A stretch of DNA of 64,000 nucleotides, from positions 248,001 to 312,000 of the forward strand of contig CALUFC010000001.1 of NCBI GenBank assembly GCA_944319885.1, written 5' to 3'. A program made the position numbers and the translations under genes. Shown piece after piece: positions 1-64,000 of this stretch (its first letter is position 1; each line of letters opens with the position of its first letter). The stretch comes from an uncultured Coriobacteriaceae bacterium (lineage in GTDB: Bacteria; Actinomycetota; Coriobacteriia; Coriobacteriales; Coriobacteriaceae). The notes under the pieces were generated by a model that worked only from the letters and a program-made list of their open reading frames with translations, searched no databases and was not told the origin of the DNA.

Positions 1-2
1 AT

Positions 3-1124
3 ACGTTCCGGCTCTTCTCGCCCGACGAGCTCTCGTCCAACCGCATGGACGCCTCGCTTGAGGTGACCGGTAAGCAGTGGAACTTGGGCTATTGGTACGA
101 CGACGAGGATCTTGACCTGGTGCCGTCGGGCAAGGTGGTCGAGGTGTTGTCCGAGCACCAGTGCGAGGGCATGCTGGAAGGCTATGTACTCACCGGCCGT
201 CACGGCATCTGGGCTACGTATGAGGCGTTTGCCCAGGTTGCGGGCTCCATGGTGGCTCAGCACTGCAAGTGGCTGGAGGAGACGGCGCGCTATGCGCGCT
301 GGCGCGAGCCCATCGCGAGCCTGAACATCCTGCTTACCAGCCATGTGTGGCGGCAGGATCACAATGGCTTCACGCACCAGGATCCCGGCTTTGCCGACAT
401 CCTCATCAACAAGTCGTGCTCGGACGAGCATGTCGCGCATCTGTACTATCCGGTCGATGCCAACATGATGCTCGCCGTTATGCAGCGCTGCTACGCCTCG
501 ACCAATTGCGTGAACGGTATCGTGGCGGGCAAGCACGAGTCGCCGGTCTATCTCACCATCGATGAGGCGCGCGCCGAGCTGGCGCAGGGCGCGTCGGCAT
601 GGGCATGGGCCTCGAGCTGCGCGGTGGGCGAGACACCCGATATCGTCGTGGCATCGGTGGGCGACGTGATAACGGTCGAGGCGCTCGCCGCTGCCGAGAT
701 GCTTGCGAACGAGGGCATCCGCGTGTCGTTTGTGAACGTGGTCGATTTGCTGCGGTTGGGCGATCCGGCGCGCGATTCCCAGGCGCTCGACGACGATGCG
801 TTCTGCGCGCTTTTTCCCCTTGGGGTGCCGGTGCTGTTCTGCTTCCATGGGTACGAGGGGCAGCTGCTGCGCATCATCGCGCGTCGCGCCGAGTCGACGC
901 GGTTCGATGTGCACGGCTTCCGCGATCGCGGGGCAACGACGACGCCGTTTGGCATGCTCTACGAGAACGAGATGGACCGGTTTGCCCTGGCGGCGGCGGG
1001 GTTTGCGTTGGTCGATGCCGAGCGATTCGCCGATGCCGCGGAGCGGGCGCTCGACATGCGCGATGCCATGATGGATTACACCATCGAGCATGGTATCGAC
1101 CATCCCGACCTCGGACTCATGTAA
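3..1124 (+). CDS. xfp: Phosphoketolase, C-terminal part (partial, runs off the left edge)
   Basis: The C-terminal roughly 373 residues of a xylulose-5-phosphate/fructose-6-phosphate phosphoketolase, a thiamine-diphosphate enzyme that cleaves ketose phosphates to acetyl phosphate and an aldose phosphate. The frame is open from base 3, reading TFRLFSPDELSSNRMD, which matches the family's conserved RxFxPDExxSNR segment. Later family-typical segments include the CVNGIVAGKH stretch and FHGYEGQLLRI, then RDRGATTTPFGMLYENEMDR near the end. The family is about 800 residues, so the cofactor-binding N-terminal half lies outside the window. A methionine at base 45 is internal and is not the start. Confidence 0.95.
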   Translation, partial: TFRLFSPDELSSNRMDASLEVTGKQWNLGYWYDDEDLDLVPSGKVVEVLSEHQCEGMLEGYVLTGRHGIWATYEAFAQVAGSMVAQHCKWLEETARYARWREPIASLNILLTSHVWRQDHNGFTHQDPGFADILINKSCSDEHVAHLYYPVDANMMLAVMQRCYASTNCVNGIVAGKHESPVYLTIDEARAELAQGASAWAWASSCAVGETPDIVVASVGDVITVEALAAAEMLANEGIRVSFVNVVDLLRLGDPARDSQALDDDAFCALFPLGVPVLFCFHGYEGQLLRIIARRAESTRFDVHGFRDRGATTTPFGMLYENEMDRFALAAAGFALVDAERFADAAERALDMRDAMMDYTIEHGIDHPDLGLM

Positions 1125-1346
1125 CCGCAGCGTATATACCCCGTTTGCCCTGGATGCTCCAGATCGCATGATGATGCATGCCCCATGGGGTTTGGGCGTC
1201 GCATGTCAAGTTTCCCCGCCCACCCCAAAAGCCGCGCCGCCTACCAGAATGACGGTATGTCATGAGGGTGTCATGGGTTTACTAGATATAACTGGCTCTG
1301 TAGGCATCGCGTTCGCATCGCGGGCGCACGTTTGGAGGAGGACACC

Positions 1347-1652
1347 ATGGGACTCAAAGCTAATGAGGCGATCGAAGTAGATTTCGAAGGCTTCCTCGCG
1401 TATCTGCGTTCCAAGACGCGCGTATTCATGGATGTCGACGGCAAAGAGTACTACATTACGCATACCGACGGGTATTGGCGCGTGCAGGATTGCAGCAAGC
1501 TCAACGACAAGGGCCGCTTTACCGATTGCTCCGAGCTGGTTGCCACGATGCCCGAGTTGATCGAGCTGCCGTGGTGTGACGGCAAGAGCATCCACGACCT
1601 CTTCCCCGAGGCAACGTTTTTCGAGTCGGTCCAGGAAGGCTGGGAAGGCTAA
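1347..1652 (+). CDS. Hypothetical protein, 101 aa
   Basis: A small, acidic, soluble protein (MGLKANEAIEVDFEGFLAYL...) that I do not recognise. No signal peptide or membrane segment is visible. It has several aromatic residues (KEYYITHTDGYWRV near residues 31-44). The start at 1347 is chosen over an in-frame ATG at 1332 because a strong GGAGGAGG ribosome site (1334-1341) lies just upstream of 1347 and would lie inside the longer version. It stands alone between the phosphoketolase and the MarR/ABC operon and is followed by a good terminator, so it is probably monocistronic. Confidence 0.7.
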   Translation: MGLKANEAIEVDFEGFLAYLRSKTRVFMDVDGKEYYITHTDGYWRVQDCSKLNDKGRFTDCSELVATMPELIELPWCDGKSIHDLFPEATFFESVQEGWEG

Positions 1653-1702
1653 GCTGCTAGGCTGGTGCGCGCCACGCAGAGGCGCATGTGCTTAACCGTG
1701 TT

Positions 1703-1735
1703 ATCGCCGGGCCTTCGGGTTCGGCGATTTTTCTT
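1703..1735 (+). terminator. Rho-independent terminator after the 101-aa gene
   Basis: A hairpin with arms ATCGCCG and CGGCGAT closed around a TTCG-containing loop, followed by a T run (TTTTTCTTT). It ends the transcript of the small gene and separates it from the MarR operon. Confidence 0.85.
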
Positions 1736-1761
1736 TGTATGGCGGCGAGACGTTTGGAGCG

Positions 1762-1790
1762 TTGACAGTAATCCGATTTCGGACTAACGT
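1762..1790 (+). promoter_or_regulatory. Promoter with overlapping palindromic operator for the marR-ABC operon
   Basis: A consensus -35 TTGACA (1762-1767) and -10 TAACGT (1785-1790) are separated by 17 bp. The spacer holds the palindrome TCCGATTTCGGA (1772-1783), extended imperfectly on both sides. An operator between -35 and -10 is the usual arrangement for MarR autorepression, so the downstream MarR protein is the likely ligand. That assignment is inference. Confidence 0.6.
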
Positions 1791-1867
1791 AGATATCCGA
1801 GTGATGATTGCGCGATCCATAGTGCGCCAGCTGGGCGGGCGCGAGCGCGAGTGCTGCGGGGAGGGAC

Positions 1868-2362
1868 ATGCAGGCAGACGAACAGTACATTCCGTTCGAG
1901 CTTGACCATCTCTACAACGAGATCGACAAGCTCTATCATCAGTATGCGCGCGGATGCGGTCTTTCCGATTGCGCCTACTGGATGCTGTACGACGTCACCT
2001 TTGCCGGCGGCAAGGCTCCGGTCCAAGATCTCACCTCATCGTGGTCGTACAGCAAGCAAACCATCAGCTCGGCGCTCAAGGTGCTCGAGGAGCGCGGGCT
2101 TATCGAGCTCGCGTTTGCCGAGGGCAGCAGGAAGAGCAAGGTCGCCACGCTCACCGCTGCGGGCGCGGCGTTCTCGGAGGCGCATATCGTGCCCGCCGCC
2201 CAAGCCGAGCAGCGCGCCTTCATGGTGCTCAGCGCGCAAGAGCAGCGAGAGCTGGTGCGGCTTGTGCGCCGGTATGCCGAGGCACTCCACGAGCAGATTC
2301 ACGCGGCTGCGCCGGATGCTGCCGCTGTGGGCTCTGTGGCTTCCGGCCGCGCGGAGGGGTAG
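1868..2362 (+). CDS. MarR-family transcriptional regulator
   Basis: A 164-residue winged-helix repressor of the MarR type. The predicted recognition helix is SYSKQTISSALKVLEE (about residues 60-75), followed by a wing around residues 83-93 (FAEGSRKSK). Length and layout are normal for the family. It lies directly upstream of a two-gene ABC exporter and downstream of a promoter with a palindromic operator. The expected role is to repress its own gene and the exporter until a drug or other ligand releases it. The ligand is unknown. Confidence 0.85.
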   Translation: MQADEQYIPFELDHLYNEIDKLYHQYARGCGLSDCAYWMLYDVTFAGGKAPVQDLTSSWSYSKQTISSALKVLEERGLIELAFAEGSRKSKVATLTAAGAAFSEAHIVPAAQAEQRAFMVLSAQEQRELVRLVRRYAEALHEQIHAAAPDAAAVGSVASGRAEG

Positions 2363-2453
2363 CGCTGCCGCAGCAAGCGCGTTGTGCCGGCGCGATGGGC
2401 GCTGGCGGTCGTAGTTGTTCGAGAAACTGTGCGATGCAAAGGGGTGTCGTTCT

Positions 2454-4256
2454 GTGAAAACGCTGTTGCGATTCATGAAGCCATATCGCGTGCAGGTGGC
2501 GGGCGTCCTGCTCTCGCTCGCAATCAACTTGGTGGGCGTGCTGCTCGTGCCCACCATCTTGGCCAATATGATCAACATCGGCGTCTCGACCGGGAATTTC
2601 GACTACATCATGTCGCAAGTAGGCGTCATGCTCATCGCTGCGTTCGTTTCGGGCGCAGGGGCGTTTGTGTGCAACTACCTGTGCGCCGATCTCGCGACGC
2701 GCGTGGGCCGCGATATCCGCGATGCGGTATATGATGCGTCGCTCGCGTTTTCCGGCGGCGACTTCGAGCAGTTCGGCACCGGATCGATGATCACGCGGAC
2801 GTTGGGCGACGTGAATGTGATCCAGCAGGCCATCACCATGACGATCCAGATGATGCTGCCGGTGCCGTTTGCGGCGGTCATCGGCATCGCGCTCGCCTGT
2901 TCGATCGACATCCAGATGGGGTTGTTGCTGGGTGGGTTCATTGTGGCGGTTTGCGTGATCGCGGTGGTTACCGTGAAGCGCGCTGCGGTGATCTTCCAAA
3001 AGCTGCAGCGGTTTATCGATCGCATGAACGTGCGCCTGCGCGAGAGCATCACGGGCGTGCGCGTGATTCGAGCGTTTGGCAAGGAAGCTGCCGAGCGCAA
3101 GAGCCTGGACAACGCGTTCGAGACCTATGCTGAGAGCGCCATCAAGGTCAACTGGATTTTCGCGACGTTCGATTGCACGACGTTTCTCATCATGAACTTC
3201 GCCGAGGTTGCCATTTTGTGGCTCGGCGGCAACCGGGTGGGCGCGCATGCCATGGAGATCGCCTCGATTTCGGCGTGCATCGAGTACGCGATGCTCGTGC
3301 TGTTCTTCATCATGATGGCGCAGATCAGCGCGCTCATGCTGCCGCGCGCCTTCGTGTGCCTCGAGCGCTGCCGCCAGGTGATCGATCACGCACCCTCAAT
3401 CGCCGACGGTCCGCATACCGACTTCATCGCAACTCGAGCTGCGGGGGAGACGGAGGGCGCGAACGATATCGTGGCGCATTTTGGCAACGCATCGTTCCGG
3501 TTCGCCGACGCCGATGAGGACACGCTGCACCATATCAACTTCCTCTGCCGGCGCGGTACCACGACCGCCATCATCGGTCCCACGGGATCGGGCAAGTCGA
3601 CGATCGCCAAGCTGTTTCTGCGCTTCCACGACGTGACCGACGGTTTTGTGAGGATTTGCGGCGCCGATGTGCGCGAACTCACGCAGGAGGCGCTGCGCGC
3701 GCACGTGTCCTACGTGCCGCAAAAAGCTTGGTTGTTCTCGGGCACGATCGCCGACAACCTCCGGTACGGTAAACCCGATGCCACCGAAGACGAGTTGTGG
3801 CATGCGCTCGATGTGGCGCAGTCAAGTTTCGTGCGCGAGCTGCCCGACGGCCTGAGCAGTCGCGTGGCCCAGGGCGGTACGAACTTCTCCGGCGGCCAGC
3901 GGCAGCGCCTTTCGATCGCGCGCGCGTTGGTGCGCCCCGCCGATCTCTACATCTTCGATGATTCATTCTCGGCGCTCGACTTCAAAACGGATGCTGCGCT
4001 GCGGCGCGCACTGGCCGATGAGGTTTCCGGCGCGGCGGTGCTCATCATCGCGCAGCGCATCAACACCATCTTGAACGCCGATCAGATCGTCGTGCTCAAA
4101 GACGGATGCATCCAGGGGCTGGGCACGCACGCCGAGCTCATGCGTGCCTGTCCGGCATATCAGGAGATCGCTCGTTCGCAACTGCGCGCCGAGGAACTTG
4201 AAGAGCTCATGGGCGGCACCGACGTGCCTGCCGCGTGCGAGAAGGGAGGCGAATAG
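2454..4256 (+). CDS. ABC exporter half-transporter, degenerate-site subunit
   Basis: A 600-residue fused membrane-ATPase subunit: six membrane segments in about residues 1-310, then an ATPase domain. Walker A is GPTGSGKST (375-383) and the signature is FSGGQRQR (478-485). The Walker B region reads LYIFDDSFS, with Asp503 where the catalytic Glu normally sits, and the H-loop His is Gln534. These are the marks of the non-hydrolysing partner of a heterodimeric exporter (TM287/288, LmrCD type). The GTG start at 2454 is preferred to TTG 2415 because of the AAAGGGG ribosome site before it. The partner gene follows after 2 bp. Confidence 0.9.
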   Translation: MKTLLRFMKPYRVQVAGVLLSLAINLVGVLLVPTILANMINIGVSTGNFDYIMSQVGVMLIAAFVSGAGAFVCNYLCADLATRVGRDIRDAVYDASLAFSGGDFEQFGTGSMITRTLGDVNVIQQAITMTIQMMLPVPFAAVIGIALACSIDIQMGLLLGGFIVAVCVIAVVTVKRAAVIFQKLQRFIDRMNVRLRESITGVRVIRAFGKEAAERKSLDNAFETYAESAIKVNWIFATFDCTTFLIMNFAEVAILWLGGNRVGAHAMEIASISACIEYAMLVLFFIMMAQISALMLPRAFVCLERCRQVIDHAPSIADGPHTDFIATRAAGETEGANDIVAHFGNASFRFADADEDTLHHINFLCRRGTTTAIIGPTGSGKSTIAKLFLRFHDVTDGFVRICGADVRELTQEALRAHVSYVPQKAWLFSGTIADNLRYGKPDATEDELWHALDVAQSSFVRELPDGLSSRVAQGGTNFSGGQRQRLSIARALVRPADLYIFDDSFSALDFKTDAALRRALADEVSGAAVLIIAQRINTILNADQIVVLKDGCIQGLGTHAELMRACPAYQEIARSQLRAEELEELMGGTDVPAACEKGGE

Positions 4257-4258
4257 CC

Positions 4259-6142
4259 ATGGCAGAGAAGAGGATCGAATCCGAGCGCGAGCGCATCACC
4301 AAGACCGCTGAGGCAGAGGCAGAGCCCACGTCCGGCGCCCCCGAGCCCACGCCCGACGAGGAGCTCGAGATTCCGCGCGATGCGGGTGCGGTGATTCGCC
4401 GTCTCTGGGCGGTGTCCACCGGCGAGCACTGGCGATTTGCCGTCGTACTCGTGAGCGTGGTGTGCTATGCCGCATCGAGTATCGCGGCGCCTGCATACAG
4501 CGCGCATCTCATCGACTTGCTGTGGGCAAATATCCAAGAGGCGTTTGCGGCGGGTCAGACGTTCTCCATTGGCTGGAGCACCGGCGGCCGTGAGGTGCTT
4601 GTGCTGCTGGGTATCTGGACGCTCGCGTGGGTCTTCTATACGATCCAAAACTTCACGATGGCGAGCTTCGCGGAGCGCCTGAACCTCAAGCTGCGTCATC
4701 GCCTCGCCGAGAAGCTCAATGTGCTGCCGCTGAAATACTATGACGCGCATAAGCCGGGCGATATCATGAGCCGCGCCACCAACGACCTCGATAAGGTGTC
4801 GGAGGTGCTGCAGCGTGGCCTGCTGTCGATGCTTATCGCGGTGGGTTCGGTTACCGGCGCCATCATCATGATGTTCCGCTACAACATCGTGCTTACGGCG
4901 GTTTTCTTGGCGTTCGCCTGCGCCGCGGTGCTTATGACGCGCGTGGTGGCCAAGCGGACCCTTGTGTATGCGGCGCGCCAGCAGCATGCGGTGGGCGTGC
5001 TCACGGGGCACGTCGAGGAGGCGTACTCCGGGCGCATCGTCATCAAGGCGTTTAACCAGGAGCATGCGAGCTCGCAGCGCATCCATGCCGCCACGAGCGA
5101 GCTTGCCGATGCCATGCGCAAAACCGACTTCGTGACCAACGTCGTAGCTCCCATGGTGCGCTGCCTGGTTCGTTTCTCGCAGGTGATTTTGGCGCTTATG
5201 GGGACGGGCTTCTTGCTTCAGGGGCAGCTTACCATCGGTACGCTGCAGGCGTTCTTCCAGTATGTGAATACCGCCGCCGAGCCGCTTACGCAGTTTTCGC
5301 TCACGATGAACCAGCTGCAGAGCGCGCTTGCAGCGGTGGAGCGCGTCTTCGATATTCTCGATGAGGAGGAGATCGAGCCCGATCCCGCCGAGCCGGTAGC
5401 GGTGCCGCGGCCGGTGCACGGCAGGGTGGCGTTCGAGCATGTGCGCTTTGGCTATGACCCAGCCCACCTGCTCATGCGCGATGTGAGCTTCACTGCCGAG
5501 CCGGGGCAGAAGGTTGCGATTGTGGGTGCAACGGGTGCGGGCAAGACGACGCTCATCAACCTGCTCATGCGCTTCTACGAGATCGATGGCGGGCGTATCA
5601 CACTCGATGGAGTTGACACGCGTACCATGACTCGTGCGGATTTGCGACGCAACTTTGGCATGGTGCTGCAGGATGCGTGGCTGCGCGAAGGCACGATCGC
5701 CGAGAACATCGCCTATGGTGCGCCGTATGCCACGACCGACGAGATCGTACAGGCCGCCAAGACAGCGCAAGTCGACTTCTTTGTGCGCACGATGCCGCAC
5801 GGCTATGAGACCGAGCTGGCAAACGATGCGGAGAGCATTAGCCAAGGCCAGCGTCAGCTGCTTACTATCGCACGCGTGCTGCTGGCGAACCCCTCGATCC
5901 TTATCCTCGATGAAGCGACTTCAAGCGTTGATACGCGCACCGAGAAGGCGATCGTCACGGCGATGGAGAAGCTCACGCAGGGTCGTACGAGCTTTGTGAT
6001 CGCGCATCGGCTCTCCACCATCGTGGATTCCGACCTCATCTTGGTGATGGATCATGGCAACATCATCGAGCAGGGGACGCACGACGAGCTGGTTGCAGCC
6101 GGCGGCGCGTATGCCGAGCTCTATCAAAGCCAGTTTGCCTGA
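4259..6142 (+). CDS. ABC exporter half-transporter, catalytic-site subunit
   Basis: A 627-residue partner of the preceding gene. A charged N-terminal extension of about 45 residues precedes six membrane segments and an ATPase domain. Walker A is GATGAGKTT (423-431). The signature is ISQGQ (527-531), a variant of SGGQ. The catalytic Glu is present (LDEATSS, Glu552), as is the switch His583 (IAHRLST). The normal Walker B and H-loop with an altered signature complement the degenerate subunit, so the pair should form one working and one degenerate ATP site. The start at 4259 follows a GGGAGGCG ribosome site and is 2 bp past the upstream stop. The substrate is not evident. Confidence 0.9.
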   Translation: MAEKRIESERERITKTAEAEAEPTSGAPEPTPDEELEIPRDAGAVIRRLWAVSTGEHWRFAVVLVSVVCYAASSIAAPAYSAHLIDLLWANIQEAFAAGQTFSIGWSTGGREVLVLLGIWTLAWVFYTIQNFTMASFAERLNLKLRHRLAEKLNVLPLKYYDAHKPGDIMSRATNDLDKVSEVLQRGLLSMLIAVGSVTGAIIMMFRYNIVLTAVFLAFACAAVLMTRVVAKRTLVYAARQQHAVGVLTGHVEEAYSGRIVIKAFNQEHASSQRIHAATSELADAMRKTDFVTNVVAPMVRCLVRFSQVILALMGTGFLLQGQLTIGTLQAFFQYVNTAAEPLTQFSLTMNQLQSALAAVERVFDILDEEEIEPDPAEPVAVPRPVHGRVAFEHVRFGYDPAHLLMRDVSFTAEPGQKVAIVGATGAGKTTLINLLMRFYEIDGGRITLDGVDTRTMTRADLRRNFGMVLQDAWLREGTIAENIAYGAPYATTDEIVQAAKTAQVDFFVRTMPHGYETELANDAESISQGQRQLLTIARVLLANPSILILDEATSSVDTRTEKAIVTAMEKLTQGRTSFVIAHRLSTIVDSDLILVMDHGNIIEQGTHDELVAAGGAYAELYQSQFA

Positions 6143-6162
6143 TTTCGAGAGCGCGTGATTCG

Positions 6163-6294
6163 TTTTTTCAGCTGCGCAATGGTTTTAGGGCGCCCTTCCA
6201 TATAGGGGCGCCCTTTTGCCGTTAAACCTGCAGGATTTCTGCGGGCAATTTCGCCGTCTATTCCGTGCGCTGACGCCAAAGCATTGAATATCTG
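6163..6294. repeat. Palindromic intergenic element, copy A (short centre)
   Basis: The left arm has TTTTTTCAG (6163-6171), N5, CAATGG (6177-6182), N18, then TATAG (6201-6205). The centre is 52 nt (6206-6257). The right arm has CTATT (6258-6262), N18, GCATTG (6281-6286), N5, CTG (6292-6294), then CAAAAG. The spacings match the other six copies except for the centre, which is 11 nt shorter than the usual 63. It starts 20 bp after the ABC operon, and that operon's terminator hairpin overlaps its left half. A TTAAACCTGC at 6222-6231 resembles, in reverse, the central core seen in other copies. Confidence 0.75.
6187..6217 (+). terminator. Terminator of the first ABC exporter operon
   Basis: Arms AGGGCGCCC and GGGCGCCC are separated by a short A/T-rich loop and followed by TTTT. 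The hairpin sits inside repeat copy A and ends the marR-ABC transcript. Confidence 0.75.
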
Positions 6295-6300
6295 CAAAAG

Positions 6301-6494
6301 CCATGGAATCCCCCTTGCCCGTTGCTGTGTTTTGCGCCGATGAAGCGTGTTTGCTACGTGTTTTAGCTGCTGTGTGAGAAGTGCTGTCCGACGTGTTGGA
6401 ATCGCGTTGGAATCATGTGAGGCATCGAAGAAAAGCTGATAGATCGCGATGGCAAGATTGGCCTGCAGTGAAGTGCTGAGGGGAGGAGGCATGG
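6301..6494 (+). promoter_or_regulatory. Leader of the nuclease-like gene, with an 11-bp-spaced direct repeat
   Basis: A non-coding stretch with lower GC than its surroundings. It holds GTTGGAATC twice in direct orientation (6395-6403 and 6406-6414), exactly 11 bp apart, or one helical turn. A strong GGGAGGAGG ribosome site at 6481-6489 serves the downstream gene. I see no convincing -35/-10 pair. The direct repeat could be a regulator site. Confidence 0.35.
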
Positions 6495-6497
6495 GCC

Positions 6498-7688
6498 ATG
6501 ATTGTTATTGCGGGTCGATCGGCGTGGGAGTGGTGGCGGACACCGCCTGTCGTGCGCGAGATTGAACTGGACATGGAGGATGTTCGTTCGCGGTTAGGGA
6601 AAGAGGTCCCTTCGGTTGTTCTCCATGAAAGAAAGAATGCGAGTGAGGCGGCGCGGCTGGTGGTCGGGAGACTGCTCGGTGAGCTGAAGGGCGTATCACT
6701 GCCGGTGGATGTGGTGGTTCCTCAAGGGCATTATGATGGACGGACTCGCCTGCTTAATCCGAGGCGCTCCTCAATATCGGATTGCCCGAAGCATCTGGTG
6801 GATAGGGGCGGCGGTCTTCATGTGGCTTCAGTCGAGCTTGCTGTGATACAGATGGCTGCGCATGAGTCTCTGGTGGGCGTCATTGAAGCGATGTACGAAG
6901 CATGCGGGCTCTATGCTTTATGTCCGCAAACGGGCCGGAATCTTGTTGCCCTGGAATTGATGAGGTCGTTTGCCGCGGCAAACGACCCCACTCCACAAAG
7001 TGGGGTTGCGGCTTATACAGATGAATGGGGAAGAAAGATCCCACATTATTCACGCGATGGGGAGGAGCTGGTCTGGACGCCGTGTGTTGATCGACATGGT
7101 TCATGGACCAGCATCTGGAAGCGTTCCCCGCTTACCCAGCCGGAACGCATCGTCTGCGCTATCGCCGATGTTCCCGGGTTGGAGGGACGTCGTCGCGCTG
7201 CCCGAGCCGCTCGATATGTATGCGGAGGCTCGGGCTCTCCGTTGGAGACAAAGGTCGTCATGCTGATTTGCCTTCCGCCGATGTTGGGTGGGGAGCATCT
7301 TCCATTTCCAGAGCTGAACAAACGGATTGCGTTCAGTGAGGGTGCAAGGCGCCTCGCCGGCATGAGGTGTTGTGTTGCCGACATGCTGTGGCCAAAGCAG
7401 CGCGTCGTTGTCGAGGTAAACGGTCTCTCCTTTCATGCGGATCGAGATGGCTTCATCGAGCATTCGGGTCGTCGCGCAGCTTTGGAGGCGGATGGTTATC
7501 GCGTGATAGACATCAACTACACGCAGGCAGCGCATCTCGAACAATGGGATTTGCTCGCCATCACGCTCGCGAAGGCGCTTGGCCGACGGCCCCAGGCGCG
7601 TATGGCGCGATTCCTGCATAATCGAGATGAACTTCATAGTCAGCTGTTCCACCATGCGGATAAACCGGAAGGCGCTCTTCTGTTCTGA
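6498..7688 (+). CDS. Uncharacterised protein with a C-terminal DUF559/Vsr-like nuclease fold
   Basis: A 396-residue protein with no membrane segment. The last third resembles DUF559/very-short-patch-repair-like PD-(D/E)XK domains. It has VADMLW with Asp295, then VVVEVNGLSFHAD with Glu306 and a His nearby, then RRAALEADGYRVIDIN. The usual Lys of (D/E)XK is Asn308, as occurs in DUF559-type proteins. The first two-thirds are not recognised; four Cys near residues 137-145 and around 195 are unlikely to form a clear zinc site. The gene lies between two copies of the palindromic intergenic element. A mobile or defence-related role is possible but unproven. Confidence 0.6.
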   Translation: MIVIAGRSAWEWWRTPPVVREIELDMEDVRSRLGKEVPSVVLHERKNASEAARLVVGRLLGELKGVSLPVDVVVPQGHYDGRTRLLNPRRSSISDCPKHLVDRGGGLHVASVELAVIQMAAHESLVGVIEAMYEACGLYALCPQTGRNLVALELMRSFAAANDPTPQSGVAAYTDEWGRKIPHYSRDGEELVWTPCVDRHGSWTSIWKRSPLTQPERIVCAIADVPGLEGRRRAARAARYVCGGSGSPLETKVVMLICLPPMLGGEHLPFPELNKRIAFSEGARRLAGMRCCVADMLWPKQRVVVEVNGLSFHADRDGFIEHSGRRAALEADGYRVIDINYTQAAHLEQWDLLAITLAKALGRRPQARMARFLHNRDELHSQLFHHADKPEGALLF

Positions 7689-7747
7689 ACGGAATGAAAC
7701 GCGTCTTCCAAGTTGGCGATCGCCACTGATCCCAGGCCTCAATTGCG

Positions 7748-7885
7748 AAAATGCAGGCATTCAATGGATTGCGGCGAGCCTGCAGGGTAGCGGGGGTTCA
7801 TGTATGCGAAAACAGCGAGATGGAGGGGCTGGAGCTTCGTTAGCTACTGGGAGCGTCGAAGGAAAACCCTTGCGTTGCTGAAAAA
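7748..7885. repeat. Palindromic intergenic element, copy B (short centre)
   Basis: The left arm has AAAATGCAG (7748-7756), N5, CAATGG (7762-7767), N18, GGTAG (7786-7790). The centre is 53 nt. The right arm has CTACT (7844-7848), N18, CCCTTG (7867-7872), N5, CTGAAAAA (7878-7885). It begins 59 bp after the nuclease-like gene. With copy A it brackets that gene, and these two are the only copies with the shorter centre. Short open frames crossing it have no family resemblance. Confidence 0.8.
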
Positions 7886-7996
7886 CCGCGATGCAGCAGT
7901 CGCTCTATTGGGCAAATTCACGCTCCAACGGGAGGACGTTGTCGAATTGCACGCGCAGCTGGCGATCATGGCATGGAAGACATATGGGTTACTATA

Positions 7997-8024
7997 AGCG
8001 CCCGGGGCATGTGCCCCGGGCGCT
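7997..8024. terminator. Perfect hairpin between convergent transcripts
   Basis: A 13-bp perfect stem (arms AGCGCCCGGGGCA and TGCCCCGGGCGCT) with a 2-nt turn. It lies 43 bp beyond the stop of the minus-strand esterase gene. There is no strong T run on either side, so termination is likely but not certain. The rest of 7886-8066 shows nothing else I can name. Confidence 0.55.
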
Positions 8025-8066
8025 GAAGGAAAACACGATAAGCAGCAGCGGCTATGAAGCCCCGCA

Positions 8067-8954
8067 TTAGCCCTGGTTCATGGGGATACCCTTGCCTTCG
8101 TTGGGCGGACGTGCTTCGGTGAGCTCGCTGTAGTCGACATTTGCTGTTGACGGCTTCATTTCGCCGGGGGCGAACCAGTCGAGCGCGCAGTCGATCCAGG
8201 CGTTCCAGAATGGCCACTCGTGGCTTCCGATTTCGGGCTCCCAATAGGTGACATCGAATCCGGCCTCTTTGAGAAGGTGCGCCACCTCGCGATTGTTATC
8301 GCACAGATTGTCGTGCTCGCCGCAGGCGCCATAGAACTTGGGCTTCGGCAGCTCGGGATTCTGCTTGAAGCGCTCGAGCAGCGTAACGTAGTCCTTTTCC
8401 GAGCCGATGACGGTGTCAAGATCGCCGAAGAACCGCTCGTAGTACCGACGCTTGCGCGGCGAGTGCGAATCGACCGCCTCGAGCACGCGGTCGCGCATGA
8501 ACGCGCCGGAGAGGGCCACGATCGAGCCAAATCGATCAGGGCGCAGCAGGCCGTTGATGAGCGCGGTGTAGGCGCCGATCGAAATGCCGGCGAGCGCGGT
8601 ATCCTCGCGCTTGCGCGACAGCGGGAACAAGCGCCGCGTGACCTCAACGAGCTCTTCCGAGATGAACTTGCCGTGGTACTCGTTGATTTCGGGCTTGTTG
8701 AGATACAGCCCGTCTTCGCCCGACGGCATGATGACCGCGACATCGCGCGCCTCGGCGGTTTGGACAACGTGCGTCCTGTCGATCCAGTCGTAATCGCGGC
8801 CAAAGAGACCGTGAAGCAGGTACATCGTCCGATACGGCCCTTGCCGACGTTTCGCGAGCTTGGTGCCGTCCATCTTGTCGACGGGGATCACGGCAGAAAG
8901 AATGACGTTTCTCTGGAGGTAGCGGGAATAGAAATCAACTCGGAGCAGTGCCAT
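8067..8954 (-). CDS. Alpha/beta-hydrolase esterase, FrmB/S-formylglutathione hydrolase-like
   Basis: A 295-residue soluble hydrolase of the esterase D/FrmB (tributyrin esterase) family. The nucleophile elbow is GISIG with Ser125. The acid is probably Asp215 in GEHDN and the base His245 in SHEW. The YLLHG oxyanion segment lies near residue 45. The family acts on acyl esters, including S-formylglutathione. The real substrate cannot be read from sequence, and no glutathione pathway gene is nearby. It is the second gene of a minus-strand pair with a paralogue starting 34 bp upstream of its own start. Confidence 0.85.
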   Translation of the reverse strand: MALLRVDFYSRYLQRNVILSAVIPVDKMDGTKLAKRRQGPYRTMYLLHGLFGRDYDWIDRTHVVQTAEARDVAVIMPSGEDGLYLNKPEINEYHGKFISEELVEVTRRLFPLSRKREDTALAGISIGAYTALINGLLRPDRFGSIVALSGAFMRDRVLEAVDSHSPRKRRYYERFFGDLDTVIGSEKDYVTLLERFKQNPELPKPKFYGACGEHDNLCDNNREVAHLLKEAGFDVTYWEPEIGSHEWPFWNAWIDCALDWFAPGEMKPSTANVDYSELTEARPPNEGKGIPMNQG

Positions 8955-8988
8955 CGCGTCCCCCTTCGTGCAGGGTCTTATGGTTGGT

Positions 8989-9828
8989 CTAGCGCACGGG
9001 TAGCCAGTCTATCGCGCGGGGAAGCGCCTGGTTCCACAGGTTCCAGTCGTGTCCCCCTTGCAACTCATGGTAGGTGACATCGAGCCCAATACCGCGAAGC
9101 CGTTCGGCGAGGATGCGATTCGCTTCAGCGAGCGGGTCTTGGTTGCCGCATGCCATAAACACGCGCGGCCGCGGACGGTCGCAGTAGACCAAATCGGCGG
9201 CAAGGCGCGCGGGGTCTTTGTCGGAGTTGACAACATGATCGAGGTCGCCGAAGGTCGACTCCAAGAACGACCTGCTCAAAAAGAAGAGATCGTCGGAGAT
9301 AATCTGCTCGAAGCCGTCGACGATCATCGCGGTTGAGAGCGCCACGATCGAGCCGAAGTTCTCGCAGAACTTCAGGCCGTTGCGCAGCGCTCCGTACGCA
9401 CCCATGGAGACGCCGCCGATAAACGTGTCCTCGCGACGAGTGGAGAGCGGGAACATCTGGCGCGTCACATCGAGGAGCTCCTCTCCCACGAAGCGCCCGT
9501 AGTAGTTATGCGTCTCGGGGTGGTCGATGTAGAACGCGTTGTAACCCGAGGGCATCACGACGGCGAAGTTGTGCTCTTCCGCCCACGCGCGGATACGGGT
9601 TTCCGAGACGAGGTCGGTGTGGTTGCCGGTGATGCCGTGCAGCAGGTACAGCGTTTTGAACGGCGGCTTGGGCGCAGGATAGTTACGACGGTCCCAGGCG
9701 CTGGGATTATGCCGACGCTCATGGTCGACGCCCATGGCCTCGCCGGGGTTGTCGACGGGCAGAATCACGTCGAGCGTGGTGGTGCGCATAAGCGCAGCGG
9801 AGAAGAAATCGACGCTAATGCGTGCCAT
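8989..9828 (-). CDS. Alpha/beta-hydrolase esterase, paralogue of the adjacent gene
   Basis: A 279-residue FrmB/esterase D-type hydrolase with GVSMG (Ser141), Asp231 in GNQDP and His260 in GGHDW as the likely triad. It shares the overall plan of the next gene (YLLHG, the EELL/EELV..TR..FPLS block, GAY after the nucleophile), so the pair looks like an old tandem duplication. The start at 9828 is chosen because AAGGAGG precedes it; a longer frame to 9867 lacks a ribosome site. It lies 87 bp downstream of cysE on the same strand and may be cotranscribed with it. Confidence 0.85.
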   Translation of the reverse strand: MARISVDFFSAALMRTTTLDVILPVDNPGEAMGVDHERRHNPSAWDRRNYPAPKPPFKTLYLLHGITGNHTDLVSETRIRAWAEEHNFAVVMPSGYNAFYIDHPETHNYYGRFVGEELLDVTRQMFPLSTRREDTFIGGVSMGAYGALRNGLKFCENFGSIVALSTAMIVDGFEQIISDDLFFLSRSFLESTFGDLDHVVNSDKDPARLAADLVYCDRPRPRVFMACGNQDPLAEANRILAERLRGIGLDVTYHELQGGHDWNLWNQALPRAIDWLPVR

Positions 9829-9915
9829 CGGTCCTCCTTGATAGCAAGCGGCATGCGCCAAGCGCATGACCGCTGACGAAACAATGGTAAGTGTCAGTAT
9901 ACAACGTGCGATGCC

Positions 9916-10686
9916 CTATGCGTTGGACTCGCGTGCGGAGGGGGTATCGGATACAGGCGAAGGCGGCGTTGAGGTGCGCGCGGTGCTTGCCGTGCTGAGC
10001 TCCTCGACAAGCGCGCTGAGCTGTGCCACCTGGCGCTCGAGTTCGTCGATGCGCCGTGCGTTCGCGCCGATCCGCTCGCGGTTTGCCAGCGACGCCTCTT
10101 CCACCGGGTCGGGCATGTTCTCGCGATGGCTGCGTGCATCGAAGCTCGCCTCCATGATGCGGCAGCCGTTGCGTCGGACGATGCGCCCGGGGATGCCCAC
10201 AACCGTGCAGTCCGCGGGGACATCTTTCACCACCACGGAGTTGCCGCCCACGCGCACGCGGTCGCCGATGTGGATGTTGCCGAGCACCTTGGCTCCCGTG
10301 CCCACCACAACGCCGTTGCCCAGCGTGGGATGGCGCTTGCCGTCTTCGTTGCCGGTGCCGCCAAGGGTGACACCCTGATAGAGTACGCAATCGTCGCCCA
10401 CGATCGTGGTCTCGCCAATCACCACGCCCATGGCATGATCGATGAACAGGCGCCGTCCAAGCTGGGCGGCGGGATGAATCTCAACGCCGGTGAAAAAACG
10501 CGTGACCTGCGAGAGGATGCGCGCGATGCTGCGCGCACCGTGTGTCCACAGCCAGTGCTCCGGTGTGTGCATCCACTTTGCGTGGAGGCCCGGATACGAA
10601 ATGAAGATCACGAGGGCGTTTTGCGCTGCAGGGTCGTTGGCCTGCACCGTCGCGATGTCCTCGCGTATGGTCGAGATGAAGCTCAT
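9916..10686 (-). CDS. cysE: Serine O-acetyltransferase
   Basis: A 256-residue acyltransferase that makes O-acetylserine from serine and acetyl-CoA, the first step of cysteine synthesis. The N-terminal helical part contains the HTPEHWLW segment. The left-handed beta-helix carries the hexapeptide repeats with IDHAMGVVIGETTIVGDD and GVTLGGTG, the catalytic region of CysE/EpsC proteins. The C-terminal 60 residues form a predicted coiled coil (ERIGANARRIDELERQVAQL) and a Ser/Thr/Pro-rich tail. The coiled coil is typical of EpsC-type forms. An AAAGGG ribosome site precedes the ATG. A candidate cysteine-type operator lies upstream. Confidence 0.93.
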   Translation of the reverse strand: MSFISTIREDIATVQANDPAAQNALVIFISYPGLHAKWMHTPEHWLWTHGARSIARILSQVTRFFTGVEIHPAAQLGRRLFIDHAMGVVIGETTIVGDDCVLYQGVTLGGTGNEDGKRHPTLGNGVVVGTGAKVLGNIHIGDRVRVGGNSVVVKDVPADCTVVGIPGRIVRRNGCRIMEASFDARSHRENMPDPVEEASLANRERIGANARRIDELERQVAQLSALVEELSTASTARTSTPPSPVSDTPSARESNA

Positions 10687-10785
10687 GGGTGCGCCCTTTC
10701 ATTGGCCGCCGATGTACGCGGAGCGTCCCGGCAGAGAGGTCCCGACGGGAATGCGGTGGCAGAGGGTCCGTTCGATTCCGTTAAG

Positions 10786-10802
10786 TATACCGAATTGGTA
10801 GG
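10786..10802. promoter_or_regulatory. Candidate operator upstream of cysE
   Basis: An inverted repeat TACC-N5-GGTA (10788-10800) flanked by A/T-rich sequence, about 100 bp upstream of the cysE start. Rrf2-family cysteine regulators (CymR) bind A/T-rich sites with related half-sites, so a sulfur-responsive regulator is a reasonable guess. Nothing else is recognisable in 10687-11024 apart from a weak TACAAT (10944-10949) that could be an ilvE -10 box. Confidence 0.35.
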
Positions 10803-11024
10803 ATTAATGTTCGGCGATATCGGCATGCCCCAGCCCTTCTGCTGCAACACCTGCTCACCGTACGGAGAACGTCACGCTCGTAACCTGTTTATTACAAAAC
10901 GGCGGCGCCGGTGAATGCAGCGCCGGGGGTGGGAGCGCGAGCGTACAATGGTGCACATGCGAACGTCGCGCATCGGGGTATGCGCTCGCGATAGTATTCG
11001 TCCGCTGCCGAGAGGAGAGCATCG

Positions 11025-12071
11025 ATGACGGCAGAGAAGAAAGATATCGACTGGGGTAGTCTCGGGTTTGCCTACCAGCCCACCGATTACAGCTACGTCT
11101 GCAACTACAAGAACGGCGCTTGGGAGGAGGGCGGCCTTACGACCGACCACACCCTCACGCTCTCCGAATGCGCAGGCATCTTCCACTACTGCCAGGAGGT
11201 CTTCGAGGGACTCAAGGCCTACACCACCGAGAACGGCGACATCGTCTGTTTCCGTCCGGATCTCAACGCCTCCCGTATGGCCGACTCTGCACGCCGCATC
11301 GTGATGCCGCCCTTCCCGGAGGACAAATTCGTCGAGGCGGTCAAGATGGTCGTCAAGGCAAACGAGGCCTGGGTGCCGCCTTTCGGCTCGGGCGCCACGC
11401 TCTACGTGCGGCCCTTCATGGTGGCCACCGGCGAGGTCATCGGCGTCTCCCCGGCGGACGAGTACCAGTTCCGCATCCTCGTCACGCCGGTTGGTCCGTA
11501 CTACTCGGGCGGGGTCAAGCCGGTCGCGGTCAAGGTTCCCGAGTACGACCGCGCCGCACCGCACGGTACCGGCGCCATCAAGGCTGGCCTCAACTACGCC
11601 ATGTCCCTCTATCCAAGCGTACAGGCGCATGCCGAGGGCTTTGCGGATAACATGTTCCTCGACCCCCAGACCCACACCTTCGTGGAGGAGTCGGGCGGCG
11701 CGAACTTCCTGTTTGTGGATAAGGACGGCGTGCTCGTGGTCCCGCAGTCTGCAACGAACTCCATCCTGCCGTCGATCACGCGCCGCAGCCTCGTGCAGGT
11801 TGCTCAGGAAATGCTCGGCATGACCGTGGTCGAGCGTCCGGTGAAGTTCGAGGAGGTTGCGAGCGGGGCCTTCGTGGAGTGCGGCATGTGCGGCACTGCG
11901 GCGGTTATCAGCCCCGTGGGCAAGGTGGTAAACGGCGATGCCGAGATCGTCTTCGGCGAGGGCGGCATGGAGCATGTCGGTCCCGTGATGGCCAAGCTTC
12001 GCGAGACGCTCACCGGTATCCAGGCAGGCGAGATCGAGGGTCCCGAGGGCTGGGTCGTCAAGATCGCCTAG
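11025..12071 (+). CDS. ilvE: Branched-chain amino acid aminotransferase
   Basis: A 348-residue PLP enzyme of fold type IV that transfers amino groups between glutamate and the keto acids of Leu, Ile and Val. The PLP lysine is Lys186 in GAIKAGLNY. Family motifs include the EVFEGLKAY segment (58-66), VRPFM (128-132), and the phosphate-binding stretch near the C-terminus (ECGMCGTAAVISPV). Its size suits the class II bacterial enzymes. The gene stands alone, with cysE divergent on the left and a strong terminator after it. Confidence 0.95.
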   Translation: MTAEKKDIDWGSLGFAYQPTDYSYVCNYKNGAWEEGGLTTDHTLTLSECAGIFHYCQEVFEGLKAYTTENGDIVCFRPDLNASRMADSARRIVMPPFPEDKFVEAVKMVVKANEAWVPPFGSGATLYVRPFMVATGEVIGVSPADEYQFRILVTPVGPYYSGGVKPVAVKVPEYDRAAPHGTGAIKAGLNYAMSLYPSVQAHAEGFADNMFLDPQTHTFVEESGGANFLFVDKDGVLVVPQSATNSILPSITRRSLVQVAQEMLGMTVVERPVKFEEVASGAFVECGMCGTAAVISPVGKVVNGDAEIVFGEGGMEHVGPVMAKLRETLTGIQAGEIEGPEGWVVKIA

Positions 12072-12104
12072 CCGGAATCTCCCGTCCCAAGCGTTGCTGT
12101 TCAG

Positions 12105-12144
12105 GGAGCCGCGCATGGCCTCATGGCCATGCGCGGCTCCTTTC
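12105..12144 (+). terminator. Terminator of ilvE
   Basis: A 16-bp perfect stem (GGAGCCGCGCATGGCC paired with its complement) with a TCAT loop, followed by TTTC. Confidence 0.8.
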
Positions 12145-12200
12145 GCGTACAATCCCAGCTCATTGACAAATAGGAAAAAAGGAAAAGAGCTGGAGGCGCT

Positions 12201-12400
12201 ATGAAACGTGACACGATTTTCTGCGCTGTACGGCACGAGACGAAGGCTCAAGTCGTATTGCGGAGCGTATGAACGTGACGCAGGACTACGCTCAAAAATA
12301 GTGGTGCCGGTTACTTGATGCTGGGGTTATCGAGTCTGAACTCCGAGGCTGCGTTCAGTTCGCCGTGCCGTTTTTGGGGAAGTATCTCAGTTGGGAGTAG
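12201..12400 (+). pseudogene. Remnant of an ATPase-type gene, C-terminal winged-helix piece
   Basis: A short frame with a good ribosome site (GGAGG before ATG 12201) reads MKRDTIFCAVRHETKAQVVL and stops at 12272. One frame over, from 12269, the sequence reads MNVTQDYAQK, stop (12299-12301), WCRLLDAGVIESELRGCVQF, then AVPFLGKYLSWE, stop. The second part resembles the winged-helix end of AAA-type ATPases (a LLDAGVI...RG...FAVPFL.YL pattern). One frameshift and one in-frame stop would be needed to join the pieces, and the ATPase core is missing. A TTGACA lies upstream at about 12164. This is a decayed gene. Confidence 0.5.
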
Positions 12401-12432
12401 ATGTTGCCGGCGGCTTGTGCCAATGGAAGCAG

Positions 12433-12467
12433 CGAGCCCTCGCCCGGACGCGCCGGACGAGGGCTCG
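12433..12467 (-). terminator. Hairpin downstream of tRNA-Ser
   Basis: Arms CGAGCCCTCG and CGAGGGCTCG with an inner CCGG/CCGG pair, 14 bp beyond the tRNA 3' end. The T run is weak. Confidence 0.5.
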
Positions 12468-12480
12468 AGTAAGTTGCGAA

Positions 12481-12570
12481 TGGCGGAGAGAGAGGGATTC
12501 GAACCCTCGAGACGCTTGCGCGCCTAACGGTTTTCAAGACCGCCGCATTCAACCGCTCTGCCATCTCTCC
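12481..12570 (-). tRNA. tRNA-Ser(UGA)
   Basis: Read on the minus strand, the acceptor arms GGAGAGA and TCTCTCC pair, the D arm carries GCAGAGCGG, and the anticodon loop CTTGAAA gives anticodon UGA (12534-12536 on the plus strand). A long variable arm typical of tRNA-Ser is present and the T arm is GGGTTCGAATCCC. The CCA end is encoded (TGG at 12481-12483). Confidence 0.97.
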
Positions 12571-12643
12571 GTGACTGGTAATGATAGCATCGAAGTACAC
12601 TCGGCGTGAACTGGCAATCGCGAATACCGGCCAAGGGGCGCAT

Positions 12644-14449
12644 ATGGATAAACTGGGCGCGGAAGAACTCGATGTCACTGGGGGCGACGATGGCGCGTGC
12701 CCTGCGGGCGTTGGCTCGCGCAGCGCCGACGAACGGTTCATGCGCATGGCCCTCGAGGAAGCTCGCGCGGCGGCGGCCGAAGGCGAAGTTCCCATTGGCG
12801 CGATCGTGGTGCACGAGGGGCGCGTGATCGCACGTGCGCACAACCGTCGTGAGCTCGATGAAGACCCGTCCGCGCATGCTGAGTTTACCGCGATGACCGA
12901 GGCGGCCTGCGTGCTGGGGCGTTGGCGTCTCACGGGCTGCACGGTGTATGTGACGCTCGAGCCGTGCCTTATGTGCGCGGGGCTTATGGTGAACGCCCGG
13001 GTGAGCCGGTGCGTGTATGGCGCGGCCGATCCCAAAGGCGGCGCGGTGGGAACGCTCTATCACGTGCACGATGACGCACGTCTGAACCATGCATTCGAGG
13101 TGACGCCGGGTGTGCTCGCGGAGGAGTGCGCCGTGGAGCTTCGCACGTTTTTTGCGCGTCTGCGTGGTAAGGATGCGGCGGAGATTGGGCAGGGTGCCTT
13201 GCACATAAGCGCTGCGCGTCTCCCGCGGTCCGCGACGCTCGCGTCCGCACATGCGCCGCGCGTGGTGCTTGCCATTGATTCGTTCAAAGGATCCGTTTCA
13301 AGTGCGCAGGCAGAGGCGTGGGTGCGGGAGGGCGCGCTGGCGGCGGAGCCGCGTGCACGGGTTCAGGCAGTGCCCATCGCCGACGGTGGCGAGGGCACGC
13401 TGGATGCGGTGCGCGGAACGGGCAAGTTCGCGGAGCACGCGGTTCGCGCGCGCGACCCCTTCGGCCGCCGGGTCTCTGCGTGCTATCTTCTCGCGTCCGC
13501 TGGCGATGGCGCAGATGCTCCACGTGCGGGGGTGGCGATCGTTGAATCGGCGCAGGTGATAGGACTCGATCGCTCTCCGGGAACCTCGGAGGCCGCGCTC
13601 GCGGCATCGTCCGCCGGTGTGGGAGATCTGGTGCTCGATGCGGTCGCGCATGGCGCTCAGACGGTCTATATCGGCCTGGGCGGCACGGCGACGAGCGATG
13701 GTGGCGCGGGCTTTCTGCGTGCGATGGGAGCCCGCATCGCGGATGAGGCGGGCAACGAGATCGCCCCGGGCCTTGCCGGGCTCGCGCACGTTGCGCACAT
13801 CGACCTCGGGCCCGCGTTTGAACGATTGGGCGATGTGAAGCTCATCGCGCTTTCCGACGTAGAGAATCCGCTGGTTGGAAGGCGTGGTGCGGTGAAGGTG
13901 TTCGGTCTGCAAAAGGGGCTTGATCCGGCGCAGGTTGATATGGATGCGTGCGACAGCTGGATGATTCGATATGGGCATCTGCTCGACGAGGCGTGTCGCG
14001 CGCAGTGCTCCCCGCTGTTTCGATCGCTTGCGGGCGTGCTGGGCGCCGGCGCTGCCGGCGGCTTGGGTGCTGCGGTGCTAGCGCTCGGCGGAACGCTCGA
14101 ATCGGGGATCGATACTATGCTCAACCTGGCGGAGTTCGATGAGCTGGCGGCGCGTGCGGATCTGGTGATCACCGGGGAGGGCCTGCTCGACGAGCAGACA
14201 GTTTCGGGAAAAGCACCGGTGGGGGTCGCGCGTCATGTGCGCCGCGTCAATCCGCAAGCGAGCGTGGTGGCGGTTGCCGGGGGCCGGGTGGACGATCTGT
14301 CTGCGGTCTACCAGGCAGGTATCGACCTGGTGCTGCCCATCTGCCGTCGGCCCATGCCGCTTGATGAGGCGATGCGCCCCGAGGAGACGCGGGCCAACTT
14401 GCGCGCAGCAGGGGAGGCGGCGATGCGGGCATATGCGCTGAGGCAGTGA
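12644..14449 (+). CDS. Fusion of tRNA adenosine deaminase (TadA) and glycerate kinase
   Basis: A 601-residue two-domain protein. Residues about 28-178 are a TadA-type deaminase: the zinc and catalytic motifs are HAE (78-80) and PCLMC (107-111). TadA converts the wobble adenosine of tRNA-Arg(ACG) to inosine. Residues about 205-601 form a complete glycerate kinase of the GlxK/GarK family (DSFKGS at 212, IADGGEGT, LGGTATSDGG, then TGEGLLDEQTVSGK), which phosphorylates glycerate to a phosphoglycerate. About 25 residues link the two and no internal start with a ribosome site is obvious. The start 12644 follows AAGGGGCG; an in-frame ATG at 12581 lacks one. Each half is normally a separate protein. 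Confidence 0.88.
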   Translation: MDKLGAEELDVTGGDDGACPAGVGSRSADERFMRMALEEARAAAAEGEVPIGAIVVHEGRVIARAHNRRELDEDPSAHAEFTAMTEAACVLGRWRLTGCTVYVTLEPCLMCAGLMVNARVSRCVYGAADPKGGAVGTLYHVHDDARLNHAFEVTPGVLAEECAVELRTFFARLRGKDAAEIGQGALHISAARLPRSATLASAHAPRVVLAIDSFKGSVSSAQAEAWVREGALAAEPRARVQAVPIADGGEGTLDAVRGTGKFAEHAVRARDPFGRRVSACYLLASAGDGADAPRAGVAIVESAQVIGLDRSPGTSEAALAASSAGVGDLVLDAVAHGAQTVYIGLGGTATSDGGAGFLRAMGARIADEAGNEIAPGLAGLAHVAHIDLGPAFERLGDVKLIALSDVENPLVGRRGAVKVFGLQKGLDPAQVDMDACDSWMIRYGHLLDEACRAQCSPLFRSLAGVLGAGAAGGLGAAVLALGGTLESGIDTMLNLAEFDELAARADLVITGEGLLDEQTVSGKAPVGVARHVRRVNPQASVVAVAGGRVDDLSAVYQAGIDLVLPICRRPMPLDEAMRPEETRANLRAAGEAAMRAYALRQ

Positions 14450-14510
14450 GGCCAAGACGCTGGCGGCCGGGCGAACGTCTGCGGCGTCAACGTGATTTCT
14501 TGCTTCGTAC

Positions 14511-14539
14511 TCGACGCGGCTGCCGGGAGCGGGTATCAT
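14511..14539 (+). promoter_or_regulatory. Candidate promoter of the SRP RNA
   Basis: TCGACG (14511-14516) and TATCAT (14534-14539) are 17 bp apart, placing the start about ten bases before the first paired base of the SRP RNA. Confidence 0.5.
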
Positions 14540-14548
14540 CTTGTGCAC

Positions 14549-14672
14549 AGCGCCGCGTGCGTTCGATGGGTTCGGGTGACGATATGTTCCGAATCTGGTC
14601 AGGTCCGGGAGGAAGCAGCCATAAGGAGCCTCTGCCGGGCACCCGGATCCATCGAGGGCACGCGGCGCTTTT
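14549..14672 (+). ncRNA. ffs: Signal recognition particle RNA (small bacterial type)
   Basis: The outer arms AGCGCCGCGTGC (14549-14560) and GCACGCGGCGCT (14658-14669) pair perfectly. The apical domain shows the conserved SRP core, GGTCAGG...GGAGGAAGCAGCC (14598-14620), the Ffh-binding helix 8 region. A T run follows at once (14669-14674), acting as terminator. The length suits the 4.5S-like form. With Ffh and FtsY the RNA targets nascent membrane proteins to the Sec translocon. Confidence 0.93.
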
Positions 14673-14888
14673 TTCGTGCGCCGGCATGGCGGAGGGCTTG
14701 AGGCGGAAGGGCACCAAGGCGGTGCCCCTGACGGAGTTGCGGCCGAGCCGCAGCGGCTGCCTGTCTTTACAATCGGTTTATCACGGCATTGCAATCGCGG
14801 GCGACCCGAGCAGTATCGTATGATGGGTGCGTTTGAGCGAGGTGCGCGTGAACGCTCTCGCTCGCGGTTAGTTGTAAGAAGGGCCGTT

Positions 14889-16733
14889 ATGCTCAAGCTG
14901 CTCAGGCGCTTCATGGGCGCCTATACAAGGGATTGGGTCATAGGGCCCGCCTCGAAACTGCTCGAGGTCCTGTTCGATCTGCTTACCCCCTTGGTCATCG
15001 CGCGGATGATCGATGAGAGCGTGGCCACGCACGATGTCGGAGGCGCGCTGCGCTACGGGGCGCTGTTGCTTGCCATGGCGGTGGTAGGCCTGGGGTTCAC
15101 GCTCATCTGCCAAAAGATGGCGGCGCTTGCGTCGCAGGGCATGGGAACCGATATCCGCCACGCGCTCTTTCGGCACATCAACGCGCTGAGCCATGCCGAA
15201 CTCGATCGCTTCGGCACCCCCTCGCTCATCACGCGCATCACCAACGACGTCAACCAGGTGCAGCTCGCCATCGCCCTCGGCATCCGCCAGCTCATTCGCT
15301 GGCCGTTTTTGGCAATCGGCTCAATGGTCGCGGCGCTTGTGATCGATTGGCAGCTGGGACTGATCTTTTTGGTCTCGACGCCCTTGATTGGTGCCGTGTT
15401 CTGGTTCGTGATGTCGCGCTGCGTGCCGTATTTCAAGAGCATGCAGGCCAAGCTCGATCGCATCGGCCTTATCTGCCGCGAAGGGCTTTCAGGTGTGCGC
15501 GTGATCCGCGCGTTCGTGCGCGAGGATCATGAGCGCGTGCGTTTCCACCAGGCTGCGCACGAGCAGGCGGACACCGCCATCGCTGCGGGCAAGCTCTCCT
15601 CGGTGCTCAATCCCGCGACCTTTCTCATCATGAACCTCGGTGTGTGCGCCATTCTCTGGGCGGGTGGCGTGCGCGTGAACGTGGGCGGCCTCACGCAGGG
15701 CGAGGTCATGGCATTCGTGAACTACATGACGCAGACGCTGCTCTCGATTGTGTACGTTGCGAACCTCGTGGTGGTGTTTACCAAGGCGAGCGCGTCGGCG
15801 GCGCGTATCAACGAGGTGTTGGCGTGCGAGCCGAGTGTGGTCGATGCGCCGGATGCCTGGGATGGCTCTGATCTTGCGGCGCACGAAGACGTGCCGGCGC
15901 TCACGATGCGCAACGCCGCATTCGCCTATCCGAATGCGAGTGCACGGGTGATTGACGGCGCCACGCTCGAGCTCATGCCCGGCCAGACGCTGGGCATCAT
16001 CGGTGGTACGGGCTCAGGCAAATCGACGCTCGTTTCGCTCATACCGCGCCTGTACGACGTGTGCGCGGGCGTCGTCGAGGTCTTTGGTCGCGATGTGCGC
16101 GCCTGGCAGCTCAGAGCGCTCAGGCGCGTGGTGGGCATTGTGCCGCAGAGCGCGTCGCTCATCTCGGGCACCATCCGATCGAATCTGTGTTGGCGCAAGC
16201 GGGGCGCATCCGATGCGGAGCTATGGAGCGCGCTCGAGGCGGCTCAGGCTGCAGAGTTTGTGCGCAAGCTGCCTGACGGCTTGGACGCGACGGTCGAAGC
16301 GGGCGGGAAGAACTTCTCGGGCGGGCAGCGCCAGCGCCTCACCATCGCCCGCGCCCTGATGGGCGATCCGCTCATTCTGATTCTGGACGACTCGGCCTCG
16401 GCACTCGATTTCAAGACCGATGCGGCGCTGCGCCACGCCATTCAATCCCGTGCGCGCGCCTCGCGCGAAGCGGGCGCAACGCCGCTCACGACCGTCATCG
16501 TGTCGCAGCGTGTTTCCTCGGTGCGCGATGCAGATGCGATCTGCGTGATGCGCCGCGGTCATGTGGTTGGCTTGGGTACGCACGATGAGCTGCTTGCCGG
16601 CTGCGAGGTCTATCGGGAGATCTGTCTGTCGCAGCTGCGGGCCGAAGAGCTCGGTCTTGCGCAGGAAGGCGAGCCAGCGGCCGCAGCCGCGGCTGCACGC
16701 GTCGCCGCTGGAAGCGAAGGGGGTGCACGATGA
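14889..16733 (+). CDS. ABC exporter half-transporter, degenerate-site subunit (second pair)
   Basis: A 614-residue membrane-ATPase subunit: six membrane segments in about residues 1-310, Walker A GGTGSGKST (372-380), and signature FSGGQRQRLTIARAL. In Walker B the catalytic Glu is Asp501 (LILDDSASALDF), and the H-loop His is Gln540 (VSQRVSS). It matches the first gene of the earlier pair in all these marks. The start at 14889 (MLKLLRRFMGAY) is chosen because the frame upstream to 14676 has no ribosome site and no transporter similarity. The C-terminal tail is Ala-rich. It overlaps the next gene by 4 bp (ATGA), indicating translational coupling. Confidence 0.9.
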   Translation: MLKLLRRFMGAYTRDWVIGPASKLLEVLFDLLTPLVIARMIDESVATHDVGGALRYGALLLAMAVVGLGFTLICQKMAALASQGMGTDIRHALFRHINALSHAELDRFGTPSLITRITNDVNQVQLAIALGIRQLIRWPFLAIGSMVAALVIDWQLGLIFLVSTPLIGAVFWFVMSRCVPYFKSMQAKLDRIGLICREGLSGVRVIRAFVREDHERVRFHQAAHEQADTAIAAGKLSSVLNPATFLIMNLGVCAILWAGGVRVNVGGLTQGEVMAFVNYMTQTLLSIVYVANLVVVFTKASASAARINEVLACEPSVVDAPDAWDGSDLAAHEDVPALTMRNAAFAYPNASARVIDGATLELMPGQTLGIIGGTGSGKSTLVSLIPRLYDVCAGVVEVFGRDVRAWQLRALRRVVGIVPQSASLISGTIRSNLCWRKRGASDAELWSALEAAQAAEFVRKLPDGLDATVEAGGKNFSGGQRQRLTIARALMGDPLILILDDSASALDFKTDAALRHAIQSRARASREAGATPLTTVIVSQRVSSVRDADAICVMRRGHVVGLGTHDELLAGCEVYREICLSQLRAEELGLAQEGEPAAAAAAARVAAGSEGGAR

Positions 16734-18586
16734 GCAATCCATATCAGTCTGTGGGATCGGTATCAACGGTTGCCGCTAGTATCTCGGATGCAGACGCTGC
16801 CGGTGATCTGGGACCGTCGGGCGGAAGCGACGGGCCGCGCATGTCGGTTGCTCAGGTAACGATGCGCCTGATGGGATATGTGCGCCCGCACGTTGGCTTG
16901 CTGGTGTTTTCATTTGTCGCCGCAGCGATCTCGGTTGTGCTCCAGCTGTATGTCCCCATTCTCATTGGCCAGGGCATCGATCTCATTATCGGAGCGGGGC
17001 GCGTGGACTTTGCGGCGCTGTCGCCGCTGCTTCAGCGGTTGGCGCTCATCATTGTGGGCGCTGCCGCGTTTCAGTGGGTGCAGGGCTACTGCACGAATCG
17101 CCTCTCCTTCGAGACGGTGCGCGATCTGCGCGTGGAGGCCAACGATAAGATAAGCCGCATGCCGCTTTCGTTCATCGATGCGCATCCGCATGGTGATCTG
17201 ATGAGCCGTGTCGTCAACGACGTCGACCAGGTGGGCGATGGTCTGCTCCAGGGCCTCACGCAGCTGTTTACCGGTGTCGTGACCATCGTGGGCACCCTGG
17301 TGTTCATGCTCACCATTTCGGTGCCGGTGGCCGTGGTGGTGGTGCTCGTGACGCCGCTTTCCGTGGTGGTTGCCATGGCCATCGCGCGGCTTTCCAACCA
17401 TAGCTTTGCCGCTCAGCAGCGCATTCAGGGCCGTTTGGGTGGCTATATCGAGGAGATGGTGGGCAACCAGAAGCTCGTTGACGCGTTTGCCCATGGGGAT
17501 GAGGCTCAAGAGGGCTTCGATGGCATCAATGCCGAGCTCTATACCGCCGGCGAGCGGGCGCAGTTCTTGAGCTCGCTTTCCAACCCGGGAACGCGCTTCG
17601 TGAACAACGTGATCTATGCCGTTGTCGCGGTTATCGGGTGCGTGTGCGTGATCACGGGCGTGCCGGCAACGCTTACGGTGGGCGAGGTCCAAACGTTTTT
17701 GAGCTACGCCAACCAGTACACCAAGCCGTTCAACGAAATCACGAGCGTTATCACGCAAATCCAGACCGCTTGGGCCTCGGCGCGGCGCATCTTCGCGCTG
17801 CTCGATGCCGAGGAAGAGCGCGCGGATGCGGGGGACGCCATCGTGCTCGCCGATCCCGCGGGCGATGTCGAGCTCGAGCATGTGGACTTCTCCTATGTTC
17901 CCGAGCGCCCGCTGCTGCGCGACATCTGCATCCATGCCCGTCCGGGCATGCGCTTCGCGCTGGTGGGTCCTACGGGCTGCGGCAAAACGACGCTCATCAA
18001 TCTGCTGCTGCGCTTCTACGATGTCGACAAGGGCGTTATTCGGCTGGATGGCAACGATACGCAGCAGCTCGCGCGTGCGAGCCTGCGCCGGTCGTTTGGC
18101 ATGGTGCTGCAGGATTCGTGGCTGTTCGAGGGCTCGGTGCACGACAATATCGCCTACGGCAAGCCCGACGCCACGCGCGAGGAGGTGATCGCGGCAGCCG
18201 AGCGCGCACACGCCCACTCGTTCATCCGTGCGCTGCCGCAGGGCTACGACACCGTGATTCCCGAGGATGGCGGCACCCTCTCGCAAGGCCAGCGGCAGCT
18301 CTTATGTATCGCCCGCGTGATGCTCACCGATCCGGCGATTCTGTTGCTCGACGAGGCGACGAGCTCCATCGACACCCGTACCGAACTGCAGGTTCAGGCG
18401 GCGTTTGACGAGCTTATGGCAGGGCGAACCAGCTTCGTGGTGGCGCATCGTCTCTCAACGATTAGAAGCGCCGACTGCATTCTCATGATGCGCGACGGCC
18501 AGATTATCGAACGCGGGACGCACGACGAGCTCCTTGCCGCCGGCGGCGCCTACGCCGAGCTCTATAACTCGCAGTTCGCGGAATAG
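16730..18586 (+). CDS. ABC exporter half-transporter, catalytic-site subunit (second pair)
   Basis: A 618-residue partner of the preceding gene. About 45 N-terminal residues precede six membrane segments and the ATPase domain. Walker A is GPTGCGKTT (413-421), the signature LSQGQRQL (517-524), the catalytic Glu542 (LDEATSS) and the switch His573 (VAHRLST). As in the first pair, a variant signature pairs with normal catalytic residues. Unlike the first pair, no regulator gene adjoins it; the SRP RNA is the upstream neighbour. The transported substrate is unknown; lipids, peptides and drugs are all known for the family. Confidence 0.9.
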   Translation: MSNPYQSVGSVSTVAASISDADAAGDLGPSGGSDGPRMSVAQVTMRLMGYVRPHVGLLVFSFVAAAISVVLQLYVPILIGQGIDLIIGAGRVDFAALSPLLQRLALIIVGAAAFQWVQGYCTNRLSFETVRDLRVEANDKISRMPLSFIDAHPHGDLMSRVVNDVDQVGDGLLQGLTQLFTGVVTIVGTLVFMLTISVPVAVVVVLVTPLSVVVAMAIARLSNHSFAAQQRIQGRLGGYIEEMVGNQKLVDAFAHGDEAQEGFDGINAELYTAGERAQFLSSLSNPGTRFVNNVIYAVVAVIGCVCVITGVPATLTVGEVQTFLSYANQYTKPFNEITSVITQIQTAWASARRIFALLDAEEERADAGDAIVLADPAGDVELEHVDFSYVPERPLLRDICIHARPGMRFALVGPTGCGKTTLINLLLRFYDVDKGVIRLDGNDTQQLARASLRRSFGMVLQDSWLFEGSVHDNIAYGKPDATREEVIAAAERAHAHSFIRALPQGYDTVIPEDGGTLSQGQRQLLCIARVMLTDPAILLLDEATSSIDTRTELQVQAAFDELMAGRTSFVVAHRLSTIRSADCILMMRDGQIIERGTHDELLAAGGAYAELYNSQFAE

Positions 18587-18780
18587 GGAGCAGAAAGAAG
18601 TCATCTGCGACCCCCGTCTCTCGCATGGACGAGAAGCTCGTGGAGCGCCCTCTGAATAGCTCTCAGCGTCTTGCCAAGGGTTGCGGAAAGCTCTTTTCAA
18701 CACCCTTTGCGTCTTCCTCGTCAAGAAGCTTGAACAGTGCCTACGAAGCTTGACTCGTGCAACCTGGGCTCTAATTTAAC

Positions 18781-18849
18781 ATTCGGATTTTGCTCGATGT
18801 AATATTCGGATTTTCATCGGTCTGATATTCGGATTTTCCATTAAGCATA
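18781..18849. repeat. Three direct repeats with a 23-bp period
   Basis: The 11-mer ATTCGGATTTT occurs at 18781, 18804 and 18827, exactly 23 bp apart, with variable 12-bp spacers. The period is not a multiple of three, so the repeats are unlikely to be coding. They lie just before the truncated DUF4143 ATPase gene, in A/T-rich sequence. Iteron-like or operator arrays look like this. The preceding 190 bp (18587-18780) show nothing I can name. Confidence 0.7.
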
Positions 18850-18855
18850 GTATGC

Positions 18856-19815
18856 ACGCGGCAGTTGGCGCTGACGGATCCCGACGTCGTTTTGGAAGGC
18901 GAACGCCCGCGCGTTCTGGACGAGTGGCAGCGTGTACCGCAGGTGTGGGATGCGGTGCGCCACCGGGTGGATGCTGTTCGCAGGACAAAGGGGGAGTGGA
19001 TTCTCACTGGATCATCCTCTCCGAAGAAGAGAGGCGTCGAAGCCGTCGGGGACGAGGGACAGCGTCATAGCGGTGCCGGGCGTATAGGAAGGATTCGCAT
19101 GGCGCCCATGAGCCTGGCAGAATCAGGCGACCCCAAGGCTGCCGTTTCCCTTGCAGGGCTTTTCGATGGGGTGTTCAAGCCCGTTTCGTGCGAGAAGGAT
19201 ACGGTGCGCTTGGTTGAGCTGGCGTGTCGCGGTGGCTGGCCTGAAGCGATTGAGTCAAGCGCCGAGGATGCTCAGCTCGTCGCGCGTGCGTGTCTCGAGC
19301 TGATTTACAGCGAGACGGTTCCCGATCAAGGAATGGATTCGTTTGTCGTGGGGCGCCTGGTGGGGTCGATTGCCCGCAATCTTGGCCAATCCGCAACGTA
19401 CGCAACCATCGCTCAGGATATCTACGGTGCGGAGGAGAGCCCTCAGGCACTGATTGGCGATGCAAGGCTCGCGGAGTACCTCAGGCTGCTGAGGCGGCTC
19501 TATCTTCTTGAGGAAGTTCCCGGATGGGCGCGGCCGGTCCCGCTTCGTTATTACCGCGACGGCTCCGGTCTGGAGGCAGACGTCATCATCGAGCTCTCTG
19601 ACGGGCGATGGGCCGCCGTCGAGATCAAGCTCGGAGAAGATAAGGTGGAAAAGGCGATTGAGAGTCTGAACCATCTTGAGGAGAAGGTCTGCTCTCGCGC
19701 CCGTGCGCGCGTTCGCCCACCCGAGTTCAAGCTGGTCCTTGTGGGCGTGTCCGAGCACGCGCGGAAGGTCGGCGACAGGGCCTACGTCGTCCCGCTCAGG
19801 CTTTTGGGGGCATAG
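18856..19815 (+). pseudogene. DUF4143-type AAA ATPase, truncated and internally deleted
   Basis: The open frame from 18865 keeps the family's Walker B area (RVLDEWQRVPQVWDAVRHRVD, then WILTGSSSPKK), the RHSGAGRIGRIRMAPMSL segment and the C-terminal nuclease-like end (ADVIIELSDGRWAAVEIKLG). The Walker A region is missing at the start. The usual 60-70 residues between YLLEEVPGW and PLRYYRDGS appear to be lost: the two meet at residues 223-230. No ribosome site precedes the first possible start. The intact family is about 400-430 residues. I read this as a gene remnant rather than a working protein, with the 23-bp repeats marking its former upstream region. Confidence 0.7.
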
Positions 19816-19905
19816 AGGCACCTTAACCACGCTGCCGTACGCAATACCGGCAGGCTTTCCGAGGGCTTCCGCTTCCGGCTGACCAAAGGTCCCTTGTTGA
19901 TGGGA

Positions 19906-19938
19906 GGTTCAGACCAGATGGCCTGAACCTTCTGTTCT
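19906..19938 (+). terminator. Terminator-like hairpin before the flavodoxin gene
   Basis: Arms GGTTCAG (19906-19912) and CTGAACC (19923-19929) are followed by TTCTGTTCT. Confidence 0.5.
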
Positions 19939-20048
19939 ACTTTAGGGGGATATGTAGCGCTCGATGCTTGTCCCTGCTATCGTGGACAAGTTCGTAAAAG
20001 TGGGTATAACACCGCGGGCAGAAAGCTCAACCAAGAGGGGCGATATAT

Positions 20049-20579
20049 ATGACGTACGCAGTTGTGTGGGCAAGCAGGGGCGGCAATACGGAGCAGGTGG
20101 GCGAGGCGATTGTGCAGGCGCTCGCCAAAACGAACGGAGAGCCTGTCTTTGCCGGTAGCGTTCCTGCCGCCGGTTCCGCAGAGGAAGAGGCGCTGCGTTC
20201 GGCCGGCACCGTCTTCGCCGGCTCATGGACCGATAAGGGCGATTGCGACCCGGCGCTCGCCGCGTTGCTCGCCAAGCTCGACGGCAAGCGCGTGTTCTTG
20301 TTTGGCACGGCCGGTTTCGGTGGCGATCCGTCCTACTTCACCCGCATCCTCGATAATTTCAAAACGCATTTGCCAGAGAATGCTCGGCTCGTGGGCGGTG
20401 CCATGTGCCAGGGCAAGATGGGTGCCGGCGTGCGCAAGCGTTACGAGGCCATGCTTGCCGAGCATCCGGATGATGCGCGCGCTCAGGCCATGATCGCGAA
20501 CTTCGATGCCGCGCTCGCGCATCCAACCGCGGACGACCTCGCTCGCATTGCGGCTGCCGCGCGCGAGGCACTTGCGTAA
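20049..20579 (+). CDS. Flavodoxin-family protein, BilS-like
   Basis: A 176-residue flavodoxin-fold protein. The FMN phosphate loop is near the start (WASRGGNTEQVGEAI). SWTDKGDCD, then FLFGTAGFGGDPSYF, then MCQGKMGAGVRKRYE follow. This pattern matches my recollection of BilS, the flavodoxin-like partner of the gut bilirubin reductase BilR, which helps form urobilinogen. No BilR-like gene (an old-yellow-enzyme/2,4-dienoyl-CoA reductase type) lies in the window, so the function here is inferred from resemblance alone. It could serve another flavoenzyme. The gene stands alone with an AAGAGGGG ribosome site. Confidence 0.6.
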   Translation: MTYAVVWASRGGNTEQVGEAIVQALAKTNGEPVFAGSVPAAGSAEEEALRSAGTVFAGSWTDKGDCDPALAALLAKLDGKRVFLFGTAGFGGDPSYFTRILDNFKTHLPENARLVGGAMCQGKMGAGVRKRYEAMLAEHPDDARAQAMIANFDAALAHPTADDLARIAAAAREALA

Positions 20580-20707
20580 CACCGCGAGGACAACAAGGGC
20601 ACCTGCCGCCTTCTTGCCCATGTAAGGGCTTTATCAAAGATGCGACGAAGCCCCAAAAGGGCGCTACACTTATACGTTGCTACGACTGGCCAATGGAAAG
20701 GTCTTGC

Positions 20708-21478
20708 ATGGAAGCCCCCGTGTTCACCTCTAAGGCGCTTCCGCTCGCAGGCGCGCGTAATGTGCGCGATCTGGGCGGATATCCGTTTGTGGATGAGCAG
20801 GGAAACAGCGGGGAAACAGCCGCGCGCGTCTTTCTTCGCTCGGGCGCGCTCACGCGCTTGCGCCGACGGGATTTCGACTACCTGGCTGCGTACGGTCTCA
20901 GGCGCGTGATCGATGTTCGCAGCAACTTCGAGCTCAAGATCTGGCCCGACCCCTTTGCCAAGCGCCCCTATCCGGGCATCGACTACATCCACATCCCCAT
21001 GATGGATCAGCTCAACTCCAACGGCTTTCAAGGGCTTTTGCCCGAGAGCATGTTCGCTGTTTACCGCGACTTGCTTGATGAGGGGGCGGATGGCTTTCGC
21101 AGGGCATGCCAGGCGTTCGATGCGCCTGGCTGCTCGCTGTTCCATTGCCGTGTGGGAAAAGACCGCACGGGCGTGATCGCCATGCTGCTCTTGGAGGCTG
21201 CGGGCGTGCCGGACGACTGCATCATTGCCGATTACGCTGCGACCGAGCGCTATATGGGCCGTTTTCTGCATGCCCAGCGCATCGGCGTGTCGCTGCTCGT
21301 GCGCAAGAAGGTGCCGCGCTGCCTGTTCGAGGCGCTGCCGGTCGAGATGGAGCGCACGCTTGCCTATCTGCGCGAGCACTATGGCAACGCGCGCCGCTAT
21401 CTTATCGAAGCTGCCGGCTGCGACGAGGCGCTCGTTGACCGTCTCGTGGATCGCCTGCGCGGTAGGGACATTATCTGA
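20708..21478 (+). CDS. Tyrosine-protein phosphatase, MptpB/LipA-like
   Basis: A 256-residue phosphatase with the active-site loop HCRVGKDRTG (146-155; Cys147 and Arg153 of CX5R) and the N-terminal NVRDLGGY motif (18-25). This combination defines the Y_phosphatase3 group (MptpB, LipA), which acts on phosphotyrosine, phosphoserine/threonine and some phosphoinositides. Asp152 within the P-loop fits this group. The start at 20708 follows AAAGG; an ATG at 20693 is too close to that site. The natural substrate is unknown. It converges on the LTA-synthase-type gene. Confidence 0.85.
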   Translation: MEAPVFTSKALPLAGARNVRDLGGYPFVDEQGNSGETAARVFLRSGALTRLRRRDFDYLAAYGLRRVIDVRSNFELKIWPDPFAKRPYPGIDYIHIPMMDQLNSNGFQGLLPESMFAVYRDLLDEGADGFRRACQAFDAPGCSLFHCRVGKDRTGVIAMLLLEAAGVPDDCIIADYAATERYMGRFLHAQRIGVSLLVRKKVPRCLFEALPVEMERTLAYLREHYGNARRYLIEAAGCDEALVDRLVDRLRGRDII

Positions 21479-21517
21479 GGTTAAGCCGCCCACGCTTCCC
21501 TCGCCGTGAGTTCCGCA

Positions 21518-21554
21518 CGCAAAGAAGGCACTAGTGGCGCCTTCGTCTTGCGTA
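21518..21554. terminator. Hairpin between convergent genes
   Basis: Arms ACGCAAAGAAGGC and GCCTTCGTCTTGCGT pair with a 2-nt bulge. It lies between the phosphatase stop and the LTA-synthase-type stop and may serve both strands. Confidence 0.45.
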
Positions 21555-21594
21555 GGACTGTTCGAAACGCCGAGGGAAGCGAGGACGTAGCTGC

Positions 21595-23814
21595 CTACTT
21601 GATCTTCGTGGTGCCCGGATCGAGGTTGGGATCGGTCTCGTTCGCGGCATCCTGCGTAGTTTTCGTAAAGATGCCGTCATCGTGATCGAAGAGTTCGAGG
21701 TACTGCATCTTCGAAAGATCGGTTCGCGCCTTCACGACGTCCTTGCCATCGCCGCCAGCTGCGGCGATTTCATCTTCATCGGCGCCAGCAAGATACCACA
21801 TGCCCGAGCGGTCCTCGAAGCCGGTCGTGTTGATGGCCGGCATCACATCGCGCACGGCAAGCTGGGCTTTCTGGTAGTCGGTGAGCGGCGCGCCAATGGT
21901 GTTCATGAGGAGCGCCCCTAGATAGTTGACCGAGGTATCAAGCTCCTCGCTCGTCTGCTCGTTGCCCGCGAGGTCGTAATTCGCCCAGATCACGTAGTCG
22001 GTTTGCCAAAGGCGCTCGGCATGAGTTGCCTCGTCCTCGTTTGTGAACCACGCGTCGTTGTACTCGGACGGGAAGAACGGCTGGTGATCGCCAAAGAAGA
22101 CCACGACCACCTTGCGGTCGAGCTGCTCGAGCTCGTCGATGAACTCCTCGAGCGCGCGGTCCGACTCCTCGATCAGCGCCAGATACTCGTTGACCTCGGC
22201 GTTATAGGTGCCGTCGATGAGGTAGTTGGTCTGCATGCCATAGGGAAGCAGGCCCGTGGTGTAGCCGGAATGGTTCTGCATCGTGACGTCGAAGATGAAC
22301 TGCGGGTTCTCATTTTGCTTGAGCATATCGAGAATCGTGTCATACGTTGCGGCGTCGGTCACCATGCCGCGGAGCTTGTCGGCATCCTGGAAATCGTCGA
22401 TGGTGAGGAACTCATCGAACCCGAAGTCGCGATACACGTTCTCGCGGTTCCAGTTGGTGGCATGGTTAGGATGCATGGCGCACGTGTCGTAGCCCAGATC
22501 CTTGAACTGCTGGGCAAGGTTGCCCGTCTGCGTGAGGTTGTAGATGGTGTAGGGGTAGACGCCCTGGCCGAGATAGGCCATCGCATTGCCGGTGAGGAAC
22601 TCGAACTCGGTGTTCGCCGTGCCGCCGCCATAGGCGGAGACATACAGCCTGCCGCGCAGCACGGCGTCCGAGATGCTCTTGAAGAACTGCGGCCCTTCGT
22701 AGTTGGCATGCAGATTCTGGTAGATCGAGAGGTCGGAGAACGTCTCGTTCATCACAGCGATAACGGTGGGCTGATCCTCGTTGAATTGCGCCTCCGCCTC
22801 GGTGCGCTCGGCCGAGGCGCCCTCGGCAGCATCGTAGGCAGCGGCGTATTCATCAAGAAGCGCCTGCGCCTCGGCGCTGTCGTAGTTCTCGGGCTTGGGC
22901 GGGATGATGGTCTGCGCACTCGAGATGAACGAGGGGATGAAGCCCTGACGGTAGTAGCTCTCCAGCGGGCGCCACGTATAGATTTGGATGCCCAAGGTGT
23001 TGTAGTAGTCGATAAGCGTGACGTGCGCGGTGATCGCGGCAAGGCACGCGAGGCCCACCAGGATGTTGGCGCCTACGCGCCTGCGCGATGGCTCGGTGCG
23101 GGCGGTCGTGCAGATGGTGCCGGCGAGTTGGCACAGGAAGAGCGAGACTGCGGCGAACGCCATGCCAAAGAGGCAGAACGCCGAGAGCGTATAGGTGTAG
23201 CCTGTGCCTGCAACGGCGGCGGCGGTAGAGAGCGCCGAGAGGTCGCCGGGCTGAATGGGCATGGATTTGAAGAGGATGACGAAGTACTCAGCGATACCCA
23301 CGAAATGGAAGACGCCGGCGATGACCGCGGGCGCGGCGCCATGGCGTTGCGCGAGGAAGAAGACACCCGCCATCGCCGCGGTGAGCAGGCATACCTCGAG
23401 CATCAGGCACAGCGGGTACATCCAGGTGAGGTCGTGGTTGCTGGGGATCTCGAGCGCCAGCGTAGCAAAGATGCCCGCGAAGACCAGGGCAATCACGCTT
23501 GTGGCGAGCGGATGCCGCAAGGGGCCCTCGGCATCGAACTGGCGTGCAACGAGGCCGCTCAGGCGCGCGCGGGCGAAGCTGCCCCAGGCGCAGAGCGTTG
23601 TGACAACGCTAAACAGCACGGCTGAGATGACATCCTGCTGAACCAGGCCAATGCCCGACCAGATGGCAACAAAAAGCTGCATCAGGCAGAACACAACGCC
23701 CCAGGCGATGCCGCTGCGGCGCAGCGCGCGTTCAGCGGTGTGCGCCGTGAGCTCGCGGATGCCGAGCGCGACGCTCGCAATGAAGCCGATACCAGAGATA
23801 AGCGTGACGAGCAT
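21595..23814 (-). CDS. LTA synthase/sulfatase-family membrane phosphoglycerol transferase
   Basis: A 739-residue membrane enzyme. About 280 N-terminal residues hold multiple hydrophobic segments, followed by an extracellular sulfatase-fold domain. The catalytic Thr is probably Thr399 in YGGGTANTEFEFLTG. Metal-ligand segments NETFSD (about residue 357), MHPNH and FFGDHQPFF are all present. The family moves glycerol phosphate, or related groups, from phosphatidylglycerol onto lipoteichoic acid or other surface glycans. The C-terminal tail after about residue 680 is acidic and probably disordered. Coriobacterial surface polymers are poorly known, so the product is uncertain. It is divergent from the nitroreductase gene. 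Confidence 0.85.
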   Translation of the reverse strand: MLVTLISGIGFIASVALGIRELTAHTAERALRRSGIAWGVVFCLMQLFVAIWSGIGLVQQDVISAVLFSVVTTLCAWGSFARARLSGLVARQFDAEGPLRHPLATSVIALVFAGIFATLALEIPSNHDLTWMYPLCLMLEVCLLTAAMAGVFFLAQRHGAAPAVIAGVFHFVGIAEYFVILFKSMPIQPGDLSALSTAAAVAGTGYTYTLSAFCLFGMAFAAVSLFLCQLAGTICTTARTEPSRRRVGANILVGLACLAAITAHVTLIDYYNTLGIQIYTWRPLESYYRQGFIPSFISSAQTIIPPKPENYDSAEAQALLDEYAAAYDAAEGASAERTEAEAQFNEDQPTVIAVMNETFSDLSIYQNLHANYEGPQFFKSISDAVLRGRLYVSAYGGGTANTEFEFLTGNAMAYLGQGVYPYTIYNLTQTGNLAQQFKDLGYDTCAMHPNHATNWNRENVYRDFGFDEFLTIDDFQDADKLRGMVTDAATYDTILDMLKQNENPQFIFDVTMQNHSGYTTGLLPYGMQTNYLIDGTYNAEVNEYLALIEESDRALEEFIDELEQLDRKVVVVFFGDHQPFFPSEYNDAWFTNEDEATHAERLWQTDYVIWANYDLAGNEQTSEELDTSVNYLGALLMNTIGAPLTDYQKAQLAVRDVMPAINTTGFEDRSGMWYLAGADEDEIAAAGGDGKDVVKARTDLSKMQYLELFDHDDGIFTKTTQDAANETDPNLDPGTTKIK

Positions 23815-23953
23815 ATGGTTGATCCTTTACTGCGGTTACGTTCAGCGCTTTATCGTACCCTTTCGCTGTCAAGAAACTGTCGACGCTGCGCTCGTCCCGA
23901 AAAAGGCTATATGATTTGCCTGAAAAACCGGGACATCTATCGGGAGAGGCACT

Positions 23954-24841
23954 ATGAAACAGGATGATACGCCGGGAACTGCCGAGCGCAGCAAGACGGG
24001 GGACGAGGGCGCATCGCGCGCCGCCGTACGCATCGAGGCCGCGGCATCGCTTGCTGACAACCCCACGCTCGCCCTTATCGAGCAGCGCTCCTCAACGCGT
24101 CGTTTCGCCGACGGGGCGCCTGTGACGGAGGCGCAGCGCGAGGCGGTGCTCCACGCGGCAAGCCGCGCGCCCTCCGCCGGCGCGATGATGATGTACTCGA
24201 TCATCGATATCCGCAAGCAGGCAACGCTTGACAGGCTCGCCGTGCTGGTGGATAACCAAGCCTTCGTGGCGCAGGCGTCCTGGGCGCTGCTGTTCGTGGT
24301 CGATTATGCCAAGTGGATCGATCTGTTCGAGCGCGTCGGCTGCTTCGAGGACGATCTTGAGCACGGCGCGGCCGATGTGCGCCGTCATCCCCATCTGGGG
24401 GACTTCGCCATTGCCGCGCAGGATGCGGTCATTGCAGCGCAGACCGCTGTGATCGCAGCGGAGGCCGTGGGGCTCGGGTCGTGCTACATCGGCGATATCG
24501 TCGAACATGCCGAGGAAGTTGCCGAGCTTATGGGGTTGCCGGCGCACACCATGCCGCTGTCGCTGCTGGTGCTGGGGACGCCTGCCCGCGAGCGCCCCGC
24601 GACACCGCACCCTACCGTCAACCTGGTGATGCGCGAGCGCTATCAGCGGGCGGATGATGCAACGCTTGATGCGCAGATTGCCGAGATGGACGCGATGTTT
24701 CGCCCGCATGCCGCCGATGCGGGATCTCGCGTGCGCGACATCTACACGCGTAAGCACACGAGCGGCTTCATGGCCGAGATGGATCGCTCGATGGAGCGAT
24801 GGTTCAAGAACTGGACCGGCGAGCAGCCGCTGCTGGGGTAG
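23954..24841 (+). CDS. Nitroreductase-family protein
   Basis: A 295-residue FMN-dependent nitroreductase-fold protein. RSSTRRFADGAPV (about 45-57) is the conserved FMN-contacting start, and APSAGAMMMYSI, AAQTAVIAAEAVGLGSCYIG and LSLLVLGTPARE are the other family blocks. The C-terminus is longer than average (TRKHTSGFMAEMDRSMERWF), as in the NfsA-like and BluB-unlike groups that carry a tail lying over the partner subunit. The first about 35 residues are low-complexity and may be disordered. The ATG at 23954 follows GGGAGAGG. Substrates could include nitroaromatics, quinones or flavins. Confidence 0.85.
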   Translation: MKQDDTPGTAERSKTGDEGASRAAVRIEAAASLADNPTLALIEQRSSTRRFADGAPVTEAQREAVLHAASRAPSAGAMMMYSIIDIRKQATLDRLAVLVDNQAFVAQASWALLFVVDYAKWIDLFERVGCFEDDLEHGAADVRRHPHLGDFAIAAQDAVIAAQTAVIAAEAVGLGSCYIGDIVEHAEEVAELMGLPAHTMPLSLLVLGTPARERPATPHPTVNLVMRERYQRADDATLDAQIAEMDAMFRPHAADAGSRVRDIYTRKHTSGFMAEMDRSMERWFKNWTGEQPLLG

Positions 24842-25158
24842 GATGGCTTGTTGCCGCCTGTTTTTCGTAGCATCAGGTGGCTGATGGTCACGACGGCAGA
24901 CTTATGGGTGCTTGTGCGACGTATGCAGTTGCAATGCGCTGTCATTGTGACATATAGCTCCATATTTCATACCTAATTGCGTTTTTTCATGAACGCAATG
25001 GCATGCCAACGAGACCCATATGGGCAGCTGTGGCACATTCCTCTCGTCTGAGCACCCATAGGCCTCGTCATTTGACCACGAGGTCCGGGGTGCTACGAAA
25101 GGGCGCTTGCTGGTACTGCATAAACCCGTGCATTTGACCGCCAGGATTGCATACGGTG
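24842..25158. other. Structured non-coding region between convergent genes
   Basis: No credible gene lies here. It is rich in inverted repeats: ATTGCGTT and AACGCAAT (24976-24999) form an 8-bp stem; CCCATATGGG (25014-25023) is a perfect palindrome; TATGGGTGCT near 24903 and AGCACCCATA near 25051 are complementary about 150 bp apart; CCTCGT and ACGAGG near 25062 and 25077 also pair. Part of it (TTTTTTCAT, N5, CAATGG at 24982-25001) matches the left arm of the palindromic element family, but the remaining boxes are missing. Confidence 0.4.
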
Positions 25159-25196
25159 CAAAACGGCGCCCCGGGCAGCGAGCTCGGGGCGCCGTG
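25159..25196 (-). terminator. Terminator of kup
   Basis: Read on the minus strand, arms ACGGCGCCCCG and CGGGGCGCCGT pair around a short loop and are followed by TTTTGC. It lies 25 bp after the kup stop. Confidence 0.8.
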
Positions 25197-25220
25197 AGGT
25201 GCAACGTGTGTGGCCGCACG

Positions 25221-27380
25221 CTACGGGCGCTCGTCCGGTGCGATGCGGTGCAGCTTGTTCACGCTCTTGAATTTGGTGAACATGGGTACGTACTCGTAGT
25301 ACACGCTCGAGTTCTCCAGGCCGTACCAGCGGGCCGGATCGCCGGCGTAGCGACGGATGGTGTACTTGAGCGCGATGGCGGTGCGCTCGCGACTATCCAC
25401 GTCGGACTCGGGGGCAAGCGTCTTGCGGAGCATGTAGAAGCGGAACGAGCCAATGGGGCCGGGGCGCTTGTACACGGAGTAGTCATGCGGCTGGGCCGGC
25501 AGCTCGCCCGATGCGGAGAGGTCGCTCACGATCTGGCGCAGATAGGCGTTCACGCGCTGGTTGACCTTGTAGCCCAAGAACAGGTGCACGCGGAACACGT
25601 AGTCCGTGCCGAAGTTCTCAACCGAATAGGCAAACGTGCGCGGGTCGTCCATAACCTCGACGTTGATGAACCACCACGCCTTGGCGCGCTTGGGGTGCTT
25701 GTCGAGGATCGAGTAGAGGATGTCGCGATCGAGGTAGTCGGTGTTGGTGTCGTTGGTGAGGTAGACGATGTTGTCGCTCACGAGGTCGTAGGTGGTGTCG
25801 TCGCGCAGGCGCTCAAGCTGCTTGAGGTAGTTGCGCAGCGGCAGTAGCGTCGCCTGACGGCGCTCCACCGAGGTGCCGGAGTACCAGCACAGCATGATGA
25901 CCATGATGAGGGCAGCAAGCAGGATGGTGAAATAACCGCCGTGGAAGAACTTCGTGAGCGAGGAACCGAAGAAGAAGCCCTCGAGCGCAAAGAAGAATAC
26001 CAGGAAGACCCACGGGAACAGCTTGACCTTGCGCACGCGATGCAGGTAGATAAACAGCAGCACCGTGGTGCAGAGCATGGTGATCGTGATGGCCAGGCCG
26101 TATGCCGCCTCCATGTGCGCCGAGGACTGGAACAGCAGCACCACAACGATGCAGCCGACCCACATGACCTTGTTGACCATGGGGATGTAGAGCTGGCCCT
26201 TGGTCTCGGCGGGATAGAAGACCTGCATGTGCGGCATCAGATCGAGACGGCTTGCCTCGGATACCAGCGAGAACGCGCCGGTGATGAGCGCCTGCGAGGC
26301 GATGATGGCGGCCAGCGCGGAAAGAACGACGCCGAAGGGGCGCACCATGGCGGGCAGCATCTGGAAGAACGGGTTGAGGTCGGCGACGCCGATGAGGTCG
26401 GGGTTGCCGGCGTTCGCCAAAAGCCACGCGCCCTGGCCCAGGTAGTTGAGGATCAGGCATACTTTGACGAACGGCCAGGTGGCGTAGATGTTGCCGCGAC
26501 CCACGTGACCCATATCGGAGTAGAGGGCCTCGGCGCCGGTCGTGGCCAGAAAGCAGCTGCCCAGGATCATGATGCCGGCGTGGTTGTGCGCCGAGAACAG
26601 GAACTGGATGCCATAGAGCGGGTTGATAGCGAGAATCACCTGCGGCGCGAGCACAAGCGAGATCAGGCCGGCGCCAGCCAAGAACAGGAACCAGAAGGTC
26701 ATGACCGGGCCGAAGGCGCGGCCGATCTTCGAGGTGCCCGCGCGCTGGACGGCGAACAGGATGCAGACGATGACAAGAGTGACGGCCACCACGTTCATCT
26801 GGTTGTCGCCAATGAGCGCGTGCATCTCGGGGATGGTGCGCAGGCCCTCGACGGCGGTGGTGATGGTCACAGCGGGCGTGAGCACGCCGTCGGCGAGCAG
26901 TGCCGAGCCGCCGAGCATGGCGGGGATGATGAGCCACTTGCCGTAGCGGCGCACGATGCTGTACAGCGCGAAGATGCCGCCTTCGCCGTGGTTGTCGGCT
27001 TTCAGCGAGATGAGCACGTACTTCACCGTGGTGAGCAGCGTGACCGTCCAGATAACGAGCGAGAGCGCGCCGAGCACGAACTCCTCGTTCACCACGCCGA
27101 TGCCGCCCTGGCCGGCGAGCAGCGCCTTGGTCACGTACATGGGCGAGGTGCCGATATCGCCGTATACCACGCCGATGGTTACGAGCATCGCAGCGATGCT
27201 GATGGGAATGGTGTGTGCGTCGGGGTGCTCTGCACCGGGCACCGTCTTGGGGCGATTTGTCGGCTGCTTCGCCTTGAGGCTGTCGGCCTTCACGGCTCCA
27301 AGCGCCTTGAACATCGCGGTTTGGCTCGGTTCAGCCTGAGACCGCTCGTTCGAGCTCTCGATATCTGGTTGTTCGGACAT
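25221..27380 (-). CDS. kup: Kup-family potassium uptake transporter
   Basis: A 719-residue proton-coupled K+ importer of the KUP/HAK/KT family. About 65 hydrophilic residues precede the first membrane helix. Family hallmarks are GVVYGDIGTSPMYV (about 69-82), KADNHGEGGIFALYS, LADGVLTPAVTI and the SEASRLDLMP/QVFYP stretch. About 12 membrane segments occupy residues 57-490, followed by a long cytoplasmic C-terminal domain. The length is normal. It is transcribed alone on the minus strand, with a TATAAT box upstream and a strong terminator downstream. The family often responds to c-di-AMP, but I see no ydaO riboswitch in the short leader. Confidence 0.95.
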   Translation of the reverse strand: MSEQPDIESSNERSQAEPSQTAMFKALGAVKADSLKAKQPTNRPKTVPGAEHPDAHTIPISIAAMLVTIGVVYGDIGTSPMYVTKALLAGQGGIGVVNEEFVLGALSLVIWTVTLLTTVKYVLISLKADNHGEGGIFALYSIVRRYGKWLIIPAMLGGSALLADGVLTPAVTITTAVEGLRTIPEMHALIGDNQMNVVAVTLVIVCILFAVQRAGTSKIGRAFGPVMTFWFLFLAGAGLISLVLAPQVILAINPLYGIQFLFSAHNHAGIMILGSCFLATTGAEALYSDMGHVGRGNIYATWPFVKVCLILNYLGQGAWLLANAGNPDLIGVADLNPFFQMLPAMVRPFGVVLSALAAIIASQALITGAFSLVSEASRLDLMPHMQVFYPAETKGQLYIPMVNKVMWVGCIVVVLLFQSSAHMEAAYGLAITITMLCTTVLLFIYLHRVRKVKLFPWVFLVFFFALEGFFFGSSLTKFFHGGYFTILLAALIMVIMLCWYSGTSVERRQATLLPLRNYLKQLERLRDDTTYDLVSDNIVYLTNDTNTDYLDRDILYSILDKHPKRAKAWWFINVEVMDDPRTFAYSVENFGTDYVFRVHLFLGYKVNQRVNAYLRQIVSDLSASGELPAQPHDYSVYKRPGPIGSFRFYMLRKTLAPESDVDSRERTAIALKYTIRRYAGDPARWYGLENSSVYYEYVPMFTKFKSVNKLHRIAPDERP

Positions 27381-27440
27381 GTGTAATGTGCTCCTCGTTC
27401 AGGGGGATCGCGCCACCGCCCATGCGGTAGCGTGCTGGAT

Positions 27441-27446
27441 ATTATA
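27441..27446 (-). promoter_or_regulatory. -10 box upstream of kup
   Basis: A perfect TATAAT on the minus strand about 60 bp before the kup start. No good -35 box sits at the right distance. Confidence 0.45.
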
Positions 27447-27499
27447 GCGATTGCGCACCTTGCACGCTATGCGCAGGGGCTTACAACAAGCGGTTCACA

Positions 27500-29674
27500 T
27501 TATGCGTTGCGCACGATGTAGCAGCAGTGGATGCGCTTGTTTCTCGCGTAGTCCTCCGGGATGGTGGCGGCGGTGATGTCATCGAGGATGATACCGGCGT
27601 GCTCCAGCGCATCAACGTCGGGCTTAAACGAGCGCAGGTTGCACGAGAAGATCGCTTCGCCATCTGCGGTGAGCAAGCGGGCGACGCCGCTGAGCAGCTC
27701 GACATGGTCGCGCTGTACGTCGAAGGTTCGCTGGCCCATCTTGGTTGAGTTGGAGAACGTGGGTGGGTCGCAGAAGATCAGGTCCCACCGGCGCTGCCCG
27801 CGTCCCTGCTCGCGAATCCACGAGAGGACATCGGCGCGCTCGAAGGTGTGGTTACGGCCGGTGAAGCCGTTGAGCTGCATGTTGCGTCGCGCCCAGTCGA
27901 GATAGGTGTTCGAGAGATCGACGGTTGTGGTGTGCTCGGCTCCGCCGTCGGCTGCATAGCAGGTTGCGGTTCCCGTGTAGGCAAAGAGGTTGAGGAAGCG
28001 TTTCCGGCCGCGCATGTGCTCGCGCACAAGCGAGCGGGTGACGCGGTGGTCGAGGAAGATGCCGCAGTCGAGGTAATCGTCGAAGTTGACGATAAAGGTG
28101 AGACCGCCCTCGTTGATGTGGGGCAGGTTGTCACTCGCCGCGGTTTGCCCCGCTCCGCCCTCGCGCACGCTCGCGGCGGTCTTCTTGGCATATTGCGAGC
28201 CGCCGCGCGAGCGCATGCGCGTCTTGGCGTGCACACAGGCGGGGTCGACATCCAAGACGCGCGGGGCAAGCGAGAGGATGTCGAGCATGCGGGCCTGGGC
28301 AAGCGCCGGGTCGATCGTTTTGGGGGCGGCGTATTCGGCAATCTGGAGCCACCGCCCGGGTGTTTCCGGTGCGCCGATGAACAGATCGATGGCCGCCGCG
28401 TAATCGGGGAGGTCGGCGTCGTAGACGCGGTAGCAGCTGATACCCTCGCGCTTTGCCCATCGCCGGCGCAGCCGCGCCACCTTCTGCAGGCGGCGGGCAA
28501 ACTGCTCGGAGGCGGGTACGAGCACGGGGACCGGCTTGCCGTTGCCAACATCTACGGTCGCGGATGCGCGGAGGGCGGGCGAGGCGTTGCCCGCATCCTC
28601 TGCTTGGCTGGCATGCGCATCGGCGGGCGGATAGGCGGCGAGAACCGCCTCCTCGTTGCCGGGACGCACGATGGTGGTTGTGGGGCGGGGCCTTCCGGGG
28701 AGCGCGCAGGGCGCCGCGCCGGCGCTCAAGAGGGCAACGGGGGCATCTTTGAAAGCAGGCGAAGCGCACAGCTGGGTGACGAGGTTCAACGTAAGGGGCA
28801 GCCGGCTTGCGGAAAGCGTGAGCAGATTGCCCGCGATGGCGGTCGCCTCTGCCTGGTTGAGCTCGGCATCGCTTGCGCTATGCGCCCCCAAGGCAAGGAT
28901 GCTTCCGGCGGCATCGCGGTGGCGCTGCGCTTCTTCTCGCGCCGCCTCGCGCTCAGCGATCCAGGCGGTCGCGTCATGCTGCGCCCAGCCCTCAAAGCCC
29001 CAGTGCCGGCGTTCGAGGCCGGGGGCGCGGCGATGCAGCTCGTCGTCGGCCTCGCGGGCAAGCACGCCCGCCTGCGGCGAGGCGTCAACCAAGACGGGCC
29101 GCGTGGCCGTGCGACACGTATCGGGCCATGAGGCGCTGGCGAGCACCAGGGCAGCGTAGTCGGGGCGCACGTCGAGAGCGCCGCGGTGTCCGCGCTTGAA
29201 CAGCGCCTCACCTGAGAGGTCGAGGCTTACACTTGCGCGATCGCGTTGAATCGAGACAGCGATGCGTGCGTCCGGGTGCTTGGTGTCCACGGCGGGCCTG
29301 CGCCCCGTCTCGTCGATCATGCGGTCGACGATGGCGTCTTTTACGCACAGTGCGCTGTAGTGGGTGTTCTTGAGTTGCGGCGTGGTGCCCGAGGCGCCCA
29401 CGGCGATGGTTGCGCGCAGCCGCACCACGTCCTCCCACGGCAGACGATAGGCTCCTTCGTAGAGCTCATCGGCGTCCCGGCACGAAAAACGCCCCAGCAC
29501 GACGAGCACGCGGCTCGCAAGGCGCGACCATAAGCACGCTCGATAGGCATCGCGCTGCGCGCCTTCAAATGCAACGCGCCCCTTGAGCGGACGCACGCGC
29601 GGGATGTCGAGGCTCCGCAGCTCGCGGGCGAGCTGGGCTTCAAACCCAGTTGGACAGGTTGCGTAGAATTCCAT
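27500..29674 (-). CDS. rlmKL: RlmKL-type 23S rRNA methyltransferase with an altered RlmL half
   Basis: A 724-residue protein with the plan of the fused enzyme that makes m2G2445 and m7G2069 in 23S rRNA. The THUMP part starts at MEFYATCPTGFEAQLARELR. The C-terminal RlmK methyltransferase is intact: VNFDDYLDCGIFLDHR, NLFAYTGTATCYAADGGA and FCDPPTFSNS. The RlmL half keeps the layout but not the motifs. Where DPxCGSGT belongs it reads VLVDASPQAGV, and no NPPYG motif follows (VTQLCASP occupies that place). N2-methylation by this protein is therefore doubtful. The start at 29674 is set by homology; a longer frame to 29764 adds unrelated sequence. Confidence 0.85.
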   Translation of the reverse strand: MEFYATCPTGFEAQLARELRSLDIPRVRPLKGRVAFEGAQRDAYRACLWSRLASRVLVVLGRFSCRDADELYEGAYRLPWEDVVRLRATIAVGASGTTPQLKNTHYSALCVKDAIVDRMIDETGRRPAVDTKHPDARIAVSIQRDRASVSLDLSGEALFKRGHRGALDVRPDYAALVLASASWPDTCRTATRPVLVDASPQAGVLAREADDELHRRAPGLERRHWGFEGWAQHDATAWIAEREAAREEAQRHRDAAGSILALGAHSASDAELNQAEATAIAGNLLTLSASRLPLTLNLVTQLCASPAFKDAPVALLSAGAAPCALPGRPRPTTTIVRPGNEEAVLAAYPPADAHASQAEDAGNASPALRASATVDVGNGKPVPVLVPASEQFARRLQKVARLRRRWAKREGISCYRVYDADLPDYAAAIDLFIGAPETPGRWLQIAEYAAPKTIDPALAQARMLDILSLAPRVLDVDPACVHAKTRMRSRGGSQYAKKTAASVREGGAGQTAASDNLPHINEGGLTFIVNFDDYLDCGIFLDHRVTRSLVREHMRGRKRFLNLFAYTGTATCYAADGGAEHTTTVDLSNTYLDWARRNMQLNGFTGRNHTFERADVLSWIREQGRGQRRWDLIFCDPPTFSNSTKMGQRTFDVQRDHVELLSGVARLLTADGEAIFSCNLRSFKPDVDALEHAGIILDDITAATIPEDYARNKRIHCCYIVRNA

Positions 29675-29710
29675 GGCAGCGCTTTCGTGGGATACGTGAC
29701 GATGCGCATC

Positions 29711-29716
29711 ATTATA
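29711..29716 (-). promoter_or_regulatory. -10 box upstream of rlmKL
   Basis: A perfect TATAAT on the minus strand about 37 bp before the chosen rlmKL start. This supports the shorter start, because the longer frame would begin upstream of the promoter. Confidence 0.5.
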
Positions 29717-29793
29717 TGATGAAATACGAGATGCGCCCGAGTTCCGGGTGCGCGTCATGTGCATCCAACTTTTTCGAGCGCTAGGAGCCAGGC

Positions 29794-30612
29794 ATGCAGG
29801 CTGCAGAGTACGCGGTGCTGTTCTTCGATGTTGACGGCACGATCATCTATCACCCGCCTGCGATGGACGCGCTCGAGGTGGTTGCCAAGGCTCATCCCAC
29901 GCCGGCGGTGCGCGATGCCTTCCTTGCGCTGCGCGATCGCGGGCATAAGACGTTCATCTGCACGGGCAGGCCGTTGTGCCTGGTATCGCAATCGCTGCTC
30001 GATCTTGCTCCCGCCGGTCTTATCACTGGTGCGGGCTCATGCGTTTCGGTAGGCGGTGCCGTGATCAAGGAGCATGTCATCCCGGTCGATGTGCTCGAGG
30101 AGACGGTCAATCGCCTGGTCGACGTGGGCGCCTCGGTTATTTTCGAGGGCACAGAAGGATGCGTAACGCTCGTGCCAGGCGGCGGCAACTATCCTGGCAA
30201 CACCGATATTCCCACCGCATGCAATTTCTCGCAGATGCGCGAGCTCTCGAACCTGCGTTTCAACAAATTCTCGTATGAGGCGAGCCAGCTTGATGCGCTC
30301 AAACGGGTGGACGACTTCTGCCTCGAGCATTACACGCGCTTCGATCTGGGCATTGGCTACGGCGAATACGGCCAGAAGGGCATCGACAAGGGCTGGGGCG
30401 TGCGCCAAGCGCTTGAGATTTTGGGCCACGGTGTCGAGGACACCTACGCGTTCGGCGATTCCGAAAACGACCTGCCCATGCTTCAGGTGGTCGAGACGCC
30501 CGTGGCCATGGGCAACGCACTCGAGAGCATCAAGAAGGCATCAGCTTATATCACCGATTCCGTACAGGACGACGGCGTTGCCACCGCATGCCGCCATTTC
30601 GGGCTGATTTAG
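29794..30612 (+). CDS. HAD-superfamily Cof-type phosphatase
   Basis: A 272-residue phosphatase of the HAD IIB/Cof group. Motif I is FFDVDGTI (9-16), with the nucleophile Asp11 and acid Asp13. Motif II is CTGRP near residue 57, the Lys of motif III is near GIDKGWGV, and motif IV is FGDSENDLPML. Such enzymes dephosphorylate sugar phosphates, flavins or nucleotides. The specific substrate is not readable. The ATG follows AGGAGC. It stands alone, and repeat copy C lies 57 bp beyond its stop. Confidence 0.88.
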   Translation: MQAAEYAVLFFDVDGTIIYHPPAMDALEVVAKAHPTPAVRDAFLALRDRGHKTFICTGRPLCLVSQSLLDLAPAGLITGAGSCVSVGGAVIKEHVIPVDVLEETVNRLVDVGASVIFEGTEGCVTLVPGGGNYPGNTDIPTACNFSQMRELSNLRFNKFSYEASQLDALKRVDDFCLEHYTRFDLGIGYGEYGQKGIDKGWGVRQALEILGHGVEDTYAFGDSENDLPMLQVVETPVAMGNALESIKKASAYITDSVQDDGVATACRHFGLI

Positions 30613-30669
30613 CGATTTCGGCGTTTTGACACGCTGACGCGCATGGTGCGTGGCGAACAGGGTTGATGG

Positions 30670-30817
30670 TTTTTCAGGTACGCAATGGTTTAGTGGGAAT
30701 GCCCTGAGTAGACCTGTTTGTGCATCGAAGAATGCGCAGGTAAAGGTTTTGCTTGATGTCGGTAACATGCGTCGCTACTCGGAGGTCCGGCACTGAACTC
30801 TTGCGAAGCTGAAAAAA
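30670..30817. repeat. Palindromic intergenic element, copy C
   Basis: The left arm has TTTTTCAG (30670-30677), N5, CAATGG (30683-30688), N18, AGTAG (30707-30711). The centre is 63 nt. The right arm has CTACT (30775-30779), N18, CTCTTG (30798-30803), N5, CTGAAAAAA (30809-30817). The core GCAGGTAAA sits at positions 25-33 of the centre (30736-30744). All spacings agree exactly with copies D to G. It lies between the HAD phosphatase and the GntR gene. Confidence 0.85.
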
Positions 30818-30820
30818 CAG

Positions 30821-31062
30821 CTTCACGACCTGAGGAAAAGCTTCTGTCAGCGGAGCTGCACGCGAGGTCATGCCACCAGAGAGGTCTCACGTCTTGCGTG
30901 CATTGTGCTGTTCGATGACAAGGGGTGTTTTGCCCTCTGCGTTCCAGCTCATGCGGGCTGCGCCGGCCGAGCGTATGCCGAAAAAAAGATGGTGCGCAAA
31001 ACCAATCCCCGCAAACCGGGTGTATGATAACTGTTCATCTTTTTCACTCATGGGTTTGCATA
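30821..31062. other. Leader region of the GntR gene, no gene seen
   Basis: About 240 bp with no credible coding frame. A short run AAAAAAAGATGG at about 30980 and a possible -10 TATGAT at about 31022 are the only candidate signals. A GGGGAGGGCGAG ribosome site precedes the GntR start. Confidence 0.3.
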
Positions 31063-31075
31063 CGGGGAGGGCGAG

Positions 31076-31816
31076 ATGGCGGAGCGCCGCGCAGTGACAT
31101 TGAACGCTCGAGAGAATCTGTACTCCCAGCTATACGACATTGTCTTCCAGGACATTATCAACCACGTGTACCAGGTGGGCGACCGCATCCCTTCCGAGAC
31201 GGAGCTCATGAAGCGCTATGACGTTTCGCGCATCACGGCGCGGCGCGCAATGGAGATGCTCGCAGCGAACGGCCTCATCGAGAAGCGGCGCGGGTTTGGT
31301 TCGGTTGTGATCTCGAACGTGCCCGACACCTCGCTGCAGCACGTGCGCAACTACGAGTGCCGCTGCATGCGACAGGGCGCGCTGCCCAGCAAGGTGCAGG
31401 TCGATGCAAGCATTATCCCCGCAGGTAGATCGCTGGCAAAGCAGTTGCGGGTAGACGAGGGGACAAGTCTGTACCGGCTGTGCCGGTTGCACCTGCTCGA
31501 CTCCGAGCCGGCGTTCATCGAGTTTAACTACTACGAGAACGAGCGTTTTCCCGAGGCGATCGTGCGTGATTTCAGCCGGGAATCGCTCCGTTCCTATGTG
31601 AACAACGAATGCGGCGTGGTATGGAAATGGGCCAACCAGACCGTCTCGGCATCGTGCGCCACCGTGGCTCATGCGAAATTCCTCGGCGTGCCCGAAGGGT
31701 CTGCCCTCATCCACGTGACGCGCATCTCGTACGACCAGCATGATGAGCCACGTGAATTCGTGGATTCGTTCTATCGGCCCGATTACTACCGCATGGAGAT
31801 CGAGCTCGATCGGTAG
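31076..31816 (+). CDS. GntR-family (HutC/UTRA) transcriptional regulator
   Basis: A 246-residue regulator. The GntR winged helix spans about residues 13-80 (DRIPSETELMKRYDVSRITARRAMEML, with a wing near EKRRGFGSVV). A UTRA ligand-binding domain follows in about 95-245 (LYRLCRLHLLDSEPAFIEFNYY). UTRA domains bind sugar phosphates or similar effectors. The gene precedes a sugar/polyol PTS operon on the same strand, which it probably represses until a phosphorylated sugar builds up. The 15-bp palindrome before the IIA gene is a candidate target. Confidence 0.88.
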   Translation: MAERRAVTLNARENLYSQLYDIVFQDIINHVYQVGDRIPSETELMKRYDVSRITARRAMEMLAANGLIEKRRGFGSVVISNVPDTSLQHVRNYECRCMRQGALPSKVQVDASIIPAGRSLAKQLRVDEGTSLYRLCRLHLLDSEPAFIEFNYYENERFPEAIVRDFSRESLRSYVNNECGVVWKWANQTVSASCATVAHAKFLGVPEGSALIHVTRISYDQHDEPREFVDSFYRPDYYRMEIELDR

Positions 31817-31833
31817 CCGCCCGACAGATACCA

Positions 31834-31857
31834 GTTGTTACAACATAACGTTATAAT
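31834..31857 (+). promoter_or_regulatory. Palindrome-rich promoter region after the GntR gene
   Basis: GTTGTTACAAC (31834-31844) and ATAACGTTAT (31845-31854) are adjacent palindromes, and TATAAT (31852-31857) overlaps the second. This is the first of two A/T-rich patches in the 218 bp before the dehydrogenase gene. It looks like an operator-promoter overlap for the PTS operon. No well-placed -35 is visible. Confidence 0.4.
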
Positions 31858-32034
31858 ATCCCGTGCGCAGGCGTTTTGACGTTCAGGCGGTAATACCAGT
31901 GCCGCATTGTTGCTAAGCCCAAACATACGTATATTCTGAATTCTATACAACGTGTACGAATGCGCAGCTAGAGGGCCTATATCGACCCAGCTGGCATGTG
32001 TTGTTGTGGACGATTCGAAAGGATGTGCGCTGAC

Positions 32035-33039
32035 ATGAGGGCTGGCTTCTACACAGGAGACTATACCTACGAGGTGCGTGAGGTGCCGGATCGCGAGCCG
32101 GTGGGCAGCGAGGTCAAGATCCGCGTGGCGTGGTGCGGCCTGTGCGGTACGGACATCCATAAGTTCCAGGGCAAAAACGGCGCGAGCGTCGTGGTGCCGC
32201 CCATCATCTTGGGCCATGAGTGCTCGGGCATTGTCGAGGCTGTGGGACCCGAGTGCACCTTCTTCAAGCCGGGTGACCGGGTGGCGTGCGATCCCAGCTT
32301 CGGTTGCGGCGATTGCATCTGGTGCCAGCAGGGGCTGCCCAACTTCTGCGTCGATCGCCATGGCGTTGCCAAGGGCTTTGCGGACTACGTGTACCCGCCG
32401 CAGAAAAACGTCTACCACATCCCCGACGAGCTCGATCTCGAGGACGCCGCGTTTGCCGAGCCGCTGTCGTGCGCCATCCACGGTCTCGATCTCATCAAGA
32501 TGGAAAGCGGCAAGACCGTGGTGATGTACGGCATGGGGGCCATCGGTTCGCTCATGCTCCAGCTGATCATGATGACGGGGCCGGGCAAGGTCATCGTTGT
32601 CGAGCGCGAGGAGGGCAAGCGCCGGATCGCGCTCGAGATGGGCGCCGATATGGCGGTGACGGACGCAGAGATCGAGGATGTGTGCGCCACCGTGAACGCC
32701 GACTACGTAATCGAGTGCATCGGTCTCAAAGCAACCATGGAGCAGGCAATCCGTATCGCCGGCAAGAACGCCAAGGTGCTGCTGTTCGGCCTCGGCGACC
32801 CTGAGCAGCCCATCTCGTTCAACCAGTTCGAGGCGTATACCAAGGAACTTTCGATCTACACCTCGTACCTCAATCCGCAAACCACCGCCCGCGCGATCAA
32901 TATCCTCGCGAGCGGACGGCTTGATACCAAGAAGATCATCAGCGCAGAACTTACGCTCGAGGAGATGGGAGGGGAGCTCAAGACGCAAGAACATGCACGG
33001 AAGGGTAAGGTCATGGTTCGCCTGAGCGGCGAACACTAG
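32035..33039 (+). CDS. Zinc-dependent alcohol/polyol dehydrogenase (medium-chain)
   Basis: A 334-residue medium-chain dehydrogenase. The catalytic zinc ligands are Cys37 (GLCGTD) and His61-Glu62 (GHE). The structural zinc ligands are Cys91, Cys94, Cys97 and Cys105. The Rossmann motif is YGMGAIGS near residue 167. It resembles sorbitol/L-threonine-type dehydrogenases. As the first structural gene of a PTS operon, it probably oxidises or reduces the incoming sugar phosphate or polyol phosphate. The start at 32035 is preferred to 32023 and 31996 for its spacing from AAAGGA. Confidence 0.82.
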   Translation: MRAGFYTGDYTYEVREVPDREPVGSEVKIRVAWCGLCGTDIHKFQGKNGASVVVPPIILGHECSGIVEAVGPECTFFKPGDRVACDPSFGCGDCIWCQQGLPNFCVDRHGVAKGFADYVYPPQKNVYHIPDELDLEDAAFAEPLSCAIHGLDLIKMESGKTVVMYGMGAIGSLMLQLIMMTGPGKVIVVEREEGKRRIALEMGADMAVTDAEIEDVCATVNADYVIECIGLKATMEQAIRIAGKNAKVLLFGLGDPEQPISFNQFEAYTKELSIYTSYLNPQTTARAINILASGRLDTKKIISAELTLEEMGGELKTQEHARKGKVMVRLSGEH

Positions 33040-33058
33040 GAGCAAGGGAGGATGACAC

Positions 33059-34723
33059 ATGGTCATTTCCGCTCTCTTGGTTGCGATCCTTGCAACCATG
33101 GGCCAATGGTGGTTCTTCGGCCCGGTTACTAAGTGCCTCGTTTACCCGCTGACCACGGGTACGCTTGTCGGTCTCTTCATGGGTGACCCCATGACCGGCA
33201 TGCTCGCGGGCGCCAACATCCAGCTCATCTACCTGGGATGGATCTCTGCTGGTGGTACCATGCCCAGCAACACCATCGTGGCCGGTATCTTCGGCACCGT
33301 CATGGTGCTCATCTCGGGCGCCGACCCCTCGATGGCCGCCACGTTCGCCGTTCCCCTGTCGCTTCTGGGCCTGCTGCTCAACCAGGTGTACATGACGGTA
33401 AACGCCGCGTGGATTCACATCGCCGATGGCCTGCTCGAGAAGGGCAACATCCGCGGCGTCCGCCTCATGAACTTCGTGCCCTCCTGCTGCATGGCCGCGC
33501 TGCTCTACGGCGTGCCCGTGTTCCTCATGATCATGTTCGGCGGCGATTGGGCTCAGAACTTCATCAACTCCGTCCCCGAGGATGTCATCAACGCGCTCGA
33601 GGTTGTCGGCGGCATCATGCCCGCCCTCGGCGTCGCCATGCTCCTCAACTACCTTGGCAAGCCCAAGCTGATCCCGTGGTTCTTCGGCGGCTTCTTCCTC
33701 ACCGCATACTCCGGCCTTGGTTTGACCGCGATTTCCATCTTTGCTGCCATCATCGCTATCATCACCTTCTTGGGTGACAACGAGGGTGTCCAGAAGGTTG
33801 CCAAGAAGGCCGTGAAGCGCCTGTCTGTCAACAAGAAAGTTGACACGGTCGAGGTTGCCGCGACGCCTGCGGTCGAGAACGCTGTCGCCGCGCAGGATCT
33901 CGAGTACACCAAGCGCCTCTCCAAGAGCACGCTCGTCAAGACCTGGCTGTGGACCACCTCCACCGAGGCATGCTACAACTACGAGCGCCTGCAGGCCCTT
34001 GGCGCCGCCAACCTCATGATCACCCCGATTCGCGCGCTGTACGATAGCCATGAGCGCCAGGTCGAGGAGCTCAAGAAGTACATGGTCTTCTACAACTCCG
34101 AGGTCTTCACGGTTGGCCCCATCATCAACGGTATCGCGTGCTCCATGGAGGAGGCGCGCGCCAACGGCGCCGACGTCACCGCCGAGGATATCAACTCCGT
34201 GCGTACCGGCCTCATGGGTCCCGTGGCTGGTATCGGCGACACCGTCATGCAGGGCATCCTGTTCCCAACGCTGTTCGGTATCGGCTGCTCGATGGCGCTC
34301 GAGGGCAGCTACCTCGGCCCGATCCTCTCCTTCGTGATCTTCGAGGCATGCATCTTTGGTTGCGGCTACTTCATGTTCATGACCGGTTATAAGCAGGGCA
34401 AATCGAGCCTGCTCCGCATCCTCAAGAACGGCACGATTGATCGCATCGTGAACGCGTTCTCCATCGTCGGCCTCATGGTCGTGGGCGCCATGGCCGCCAC
34501 GCGCGTTGCCGTGAACACGCCGCTCGAGATCGTCGTGGGCGAGGGCGTCACCAGCATTCAGAGCGTGCTCGATTCGCTCGCTCCTGGTCTCATTCCGCTG
34601 GGCATCACCATGCTCGTGTGGGCCATGCTCCGCAAGAAGGTCAACACGCTGTGGATCATCGTCGCCATCTTCGTAGTCGGTATCCTCGGCTACTTCACCG
34701 GCATTCTCGGCTACGTGGGCTAA
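33059..34723 (+). CDS. PTS mannose/sorbose-family permease, fused IIC-IID
   Basis: A 554-residue membrane permease. Residues about 1-255 are a IIC domain (NIQLIYLGWISAGGTMPSNTIVAG, with several helices). A charged linker of about 40 residues follows (SVNKKVDTVEVAATPAVENAV). Residues about 285-554 are a IID domain (STEACYNYERLQALG, then MGPVAGIGDTVMQG). In most members IIC and IID are separate proteins. The permease carries the sugar across the membrane while IIB phosphorylates it. The start is 19 bp after the dehydrogenase stop, with AGGGAGG before it. Confidence 0.92.
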   Translation: MVISALLVAILATMGQWWFFGPVTKCLVYPLTTGTLVGLFMGDPMTGMLAGANIQLIYLGWISAGGTMPSNTIVAGIFGTVMVLISGADPSMAATFAVPLSLLGLLLNQVYMTVNAAWIHIADGLLEKGNIRGVRLMNFVPSCCMAALLYGVPVFLMIMFGGDWAQNFINSVPEDVINALEVVGGIMPALGVAMLLNYLGKPKLIPWFFGGFFLTAYSGLGLTAISIFAAIIAIITFLGDNEGVQKVAKKAVKRLSVNKKVDTVEVAATPAVENAVAAQDLEYTKRLSKSTLVKTWLWTTSTEACYNYERLQALGAANLMITPIRALYDSHERQVEELKKYMVFYNSEVFTVGPIINGIACSMEEARANGADVTAEDINSVRTGLMGPVAGIGDTVMQGILFPTLFGIGCSMALEGSYLGPILSFVIFEACIFGCGYFMFMTGYKQGKSSLLRILKNGTIDRIVNAFSIVGLMVVGAMAATRVAVNTPLEIVVGEGVTSIQSVLDSLAPGLIPLGITMLVWAMLRKKVNTLWIIVAIFVVGILGYFTGILGYVG

Positions 34724-34764
34724 ACGGTGCATTCGGCTGAGCAATCAGCTGATTCGCAGGCAGG

Positions 34765-34800
34765 CGGCCGGGGGAATCTTCCCAGATCGTCACCCCCGGT
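34765..34800 (+). terminator. Hairpin between the PTS permease and IIA genes
   Basis: Arms CCGGGGG (34768-34774) and CCCCCGG (34793-34799) with an inner ATCT/AGAT pair. There is no T run, so it may be a processing or attenuation hairpin rather than a full terminator. Confidence 0.4.
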
Positions 34801-34821
34801 CGTCTCCCCAATTCGCAAAGT

Positions 34822-34836
34822 ATACCAGCCTGGTAT
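34822..34836. promoter_or_regulatory. 15-bp perfect palindrome before the IIA gene
   Basis: ATACCAG, a central C, CTGGTAT, 24 bp before the IIA start codon. GntR/UTRA regulators bind palindromes of this kind. It is the best candidate operator for the GntR protein and suggests a second, internal promoter for IIA-IIB-SDR. Confidence 0.5.
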
Positions 34837-34860
34837 CAGATGGCGGAGAGGAGGAAAACC

Positions 34861-35304
34861 ATGATTCAGATTGCGTTGATTAGCCATGGCGCGTTTTGCG
34901 AGGGGCTCATCGACACACTCAAGATGGTGTCGGGCGACGACTTTGGCGTGCGCACGCTGAGCCTCGTGCCGGGCACCGCGCCCGAGGCGTATCGCGAGCG
35001 CCTATCTCAGATGTTGGACGAGCTCATTGCGCAGGATGATCGCGGCGTGCTCGTGCTCACCGATATCGCCGGCGGTACGCCGTTCAACAGCGCCGTGTAC
35101 CTGCGAAGCACGTATAAGATCGGCATCGTCTCCGGAGTGAACGTCCCCATGCTCATGACGCTTGCGATTGAGCGCACGGAAGACGACACCATCGATACGC
35201 TGCTCGAGAAGGCCCAGCAGCCGCTGGCTGTGGGTGTGAAGGTAGTTAGCCCCAACGATACAGAAAAGAGGAAACGTGCAAAACTTAGTGCTCACGCGCA
35301 TTGA
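34861..35304 (+). CDS. PTS mannose/sorbose-family IIA component
   Basis: A 147-residue soluble phosphocarrier. The N-terminus MIQIALISHG places the phosphorylated His at position 9, as in the ManX-IIA family. It accepts phosphate from HPr and passes it to IIB. LVLTDIAGGTPFNSAV is the other conserved block. The start at 34861 follows GAGAGGAGG; an ATG at 34840 lacks a ribosome site. The last residues (KRKRAKLSAHAH) arise because its 3' end overlaps the IIB gene by 29 bp. Confidence 0.92.
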   Translation: MIQIALISHGAFCEGLIDTLKMVSGDDFGVRTLSLVPGTAPEAYRERLSQMLDELIAQDDRGVLVLTDIAGGTPFNSAVYLRSTYKIGIVSGVNVPMLMTLAIERTEDDTIDTLLEKAQQPLAVGVKVVSPNDTEKRKRAKLSAHAH

Positions 35305-35749
35305 TGACCGCCTGATTCACGGCCAGGTTATGACCGCTTGGATCAAGAACAAGCACGCCGACCAGGTTGTGATCGTCGACGACGGTACCGCCGCCGACGA
35401 GTACATGATCGAAGTCCTTGAGATGGCCATCCCTGAGGAGATCGCCATTGGCATCTTCACCAAGGAGGAGGGTGTCGAATTCTTCTCGCAGGGGCTCGAT
35501 GCGCCCACGATTCTTCTGGTCAAGGGTCCCGAGGCGCTGCTGTATCTGGTTCAGCACGGCATCGACATCGACGAGATCGACGTGGGCGGCATGGGCGCCC
35601 GCGCCAATCGCTCGGTGCTCTACAAGAACATCTCTACGAGTGAAGACGAGAACGCGTGCTTCAAGGAGCTGGTCGACCGCGGTGTGAACGTGTTCGTTCA
35701 GGTGATGCCGCAGGACAAGCCGGTCTCGATTGCCGAATTTCTCAAGTAA
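35276..35749 (+). CDS. PTS mannose/sorbose-family IIB component
   Basis: A 157-residue IIB protein. The phosphoacceptor is His15 in RIDDRLIHGQV, the family signature, and DDGTAADEYM and DVGGMGARANR are further conserved blocks. It takes phosphate from IIA and gives it to the sugar. The start is GTG at 35276, just after AGAGGAAAC. The 29-bp overlap with IIA implies translational coupling. Confidence 0.93.
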   Translation: MQNLVLTRIDDRLIHGQVMTAWIKNKHADQVVIVDDGTAADEYMIEVLEMAIPEEIAIGIFTKEEGVEFFSQGLDAPTILLVKGPEALLYLVQHGIDIDEIDVGGMGARANRSVLYKNISTSEDENACFKELVDRGVNVFVQVMPQDKPVSIAEFLK

Positions 35750-35806
35750 ACCCCTATATCGCCCCGCAATGCGGAGCGTCGTCAACGTACCGAGAGGATC
35801 CACATC

Positions 35807-36592
35807 ATGAATACCGAGCGTATGGATGGTCGCGTGTTCGTTATCACGGGCGCGGCAAGCGGCATGGGCGCCGCGATGGCGCACGACTTTGCGCAGCGCG
35901 GGGCCAAGATCGCCATCTTCGATTTGGATGACGAGCATGGCACCAAGGTGGCCGACGAGATCGCTGCCGCTGGCGGCACCGCTGCGTTTTATCACGTGAG
36001 CGTGACCGATAAGGCTGCTATCCAGCAGGCGGCCGATGAGGTTGAGGAGCGCTTTGGCGCTATCGATTCGTGGGTCAACTCTGCCGGCGTGTCGCGCATG
36101 GTGCCGTTTCTGGATAGCTCCGAGGAGCTGTGGGACCTCACCATCGATGTTAACCTCAAGGGCGTGTTCCTTTGCTGCCAGGTGGCGGTTGCCAAGATGC
36201 TTGAGCATGGCGGCGGCGTGATTTTGAACATGTCCTCGCTGTCGGGCAAGAAACCCAGCTCGTGGCAGACCATCTACTGCGCCAGCAAGTTCGGCGTGCA
36301 GGGACTCACCGAATCTATCGCCAAGGAGTTTGCCGATCAGAATATTCGTGTGAACGCAATTTGCCCGGGTATCGTTCCCACTGAGATGTGGGATCGCCTG
36401 AAGTACGAGTACGCAAAGAAACGCGACCTCGATCCCGAAGAGGTGCTGCCGTACTTCAAGAAGAACATCCCCATGCATCGCCTCGTTGATATCCAGGACG
36501 TTATCAACGCCGCCGTGTTCCTGCTGACGGATAACTCCAGCTACCTCACGGGCCAGTCGATCAAGCTCACCGGTGGCGAGTGGATGGACTAG
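35807..36592 (+). CDS. Short-chain dehydrogenase/reductase (SorD/sorbitol-6-phosphate dehydrogenase-like role)
   Basis: A 261-residue classical SDR. The cofactor motif is TGAASGMG (14-21), with Asp near residue 39 (FDLDDE) suggesting NAD. Catalytic Ser and Tyr-Lys are in NMSSLSG and YCASK, and NSAG is the structural motif. It ends the PTS operon. In the classical L-sorbose operon, a zinc dehydrogenase reduces sorbose-1-phosphate and an SDR then oxidises glucitol-6-phosphate to fructose-6-phosphate. This operon has the same two enzyme types and the same PTS family. The actual sugar is an inference. Confidence 0.82.
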   Translation: MNTERMDGRVFVITGAASGMGAAMAHDFAQRGAKIAIFDLDDEHGTKVADEIAAAGGTAAFYHVSVTDKAAIQQAADEVEERFGAIDSWVNSAGVSRMVPFLDSSEELWDLTIDVNLKGVFLCCQVAVAKMLEHGGGVILNMSSLSGKKPSSWQTIYCASKFGVQGLTESIAKEFADQNIRVNAICPGIVPTEMWDRLKYEYAKKRDLDPEEVLPYFKKNIPMHRLVDIQDVINAAVFLLTDNSSYLTGQSIKLTGGEWMD

Positions 36593-36757
36593 CGCATCCC
36601 TTCGCGCTCGCTTGCCGCGTCGCCGTGCTGAGCTCGACCCATATGTGGGAGATGCGAACCTCCCTTTCCAGACCATCCGTCGTGTGCCTTATGACGCCGC
36701 CTTCCTTTCCAGGCGTACGGGCTTCGCGGCGGATGGTTTTTTTGGGCACGGCGTCTG

Positions 36758-36905
36758 TTTTTTCAGATACTCAATGGTTGGGCGGGGATGGGCTGAGTAG
36801 TCAAGAAGGCACGTTGAAGAACCTGCAGGTAGAGAGCTCGATTAAGAGCTGCGGCATGCATGCCTACTCCAGATGCCGTCTTTAAACCATTGAGAGACTG
36901 AAAAA
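36758..36905. repeat. Palindromic intergenic element, copy D (clearest copy)
   Basis: The left arm has TTTTTTCAG (36758-36766), N5, CAATGG (36772-36777), N18, AGTAG (36796-36800). The centre is 63 nt (36801-36863). The right arm has CTACT (36864-36868), N18, CCATTG (36887-36892), N5, CTGAAAAA (36898-36905). The core GCAGGTAGA lies at positions 25-33 of the centre. Every box matches the family consensus. It lies between the PTS operon and the his operon. Confidence 0.88.
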
Positions 36906-37091
36906 CGCATCCGCGCATCCGGAAAAGATGGGATTGCGCCCGAGCCCCTCGGTTCTGGAGCGTTACACGATGGTTACAGCCTACCGCCTCTGGCTGGACA
37001 CTCCGCTATGATAAAGTCCATGCGTGAAAATGTGCGCGTAATGGAGCGCCCGGGCGGTACTGCCGCGCGGGCTGGATGAGGGGGTAGGTGC
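36906..37091 (+). promoter_or_regulatory. Leader of the histidine operon
   Basis: A TATGAT (37007-37012) is the only reasonable -10 candidate, with no good -35. CGCCCGGGCGG... near 37050 can form a GC-rich hairpin. I see no T-box, no His-rich leader peptide and no known riboswitch. GAGGGGGTAGG precedes the first gene. Confidence 0.35.
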
Positions 37092-38783
37092 ATGGCCGTA
37101 ACGCCATGGGGGTTCAGAGACATCCTGCCCGAGGAGGCCGCGACGCGCGAGCGGATTGCCGAGACGGTGCGCGCGGTCTTCAGGACACATGGGTATCTGC
37201 CGGTAGAAACGCCGCTGCTTGAAGATCGCGTGACGCTCGAGGCGAGTGGCGGGCGTATGGCCGACACACCGTTCAAGCTGTTTGACGACGATGGCCGCGT
37301 GCTCGTGGTGCGTCACGACAATACGCTGCCCATCGTGCGGCTTGTGTCGTCGCGCCTGAAGCAGCACGCGCTGCCGCTGCGCCTGCGGTACGAAGCGCCG
37401 GTTGTGCGCGAGCAGGCGCGCTTTGCCGGCATGGCGCGGCAGTTCACCCAGTTGGGCTTTGAGCTTGTGGGCGACGGCGGCGCCGAAGCGGATGCCGAGA
37501 TGGTCGCGCTCGCCATCGAGGCCATGGAGGCGCTGGGGGTGCCCGATTGCCGCATGGTGTGCGGTAGCGTCCTGCCGTTCCAGCTGCTGCTCGCGCGTTG
37601 CGACGATGCGGCGCTCGCCATCGACGCGCTCGCACTCGTTCACGCGAACAACTTTGTAGATCTGGATAATCGCGTGGCGCAAAGCGGCGTTTCGGAGGCG
37701 ATGGCGCGTGCGATCACCGAGCTGCCGCGCCAGCACGGAGGCCTCGAGGCGCTCGATCGTGTGGACGAGCTGCTGGCGAGCGCGGGCGTGACCGAGCAAG
37801 CAACCGCCGAGCTCCGGGGGCTCTATGCCCGGCTTGGTGACCGCGCTTGCGCGCTGTCGTTCGATTTTTCCATCATGAACTCGTTCGATTACTACACGGG
37901 GCTCGTGTTCAAGGCCTACGCCGCCGGCATGTCCGATGCGCTGGGTTCGGGCGGTCGCTATGACGACGTGTTCGATAACGTATTTGCTGCGTGCGCGCAT
38001 GTGCCCGCCGCCGGTTTCGCGTTTTCGCTTGAGCGCCTGGAGGAGGCGCTTGATGGCTGCGCGCCGGGTGCGTCGGCGGCGTGCGGGGCTCCCTCTGAGG
38101 TACCGCTGCGCATCGCGGTGCCCAAGGGATCGCTCAATCCGGGCACCATCGAGGCGCTCGAGCGCGCCGGGCTCGATGTTTCCGGTCTGCGTGATCCGGG
38201 TCGCCGACTGATCATTTCCTCGCATGAGGTTGCCGGCTCCCACGCAGACGCCCCGTGTTCGCTGGGCGACGTCGAGTTTGTCATCGTGCGCGCCACCGAT
38301 GCTCCGGCATTCGTGGCGTGCGGCGGGGCGGATTGCGGCTTTTGCGGCCGAGACTCGCTCATCGAGGCCGATCTCGATTTGCTCGAGCTTATCGACCTGA
38401 GGTACGGCGCATGCCGGTTCATCGAGGCGGAGCCAGCTGGTCGCGCGGAGGCAACCAAGCGCGCGTATACCCGTCGCGGCACCCTGCGCGTGGCAACCAA
38501 GTATCCCAAGATCGCCGCTTCATGGTACGCCCAGCGCGGCATCGCGGCGGATATCGTATCGCTGCACGGCAATATCGAGCTCGGACCCATCGTGGGGCTT
38601 TCCGACCGCATTGTAGACATCACGGCAACGGGCACCACGCTGCGCGAGAACAACCTGGTTATCACCGGTGAGATCATGACCTGCACGGCGCGCTTCTTTG
38701 CCAACCCGGGGTGCGCCCGCCTCGATCCGCGCGTGCGCGAGCTCGCGCGGCGCCTGGCCGCGTGCGAGATTGGAGCGAAATGA
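37092..38783 (+). CDS. hisZG: HisZ-HisG fusion: ATP phosphoribosyltransferase, regulatory plus catalytic parts
   Basis: A 563-residue fusion. Residues 1 to about 325 are HisZ, the histidyl-tRNA-synthetase-like regulatory subunit (GFRDILPEEA, then RHDNTLPIVR, RYEAPVVRE and DYYTGLVFKAY). Residues about 335-563 are the short-form catalytic HisG (RIAVPKGSLNPGT, VATKYPKIA, LHGNIELGPIVGLSDRIVD). Together they join ATP and PRPP in the first step of histidine synthesis, feedback-inhibited by histidine through HisZ. In most bacteria with short HisG the two are separate chains in a hetero-octamer. It is the first gene of the operon and overlaps hisD by 4 bp. Confidence 0.93.
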   Translation: MAVTPWGFRDILPEEAATRERIAETVRAVFRTHGYLPVETPLLEDRVTLEASGGRMADTPFKLFDDDGRVLVVRHDNTLPIVRLVSSRLKQHALPLRLRYEAPVVREQARFAGMARQFTQLGFELVGDGGAEADAEMVALAIEAMEALGVPDCRMVCGSVLPFQLLLARCDDAALAIDALALVHANNFVDLDNRVAQSGVSEAMARAITELPRQHGGLEALDRVDELLASAGVTEQATAELRGLYARLGDRACALSFDFSIMNSFDYYTGLVFKAYAAGMSDALGSGGRYDDVFDNVFAACAHVPAAGFAFSLERLEEALDGCAPGASAACGAPSEVPLRIAVPKGSLNPGTIEALERAGLDVSGLRDPGRRLIISSHEVAGSHADAPCSLGDVEFVIVRATDAPAFVACGGADCGFCGRDSLIEADLDLLELIDLRYGACRFIEAEPAGRAEATKRAYTRRGTLRVATKYPKIAASWYAQRGIAADIVSLHGNIELGPIVGLSDRIVDITATGTTLRENNLVITGEIMTCTARFFANPGCARLDPRVRELARRLAACEIGAK

Positions 38784-40195
38784 AGACCATCGTTCTTGGT
38801 GCCGGCGAGCGCCTGGCACCCGTTCAACTTTCCCGCAAGGGCGTGCTGCCCGCCGAGATTCAGGCAGCTGCCCGCGACATTGTGACGCAGGTGCGCGAGG
38901 GTGGCGACACGGCGTTGCGCCGTTTTGAGCACGAGTTCGACGGCGTCGAGCTTGCGAGCTTCCGGCTGCCCCAAGAGGCCATCGATCGCGCACTCGAGGG
39001 TCTCGATCCGGCATTCGTGAGCGCGCTCGAGAAGGCGGCGCGCCAGATTCGCGACTTTCACGAGCGCGAGGTTACCCAGAGCTGGTTCACCACGCGTGCC
39101 GACGGCACCATGTTGGGCGTCAAGGTGACGCCGGTCGCGGCGGCGGGCATCTACGTGCCGGGCGGGCGCGCGCAGTACCCGTCCACCGTGCTTATGAATG
39201 CTATTCCCGCTAAGGTTGCGGGCGTGCAGCGCATTGTCATGGTGACGCCGCCCCAGCGCGATGCCGCGCCGGGCGAGCCCCCACTCTCGCCCTATACGCT
39301 TGCCGCGGCGCGCGTCGCCGGTGTCGACGAGATCTATACGATCGGCGGCGCGCAGGCCATCGCTGCGCTTGCCTATGGCACCGAGTCCATCCCGCGGGTC
39401 GATAAGATCACCGGTCCGGGCAACGCCTACGTCGCCGCTGCCAAGCAACTCGTTTCGGGCGATGTGGGCATCGATATGATCGCCGGCCCTAGCGAGGTCT
39501 GCGTGCTAGCCGATGCCAGCGCGAACCCCGTTGTGGTCGCCGCTGATCTCATGGCCCAGGCCGAGCACGATCCGCTGGCGGCATGCTACCTCGTGACGCC
39601 CGACGAGGCGTTCGCGCGCGAGGTCGAGCGTGCCGTCGAGCTGCTTGTGGCGCAGAGCCCGCGCGCCGACATCACGCGAACCTCGCTGGAAAACGAGGGG
39701 GCCATCGTAATCGCTCCCGATCGAGCCGCCGCGGTCGATGCGGTCAATACCATCGCGCCCGAGCATCTCGAGCTACATTGCGCCGACGCCATGGGCCTGC
39801 TCGGCTCGATTCGCAACGCCGGCGCCATTTTCGTGGGTGCATGGAGCTCGGAGCCGCTGGGCGATTACGTAGCAGGTCCCAACCATACGCTGCCCACCGG
39901 CGGTACTGCGGTGTTCTCCAACCCGCTTTCCGTCGAGGATTTCGTCAAGCGTTCGTCGGTGATCTGCTACACGCCCGAAGGCCTTCTGGCCGATGCGCCG
40001 GCAACGCAGCGGCTTGCGGAGGGTGAGGGTCTCTGGGCGCACGCGCTCTCGGCTGGACTCAGGCGTCGCGTGCTCGAGCAAGGCGAGGAAGCTGTCTCGC
40101 TCGATGCGCTCGCCGGCGTCGATCTCGGCCGCATTGCCTGGCCGGACGATGATGCCCAGACGGTCGCCGATGGCGCGACACGGCCTGAGGCGTGA
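38780..40195 (+). CDS. hisD: Histidinol dehydrogenase
   Basis: A 471-residue enzyme catalysing the last two steps, histidinol to histidine, with NAD and zinc. Family blocks include YVPGGRAQYPSTVLMN, GGAQAIAALAYGTESIP, KITGPGNAYVAAAK, AGPSEVCVLAD, DLMAQAEHDPLAA and the catalytic APEHLELH with its His pair. The ATG at 38780 overlaps the hisZG stop (ATGA). A longer in-frame start at 38711 lies inside hisZG and is rejected. The C-terminal about 20 residues are variable. Confidence 0.97.
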   Translation: MKTIVLGAGERLAPVQLSRKGVLPAEIQAAARDIVTQVREGGDTALRRFEHEFDGVELASFRLPQEAIDRALEGLDPAFVSALEKAARQIRDFHEREVTQSWFTTRADGTMLGVKVTPVAAAGIYVPGGRAQYPSTVLMNAIPAKVAGVQRIVMVTPPQRDAAPGEPPLSPYTLAAARVAGVDEIYTIGGAQAIAALAYGTESIPRVDKITGPGNAYVAAAKQLVSGDVGIDMIAGPSEVCVLADASANPVVVAADLMAQAEHDPLAACYLVTPDEAFAREVERAVELLVAQSPRADITRTSLENEGAIVIAPDRAAAVDAVNTIAPEHLELHCADAMGLLGSIRNAGAIFVGAWSSEPLGDYVAGPNHTLPTGGTAVFSNPLSVEDFVKRSSVICYTPEGLLADAPATQRLAEGEGLWAHALSAGLRRRVLEQGEEAVSLDALAGVDLGRIAWPDDDAQTVADGATRPEA

Positions 40196-41310
40196 TGGCG
40201 ATGGCGCAGCTTTCGGAGCGCATGCGGGCGCTCGTTCAGCCGCATCTCGCGGACATCGAGCCCTATGATCCCAATTTCACGCCCACGCGCATCAATCTCT
40301 CGGCAAACGAGAACACGTACCCGCTGCCGGCGCCGGTGCACGACGCCGTCGTCTCGGCGCTCGCGGCAACGCCGCTCAACCGTTATCCCGACCCCATGTC
40401 GGACGAGCTGCGGGGCGAGCTGGCTGCATGGCACGGCGTGGCGCCCGAGCAGGTATGTGTGGGCAATGGCGGCGACGAGCTGCTCTATAACTTCTTGCTC
40501 GCCTTTGGCGGCGCGGGACGAACACTCGTTACCTGCCCGCCCGATTTTAGCGAGTATGCCTTCTTCGCTTCCCTGGCGCAGACGGATGTCGTGCGCGTAT
40601 GGCGCGACGCGGACACGATGCGCGTCGATGCTGCTTCGCTGGTGGAGGCTGCGCAGCAGGCGCATATGGTGATCCTTACCTCGCCCAACAATCCCACCGG
40701 TGACGTGCTCGAGCGCGACCTTATCGCGCGCGTTTGCGCGGCATGCCCCGGCCTGGTGATGGTCGACGAGGCGTACGGCGAGTTCGCCGATGCGGGCACC
40801 ACGGCGGAGCCGCTCTTGGCATGCCACGATAACCTCGTGGTGCTGCACACGCTTTCCAAGGCGTTTGGCTCGGCGGGCATTCGCTGCGGGTACGTGCTGG
40901 CCGCGCCCGATATCATCGAGGTGTTCGCGGCGATTCGCCAGATTTACTCGGTCAACGTGCTCACGCAGGCGGCCGCCGTGGCGGCGGTGCGCTCGCGTGC
41001 GGTGTTCGAGCCGGTGGTCGAGACGATTCGTGCCGAGCGTGAGCGCATGGCGGCGGCCCTCGGGTCGATACCCGGCGTGCGTGTCTGGCCGAGCCAGGGC
41101 AATTTCCTCCTGGTGCGCATGGCCGAAGCAAGCCGCGTGCGCGCGCGCCTGCGCGACGAATACTCGATTCTTGTGCGGGACTTCAGCTACGCGCCGGGGC
41201 TTGCCGACTGCTTGCGCATCACCGTGGGTACACCTGAAGAAAACAATGCGGTGCTGCACGCTCTCGAGCAGCTCGTTGCATACGGCTCGTTGGGAAAGGA
41301 GACGCGATGA
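40195..41310 (+). CDS. hisC: Histidinol-phosphate aminotransferase
   Basis: A 371-residue PLP enzyme of fold type I that converts imidazole acetol phosphate to histidinol phosphate. SPNNPTGD, VMVDEAYGEF and TLSKAFGSAGIRCGY (with the PLP Lys in SK) are diagnostic. The start at 40195 forms TGATG with the hisD stop; a GTG at 40192 and an ATG at 40201 are alternatives. It overlaps hisB by 4 bp. Confidence 0.96.
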   Translation: MAMAQLSERMRALVQPHLADIEPYDPNFTPTRINLSANENTYPLPAPVHDAVVSALAATPLNRYPDPMSDELRGELAAWHGVAPEQVCVGNGGDELLYNFLLAFGGAGRTLVTCPPDFSEYAFFASLAQTDVVRVWRDADTMRVDAASLVEAAQQAHMVILTSPNNPTGDVLERDLIARVCAACPGLVMVDEAYGEFADAGTTAEPLLACHDNLVVLHTLSKAFGSAGIRCGYVLAAPDIIEVFAAIRQIYSVNVLTQAAAVAAVRSRAVFEPVVETIRAERERMAAALGSIPGVRVWPSQGNFLLVRMAEASRVRARLRDEYSILVRDFSYAPGLADCLRITVGTPEENNAVLHALEQLVAYGSLGKETR

Positions 41311-41954
41311 CCGTCTATAAGAAGTCCGCTGCAGCAAAGGCGGCCGAAGCCGCTGCCGCCAAGCCCGCCGCACGCGCGGCGACCGTGCAGCGCGTTACCG
41401 GCGAGACCGACATCACGCTCACGCTCGATCTCGATGGCACGGGCGCATGCGATATCACGACGGGCGTGCCGTTCTTCGACCATATGCTCAACGCTTTCGC
41501 GCGTCATGGACTGTTCGACCTGCATGTCGAGGCGCTGGGCGATACCGAGGTGGATGCGCATCACACCGTGGAGGACACGGGCATCGTGCTGGGCCAGGCG
41601 TTTGCCCGGGCGCTGGGCGACAAGCGCGGCATTCGACGCTTCGCCGATGTGGCGATTCCCATGGACGAGACGCTCGTGATGGCGGCGGTCGATATCTCCG
41701 GCCGAGGCCAGGCATATTGCGAGCTCCCCATCGCCGCGCCTCGGGTGGGTGATTTCGACACCGAGCTCGCGGTGGAGTTCTTCTACGCCTTCGCGCGCGA
41801 TGCGGGCGTGACGCTGCATGTGCGCGAGCTTGCCGGCGAGAACGCGCACCATATCATCGAGGCGGCGTTCAAGGCGGTGGGCCGCGCCATGCGTCTTGCG
41901 TGCGAGCATGACGCGCGCGTAGAGGGCGTGCCTTCTACCAAGGGATCGTTATAG
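41307..41954 (+). CDS. hisB: Imidazoleglycerol-phosphate dehydratase
   Basis: A 215-residue monofunctional dehydratase. The manganese-binding His motifs are FFDHMLNAFARHG, DAHHTVEDTGI and the later ENAHHIIEAAFKA. An Ala/Lys-rich N-terminal extension of about 25 residues precedes the domain (SAAAKAAEAAAAKPAARAA), which is not usual and may be disordered. There is no phosphatase domain; histidinol-phosphate phosphatase must be encoded elsewhere. Confidence 0.96.
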   Translation: MTVYKKSAAAKAAEAAAAKPAARAATVQRVTGETDITLTLDLDGTGACDITTGVPFFDHMLNAFARHGLFDLHVEALGDTEVDAHHTVEDTGIVLGQAFARALGDKRGIRRFADVAIPMDETLVMAAVDISGRGQAYCELPIAAPRVGDFDTELAVEFFYAFARDAGVTLHVRELAGENAHHIIEAAFKAVGRAMRLACEHDARVEGVPSTKGSL

Positions 41955-41996
41955 CGGGTGCGCGCGGGCACGCGAGCGAGCATGAGAGGCAGGGCG

Positions 41997-42755
41997 ATGG
42001 AGACGCCAACGATCGCGGTGGTCGATTACCACAAGGGCAACCTATCGAGTGTGGCGCGCGGTCTTGATCGCGCGGGTGCGCGGGCGCTGGTTACCGACAG
42101 CCCGCGTGAGATCGCAGCCGCCGACGGCATCGTGCTGCCGGGCGTTGGCTCGTTTTTCGATGCCATCACCTTCATGCACGAGCGCGGACAAGACCGCGCC
42201 GTCATCGATGCCGTTGCGGCGGGAACGCCGTTTTTGGGTATCTGCCTGGGGCTGCAGCTGTTGTTTTCCCGCGGTGACGAAGGGGTGCCTTCGGAGGGGA
42301 GCGGCGCCGAGCCGGTTGTCGCTTCGGACGCGCGCGGTACCGGTCTGGCGCCGGGTGCGATATTCGAGGCCGAAGGCAAGCGCTGGGTGCGCGGCCTCGG
42401 CGTGCTCGAGGGCTCGTGCACGCGGCTTTCGTCGCGTCGGCTCAAGGTGCCCCACGTGGGCTGGGATCAGATGCACCTCACGCCGGCAGGGCAGGCAAGC
42501 GCGCTGCTCGCGCATGTGGCGGAGGGCGCCAACGTGTACTTCACGCACTCGTACGCGCTTGACGACGACTGCGATCCTTCCATCGTGCTCGCGCGCACGC
42601 ATTATGTGCGCAGCTTTCCTTGCATCATAGGCACGGGCAACATCTATGGCTGCCAGTTCCATCCAGAGAAATCGTCGGTGCTGGGGCTCGAGATGCTCGC
42701 GAACTTCACGGCGATTGCTCGCGTGTCCGGTGCATCAGGAGGTGATCGTTCATGA
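41997..42755 (+). CDS. hisH: Imidazole glycerol phosphate synthase, glutaminase subunit
   Basis: A 252-residue class I glutamine amidotransferase that makes ammonia for HisF. The nucleophile Cys is in FLGICLGLQLLF, and the catalytic His-Glu pair is in GCQFHPEKSS near the C-terminus. It is about 45 residues longer than the E. coli protein because of an insertion after the nucleophile (the EGSGAEPVVASDARGTGLAP region). The start at 41997 follows GAGAGGCAGGG; an earlier frame start at 41958 is rejected. Confidence 0.95.
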   Translation: METPTIAVVDYHKGNLSSVARGLDRAGARALVTDSPREIAAADGIVLPGVGSFFDAITFMHERGQDRAVIDAVAAGTPFLGICLGLQLLFSRGDEGVPSEGSGAEPVVASDARGTGLAPGAIFEAEGKRWVRGLGVLEGSCTRLSSRRLKVPHVGWDQMHLTPAGQASALLAHVAEGANVYFTHSYALDDDCDPSIVLARTHYVRSFPCIIGTGNIYGCQFHPEKSSVLGLEMLANFTAIARVSGASGGDRS

Positions 42756-43498
42756 TTGTGTTTCCCGCTATCGATCTGATAGACGGCAAGGTCGTGCGCC
42801 TTGAGCGCGGCGATCGCAGCCGCATGAAGGTATATTCCAACGATCCGGTGGCGGTTGCCCAATCGTTTGCCGAGCAGGGTGCCCGCTGGATCCATGTGGT
42901 CGATCTGTCCTCGGCTCTCGAGGAAGACGAAGACGCCCGCGCCGCCAACGCGCGCGCGATCGAGCGCATTTGCGGTGTCGAGGGCATCTCGGTCGACGTG
43001 GGCGGCGGCGTTCGCTCGCTCGCACGCATCGATGAGCTCGTAGCATATGGCTGCAAGCGTATCTCGCTGGGCACGGTGCTCGTGCTCGAGCCCGGATTCG
43101 CCGAGGTCGCGGCGCGCGCGTTTGGCGATGTCCTCGTTGCCGATGTCGCCGCGCGCAACGGCGAGGTCAAGGTGAACGGCTGGCGCGACGATGTGGCGCG
43201 CAGCCTCGACGACGTGGTGGGCCAGCTTACCAGCCTGGGCTTCAAGCACCTGGTCTTTACCGACATCGCGCGCGATGGCATGCAAACCGGTATCGATGCG
43301 GCGGCATATTGCCATGTTGCCCAGCTGGCAGGGTTTCCCGTGGTGGCATCCGGTGGCGTCTCCACGCTCGACGATGTTCGCTCGCTGGCGCAGCTGGGCG
43401 ACGATGCGATCGAGGGCGTTATCATCGGGCGCGCGCTTTACGAGGGCAACTTCTCGCTAACCGATGCTCTCGCCGCGGCATCTTCGCAGAAAGGTTAA
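42752..43498 (+). CDS. hisA: Phosphoribosylformimino-5-aminoimidazole carboxamide ribotide isomerase
   Basis: A 248-residue beta/alpha barrel that isomerises ProFAR to PRFAR. Catalytic Asp residues lie in the first strand ([14 protein letters not shown]) and in [24 protein letters not shown] is the phosphate-binding turn. It overlaps hisH by 4 bp. Confidence 0.96.
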
Positions 43499-43502
43499 CG
43501 CG

Positions 43503-44285
43503 ATGCTTACCAAGCGCGTGATTCCGTGTCTCGATGTCAAAGCGGGGCGCGTGGTAAAAGGGGTGAACTTCGTTTCGCTGCGCGATGCGGGTGATCCTGT
43601 TGAGCTGGCGTCTGCGTACGATCGCGAGGGTGCGGACGAGGTCATCTTCCTCGACATCACTGCGACGAGCGACAACCGCGCAACCACGATCGATATGGCG
43701 TCTCGTGCAGCGCGCGAGCTTTCGATTCCCTATACCGTGGGCGGCGGGTTCCGCGACCTGGCGGGCATGCGGCAGATGGTGGCGGCGGGTGCCGACAAGG
43801 TGTCCTTGAACTCGGCTGCCGTGAAGGATCCTTCGCTCATCACCCAGGCGGCGGCGATGTTTGGAAGCCAGGCGGTCATCTGCGCCATCGATGCGAAGCG
43901 CGTCGGCGCGCCTGGTGCGCCGGGCGCCGATCGCTGGGAGGTCTACACCGCGGGCGGACGCACGCCCACGGGCATCGATGCGGTAGCGTGGGCCGAAGAG
44001 GCCGCGCGCCGCGGTGCCGGCGAGATTCTGCTGACCAGCATGGATCGCGACGGCACCAAAGAGGGCTTCGACCTCGCGCTCACGCGCGCGGTGGCGCGCG
44101 CGGTTCCCATTCCCGTGATCGCCTCGGGTGGCGTGGGCACGCTCGAGCATTTTGCGGAAGGCGTCATCGAGGGTGAGGCCGACGCGGTGCTCGCTGCGAG
44201 CGTCTTCCACTTTGGGACGTTCAGCATTCGCCAGGTGAAGGAGTACATGGCGAGCCAGGGGATTCCGGTGCGCCTCGATTTCTAG
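43503..44285 (+). CDS. hisF: Imidazole glycerol phosphate synthase, cyclase subunit
   Basis: A 260-residue beta/alpha barrel paired with HisH. It starts [19 protein letters not shown] with the catalytic Asp of strand 1, and the second Asp is in [23 protein letters not shown] and [11 protein letters not shown] bind phosphate. The ATG at 43503 lies 4 bp after the hisA stop, with AAAGG before it. Confidence 0.97.
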
Positions 44286-44315
44286 GTGCGTGTGGCAAAC
44301 GGCAAGGAGGTCGCG

Positions 44316-44648
44316 ATGCCAATCGATACGGTGGACATCGATGCGGTGAAGTTCGATGCGCACGGGCTGGTGCCCTGTGTGGTGCAGCAATACAATACCG
44401 GCGAGGTGCTCATGGTGGCGTGGATGAACGCCGCATCGCTGCGCCTCACGCTCGAGACGGGCACAACATGGTTTTGGAGCCGGAGCCGCCAGGAGCTCTG
44501 GAACAAGGGCGCAACGAGCGGCAACATGCAGCACGTGCGCGAGCTGCTTGTTGATTGCGATGCCGACACGCTGCTCGCGAAGGTCGACTCGCCCGGACCT
44601 GCCTGCCACACCGGCGCGCGCAGCTGCTTTTTCCGGCGACTGACGTAA
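44316..44648 (+). CDS. hisI: Phosphoribosyl-AMP cyclohydrolase
   Basis: A 110-residue zinc enzyme opening the adenine ring of [33 protein letters not shown] and SGNMQHV followed by DCDADTLL are the family core, and [10 protein letters not shown] carries Cys ligands. It is a stand-alone HisI without the HisE domain. AAGGAGG gives the start at 44316. In the operon it is separated from hisE by a palindromic repeat. Confidence 0.95.
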
Positions 44649-44678
44649 GGGGCGGGCGATTTACACCTTGCGATGACG

Positions 44679-44826
44679 AAAATGCAGGCATGCAATGGTT
44701 TTGCTCCGGGGTGCCTAGTAGCACGCTGCGGGGGCTGGAGAAACTCCTGTGTCAAAGAGGTGCGATAGTGCTCGACGGCGCGGGATACTCGACGGCCCCC
44801 GCTTAATCTATTGAATACCTGAAAAA
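44679..44826. repeat. Palindromic intergenic element, copy E, inside the his operon
   Basis: The left arm has AAAATGCAG (44679-44687), N5, CAATGG (44693-44698), N18, AGTAG (44717-44721). The centre is 63 nt. The right arm has ATACT (44785-44789), N18, CTATTG (44808-44813), N5, CTGAAAAA (44819-44826). It fills nearly all of the 207-bp gap between hisI and hisE, where every other his junction is 41 bp or less. A GCGGGGGC in the centre pairs with GCCCCCGC in the right N18. The central core seen in copies C, D, F and G is not clear here. Confidence 0.82.
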
Positions 44827-44855
44827 GTGAAACTGTACGAAGAAAGGTGAGGGGC

Positions 44856-45173
44856 ATGGGTGAGCGAACAGCGCATGTGCGCGATGGAAATATCGGTGCA
44901 ACGCTCGAGGGATTGGCCCGCGTGATCCATGAGCGGCGCGAGGCGTCGCCGGAGGAGAGCTATACGGCGCGTTTGCTGAGCGGCAAGGAAGATAGCCTGC
45001 TGAAGAAGCTTGCCGAGGAGGCGAGCGAGGTCATCATGGCGGCGAAAGACCGCGACCACGACCACATTCGCTACGAGGCGGCGGACCTCGTGTACCATCT
45101 ACTCGTGACACTCGAGCGCTACGGCGTGAGCATCGAGGAGCTTGCTGGCGAGCTCGATGCGCGACATCGTTAG
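44856..45173 (+). CDS. hisE: Phosphoribosyl-ATP pyrophosphatase
   Basis: A 105-residue MazG-fold enzyme removing pyrophosphate from PR-ATP. SYTARLLSGKEDSLLKKLAEEASEVIMAAKD carries the EExxE metal site, and YEAADLVYHLLVTLE the second (ExxD). The start at 44856 follows GGTGAGGGG. It is the last his gene, separated from hisI by copy E of the repeat. Confidence 0.95.
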   Translation: MGERTAHVRDGNIGATLEGLARVIHERREASPEESYTARLLSGKEDSLLKKLAEEASEVIMAAKDRDHDHIRYEAADLVYHLLVTLERYGVSIEELAGELDARHR

Positions 45174-45197
45174 GCTCATCTACGCGAAGGAGGCAAC

Positions 45198-45569
45198 ATG
45201 GCAACTAAGGAAGACGTGCTCTTTCTCGAATACCCCAAGTGCTCAACCTGCAAGCGCGCGAAGCAATGGCTCGATGACCATGGCGTTGCCTACACCGATC
45301 GCCATATCGTGGAGGACCGCCCCACGGCGGCCGAGCTTGCCGACTGGCAGGCGCGCTCGGGCTTGCCCGTGCGCCGGTTCTTCAATACGAGCGGCATGAA
45401 ATACCGCGAGCTGGGTGTGAAGGCCAAGCTCGATGCGGGCATGAGCGATGCGGAGGCATTCGAGCTGCTGGCAACCGACGGCATGTTGGTCAAGCGCCCC
45501 TTGATCGTTGCGGGCGATACCGTGCTGGTGGGGTTCCGCGAAGCGGCGTGGGAGGATGCGCTCGCGTAG
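45198..45569 (+). CDS. Spx/ArsC-family thioredoxin-fold protein
   Basis: A 123-residue protein of the arsenate reductase-like/Spx/MgsR family. The N-terminal YPKCSTCKRAKQWL holds a CxxC redox pair, and FNTSGMKYRELG and LLATDGMLVKRPLIV are conserved family blocks. Members either reduce arsenate or bind RNA polymerase as stress regulators; this sequence does not decide between them. It lies 24 bp after hisE on the same strand and may be read through from the his operon. Confidence 0.85.
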   Translation: MATKEDVLFLEYPKCSTCKRAKQWLDDHGVAYTDRHIVEDRPTAAELADWQARSGLPVRRFFNTSGMKYRELGVKAKLDAGMSDAEAFELLATDGMLVKRPLIVAGDTVLVGFREAAWEDALA

Positions 45570-45584
45570 CGGGCTGCCGCGGGG

Positions 45585-45911
45585 CTATACCGACATCGCG
45601 GCGTTGATCTGCGCGATATGATAGGCGAGCATGCCGATGATGAGGGCATACATGATGAGGCACACGGCGCCCATGATGATGCCCGCAAGCGCGAAGCCGC
45701 GCTTCGGCGCGCTTTGGCGACGCGCCATCACGCCAACGACGATCGCAGCGATGGCAATCAGGATGGCAATCGCCCAATGGACGAATTGGCCGCAGAGAAA
45801 GCACGCGATGCCCAGCACGAGCGAGGCAATCGAGAGCGCGGGGCTGGAAGCCGCCGTGGGCGTGGCGTGCTCATCGAGCTGGCTGAAGTCGTCTTCCATG
45901 CGATTGTTCAT
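45585..45911 (-). CDS. Small membrane protein, DUF4190-like
   Basis: A 108-residue protein. A polar N-terminus of about 25 residues is followed by two hydrophobic segments (SLVLGIACFLCGQFVHWAIA...AIVVGVMA and FALAGIIMGAVCLIMYALII). The SIASLVLGI, basic loop, GFALAGIIMG pattern is typical of DUF4190. Function is unknown; such proteins often sit beside surface or signalling genes. The start at 45911 is set by family length; the much longer open frame upstream is on the wrong strand of larB. Confidence 0.75.
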   Translation of the reverse strand: MNNRMEDDFSQLDEHATPTAASSPALSIASLVLGIACFLCGQFVHWAIAILIAIAAIVVGVMARRQSAPKRGFALAGIIMGAVCLIMYALIIGMLAYHIAQINAAMSV

Positions 45912-46085
45912 CGTGCCACCGCTTTCGTGTGTTCGGTTCCAACTGTTGCTAGGATACCAGTGAGTGCCGCCTCGCGTGCGCAGCCCCTGTGGATTCACGG
46001 CGTCGCGACATCGACGGTGCTCGATGTACGGTGGTGGCGAGCGTGTACGCGGCGGGACGCCGCCGAGAAAGAAGCGGAGGCATGC

Positions 46086-46877
46086 ATGGACGCGGCCGAT
46101 CTTAAGCGCTTGGCACGCGCGGTTGCCGCAGGCGAGCTGGAGCCCGACGAGCTGGTGCGGCGGGTGCACCTCGATGCTGTGACAGACCTGGGGTATGCGC
46201 GCATCGATACGGCGCGGGGCGTGCGTACCGGCGTTTCCGAGGTGATTTACGGCGCAGGCAAGACCGCCGAGCAGATTGCGGGTATCGTTGCCGCGATGCG
46301 CGATGCCGGCCAGCAGCGCGTGCTCATCACGCGCCTCGATGCAACAAAGGCTGATCAGCTCGCGGCGTGCGGTTGCGCGTTTACCTACCACGAGGCGGCG
46401 CATGCCGGCGTGGTGGGCGATCTGCCCCGGCCGGACGGCAACGGCTTGGTGCTCGTGATCACCGCTGGCACGAGCGATCTGTTCGTTGCCGAGGAGGCCG
46501 TGCTCACCGCGCGGTTTCTCGGCAACGAGGTTAAGCTGGTGTGCGATGCGGGCGTTGCGGGTATTCATCGGTTGCTGGCGCATGCCGAGGACATCGCCCG
46601 CGCGCAGGTGATCATCGCCATCGCGGGCATGGAGGGTGCGCTCGCAAGCGTAGTGGGCGGGCTTGCCAGCTGTCCGGTGATCGCCGTGCCCACGAGTGTG
46701 GGCTATGGTGCCAACTTCGGTGGCGTGACCGCGCTGCTCGCGATGATCAACAGCTGCGCGAGCGGTATTTCGGTGGTCAATATCGATAACGGCTTCGGTG
46801 CCGCATACCAGGCATCGCTCATCAATCATCTAGGTGGCCCGGAAACGGGCACCAGGCGCGAGCAAACGAGGGGCTAA
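46086..46877 (+). CDS. larB: Nickel-pincer nucleotide cofactor synthase LarB
   Basis: A 263-residue enzyme that carboxylates and hydrolyses nicotinic acid adenine dinucleotide, the first step in making the nickel-pincer nucleotide of lactate racemase and other LarA-family enzymes. Family marks include DLGYARIDTARGVRTGVSEVIYG, ITAGTSDLFVAEEA, then MEGALASVVGGL and PTSVGYGANFGG. GGAGGC precedes ATG 46086. larC follows after 2 bp. LarE, the sulfur donor, and LarA are not in this window. Confidence 0.93.
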   Translation: MDAADLKRLARAVAAGELEPDELVRRVHLDAVTDLGYARIDTARGVRTGVSEVIYGAGKTAEQIAGIVAAMRDAGQQRVLITRLDATKADQLAACGCAFTYHEAAHAGVVGDLPRPDGNGLVLVITAGTSDLFVAEEAVLTARFLGNEVKLVCDAGVAGIHRLLAHAEDIARAQVIIAIAGMEGALASVVGGLASCPVIAVPTSVGYGANFGGVTALLAMINSCASGISVVNIDNGFGAAYQASLINHLGGPETGTRREQTRG

Positions 46878-46879
46878 TC

Positions 46880-48199
46880 ATGGGCAACATGTTGTATCTG
46901 GACTGCGTGAACGGCATCAGCGGCGATATGTTCGTCGCCGCGCTGCTCGATCTGGGCGCGAACGAGGCGCGTCTGCGCGATGTGTTGGCGAGCATGCCGG
47001 TTGCGGGCTATGAGGTGCGCGTGGGCCGCGTGAAGAAGGCGGGCATCGACTGCTGCGACTTCGATGTCGTGCTCGATGCGGCGCACGATGGTCACGATCA
47101 CGATATGGCATATCTCCATGGCGACGCTGCCGAGCATGGCCACCATGCCCATGAGCACCATGAGCACCATGAGCACCGCGGCCCGGCGGACATCGACGCC
47201 ATCATCGATGCGGCCCGGCTCGCTCCGCGCGCCCGCGAGCTGGCGCATCGTTTGGTCCGCGTGCTCGCCGAGGCCGAGGCCAGAGCGCATGCCGTTCCGC
47301 TCGAGCGCGTGCATTTCCATGAGGTCGGCGCCGTCGATTCCATTGTGGACATCGTGGCGGCGGCGGTGGTGCTTGACGACCTCGACATCGATCGCGTGAT
47401 CGTGCCGACGCTGGTAGACGGCCGCGGCACCATTCGTTGCCAGCACGGCATCATCCCCGTGCCGGTGCCGGCAACCCTCAATATCGTGCAGGCGCACGGC
47501 ATCCCGCTGTCTGTCTGCGATGTCGAGGGCGAGCTCGTGACCCCCACCGGGGCGGCGATCGTTGCGGCGACGTGCGCCGAGCATGCGCTTCCCACGCGTT
47601 TCTGCGTGAAGCGAATCGGCCTGGGTGCGGGCAAGCGCTCCTATACGCGGCCGAGCATACTGCGTGCGATGATCATCGAGGAGCTTGCAGATGCCCCCGT
47701 CGCAGCGGTGCCGTTCGGGACGGACAACGCGAGCGCGTCGTCTGCGCAGCCGACCCTTGATGCTGCCTACGAGGGCCCGGTGGTGCGGCTTGAATGCGAT
47801 ATCGACGACGCGCCGGGCGACATGCTCGCCTACGCCGCCGAACGCCTGCGCGCGTCGGGCGCGCGCGAGGTCCATTGGGTGCCCATCTTGGGCAAGAAGG
47901 ACCGTCCCGCTTGGCAGCTGCAGGTGATCGCCTTGCCCGGAGACGTTGAGCGCCTCGAGGCGATTATCTTTGCCGAGACCACGACGATCGGCGTGCGCCG
48001 GTGGGCGTGCGAGCGCACCGTGCTCGCTCGCGAGGAGGTTGCGCTCGAGACGCCGTGGGGCACGGTGCGCGCCAAGCGCGTCGTGCTGCCGGATGGCGCC
48101 ACGCGCACGCGTCCCGAGTATGAGGACGTCGCCGCCATCGCACGGCAAGCAGGTATCCCGCTTCAGCAGGTGATGGCAGAGATTTCCGGCGCGCGGTAA
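46880..48199 (+). CDS. larC: Nickel insertase LarC
   Basis: A 439-residue CTP-dependent cyclometallase that inserts nickel into the pincer precursor. It starts MLYLDCVNGISGDMFVAALLDLGA. A His-rich loop near residues 68-98 (GDAAEHGHHAHEHHEHHEHR) probably binds nickel; its DNA contains three tandem CATGAGCAC units. Further blocks include EVGAVDSIVDIV, CDIDDAPGDMLAYA and TTTIGVRRW. In some lactobacilli larC is split and joined by frameshifting; here it is one continuous frame. Confidence 0.94.
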   Translation: MGNMLYLDCVNGISGDMFVAALLDLGANEARLRDVLASMPVAGYEVRVGRVKKAGIDCCDFDVVLDAAHDGHDHDMAYLHGDAAEHGHHAHEHHEHHEHRGPADIDAIIDAARLAPRARELAHRLVRVLAEAEARAHAVPLERVHFHEVGAVDSIVDIVAAAVVLDDLDIDRVIVPTLVDGRGTIRCQHGIIPVPVPATLNIVQAHGIPLSVCDVEGELVTPTGAAIVAATCAEHALPTRFCVKRIGLGAGKRSYTRPSILRAMIIEELADAPVAAVPFGTDNASASSAQPTLDAAYEGPVVRLECDIDDAPGDMLAYAAERLRASGAREVHWVPILGKKDRPAWQLQVIALPGDVERLEAIIFAETTTIGVRRWACERTVLAREEVALETPWGTVRAKRVVLPDGATRTRPEYEDVAAIARQAGIPLQQVMAEISGAR

Positions 48200-48281
48200 T
48201 CGCGCCTCGCGCGGGACGGGGCGGGTACAATGGGTGCGGCGCGCGCTGCGCGTCTGGCACGCTACCCGGCAGGAGGCAGGC

Positions 48282-48845
48282 ATGAAGATTCTCATCGCAT
48301 CCGATATCCACGGTTCCGCCTATTGGGCCGAGCGCCTCATGGAGGCGGTCGAGGCCGAGGCGCCCGATCGCATCGTGCTTCTGGGCGATCTGCTCTACCA
48401 CGGCCCCCGCAACGACTTACCGCGCGATTACGCCCCCAAGCGCGTGATTCCGCTGCTCAACGAGCTGGCTTCCCGCGGCATACTCGTCGCGGTGCGCGGC
48501 AACTGCGAGGCGGAGGTCGACCAGATGGTGCTCGACTTCCCCTGTATGGCGGTATCGTCTCAGCTTATCGACGACGCGGGGCGCACGCTGTTTCTTACGC
48601 ATGGGCATATCTTCGGCGCCGGGTTTCACAACAGTGTGGAGAACCTCCCCAAGCTGCCGGCAGGGTCGGCGCTGCTGTTCGGCCATACGCATATCAAGGT
48701 GAACGAGCCTGCGGCGGCAGGTAGCATCTGGGCGTTCAATCCGGGCAGCGTTTCCATCCCGAAGGACGGCACGCACAGCTACGGCATCTACGAGAGCGGG
48801 CTTCCGCTCGAGCAGGCGTTTCGCCACATGGTGCTGCCCGCGTAG
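48282..48845 (+). CDS. yfcE: Metallophosphoesterase, YfcE-like phosphodiesterase
   Basis: A 187-residue calcineurin-like phosphodiesterase. Metal-binding motifs in order are SDIHG (8-12), GDLLYHGPRN (about 33-42), GNCE (about 77), THGH (about 107) and GHTH (about 131). E. coli YfcE hydrolyses phosphodiesters in vitro; its cellular role is unclear. A GTACAAT (48226-48232) could be its -10. The start at 48282 follows GGAGGC. Confidence 0.9.
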   Translation: MKILIASDIHGSAYWAERLMEAVEAEAPDRIVLLGDLLYHGPRNDLPRDYAPKRVIPLLNELASRGILVAVRGNCEAEVDQMVLDFPCMAVSSQLIDDAGRTLFLTHGHIFGAGFHNSVENLPKLPAGSALLFGHTHIKVNEPAAAGSIWAFNPGSVSIPKDGTHSYGIYESGLPLEQAFRHMVLPA

Positions 48846-48890
48846 GTGTGCACGGCGACGCTGTTGCCCCGGCAGACGCGTCGCAGCTGC

Positions 48891-49643
48891 CTATAGCACC
48901 TCGACGTTGTGGTCGGCGCAACGCTGAAGCATGTCGGCGGGTAGGTTGCCGTCACTCACTAGGATATCGATATCGGAGAGATCGCAGAACTGAAAGGTCC
49001 CGCGACGCCCCACCTTGCTTGAATCCATGAGCATGACGGTTTTTCCCGCCTGCTTGATGCAGCTGCGCTTGAGATCGGCTTCCTCGTCCGATTCGCAGGT
49101 GAAGCCGGTTTCTGGTGCATAGTTGGTGCTGCCCAAAAAGAGCAGGTCGAAGGTGAGTTTGGAGATGGCGCGGATGCTCCGGCTGCCCGAGATGCTCAGC
49201 GAGAAGCGGTTGAGATGCCCGCCGGGCATGATGACCTGCGGTCGCTCGAGGCGCGCGAGCTCGGTGGCGCAGGTGAGTCCGCACGTGAAGATGAGCGTGT
49301 GGATATCGGGGAACTGCCGCGCAAACTCGGTCATGGTGCTGCCGGAGTCGAGAAAGACCGTGATATCGGGACGCACCAGCTCGCGCGCCTTCTGCGCGAT
49401 GGCGCGCTTGGCATCGGCGTGCTGAGAGCTGCGCACGTTAAGCATGCCGTCGGAGCCCACCACGAACTCAACCGATCGCGCGCCGCCATGAATGCGTACA
49501 AGCCGGCGATCTTGATCGAGCGCTTTGAGATCGGTGCGGAGCGTCATCTCCGAGACATCGGGAAACTCCTGCTTGATGCGCGAGAAGGTGACGGTGCCCT
49601 CGCGATTTACCAACTCAACGATGGCGTTTCTGCGCTCCTCCAT
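48891..49643 (-). CDS. DeoR-family transcriptional regulator
   Basis: A 250-residue sugar-metabolism repressor. An N-terminal helix-turn-helix spans residues 1-60 (RRNAIVELVNREGTVTFSRIKQEFPDVSEMTLRTDLKALD), and a DeoR C-terminal sugar-phosphate-binding domain follows (LDSGSTMTEFARQFPD, TCGLTCATELARL, MPGGHLN). The start at 49643 follows AAGGAGC. It is the last of a minus-strand set behind the SorE-like and PfkB genes. It probably controls these and the divergent PTS gene through the GAAACAAAAGC sites at 52294-52449. Confidence 0.88.
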   Translation of the reverse strand: MEERRNAIVELVNREGTVTFSRIKQEFPDVSEMTLRTDLKALDQDRRLVRIHGGARSVEFVVGSDGMLNVRSSQHADAKRAIAQKARELVRPDITVFLDSGSTMTEFARQFPDIHTLIFTCGLTCATELARLERPQVIMPGGHLNRFSLSISGSRSIRAISKLTFDLLFLGSTNYAPETGFTCESDEEADLKRSCIKQAGKTVMLMDSSKVGRRGTFQFCDLSDIDILVSDGNLPADMLQRCADHNVEVL

Positions 49644-50011
49644 GGGCTGCTCCTTGCTTGCCGAAGCTCGTGCGATGTTGTTACGAAACCCATTGTAACG
49701 TGAGCAAGGCGAACACGGTGCGTGCATGCGCGCGATGCGCGCGGGTTCGTGTCGAGCAATATGCGCGTGCCCCTCGAGCGGATCCGTGGCAAATCCAAGG
49801 TGAGGGGCACATGTCGGAGGGCTGTATGGAGCCCAGCATCATTGTAATTTAGCGTGTTGCTACGAAGATGGCGAACGAGTGGTATGGCATCGAGCACACC
49901 AGTTCTCAACAGATGGCACATGGCGGCCGAGATGTCGAGGCGGCTGGGGCTCCGCGCCCCGGGCATGGCGCGGTGAGGATGCCCGGGGCGCGACGCATGC
50001 GTGCCGGGCGC
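49644..50011. other. Intergenic region with two large hairpins
   Basis: No credible gene. GTGCCCCTC (49767-49775) and GAGGGGCAC (49802-49810) form a 9-bp stem. GCGCCCCGGGCAT (49954-49966) and ATGCCCGGGGCGC (49979-49991) form a perfect 13-bp stem just past the SorE-like stop and may terminate that minus-strand transcript, though no T run follows. If it does, the DeoR gene would need its own promoter here; I see none that is clear. Confidence 0.45.
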
Positions 50012-51280
50012 TTAGCAGGCCTCTGCCCAGTGCTCGAGCAGATAGCGCTCGGCAGCGGGGCACCACAGACCGCGGTTGGCCTCGACGATATCGGCAAGGC
50101 CGGCATAGCGCTCATCCTCGGCGGCCTTGGTGCGCAGGTCCTCGAGCGCGGTGAGCGGCATCGAGACGTGCGTGTAGATGAGCTTCTTACCGCCCGGGAT
50201 CTTGGGCAGGTTGAGCGTGGCCTCGGCTGCTGCGTCGAGTCCGCCCACGTGGGTGACCATGACGGAGGGGTCAACGCGGTTGGCGGCGGTGAGCTCGAGC
50301 GACTCGACCATGTCGGCGGTGTTGCCGCCCGTGGTGCCCATCACATGATGCGAGCCGTAGTGCACCTCGTAGAAGTTGATCGGCGCGCTGAATTCCTTGT
50401 CGGTGGGGCCGGCGAAGAAGTTGAGACAGCCGTCGCGGCCCATGATGGCGCTCGACAGCGACACGACGGACGCGACGGGCGCATAGCACAGCACGTCGTC
50501 AAAGCCGGTGCCGCCGGAGACCTCGCGCAGCGCCGCCACCTGGTCGTCGTAGGCGCCGTTGTTGATGAAGACGAGGTCGATGCCGGTTTCGGCTTTGATC
50601 TCCGCGGGCGGGAAGAGCTCGGCGGCGCGGTCGAGGCGGTCCTGGTTGATGTCGGCCACGCACACGAGGCTGGGGCGGCGGTCGCAGTGCAGCGCGTAGG
50701 TGAGCGCACCGAGGCCCATGGGGCCGGCGCCGGCCACGATGGCGAGCTTGCCGCCCTCGCGGATGCCCATCTCATGCGTGTAGACGCCCATCTGGGTGTG
50801 GTAGGCGGCATGGAACGCACCGATTGAACAGCTCATGGGCTCGGCAAGCGACGCCTGGTAGTAGGCCTCGCCGGTGTACTCGAGCAGGCAGTCGCATTCC
50901 ATGACCTCGGCGGGCAGGATGCAATAGGTGGCGTCGCCGCCGCAGAACTCATACGAGTAGCCCGGGCTCCACATGGTTCCCTTGTAGTTGAGGGCGGGCT
51001 GGATGGTGAACTTCATGCCCGGCTTGAAGCGGTCGGCCCATTTGGCGCCCACCTCCACGATGTCGCCGGCGAACTCGTGGCCCATGATCGCGGGGTGCTC
51101 GGCTACATCCTCGTGTACGCGCTTGTGCTCGACGCCCAACGTGGCGCATTTGTAGGTGGACATGCAGATGCTGTCGGAGATCACCTTGACGAGCACCTCG
51201 TCATCTTTGATCTGCGGCAGCTCGAACTCATCGAGACGCAGGTCGTTGGCAGCATGGAGACGTACGGCTTTGGCTTTCAT
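50012..51280 (-). CDS. SorE-like sugar-phosphate dehydrogenase (L-sorbose-1-phosphate reductase family)
   Basis: A 422-residue medium-chain, zinc-type dehydrogenase longer than usual. GHEFAGDI holds a zinc ligand pair and GAGPMGLGALTYALH is the Rossmann motif. The segments MGIREGGKLAIV, CLNFFAGPTDKEFSAPINFYEVHYG and GTTGGNTADM match my recollection of SorE, which reduces L-sorbose-1-phosphate to glucitol-6-phosphate. The structural zinc cysteines seen in ordinary alcohol dehydrogenases are absent. AAAGGAGC precedes the start. Here it is paired with a PfkB kinase and a mannitol-type PTS, so it more likely oxidises a hexitol phosphate. The substrate is uncertain. Confidence 0.8.
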   Translation of the reverse strand: MKAKAVRLHAANDLRLDEFELPQIKDDEVLVKVISDSICMSTYKCATLGVEHKRVHEDVAEHPAIMGHEFAGDIVEVGAKWADRFKPGMKFTIQPALNYKGTMWSPGYSYEFCGGDATYCILPAEVMECDCLLEYTGEAYYQASLAEPMSCSIGAFHAAYHTQMGVYTHEMGIREGGKLAIVAGAGPMGLGALTYALHCDRRPSLVCVADINQDRLDRAAELFPPAEIKAETGIDLVFINNGAYDDQVAALREVSGGTGFDDVLCYAPVASVVSLSSAIMGRDGCLNFFAGPTDKEFSAPINFYEVHYGSHHVMGTTGGNTADMVESLELTAANRVDPSVMVTHVGGLDAAAEATLNLPKIPGGKKLIYTHVSMPLTALEDLRTKAAEDERYAGLADIVEANRGLWCPAAERYLLEHWAEAC

Positions 51281-51344
51281 GATTGCTCCTTTCTTGGCGC
51301 GCGCCTGCGCGCCGGATTTCTGTATGGCAGGCGGAATGCGTTTG

Positions 51345-52274
51345 CTAGAGCGCCTCGATCGTTACCTGCTCGAACAGGCGTTCCACATCCTCGCGGCGGG
51401 CGGGCTCGGTGCCGGGGCGCATGACGGTGGCGGCGCCAACCGCCATGGAGAGGCGCAGGGCTTCATCGAGGGGCTTCATCTCACTCGTGGCGTAGGCGAG
51501 CGCCGCCACTACAGAGTCGCCCGCGCCCACGGTTGAGACCACCTCGACCTCGGGTTGACGCAGGCGCCAGGCCCCCCTGGTCGAGACGAAGATCGCGCCT
51601 TCGCCGCCCATGGAGACCATGACGTGCTCGATGCCCCGCTCAACGAGCTCGCGGGCGGCGCCGAGAATGTCATCGATCTCGCGAAGCTCGCGGCCCAGCA
51701 TCCGGCCAAGTTCAACCTCGTTGGGCTTGATGAGATACGGTTTCGCGGCGATGCCGCAGGTGAGCGCGTCACCGTCGGCATCGAGAAACACGCGGGCGCC
51801 GGCATCGCGGCAGGTGCGTGCCCAGGTGGCGTAGGTGCCGGCGGGAGCGCCCGCCGGCAGGCTCCCCGAGAGCACCACGATGTCGCCGGGGTTTACCTCG
51901 AGGGCGAGGATCGCGAGCGCATCCGAGAGCAGTTCCTCGGTCACGGCGGCGCCGGGCTCGTTGATGTCGGTGTAGGTCTTCGATGCCAGGTCGACGACCT
52001 TGGTGTTGGTACGTGTGCTGCCCGCTACTGAGAAAGCGCGCACGGCGATGCCCATCTCATTGAGCGCCGACGAGATGAAGGAGCCGGCAGGGCCGCCCAG
52101 TACGGCGACCGCGGTGCTCGATCCGCCAAGCTGCTGGATGGTCTTGGAGACATTGATGCCCTTGCCTCCCGCATCCTGGCGCACGGAGGTGGCGCGGTTG
52201 ACGGTGTTGATGGCGAAATTGTCGACATAGACCGTTTTGTCGACCGCCGGATTCAACGTGACGGTGTAGATCAC
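51345..52274 (-). CDS. PfkB-family 1-phosphofructokinase/tagatose-6-phosphate kinase
   Basis: A 309-residue sugar-phosphate kinase of the FruK/LacC branch. It starts VIYTVTLNPAVDKT. Other marks are DAGGKGINVSKTIQQLG (about 35-51), VLSGSLPAG and the catalytic TVGAGDSVVAAL. It would phosphorylate a ketose phosphate to a bisphosphate. The GTG start at 52274 follows TTGGAGG; the longer frame to 52382 runs through the operator region. It lies 64 bp before the SorE-like start, in the same minus-strand operon. Confidence 0.88.
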   Translation of the reverse strand: MIYTVTLNPAVDKTVYVDNFAINTVNRATSVRQDAGGKGINVSKTIQQLGGSSTAVAVLGGPAGSFISSALNEMGIAVRAFSVAGSTRTNTKVVDLASKTYTDINEPGAAVTEELLSDALAILALEVNPGDIVVLSGSLPAGAPAGTYATWARTCRDAGARVFLDADGDALTCGIAAKPYLIKPNEVELGRMLGRELREIDDILGAARELVERGIEHVMVSMGGEGAIFVSTRGAWRLRQPEVEVVSTVGAGDSVVAALAYATSEMKPLDEALRLSMAVGAATVMRPGTEPARREDVERLFEQVTIEAL

Positions 52275-52499
52275 ATCTGCCTCCAAACCTTTTGAAACAA
52301 AAGCTGAGACCATAGTAATTCGGCAATTATTATTGTCAAGACAACAGTCTAGAAATATAGAAACAAAAGCATTTTCTACCACTTACCGAGCTAAAACTAC
52401 CATTTACAGTGGAAATATCGGAATTAACGTTGTTGTTGAAACAATAAGCAATAGGATGACAGATGTCGATTCGATAGCAAGAACGAAAGGGGAGACACG
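52275..52499. promoter_or_regulatory. Divergent A/T-rich control region with repeated GAAACAAAAGC sites
   Basis: This 225-bp gap is much richer in A/T than its surroundings. The 11-mer GAAACAAAAGC occurs at 52294-52304 and 52360-52370, with a near copy GAAACAATAAGC at 52438-52449, all in the same orientation. DeoR repressors of sugar operons often bind repeats of this composition. The sites lie between the minus-strand kinase gene and the plus-strand PTS gene, well placed to control both. Confidence 0.6.
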
Positions 52500-54371
52500 A
52501 TGGCGATTAAAGACAAGGTGTCGTCATTCGGTAAGTTCCTGAGCGGTATGGTGATGCCGAACATCGGCGCCTTCATTGCCTGGGGCTTCATGACGGCGCT
52601 GTTCATCGAGACGGGCTGGTTGCCCAATGAGCAGTTCGCAAGCATCGCGAGCCCGATGCTGAGCTACCTCATTCCGGTGCTCATCGCGGCACAGGGCGGC
52701 TATCTCACAGGGGGCGACCGCGGACGCATTACCGGTGCCATCGCGGTAATCGGCTGCATCGCCGGCGCGCCCGATACCACCATGCTCATGGGCGCCATGG
52801 TCATGGGGCCGTTTGCGGGCTGGGCCATCAAGATGTTCGACAAGTTCATGGAGGGCAAGACGCCCGCCGGCTTCGAGATGCTGGTCGATAACTTCTCCGT
52901 GGGCATTCTCGGCATGCTGCTGTCGATGCTTGGCTACATTGCCATCGGCCCAATCATGACGACCATCCTCGCCGTGCTCATGGGCGGCGTGCAGATCCTC
53001 ATGCAGTACAGCCTCATGCCGTTGCTTGCGGTCTTCATCGAGCCTGCCAAGGTGCTGTTTCTCAACAACGCCATCAACCATGGCATCTTCACACCGATCG
53101 GCATTGCACAGGCGGAGGAAACCGGCCGCTCCATCATGTATATGCTCGAGGCCAATCCCGGCCCCGGCGTGGGCGTGCTGTTGGCCTATTGCTTCTTCTG
53201 CCGCGATGCGAAGACGCGCCAGTCTGCCCCCGGTGCCGTCATCATTCACTTCTTCGGCGGCATCCACGAGATCTATTTCCCCTATGTCCTTATGAACCCC
53301 AAGGTTATCATCGCGCCCATCGTGGGCAACATGTGCGCCATCGCTTGGTTCAGCTTCACGGGCACCGGCCTCACCTCTGCGGCCTCGCCCGGCTCCATCA
53401 TCGCCTTCCTGTCGATGACGCCGCCCGAGTTCATGGTCACCAACATCATTGGCGTCGTGCTTGCCGCCGCCGTCTCCTTCGTGATCGCGGTGCCGCTCGT
53501 GCGCTCTATGGCCACGGCCGACATCGACCAGGCGAGCGAGCAGATGCGCGAGATGAAGGGTACCTCCGAGGCCGCTGTCATCTCCAATACCGAGGGCGGC
53601 AAGATCGTGTTCGCCTGCGATGCCGGCATGGGCTCCTCCGCCATGGGTGCCACGCGTTTCCGCAACCGCGTCAAGGCCGCACGTCCCGACCTGACCGTCG
53701 AGCACTCGAGCGTCGATACCGTTCCCGGCGATGCGGTGATCGTGGTCTGCCAGCGCGTGCTTTCCGAGCGCGCCCGCAAGAGCGCCCCACAGGCTCAGAT
53801 TGTGACCATCGACAACTTCCTCGACGATCCCGCGCTCGATGCGCTCTACACCTCGCTGACCACCATCTCGAAGGCCCATGAGCTCAAGGGCGACGAGGTT
53901 GCGGCACCTGCCATGGAGGCCCCGAAGGAAGCTGAGAAGAAGTCCGCACTTGCCATCTCGGCCGACGACATCCGTGTGGGGCTGGCAACCGTGTCCCGCG
54001 AGGATGCCATTCGTGCGTCCGGCGAGCTGCTCGTAGAGAAGGGCTGCGCCGATGAGGGCTACATCGACGCCATGGTCGAGCGCGACCGTCTTACGAGCGT
54101 CTACATGGGCATGGGTGTAGCAATTCCCCATGGTACCGGCGATGCCAAGGATAGGGTTGTGAAGACGGGCGTTGTGCTGCAGCAGTATCCCGAGGGCATC
54201 GACTTCGATGGCGAGAAGGCCTATCTGCTCTTCGGTATTGCCGGCAAGGGCAACGAGCATCTCGAAGTGCTCGCCGCAATCTGCCAGGTGCTCGAGGACG
54301 AGGCGGTGCTCGAGAAGATGAAGACCACCGACGACGTCGCGTGGATTGCACGCACGCTCTCGCAGGCATAG
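52500..54371 (+). CDS. PTS mannitol-type permease IICBA
   Basis: A 623-residue MtlA-type permease. IIC occupies about residues 1-340 (MVMPNIGAFIAWGFMTALFI, then GGIHEIYFPYVLMNP). IIB is about 368-460, with the phosphocysteine Cys373 in FACDAGMGSSAMG. IIA is about 478-623, with the phosphohistidine His544 in AIPHGTGDAKD. The protein imports and phosphorylates a hexitol. The usual mannitol-1-phosphate dehydrogenase MtlD is absent; a SorE-like dehydrogenase and a PfkB kinase are divergent instead. That suggests a hexitol phosphate is oxidised and then phosphorylated again, as for galactitol. AAAGGGGAG precedes the start. Confidence 0.92.
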   Translation: MAIKDKVSSFGKFLSGMVMPNIGAFIAWGFMTALFIETGWLPNEQFASIASPMLSYLIPVLIAAQGGYLTGGDRGRITGAIAVIGCIAGAPDTTMLMGAMVMGPFAGWAIKMFDKFMEGKTPAGFEMLVDNFSVGILGMLLSMLGYIAIGPIMTTILAVLMGGVQILMQYSLMPLLAVFIEPAKVLFLNNAINHGIFTPIGIAQAEETGRSIMYMLEANPGPGVGVLLAYCFFCRDAKTRQSAPGAVIIHFFGGIHEIYFPYVLMNPKVIIAPIVGNMCAIAWFSFTGTGLTSAASPGSIIAFLSMTPPEFMVTNIIGVVLAAAVSFVIAVPLVRSMATADIDQASEQMREMKGTSEAAVISNTEGGKIVFACDAGMGSSAMGATRFRNRVKAARPDLTVEHSSVDTVPGDAVIVVCQRVLSERARKSAPQAQIVTIDNFLDDPALDALYTSLTTISKAHELKGDEVAAPAMEAPKEAEKKSALAISADDIRVGLATVSREDAIRASGELLVEKGCADEGYIDAMVERDRLTSVYMGMGVAIPHGTGDAKDRVVKTGVVLQQYPEGIDFDGEKAYLLFGIAGKGNEHLEVLAAICQVLEDEAVLEKMKTTDDVAWIARTLSQA

Positions 54372-54399
54372 CACGATTGAGCTCGAAGCGCTCTCAGCG

Positions 54400-54433
54400 G
54401 CGGCGGACGGAGGCTGCGGCCCCGTCCGCCGCC
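54400..54433 (+). terminator. Hairpin after the PTS gene
   Basis: Arms GGCGGCGGACGG and CCGTCCGCCGCC form a perfect 12-bp stem. No T run follows, so termination is probable but not certain. Confidence 0.5.
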
Positions 54434-54537
54434 GCGCGTATCTGGCAGCCATGTGCGCACTTGGGATAGGATGGGAGGAGCAGGCGCGCTGCCGTCCGCG
54501 CGCTGAGACCGCATGATCGCACCCGAGGGGAGCACCT

Positions 54538-55395
54538 ATGGATACCGCATCGTTCCAGCGCAATGAGGCGATGCGCGCCAACGCGCGCGACTCGTTCGAC
54601 ACGCTCGTCGAGATCATCTGGCGTCTGCGCCAACCCGATGGGTGTCCGTGGGATCGTGAGCAAACGCACGCCTCGATCGCGCGCAACATGATCGAGGAGG
54701 CTTACGAGGCGGTCGATTGCATCGAGGAGGGCGATGTCGAGCATCTGCGCGAGGAGCTCGGTGACGTGCTCATGCAGGTGCTGCTTCATGCGCAGATTGC
54801 CGCCGATGCCGGTGAGTTTACCATCGACGACGTGGCGCGCGAGCTCAACGAGAAGCTGATCCGCCGTCATCCCCACGTTTTTGGCGAGCGCGCAGGGGCC
54901 CAACAGGACGGTGAGGTGCTCGATATCTGGGAGCAGGTCAAACGGACAGAGCGTGAGGAAAAAGCGTCGCGCGCATCCGACGACGGCACGGATACCCCAG
55001 TGCGGCCAGAGGGTCTGCTCGATAGCGTGCCGAAGGCATTTCCGGCGCTTATGCAGGCGCAGAAGGTTTCAAAGCGCGCCGCTAAGGCGGGGTTTGAATG
55101 GGATACCGTCGAAGATGTATGGGCGCAGGTCGCCTCGGAACGGGCGGAATACGAGGCGGAGGCGCTAGGGAGCGAGGCTCGTGAGCTCGAGTTCGGCGAC
55201 ATGCTGTTCGCGCTCGTGAACGTGGCACGCAAGGAGGGCATCGACGCCGAGGGCGCGCTGCGCGCGAGCACCGCGAAGTTTCGCCGGCGGTGGGCAGCCA
55301 TGGAGGACGCCGCCCGTGATGCGGGCAGGGCGATCGAGGAGTATTCAACCGATGAGCTCAACGTTCTGTGGCGTCAGGTGAAGCAGACGGAGTAA
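54538..55395 (+). CDS. mazG: MazG-family nucleoside triphosphate pyrophosphohydrolase
   Basis: A 285-residue two-domain MazG. The N-terminal domain has CPWDREQTHASIARNMIEEAYEAVDCIEEGD and EELGDVLMQVLLHA, which hold the EExxE and ExxD metal sites. The C-terminal domain repeats the pattern more weakly (ELEFGDMLFALVNVARKEG). It hydrolyses noncanonical or excess NTPs, limiting mutation and (p)ppGpp effects. CGAGGGG precedes the start. It lies just upstream of eno, with a 173-bp gap. Confidence 0.93.
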   Translation: MDTASFQRNEAMRANARDSFDTLVEIIWRLRQPDGCPWDREQTHASIARNMIEEAYEAVDCIEEGDVEHLREELGDVLMQVLLHAQIAADAGEFTIDDVARELNEKLIRRHPHVFGERAGAQQDGEVLDIWEQVKRTEREEKASRASDDGTDTPVRPEGLLDSVPKAFPALMQAQKVSKRAAKAGFEWDTVEDVWAQVASERAEYEAEALGSEARELEFGDMLFALVNVARKEGIDAEGALRASTAKFRRRWAAMEDAARDAGRAIEEYSTDELNVLWRQVKQTE

Positions 55396-55500
55396 GGCAT
55401 CGGCGATCGTTGGCGCAGCGTGGGCGCACCGGTTCCACCCCGCCACGCGCCATCCATCTTGGGTGCGCCGCCCCCATCGCGCCGCGCATCTCGGTATATT

Positions 55501-56858
<1,358 letters not shown>

Positions 56859-56978
56859 CGCATGGCCGCCGAGTTCGGGTGCAGCGCACGCGGGCTCGGT
56901 GGCTCACTTGGCAATCGCGTGATGCGGCTGGAGCGATTGTGCATACCGCAAACGAGCGCGCTGGGTGTTTGGCGGGCG

Positions 56979-56987
56979 TGGCATAAT
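56979..56987 (+). promoter_or_regulatory. Extended -10 promoter before the DivIC gene
   Basis: TGG directly before CATAAT (56982-56987) gives an extended -10 element about 40 bp before the start codon. No -35 of note. Confidence 0.4.
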
Positions 56988-57028
56988 AGACCCGAAGCGC
57001 ACCCATACCTCAAATGCACAAGGCGCCC

Positions 57029-57937
57029 ATGGATGATTTTCTGAACAACATGTCTTCTTCTGCCGGCACGCCGCGCCGCCGATCCTCATCGCGGGCACGC
57101 TCGCGCGCCGATGTCGCAGAGGACCGGTCTGCGACGCAGGCCCGGCGCACTCGCTCGCGGGAAGGCACCGCGCGTGCAGACGGCGCGCGCCGTGGAACCG
57201 CCCGCCCTGGCACCGCGCGCGGCGGGTCTTCGTCACGTGACGCAGCAACGCGTGGGCGCTCGCGCGCCGCGAGCGGACAGGCTCGGCAGACGCGCGATGC
57301 TCGCCGCACCAATTTCATGCGCTATGCGAGCGATAACCGTATCGTGCAGGCAGTTTACGGCATCACAACCGGACCGTATCGCTTCCTGTTTTACGGCGTG
57401 GTGGCACTTGCGGTGCTGCTCAGCCTCTATTTCCCCGTGCGCGACCTCTATGTTGCGCATCGAACGAACGAGATTCTGCAGCGCCAGCTCGAGATTCGGG
57501 AAACCTACAACGAAGGGCTCCAGAAGGATGTCGATAAGCTGCTCTCAACCGAGGGGATCGAAGACGAGGCGCGTTCCAGCCTGGGCCTCGTGATGCCCGA
57601 CGAGAAGCGACTCGAGGTGAAGGGTCTCGATGAGGCGCAGCAGAAGGATTCCTCATCAGATTCCAAAGGTGACGCCACGGGCAAAGACGATGCCGGCGAC
57701 GCGGATGCTGCATCCGATGACGACAACGATGCAGCAGACCAGGGCGACAGTGCGGACGATGCGGGCGCAACGGACAGCGACGCTGCGTCCGAAGACGCCG
57801 CGCCCTCGAACTCAACGGAGGCGGAGGCGGCCGAGCAGGCCGTTGCCCAAAAGGCTCCGTGGTATATTCAGATACTCGACACGTTGTTCTTCTTCCATGG
57901 TGTAGACGGCCAGCGCGTTGCCTCGACAGGAGCGTGA
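57029..57937 (+). CDS. DivIC/FtsB-family septum formation protein
   Basis: A 302-residue bitopic membrane protein. About 90 N-terminal residues are Arg/Ser/Ala/Gly-rich and basic (cytoplasmic, disordered). One membrane segment follows (about 110-131, FYGVVALAVLLSLYFPV), then a short coiled coil (EILQRQLEIRETYNEGLQKDVDKLLS) and the EDEARSSLGLVMPDEKR motif of the FtsB/DivIC family. A long acidic Asp/Ala-rich stretch and a final hydrophobic end (WYIQILDTLFFFHG) follow. Such proteins link FtsL and FtsQ in the divisome. The start could also be the ATG at 57014. Confidence 0.82.
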   Translation: MDDFLNNMSSSAGTPRRRSSSRARSRADVAEDRSATQARRTRSREGTARADGARRGTARPGTARGGSSSRDAATRGRSRAASGQARQTRDARRTNFMRYASDNRIVQAVYGITTGPYRFLFYGVVALAVLLSLYFPVRDLYVAHRTNEILQRQLEIRETYNEGLQKDVDKLLSTEGIEDEARSSLGLVMPDEKRLEVKGLDEAQQKDSSSDSKGDATGKDDAGDADAASDDDNDAADQGDSADDAGATDSDAASEDAAPSNSTEAEAAEQAVAQKAPWYIQILDTLFFFHGVDGQRVASTGA

Positions 57938-57938
57938 C

Positions 57939-58955
57939 ATGAAACAGAGCGGATCATGCAAGCAGCAGGTTTCCTCGCATCGCGTGGCTGCGATCGATTT
58001 GGGGACCGTTTCATCGCGATTGGCGCTTGTCGAGGTGCGCTCGGGCGGTATCGTGTCGCTTTCTAAACACACCGAGATCACCGATCTTGGCGAGGGGGTC
58101 GATGCCGCGCATCGTTTTTGCGATGCGGCGGTCGGGCGCGTTGTTGCGGCATGCGAGCGGTTTGTGCACGAGGCGCGCGCGTTCGGCGCGGATTGCACCG
58201 TGACCACGCTCACCAGTGCGGCGCGCGATGCCGAGAATGCGGAGACCCTGCTCGCGCGCCTGCGGGGCTTGGGCCTGTCTCCGCAGGTCATTCCCGGTGA
58301 GATCGAGGCACGCCTCACGTTTTATGGTGTCGCGCACGATTTTCCCGGTGAGCGAATCGTTGTGGCCGACTCGGGCGGCGGTTCAACCGAGTTGGTGGTG
58401 GGGACCTACGACGCGGCTGTCGGCGCGCTGCAACTCGAGCGGGCGGAATCGCTCAACATCGGGTGTCGTCGGGTGACCGACCGCTTCCTGCCGGGCGACC
58501 CGCCCCGCGAGGATGATATCGAGCGCGCTGCTGCGTGGTCTGCCGGCGAGTTCGCGCCCTATTGGCGTTCGCTTACCAGCCTGCCTGACCGCTTGGTGGC
58601 GGTAGGCGGAACGGTGACGACGCTCGTGGCGCTGGCTCATGAGCTCGAACCCTACGATGCCTCGTTTGTGCATCTCCACGACCTGGCTCTCGACGAGATC
58701 GAGGCGTGCCTGGAGCGGATGCAGGGGGCGTCGGTAGCTCAGATCGCCCAGCTCAAAGGCATTCAGCCCAAGCGCGCTCATGTGATTCGCGCCGGCGCGC
58801 TCATCATGCGCGAGCTCATGCGCACGGGCGGCTACGAACGTCTCACGGTGAGCGAGAACAGTTTGCTTGCAGGCATGGCGTCGACGGTGGGGGAGTTTCT
58901 CGACGGCGGGCGCACCGCAATTGGGTGGCAGCCCGAGCTCGGCTCTGGCTCCTGA
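57939..58955 (+). CDS. Exopolyphosphatase/guanosine pentaphosphatase (Ppx/GppA)
   Basis: A 338-residue ASKHA-fold phosphatase. The phosphate-1 loop is AAIDLGTVSSRLALVE (about 16-31). The catalytic Glu is probably in VIPGEIEARLTFYGV, VADSGGGSTELVVG is the second loop, and VGGTVTTL the third. The family removes phosphate from polyphosphate or pppGpp. It is at the short end of the family, without the extra C-terminal domain of E. coli Ppx. Its start lies 2 bp after the DivIC stop, and AGGAGCG precedes it. Confidence 0.9.
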   Translation: MKQSGSCKQQVSSHRVAAIDLGTVSSRLALVEVRSGGIVSLSKHTEITDLGEGVDAAHRFCDAAVGRVVAACERFVHEARAFGADCTVTTLTSAARDAENAETLLARLRGLGLSPQVIPGEIEARLTFYGVAHDFPGERIVVADSGGGSTELVVGTYDAAVGALQLERAESLNIGCRRVTDRFLPGDPPREDDIERAAAWSAGEFAPYWRSLTSLPDRLVAVGGTVTTLVALAHELEPYDASFVHLHDLALDEIEACLERMQGASVAQIAQLKGIQPKRAHVIRAGALIMRELMRTGGYERLTVSENSLLAGMASTVGEFLDGGRTAIGWQPELGSGS

Positions 58956-59003
58956 TCGTTATTTCAAGGGCGGATGGCGGCGGATGCCAGGGCGGGCTCG
59001 CCG

Positions 59004-59154
59004 TTTTTTCAGATATTCAATGGTTTGTTCTCGACCCTTTGAGTAGCCTGCACGACACGTTCGATGTATCGATCTGTTTACCTGCGATAATGTGAGGCTT
59101 CAATTCCAGCTACTCCGATGTCGGATGTTGAACCATGGAATGCCTGCATTTTTG
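59004..59154. repeat. Palindromic intergenic element, copy F
   Basis: The left arm has TTTTTTCAG (59004-59012), N5, CAATGG (59018-59023), N18, AGTAG (59042-59046). The centre is 63 nt. The right arm has CTACT (59110-59114), N18, CCATGG (59133-59138), N5, CTGCATTTTT (59144-59153). GTTTACCTGC (59076-59085) is the central core in reverse, so this copy points opposite to C and D. It starts 48 bp after the ppx/gppA stop. The next 107 bp up to the terminator show nothing I can name. Confidence 0.85.
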
Positions 59155-59261
59155 CTCGCAATGTAGTCGCGGGCGCGTCGGTACGTTCGGTAATCGAACT
59201 TCCTTTTGTCTGGCGGAGACGTTTCACGCCTTTCCTGTACGCCCGAGCCGCGACAGCTAAC

Positions 59262-59287
59262 AAAAAAGACCCCTCGAAGGGGGTCTT
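59262..59287 (-). terminator. Terminator of tRNA-Leu(CAG)
   Basis: On the minus strand, AAGACCCCC and GGGGTCTT pair around TTCGA and are followed by TTTTTT. It lies 10 bp beyond the tRNA. Confidence 0.9.
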
Positions 59288-59297
59288 ACCATTCAGA

Positions 59298-59384
59298 TGG
59301 TGCGGGCGAAAGGACTTGAACCTTCACGAGCCGAAGCTCATATGGACCTGAACCATACGCGTCTGCCAATTCCGCCACGCCCGC
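59298..59384 (-). tRNA. tRNA-Leu(CAG)
   Basis: On the minus strand, acceptor arms GCGGGCG and CGCCCGC pair, and the D arm carries the leucine-type GGCAGACGC. The anticodon loop TTCAGGT gives CAG (59348-59350 on the plus strand). A long variable arm (TGAGCTTCGGCTCG) and T arm AGGTTCAAGTCCT follow. The CCA end is encoded. Confidence 0.96.
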
Positions 59385-59524
59385 GTAGCTCTGCGCTTGC
59401 AAAGCGACGTTCATCTTACCCCAGCACCTCGTTGGATGCAAGGCATTTCTTTTTTACAGCCCGTTATGGCAACGAGGAGGCCGCAGGGACCTCCTCGTAA
59501 TCGCTGCAAAGAAGTTGGACGGTT

Positions 59525-59809
59525 CTACTTCGCCATCGCGTCGAGAACTTCTTTTTCGGCAGCGGGGCGTCCAATGCCCGTGAGGAACGGAACGCCGTTC
59601 ACATAGGGGCACGCAAGGCCCTCGGGCGGAACGGCGGTCGCAATGAGGAGGTCGGCGTCGTCGCACGCGCTCTTTGCCTCGGGGATGGTGCACTGGACGA
59701 TCTCGTATTTGCCTTCGTAGCCATTGCTATCGAGCAGCTGGGATACCTTCTGGGCCACCGCGGCCGATGTGGCGACACCGGCGCCGCATGCCAGGACGAT
59801 TTTCTTCAT
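59525..59809 (-). CDS. PTS galactitol-type IIB component, unaccompanied
   Basis: A 94-residue GatB-like phosphocarrier. The phosphocysteine is Cys8 in IVLACGAGVATSAAVA, and KYEIVQCTIPEA and LIATAVPPEG follow the family pattern. IIB passes phosphate from IIA to the incoming polyol. No IIA or IIC gene adjoins: a tRNA-Leu lies downstream and a plus-strand gene upstream. It may serve a permease encoded elsewhere, or be a leftover of a lost operon. The reading frame and GGGAGCG ribosome site look intact. Confidence 0.85.
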   Translation of the reverse strand: MKKIVLACGAGVATSAAVAQKVSQLLDSNGYEGKYEIVQCTIPEAKSACDDADLLIATAVPPEGLACPYVNGVPFLTGIGRPAAEKEVLDAMAK

Positions 59810-59961
59810 AGCAGGGCGCTCCCTTCAGAGACGAATGAAAGTAACCATAGTTTACTTCTGGAAGCCAAAAAAGCCAAAGGCGAAAGTGCAAAGATGGCAA
59901 ATCGTTTGAACGGTTATGATGTCAGGGTGGCAAGAGGCACGCCGCTGCAAAGGAGCTGCTC

Positions 59962-60582
59962 GTGGACATGCGTTTCATCACCGTTGGACTGGTTGTCATC
60001 ATGGCGGCGCTGTGGGTGGCGAGTGCCATCTTGCGGCGTCAGATGTACAGCAAGATGGAGCGGCTGTTCATCTCCGGTGAATATGACGAGCTCATCGAGA
60101 TGACCGAGAGCCGGCTCGCCCAGTGGTTGTTTGCAAGCTATAACCTCGCCTATCTCCGGCTGAACGCATACCTCGCCCAAGGTGACGATACGCATGCGCT
60201 CGAGATTTTCGATGATTTGCTGCGTCGCCGGTTGCCCAAGCGGCAGCGCACTGATTTGGTGCTCAAGGCGTTTTCATTCTATCTGGAGCGCGGTGCCGCC
60301 AAGCAAACGAAGGCGCTGCTCGATGAGATCGAGAGCTGGGACGAGAAGAGCGCTGGCATCAAGAGCGAGTGCCGCCTTATGTACGATATCGTGATCTGCA
60401 AGAAGACGGATTACATCGATGAGATGGAAGCGGCGTTCAAGACGGCGCAGGGCATGAAGCGCGGCCAGCTTGCATATCTGCTGGGACTTCAATACGAGAA
60501 CAAAGGCGATCGTGCCAAGCGCGACGAGTATATGGAGCAGGCTTCCAGCGAGGTCGAGCGTCAGGTGGGCGGCCGCGTCTGA
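59962..60582 (+). CDS. Membrane-anchored helical-repeat (TPR-like) protein
   Basis: A 206-residue protein with one N-terminal membrane segment (residues 5-23, FITVGLVVIMAALWVASAI). A soluble, helical, charged domain follows whose repeats look TPR-like (FISGEYDELIEMTESRLAQ, then YLAQGDDTHALEIFDDLLRR, then FYLERGAAKQTKALLDEIES). No enzyme motif is visible. The GTG at 59962 is well spaced from AAGGAG and is chosen over ATG 59968. It may be a scaffold at the membrane. Function unknown. Confidence 0.7.
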   Translation: MDMRFITVGLVVIMAALWVASAILRRQMYSKMERLFISGEYDELIEMTESRLAQWLFASYNLAYLRLNAYLAQGDDTHALEIFDDLLRRRLPKRQRTDLVLKAFSFYLERGAAKQTKALLDEIESWDEKSAGIKSECRLMYDIVICKKTDYIDEMEAAFKTAQGMKRGQLAYLLGLQYENKGDRAKRDEYMEQASSEVERQVGGRV

Positions 60583-60597
60583 TAGACTGTCATGTGC

Positions 60598-60682
60598 GGG
60601 GGCGTGGCGGAATTGGCATACGCAGGAGACTTAAAATCTTCGGCCTTCGGGATTGTGGGTTCGAGTCCCACCGCCCCTACCA
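60598..60682 (+). tRNA. tRNA-Leu(UAA)
   Basis: Acceptor arms GGGGGCG and CGCCCCT pair, the D arm has leucine-type GGCATACGC, and the anticodon loop CTTAAAA gives UAA (60632-60634). A variable arm (GGCCTTCGGGA) and T arm GTGGGTTCGAGTCCCAC follow. CCA is encoded (60680-60682). Confidence 0.97.
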
Positions 60683-60769
60683 TATTTGTTACAGGCCCCG
60701 GCAGCGGAGCCCTTTTTACCTGCGGGCATGTTGGGTATGCTAGGAGCACGTTGCGGGAAAGGGAGCTTC

Positions 60770-60964
60770 ATGCCCTATATCTACCTTCTCATCGTTGTAT
60801 TGGTGGTCGCCGCCATCATTTCACTTGTGCTGTCCTTTTTGGGCATCTTGGTGGTCGGTGCGCTTCGATTGCTGCCCATCGTGTTCATCGTGCTCGTGGT
60901 GGCGGTGCTGCTGGGCAAAGTGAAGATCTCATTCACGCACTGTAGGCATCGCGACAACGAGTAG
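60770..60964 (+). CDS. Small hydrophobic membrane protein, 64 aa
   Basis: [20 protein letters not shown] followed by a second hydrophobic stretch ([21 protein letters not shown]) and a basic tail with His and Cys ([13 protein letters not shown]). Two membrane helices are likely. I do not recognise a family. AAAGGGAGC precedes the ATG, which supports it as a real gene. It lies between tRNA-Leu and glyA. Confidence 0.6.
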
Positions 60965-61085
60965 GTGCGTCGGAGCGCCGGACCCAGCCGCGCGCGGCCC
61001 TCGGGATGACCGCTTGGGGATAGCTGTCTCGCCATGCGGCGCGCAAGGGGGTATCGTTGACGCTACCGCACCTCCGAGCGATTGG

Positions 61086-62375
61086 ATGATGCCCATGGTC
61101 CTCGATCACCTTCTCAAGACCGATCCCGCAATTGCCGCGGCGATTCGCCGCGAGCTCGTCCGCGAGCGTGAGAGCATCGAGCTCATCGCTTCTGAAAACT
61201 TCACCTCGCCTGCGGTGATGGAGGCGCAAGGCAGCGTGCTCACCAACAAGTACGCCGAGGGTTACCCGGGCCATCGCTATTACGGCGGGTGCGAGGCGGT
61301 CGACGAGGTCGAGGCCATCGCCCGCGAGCGTGCCTGTGCGCTCTTCGGCTGCTCGTTTGCCAACGTTCAGCCGCACTCCGGGGCAAATGCGAACCTCGCC
61401 GCGTATGCGGCGCTGCTCGCACCCGGTGACACCGTGCTGGGCATGAGCCTCGATCAGGGCGGGCACCTCACCCATGGATCGCCGGTTAACGCATCGGGCA
61501 AGCTATACCGCTTCGTGCCCTATGGCCTCGATCCTGCCTCCGAAACGATCGACTACGATGCTCTCGAGGCGCTGGCGCAACGGGAGCGCCCCAAGCTCAT
61601 CGTGGGCGGCGCTTCGGCGTATCCACGCATCATCGATTTCGAGCGTCTGTCCGCGATCGCGCACGGCGCGGGCGCGTATCTCATGGTCGATATGGCGCAC
61701 ATCGCGGGTCTTGTCGCCGCTGGTGCGCATCCGTCGCCCGTGCCGTTCGCCGATGTCGTGACCTCGACGAGCCATAAAACGCTGCGCGGCCCGCGCGGCG
61801 GCTTCATCCTCTCGAACGACCCGGCGAATGCGAAAGCAATCGACCGCGCGGTCTTTCCCGGTACGCAGGGTGGCCCGCTCATGCACGTGATCGCAGGCAA
61901 GGCGGTAGCGTTCGGCGAGGCTGCGCGGCCCGCGTTTCGCGCGTACATCGAGCATGTCGTGGTGAATGCGCGCCGATTGGGCGAGGGACTCGTCTCCGGC
62001 GGGCTCAGGCTCGTCTCGGGCGGCACCGACAACCACCTCTGTCTCGTCGACCTCACCTCGGCGGGCATGAGCGGCCGCGATGCCGAGAAGCTGCTTGAGC
62101 GGGCAGGATTCACAGTGAATAAGAATGCTATTCCCGATGACCCCAAGCCGGTGGCGGTGACGAGCGGTATCCGCGTTGGATCTGCCGCTGCCACCACGCG
62201 CGGTTTCACCGCCGATGAGTTCTTCGAGATGGGCGAGCTCATTGCGCGGTGCGTGTTTGCCGCGGGAGACGATGCCGTGCTGCGCGATGTGCGCTCCCGT
62301 GTTGACGAGCTGCTCGCCGCTCATCCGCTCTATCCGGAGTGCTCGGCCGGGCGTCGCTCGCCGATGTGCGTGTAA
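61086..62375 (+). CDS. glyA: Serine hydroxymethyltransferase
   Basis: A 429-residue PLP enzyme interconverting serine and glycine with tetrahydrofolate. Diagnostic blocks are [65 protein letters not shown] and the PLP lysine in [32 protein letters not shown] follows. The start is uncertain among ATGs at 61086, 61089 and 61095, as no clear ribosome site is present. 61014 is too far upstream for the family. Confidence 0.96.
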
Positions 62376-62462
62376 CTTTACCGCCCCCTCACAGAGCGGC
62401 GGCGGAAAAGCTGGTATGCTGTTACCACCTGCAATGCAACCGATAAGGGGGCTGTGCTCACC

Positions 62463-63428
62463 ATGTATATCATCGGTAACATCATCGGTAGTTTCTTGGG
62501 CGTCATCGTGCTTGTCGCCATCATCATCTTCGTGCTCGCGAACGCACTCTTCGTGGTGAAGCAGCAGCATGCGGTGATCATCGAGCGCCTGGGCAAGTTT
62601 AATCGCATCGTGGGAGCGGGCATTCACGTGAAGATCCCCGTCATCGACCGCAAGGCGGCGACGGTGAGCCTGCGCACCATGAAGAACGGCTTCGACATCG
62701 ACGCCAAGACCGAGGACAACGTGACCATTGGCCTCGAGGTCTCCGCGCAGTACCACGTCTCGTACGACATGGGCTCGGGCCCCGCGGATTCCGGCGTCTA
62801 CAAGAGCTACTACATGCTGCAGCAGCCGGTCGCCCAGATGCGCGACTTCATCACCGACGCGTTGCGCTCCTCGATTCCGGTGTACACGCTCGACGAGGTC
62901 TTTGCCAAGAAGGACGACATCGCGCAGGACGTGAACGCCACAGTGTCCGAGCAGATGGCTGCCTACGGCTTCACGCTCGTTTCGACGCTCATCACGCGCA
63001 TCGCACTGCCCGCTGAGGTCGAGGACTCCATGAACCAGATCAACGCCGCCCAGCGCACCAAGGCTGCCGCACAGGATCTTGCCGAGGCCGATCGCATCCG
63101 CCGCGTCACCGAGGCAAAGGCCGAGGCTGAAGCGATGGAGAAGGCAGGCGAGGGTATCGCCAATCAGCGCAAAGCGATTGCCGTAGGCATCAAGGACTCG
63201 CTTGAGACCATTCAGGAGACCGGTGTTACCAACAACGAGGCAAACCAGCTGTTCATGTATACGCAGTGGACCGAGATGATGACGGAGTTCGCCAAGACCG
63301 GAAAGAGCTCCACCGTGGTGCTTCCGGCCGACTTCAAGGAGAGCGCCTCGATGTTCGAGCAGATGCTCGCAGCAGGCGAGGCGGGCGAGCAGGGCAACGT
63401 ACCTCCTGCGACGCCGCCGCAGCGCTAA
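62463..63428 (+). CDS. SPFH/stomatin-like (band 7) membrane protein
   Basis: A 321-residue protein with one N-terminal membrane helix (about 5-28, IGSFLGVIVLVAIIIFVLA) and a band 7 domain (VKQQHAVIIERLGKFNRIVGAGIHVKIPVIDR...). A long coiled coil rich in Ala, Glu and Lys follows (about 200-250), then a C-terminal tail. Bacterial stomatin-like proteins organise membrane microdomains and partner with proteases such as NfeD types, none of which is adjacent. Start: ATG 62463, or GTG 62454 closer to AAGGGGG. Confidence 0.92.
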   Translation: MYIIGNIIGSFLGVIVLVAIIIFVLANALFVVKQQHAVIIERLGKFNRIVGAGIHVKIPVIDRKAATVSLRTMKNGFDIDAKTEDNVTIGLEVSAQYHVSYDMGSGPADSGVYKSYYMLQQPVAQMRDFITDALRSSIPVYTLDEVFAKKDDIAQDVNATVSEQMAAYGFTLVSTLITRIALPAEVEDSMNQINAAQRTKAAAQDLAEADRIRRVTEAKAEAEAMEKAGEGIANQRKAIAVGIKDSLETIQETGVTNNEANQLFMYTQWTEMMTEFAKTGKSSTVVLPADFKESASMFEQMLAAGEAGEQGNVPPATPPQR

Positions 63429-63476
63429 GGGTACAGCGCGTCGATCACGTGCCATCTGGCATATCGCACGATGAAA

Positions 63477-63515
63477 GCGCCGGCCATGCATCAGTGCATG
63501 GCCGGCGCTCGTTGT
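63477..63515 (+). terminator. Terminator-like hairpin after the SPFH gene
   Basis: A perfect 14-bp stem, GCGCCGGCCATGCA (63477-63490) and TGCATGGCCGGCGC (63495-63508), with a TCAG loop and a weak TCGTTGT tail. Confidence 0.65.
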
Positions 63516-63617
63516 AGACGCTATCACGATGCGCGGCGCTCAGGACATGCGGCGCGCCATGGCATGTTCCACGGCTCTTGCGCGCTCTAAGCCCGATTGA
63601 TGATCTGCTTCTTGGGC

Positions 63618-63767
63618 TTTTTGCAGCTGCGCAATGGTTTAGAACCAGCATGCTGAGTAGCGGCATGGATATGCAACGAGGACTACGCCGTTTATCTCCG
63701 CTATTTCTAGCAAGGATTGGGGTCTATCCAGCAGATTGTGGTCAAACCATTGCCTAGCTGAAAAAAA
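63618..63767. repeat. Palindromic intergenic element, copy G
   Basis: The left arm has TTTTTGCAG (63618-63626), N5, CAATGG (63632-63637), N18, AGTAG (63656-63660). The centre is 63 nt. The right arm has CTATC (63724-63728), N18, CCATTG (63747-63752), N5, CTGAAAAAAA (63758-63767). TTTATCTCCG (63691-63700) resembles the reversed central core. It lies 189 bp after the SPFH stop. Confidence 0.83.
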
Positions 63768-63877
63768 CAATCTGCAAGGGAACTCGGTTGTGGATTATGG
63801 GGGCTATGCGCGCATCGTCGCTCGTCGTGTTCCCGTTTTGCTGTTCCGCATGCGCTCATGTCTTATCGCGCGGAAAG

Positions 63878-63912
63878 CCCTCCAATCAGGTCTAATAAGC
63901 CTGCTTGGAGGG
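63878..63912 (+). promoter_or_regulatory. Hairpin covering the ribosome site of the right-edge gene
   Basis: CCCTCCAATCAGG (63878-63890) pairs with CCTGCTTGGAGGG (63900-63912) over 12 of 13 positions, around a 9-nt loop. The 3' arm contains the Shine-Dalgarno GGAGGG (63907-63912), 9 bp before ATG 63922. Folding would hide the ribosome site. Confidence 0.5.
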
Positions 63913-63921
63913 CGACATTGC

Positions 63922-64000
63922 ATGAGTATCCAGCTTGGTGCGAACGATCACGGCGTGCCAATGGGGACGCCTCGCCGTGACGCCCAATGCCTAGAGTCCG
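63922..64000 (+). CDS. Start of an unidentified gene (partial, runs off the right edge)
   Basis: An open frame MSIQLGANDHGVPMGTPRRD... continues to the end of the window (26 codons). GGAGGG lies 9 bp upstream. Too little is visible to name a family. The 110 bp between repeat copy G and the hairpin show nothing I can name. Confidence 0.4.
   Translation, partial: MSIQLGANDHGVPMGTPRRDAQCLES

Follow-up and report, generated by a model that had tools for sequence, protein, structure and literature searches.

A nuclease gene enclosed by palindromic elements in a Coriobacteriaceae genome: linkage with families of dispersed intergenic repeats

What connects a nuclease gene with the two palindromic repeats that enclose it, when other copies of the same repeat are scattered through the genome without any such gene? 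This question is raised by a locus of a gut Collinsella, an uncultured Coriobacteriaceae bacterium (genome G000), located within the window, i.e. the whole 64-kb stretch of DNA that was analysed. The answer which we consider probable, if not assured, is that the gene and the palindromes form an enzyme/DNA-element pair comparable to a REPtron (TnpA-REP/RAYT), in which the enzyme is an unrelated one.

The locus, its palindromes and the encoded protein

Seven palindromic elements, A to G, were identified in the window with a model of the arms derived from the copies (Table 1). The length of their centres (the element minus 42 nt per side, which comprise the arm and the inner motif) is 52 nt in A, 53 nt in B and 63 nt in C-G, and A and B bracket a single open reading frame. 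This arrangement, including its coordinates, was thereby confirmed as originally predicted. The terminator-like hairpin found in the centre of A lies 3' of the ABC transporter gene.

Table 1. Positions of the palindromic elements, genes and associated features in the window
Feature	Position	Length	Strand	Basis or remark
ABC transporter gene	4259..6142		+	Left neighbour in all genomes compared at the site
Element A, palindromic, short-centre class	6164..6299	136 bp	.	Arm model
Left arm of A, TTTTTCAG-N5-CAATGGTTT	6164..6185		+	
Terminator-like hairpin within A, GGGCGCCC-N10-GGGCGCCC-TTTT	6188..6217		+	Read from the sequence
Right arm of A, reverse complement TTTTGCAGATATTCAATGCTTT	6278..6299		-	
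Nuclease gene	6498..7688	396 aa	+	RBS GGAGG
Region for the predicted C-terminal Vsr/DUF559-like catalytic domain	7242..7580		+	
Element B, palindromic, short-centre class	7749..7885	137 bp	.	
Esterase-like gene	8067..8954		-	Right neighbour
Solitary element C	30670..30816	147 bp		Missing at orthologous G005 site
Solitary element D	36759..36905	147 bp		Missing at orthologous G005 site
Solitary element E	44680..44826	147 bp		Between hisI and hisE; not at this place in six further genomes of the genus
Solitary element F	59005..59151	147 bp		Missing at orthologous G005 site
Solitary element G	63619..63765	147 bp		Probable G005 counterpart (L067) by sequence

The search was extended to the complete 2.02-Mb genome, in which the arm pattern, allowing 3 mismatches at most, gave 38 matches, compared with 0 for a reversed control pattern. 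Within the stretches of G000 analysed, 26 paired copies of CAATGGTTT-armed elements were recognised, and their lengths fall into two classes of 136-137 and 145-147 bp. A and B had been regarded as the only two short-centre copies, which holds within the window and fails in the genome, where five further 136/137-bp copies stand without a nuclease (C3:68443, C7:28665, C8:39678, C10:13595 and C15:13691). Short-centre copies lacking the gene, which had been named in advance as evidence against a joint unit, thus literally exist in G000; moreover, in G004, G006 and G007 copies of 137 bp are more frequent than those of any other length. The idea that a short centre marks the unit, or the presence of the nuclease, was therefore abandoned.

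The nuclease gene is atypical in its composition (GC3 of 0.58 vs 0.79 +- 0.04 for the other genes of the window). Its product contains the EDxHD-like residues E250, D295, H313 and D315; E250, D295, E306 and H313 are invariant across 12 homologues and D315 is present in most of them. The C-terminal resemblance to DUF559 (PF04480)/Vsr-like endonucleases, which formed part of the original prediction, is weak by sequence: the PF04480 match of the window protein (E=0.049, 14 bits) falls below the Pfam gathering cut-off of 20.6, the viral DUF559 and Vsr models matched weakly, and searches of NCBIfam and of the PADLOC models of known anti-phage defence systems gave no match. The putative assignment is backed by the homologues, several of which match DUF559 weakly in the C-terminal domain (best PF04480 match in a Pfam scan of 12 members, E 0.002), and by the predicted structure (pLDDT 80, pTM 0.84). 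In its C-terminal part only, this model resembles the catalytic domain of I-Bth0305I (3r3p; probability of 0.80 and 0.72 for two chains), which is the most sensible match among solved structures; the similarity is weak (TM 0.52 to a small target, and E 0.11 for the same entry in a profile search). No Y1 match, as expected of an HUH/Y1 tyrosine transposase, was obtained in the Pfam scan of 12 members or with the structure model.

Co-occurrence of nucleases, palindromes and arm families

In most genomes of the genus Collinsella, the ABC-transporter gene and the esterase gene either lie side by side or have the nuclease between them. In G000 and in two other Collinsella genomes, G006 and G007, the same neighbours enclose an element-nuclease-element block; the neighbouring genes are 80-86% identical and the nucleases 47-48% identical; both G006/G007 elements at the locus are 137 bp long and carry CAACAATCT arms, as opposed to the CAATGGTTT arms of G000. 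The gene and both elements are jointly missing from this site in G001, G003 and G004 (G002 and G008 are uninformative). In the nearest relative, G005, the left half of A remains, together with its terminator-like hairpin, and there is no gene.

Homologues of the nuclease were found with an alignment query; a single-sequence query of the compared genomes gave no matches. A palindrome is located close by in 15 of the 17 full-length homologues. In an arm-independent scan of the 16 situated outside the window (18-nt arms, at least 15/18 matching, within 450 bp), palindromes were detected downstream of 14 and upstream of 6, and the corresponding controls gave 2 matches among 640 shuffled 450-bp segments and 17 matches across 112.7 kb of flanking sequence farther out. 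Only two homologues, L166 and L178, were without a palindrome at the same or a looser threshold (by eye only, a decayed element can be made out downstream of L166), and homologues lacking flanking elements, the other foreseen counter-argument, are limited to this pair. Together with the presence or absence of the whole block at the ABC/esterase site, this linkage supports the prediction that the gene and the elements arrive or act together.

The CAATGGTTT arm model detected no elements beside the homologues, whose palindromes carry other arms. Each nuclease clade has its own arms: these are identical where the proteins share 81-97% identity, similar at 75%, and different in their inner part at 47-54%. 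The nucleases of L168 and L171 are 75% identical and their arms (CCAAGGTAAGGAATTC and CCAATGTAAGGATG, respectively) are related, not identical; such a difference would fit gradual co-divergence.

Every arm family searched is confined to genomes with that nuclease lineage or to their close relatives. Among the genomes compared, CAATGGTTT and GGAGCACTTTTT arms are restricted to G000 and G005; across the wider family, the CAATGGTTT pattern yielded no more than scattered single weak matches. By comparison, CAACAATCT arms occur in G004, G006 and G007, with one weak match in G003, and AAGGTAAGGAATTC arms essentially only in G001 and G003. Where counted genome-wide, the nuclease-side arms recur as solitary copies. 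Since elements are present in G004 and G005, in which the search recovered no full-length member of the matching nuclease clade, the elements can outlast the nuclease gene; arm decay in nuclease-less genomes showed no clear difference (1.08 vs 0.92 mismatches per arm), and a tblastn search of the nucleases against the element loci revealed no nuclease relics beside solitary copies. Because the arms track the nuclease clades and the arm families are confined by genome, the part of the original prediction that invoked a nuclease recognising the element appears to be the best reading.

A second nuclease of G000, L002 (G000:C8:54154-58323), is 41% identical to the first and has a downstream palindrome with GGAGCACTTTTT arms at 2719-2854 of the locus. 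Further copies with these arms are present on C3, C5, C7, C8 and C17, the paired ones spanning 127-128 bp, and two solitary copies are located on the contig of the L002 nuclease itself. A second shared site is occupied by L002, L166, L173 and L176. Regarding more remote paralogues, the one at L045:6011-7332 (G000:C12; C12:12487), with 33% over the C-terminal part, is followed 87 bp downstream by a perfect 18/18 palindrome with CACGAAGTGAGTGTTTCT arms, and three others in G000 have palindromes that are farther off and less certain.

Layout, length steps and gain of the elements

All 74 analysed copies, drawn from two families, are intergenic (intergenic DNA makes up 15% of the window), and none of the 74 shares more than 30 bp with a called gene; a coding origin was rejected on this ground. 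Their lengths are 136-138, 145-148 and 157-158 bp, with none in between and with very different centres. The concentration of lengths peaks at a period of 10.5 bp (R 0.93), a broad peak from values that are not independent, the members of one family being related by descent.

In oriented 147-bp copies, the outer TTTTTCAG-N5-CAATGGTTT arms are followed by GTAG at about 39-42, a CAGGTA-like core near 69-73, CTAC and the right arm. Outside the arms, inner motifs and core these copies are hardly conserved, and the centres carry little information; the second family follows an identical plan at 137 bp. Permutation tests in two families showed that covariation of left and right arm and spacer is mostly absent (the lowest p value, 0.014, belonged to a single arm segment of one family), and for this reason the conserved feature looks like a protein-binding layout, predicted to act on double-stranded DNA, and not like a hairpin. 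As an Rfam search of the elements also gave no match, structured RNA was rejected as their identity.

G000 alone has element E between hisI and hisE, and in six further genomes of the genus the hisI-hisE gap is short and lacks it; E is therefore a clear lineage-specific gain inside the his operon. C, D and F are missing from the matching regions of G005, where, however, the flanks differ more. No clean target-site duplication was found in the element flanks or at the E insertion.

A possible mechanism and its alternatives

We propose that the gene of one nuclease, composed of a Vsr/EDxHD-like C-terminal domain and an N-terminal half, lies next to one or two palindromes, and that the same palindromes without the gene would represent small non-autonomous elements dispersed in intergenic regions. 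The nuclease would contact both inverted arms at the same time, on a single face of the double-stranded DNA, from which length steps of about 10.5 bp would follow. The variable part of the protein may read the clade-specific arms, and the shared inner motifs (GTAG ... CAGGTA ... CTAC) may be read by its conserved part or by a host factor. Cutting followed by repair would then copy the palindrome to new intergenic sites, the whole element-gene-element block of about 1.7 kb being copied only rarely, and arms and nuclease would co-diverge afterwards. That nuclease and palindromes are cognate partners is in our view highly probable; binding and cleavage by the nuclease are inferred, and for mobilisation of the elements by the nuclease the balance could tip either way. 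The lack of a clean target-site duplication, the G004/G005 elements without a cognate nuclease, the absence of a convincing palindrome at L166 and L178, and the weakness of the similarity to a solved structure all count against this explanation.

The likeness to REPtrons is that an enzyme gene is flanked by palindromes which are also dispersed intergenically, that a GTAG motif is present, and that enzyme and repeat co-evolve, as described for TnpA-REP and its REPs (PMC8266576; PMC3733652). The differences concern (i) size, REPs having 20-40 bp and the elements described here 124-158 bp (136-158 bp in the two families measured), (ii) the GTAG tag, which is terminal in REPs and internal here (positions 39-42), and (iii) the enzyme, since REPtrons employ an HUH tyrosine transposase processing single-stranded hairpins, whereas the present enzyme is Vsr/EDxHD-like and the arms are mostly without covariation.

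An unlikely alternative is that the block is a selfish homing cassette, whose nuclease cuts block-less alleles at a small number of fixed intergenic positions so that repair copies the block in; the solitary palindromes would then be a by-product. It would account for the recurrence of nucleases at the same sites across species (ABC/esterase and the L002/L166/L173/L176 site), the presence or absence of the block as a whole, the atypical GC3 of the gene, and the nearest solved structure being a homing endonuclease domain. The window nuclease may share the Vsr-like catalytic fold and an EVNG-type motif with I-Bth0305I, an EDxHD homing endonuclease that works as a dimer and whose target, at nearly 60 bp, is unusually long (PMC3943268); however, the similarity is weak and restricted to the C-terminal domain, the present locus has no intron, and a dispersed palindrome would be the target. 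Moreover, shared sites are also expected from vertical inheritance with fast divergence, and homing alone leaves about 24 solitary copies at unrelated sites and the fixed internal spacing unexplained.

Rather improbable is a regulatory role, in which the palindromes serve as operators of the nuclease gene and of other genes, the dispersed copies being regulatory and the nuclease fold serving in binding. Fixed helical spacing would suit a looped regulatory complex, and the terminator-like hairpin in A is also in keeping with such a role; however, the copies avoid divergent intergenic regions, the home of promoters (27 convergent vs 6 divergent settings), the sites differ between close species, and catalytic-type residues are invariant across the homologues.

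We find it still harder to believe that the palindromes are a separate MITE family moved by another transposase, with nuclease genes merely sitting between copies in tolerated intergenic sites. The elements do share with MITEs and ERIC-like palindromes their short, non-coding, inverted-repeat character, intergenic location, patchy occurrence and gain in one lineage, but MITE copies are alike including the centre, whereas here the centres are not conserved apart from a short core and the spacing is fixed; neither a linked cognate nuclease gene, a palindrome beside 15/17 homologues, nor clade-specific arms tracking the nuclease tree would be expected. Finally, the chance placement of an orphan nuclease gene between two unrelated repeats, to which the gene-less short copies might have pointed, is hardly credible in view of the linkage at 15/17 homologues, the clade-specific arms, the 2/640 shuffled controls and the G006/G007 locus.

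Returning to the REPtron-like pairing, we raise with some reserve, and with doubts outweighing confidence, the suggestion that it represents a new enzyme/repeat class: a Vsr/EDxHD-type nuclease would read the two helically phased arms of large double-stranded palindromes and spread these as miniature mobile elements, enzyme and recognition sequence would co-diverge species by species, and two independent pairs would coexist in one genome. The pairing of nuclease and palindromes was not described in the literature searched, a search outside which most subscription papers lay. If true, small palindromic repeats would be tied to a nuclease whose fold is unlike that of the REPtron HUH transposases, and natural sets of matched and mismatched enzymes and sites (at least 10 arm families) would be available for studying the evolution of specificity. 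The 10.5-bp length steps would also directly predict how the protein holds DNA.

Several minor observations concern the copies themselves. The outermost five bases of the elements are TTTTT or AAATG (types 1 and 2), and in type 1 the ends of an element differ from each other more often than in the shuffled expectation (0.575 vs 0.676 matching). The window holds 7 of the 26 paired type-1 copies of G000, and five of these lie no more than 57 kb downstream of the nuclease gene; clustering near the nuclease in the window has a binomial p of about 0.012, and a tendency of copies to cluster near their own nuclease (p 0.012, 0.026 and 0.12) is suggestive only. Three 157/158-bp copies in G004/G006/G007 contain another large hairpin in the centre, unlike that of A.

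Follow-up and report, generated by a model that had tools for sequence, protein, structure and literature searches.

Here, I show that the gap between hisI and hisE in the histidine operon of an uncultured Coriobacteriaceae bacterium is occupied by a DNA site, not by an RNA hairpin, and that this site is one of a family of short intergenic elements bounded by inverted arms. The reading preferred here, and held to be rather probable, is that of a short non-autonomous MITE-like mobile DNA element inserted in the hisI-hisE gap in the lineage of the window, that is, the whole stretch of 64,000 nucleotides under analysis. In this reading the element has exchangeable arms and is also conserved in place, and for that reason it is probably bound by protein.

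Dead transposon remnants and RNA hairpins are the usual explanations of short interspersed repeats. A working protein-DNA machine is what the present data point to instead: the length classes lie about one helical turn apart, the arms change from genus to genus while inner motifs and core recur, and the arm cores are conserved in place. With this, it becomes possible to test whether helical phase sets a lower limit to the length of a mobile element. The hisI-hisE junction also shows that a single place in an operon can carry elements of this kind in different genera, with arms that are not the same.

The hisI-hisE gap measures 207 bp and is mostly element (Table 1), as an earlier note on this DNA had stated; its observation that the remaining his junctions overlap or are short likewise holds, at about 42 bp or less by the ORF list and my own reading of start codons. 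That note had placed the element at 44679 to 44826, of which the end stands and the start moves to 44680, and had called it a palindrome, a term that fits the short shared blocks only and not the rest. The two ends of the his copy are in fact unlike each other (AAATGCAG on the left, TTTTTCAG on the right). They score 42.1 and 47.6 with a 45-bp half-site matrix, the training set of which (14 copies) included the his copy; a mononucleotide shuffle of the window, made once and scanned on both strands, reaches at most -8.2, and the best score outside the elements of the window is 13.2, at 57864. The his operon itself starts with a 563-aa ORF (window 37092-38783), which I read as a fusion of HisZ-like and HisG-like parts.

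Table 1. Coordinates of the hisI-hisE element, its parts, the adjoining genes and the other copies in the window
Feature	Position	Strand	Remarks
hisI	44286..44648	+	GTG 44286 or ATG 44316 start; 5' of element; ORF list
hisI-hisE element (copy E of the earlier note)	44680..44826	.	147 bp; half-site matrix, genome patterns
his copy, left arm	44680..44701	+	AAATGCAG end type, then GCATG, then CAATGGTTT; matrix positions 1-22
his copy, left inner block	44716..44721	+	TAGTAG (consensus GAGTAG); matrix positions 37-42
his copy, right inner block	44785..44790	-	GAGTAT on - strand
his copy, right arm	44805..44826	-	TTTTTCAG end type
hisE	44856..45173	+	ATG 44856; AAGAAAGG-like ribosome site intact 3' of element
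Copy	6164..6299	.	136-bp class; left part is a truncated relic in G052
Copy	7749..7885	.	137-bp class; missing in G052 along with preceding ORF
Copy	30670..30816	.	147 bp; not in G052
Copy	36759..36905	.	147 bp; 5' of his operon; not in G052
Copy	59005..59151	.	147 bp; matrix
Copy	63619..63765	.	147 bp; matrix

A half-site pattern blind to spacing gives 55 matches at three mismatches or fewer in the genome of the window (G000). Arms of 25 paired elements, seven of them within the window, account for 49 of these matches; the other six are weak, with three mismatches each, and the reversed-pattern control yields two. One arm at C1:417517 was missed by the pattern owing to a 1-bp deletion. The lengths are 147 bp (14 elements), 146 (four), 145 (one), 137 (two) and 136 (four), hence two classes, 145-147 bp (19 elements) and 136-137 bp (six), separated by about one helical turn; no element falls at 138-144 bp, pairs of 90 to 220 bp being permitted. 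Each arm has TTTTTCAG or AAATGCAG at its end; five variable positions separate this from CAATGGTTT, and a further variable spacer leads to GAGTAG, the inner block, which faces inwards. By my own gene caller, 24 of the 25 elements are free of called genes, the exception being C10:13595, which shares 86 bp with a called ORF, and 13 of the junctions are tandem, nine convergent, two divergent and one undetermined. The interiors of paralogues are mostly no more alike than shuffled sequences. A general repeat search did not list the family, and whole-element BLAST with the his copy gave a full-length match to itself only, both because the copies share only short blocks. In the window, a 396-aa ORF (6498-7688) lies between the elements at 6164-6299 and 7749-7885; it has no Pfam or NCBIfam match, and it is missing in the sister genome G052 together with the right-hand element.

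The earlier note had suggested that the element, if folded in RNA, might be a processing or attenuation point, and folding is indeed what a transcribed element (an attenuator, a processing hairpin or a structured RNA) would lean on: the his region folds with z -4.25, the 25 copies have mean z of -3.5 and -3.1 on the two strands, and 25 elements of other genera have a mean z of -1.2 for the sequence between their arms, which I read, without a chimera control, as due to the inner blocks. However, 25 chimeras, each joining two different elements, fold equally well (mean z -3.1), so that the folding of the his region is explained by the shared inverted motifs. The spacers are no more complementary within elements than between them, neither the outer arm spacers (0.320 versus 0.324) nor the inner ones (0.261 versus 0.269). 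Taken with the chimeras, this means that each arm matches its site independently, as expected for a protein. Moreover, the stretch behind GTAG folds no better than its flank (z -0.58 versus -0.54 over 64 arms) and forms no foldback hairpin, and the central core segment of the 25 elements of other genera has z -0.40 against -0.18 for the flank. Rfam at gathering threshold returns only tRNA and SRP RNA in the window and seven 20-kb stretches, and neither an intrinsic terminator nor a sigma-70-type promoter was found in a scan of 44600-44900. The RNA suggestion was dropped on these grounds, and an RNA role of any of the three kinds is regarded as most improbable. One arm, in the element at L158:2454-2600 (C1:148953), contains an 18-bp foldback that starts at GTAG, within the element, and greatly exceeds in strength those of the other arms among the 64.

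The earlier note had also reasoned that an element fixed at this point in all relatives would argue against recent insertion. This is not so: the element is missing from the hisI-hisE gap in 32 of the 33 relatives read (one genome per species; 30 of the loci were read with the hisI protein as query). G052 has a gap of 48 bp and 27 further relatives have gaps of 6-122 bp, too short for the element, and four additional relatives without it have gaps of 117 bp (one) and 239 bp (three); the 239-bp gaps, in L267, L268 and L269, look coding rather than element-like. The exception is G058, a member of another genus, where a 232-bp gap holds a related element with different arms. Of the two possibilities that the earlier note had considered, a fold in RNA or a DNA site, the second is supported, and the element behaves as an insertion.

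Insertion in the lineage of the window is the simpler reading of the hisI-hisE comparison, with some reserve, for the DNA specific to G000 is longer than the element (159 versus 147 bp at the his junction) and the exact empty-site junction is therefore not seen; at 44680, 36759 and 30670, the G000-specific DNA amounts to 159, 207 and 307 bp, respectively, in each case exceeding the element. In the syntenic region of G052, the elements at 30670, 36759 and 7749 are missing and that at 6164 persists as a truncated relic, which means that loss occurs in G052 too. In two relatives (L099 and L103), the hisI-hisE gap contains a different palindrome, of the GGGACAGTCCCC...GGGGACTGTCCC type; repeats of more than one kind thus enter this junction.

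Among the eight other genomes of the genus, the arm form of the window occurs in G052 only, leaving seven of nine members without it, and an arm profile matches in two of 296 genomes of the class. A search of 65 family genomes gave one further match, in G046 with two mismatches, which is taken as chance; a control pattern matched once, in G002. Among GTDB contigs, two of 17 half-site stretches have an exact partner site, both from an uncultured Coriobacteriaceae bacterium (CALUIM01), and in them two G052 elements are found letter for letter. The other 15 have no partner better than two mismatches of nine (one has two) and are likewise taken as chance.

G052 carries seven elements, of 147 bp (four), 146 bp (two) and 137 bp (one), hence in the same two length classes as G000, and five of the seven occupy the locus of a G000 element. 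In four same-locus pairs (the fifth, from a region about 98% alike, was left out), 118 of 136 arm-core positions are identical, compared with 65 of 120 spacer positions. The core positions had been picked for their conservation among copies; as the interiors confirm that the members of each pair truly correspond, this is read as selection in place. One same-locus pair differs in length by 10 bp, with 136 bp in one of the two species and 146 bp in its sister. At C3:9422, where the flanks are conserved between G000 and G052, the interior runs in opposite directions in the two genomes (identity 0.68 when flipped, 0.46 in the same orientation); this pair (L162:2523-2669 and L176:1396-1542) lies between a cstA-like gene and tRNA-Gln.

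Elements of the same layout recur with other arms in other genera. The element in the G058 gap has arms TTTTCAACTTTTGGGCAC, followed by GAGTAG and, after 24 bases, GCAGGTA, arranged as in G000; GAGTAG blocks and a AAAACCGCAGGTAG-like core recur with other arms in samples from five of six genera. A scan for the architecture (arms, inner blocks and core), confined to spans of 133-139 and 144-149 bp, found nine elements in 158 kb of G058, nine in 360 kb of G063, five in 235 kb of G003 and one each in G006 and G051, and none in the samples of G050, G056 and G057 or in a 54-kb piece of G052. In the window it recovered four of the seven known elements, with nothing in shuffled controls. An earlier version, with spans of 131-149 bp, gave nothing at 140-143 bp and one control match; four of its five G006 matches and single weak ones of G058 and G003 were left out. 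Since these scans reward the motifs, recurrence of the latter is partly by construction, a circularity that affects neither the G058 his copy nor an arms-only scan. The latter, run without a control, returns far more inverted pairs than there are elements: 158 kb of G058 yielded additional elements, some with the same arms and some with others, amid many chance pairs, and the window yielded 24 inverted pairs, four of which are elements, with three of the seven known ones missed.

Arms differ between subfamilies, even inside one genome: G063 has two arm types with four elements each, and one type in G058 has six. All 38 arm matches of seven arm types, drawn from four genomes, have a partner within 150 bp; nine unpaired matches of four other arms were set aside (five of G058 arm ii, one of arm iv, one of G003 arm b and two of the G051 tandem arm). 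A phage origin was discarded, the two-sided G000 pattern having no match in viral contigs; in these, 26 half-site stretches have no partner with fewer than three mismatches of nine, and none of 43 core-pattern stretches passed the architecture scan. No account of such elements in Coriobacteriaceae was found in the open-licence PMC literature.

Placed by best match in each of 49 elements, the AAAACCGCAGGTAG-like core lies 66-68 bp from one end in 40 (20 of 25 in G000, six of seven in G052, 14 of 17 elsewhere), as against 10% with shuffled interiors. The opposite arm stands 67-70 or 78-80 bp from the core, which is itself asymmetric. The distance from inner block to inner block, derived from the lengths in G000, is 64-65 bp in six of 25 elements and 73-75 bp in 19; in other genera, where 12 of 25 elements allow the measurement, it is 63-66 bp in 11 and 76 bp in one. 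The outer span there, from an open scan, is 131-140 bp in 14 of 18 and 146 bp in one, with outliers of 122, 181 and 200 bp that were left out as non-members (the shuffled control being empty); the blur is partly due to longer inverted arms, for which the reading of the ends can shift. In the his copy no core can be recognised: none of the other 24 copies in G000 scores as low (best core score 13, against a mean of 14.4 for shuffled interiors), hence statements about the class as a whole may not hold for it.

As regards mobility, the elements have inverted terminal repeats, are shorter than 500 bp and contain no gene, as MITEs do; dispersed copies with unrelated flanks are present in G063 and were not seen in G000. 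The G063 copies, L311:5987 and L317:19701, have interiors that are 84% alike and flank identities of 0.37 and 0.45; they are the clearest sign that the unit disperses. Two other pairs, L312/L324 of G063 and C1:108044/C20:8728, the sole similar pair in G000, were rejected as cases of transposition, their flanks being also alike, which indicates larger duplications. By eye, no target-site duplication appears in the flanks listed, young copies being few. Neither was an autonomous copy found in G000 and G052, where all half-site matches apart from weak ones fall in short elements, nor an autonomous partner among the 17 half-site stretches of GTDB contigs; other genera were read as samples.

Several candidate proteins were tried and set aside. 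The arms resemble TCAANNNNTTR, which I take to be the IHF/HU-type site, and that candidate fell with the lack of any PF00216 match in the nine genus genomes, nine of 14 control genomes giving one. A RAYT/REP system was rejected since Y1/RAYT transposases have no match in G000 (at least one in seven of the nine genus genomes), and a serine invertase since serine recombinases have none in G000 either. G000 encodes two tyrosine recombinases, probably XerD and XerC given that the adjoining ORFs read as pyrG and rpsB, and a dedicated recombinase of this type was thus not retained. Gyrase-like phasing was dismissed because a 10-11 bp A/T periodicity in non-core positions is not significant (p 0.23), and a sigma-B-like promoter reading of each arm was considered and dropped.

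How the parts might act together can be proposed as follows. A protein specific to each subfamily, most simply a transposase or recombinase, would bind the arms, and a factor common to the class would bind the inner blocks and the core; the intervening DNA would form a loop or wrap that turns both arms to the same side, which would account for lengths about one helical turn apart. Transposition itself belongs to the proposal as well. Several facts sit uneasily with a MITE. Arm cores conserved in place are not expected of an inert one, paralogue interiors are mostly at the shuffled level, and neither target duplication by eye nor an autonomous copy in G000 and G052 came to light. Nor does G000 offer a serine recombinase or Y1/RAYT match, its two tyrosine recombinases reading as XerC and XerD. 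The outer span is less sharp elsewhere, the G050, G056 and G057 samples contain no element, and the his copy scores below the shuffled mean for the core.

Conservation in place, together with the shared loci of G000 and G052 and the length steps, would also suit a BIME-like nucleoprotein site of the host, at which the 136/147-bp DNA is wrapped or looped by a protein that organises the chromosome or acts on its topology, the contacts are selected, and sites are slowly gained and lost. The distribution of junctions among the copies counts in its favour as well, the window gaps of at least 60 bp being 20 tandem, five convergent and five divergent. For Escherichia coli gyrase, an extended motif of about 130 bp, phased in its G/C content, has been described, together with enrichment in BIME-2 and downstream of operons with high transcription (PMC6379681); strong gyrase sites are thus similar in length and in their symmetric two-armed layout. 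Unlike them, the present elements have strict subfamily-specific arms and no significant A/T phasing, and one general protein would not explain sequence-specific arms that differ by subfamily within one genome. With no HU/IHF match in the genus, and with this arm form missing from most of its members, a host site is considered unlikely. Far less probable still is a phase-variable segment in which a recombinase flips the piece between the arms: the flipped interior at C3:9422 is what such a segment would produce, yet one of five same-locus pairs is flipped, only Xer-like tyrosine recombinases and no serine recombinase match are at hand in G000, and the his copy has no promoter-like site.

The MITE-like reading does not compel a choice between insertions that spread and placed regulatory parts, the pair of options offered by the earlier note: the two are not mutually exclusive, as the class looks mobile and its arm cores are conserved in place. 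A broader proposal is advanced tentatively, at somewhat less than even confidence, namely that a class of intergenic two-module elements is widespread in Coriobacteriaceae, with a recurring inner module (inner blocks and AAAACCGCAGGTAG-like core), exchangeable inverted arms and a whole-turn spacing of the arms. In it, the choice of the acting protein would lie with the arms and the docking of a common factor with the inner module; a single machine, mobile or chromosome-organising, would thus have diversified its specificity and kept its geometry.

Among known repeats, nearest in look are the Correia elements (CREE) of Neisseria, which are intergenic, about 150 bp long, with inverted ends in two forms and a few discrete length types, features common to both. 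Signs of CREE mobilisation are described, by a mechanism reported as not determined (PMC2649163), and inversion has been reported (PMC10969869). CREE structure is, in that account, generally conserved within a length type, whereas paralogue interiors are mostly unrelated here; the present elements differ from CREE, too, in that their arms vary by subfamily around an inner set of motifs that recurs, blocks as well as core, and in that about one helical turn separates their length classes. REP dimers contain a GTAG block in inverted pairs, some with spacers of similar length and different sequence (PMC3733652), and both REP/BIME and these GTAG-tagged dimers are alike in being intergenic, paired and inverted around such a block; unlike them, the present arms have no hairpin behind GTAG and G000 has no Y1/RAYT match. 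MITEs, too, are short, with inverted ends, no gene and interiors that may be less conserved than the ends, and copies of QMITE1 of Coxiella range from 39 to 400 bp (PMC10969869), as opposed to the discrete classes found here, in which target duplication was not seen by eye.

A minor observation concerns the arms themselves. In G051 (L299 near 5318 and L303 near 10884) and in G058 (L276:4733), they occur on one side as direct tandem repeats, which look as if a binding site had been doubled.
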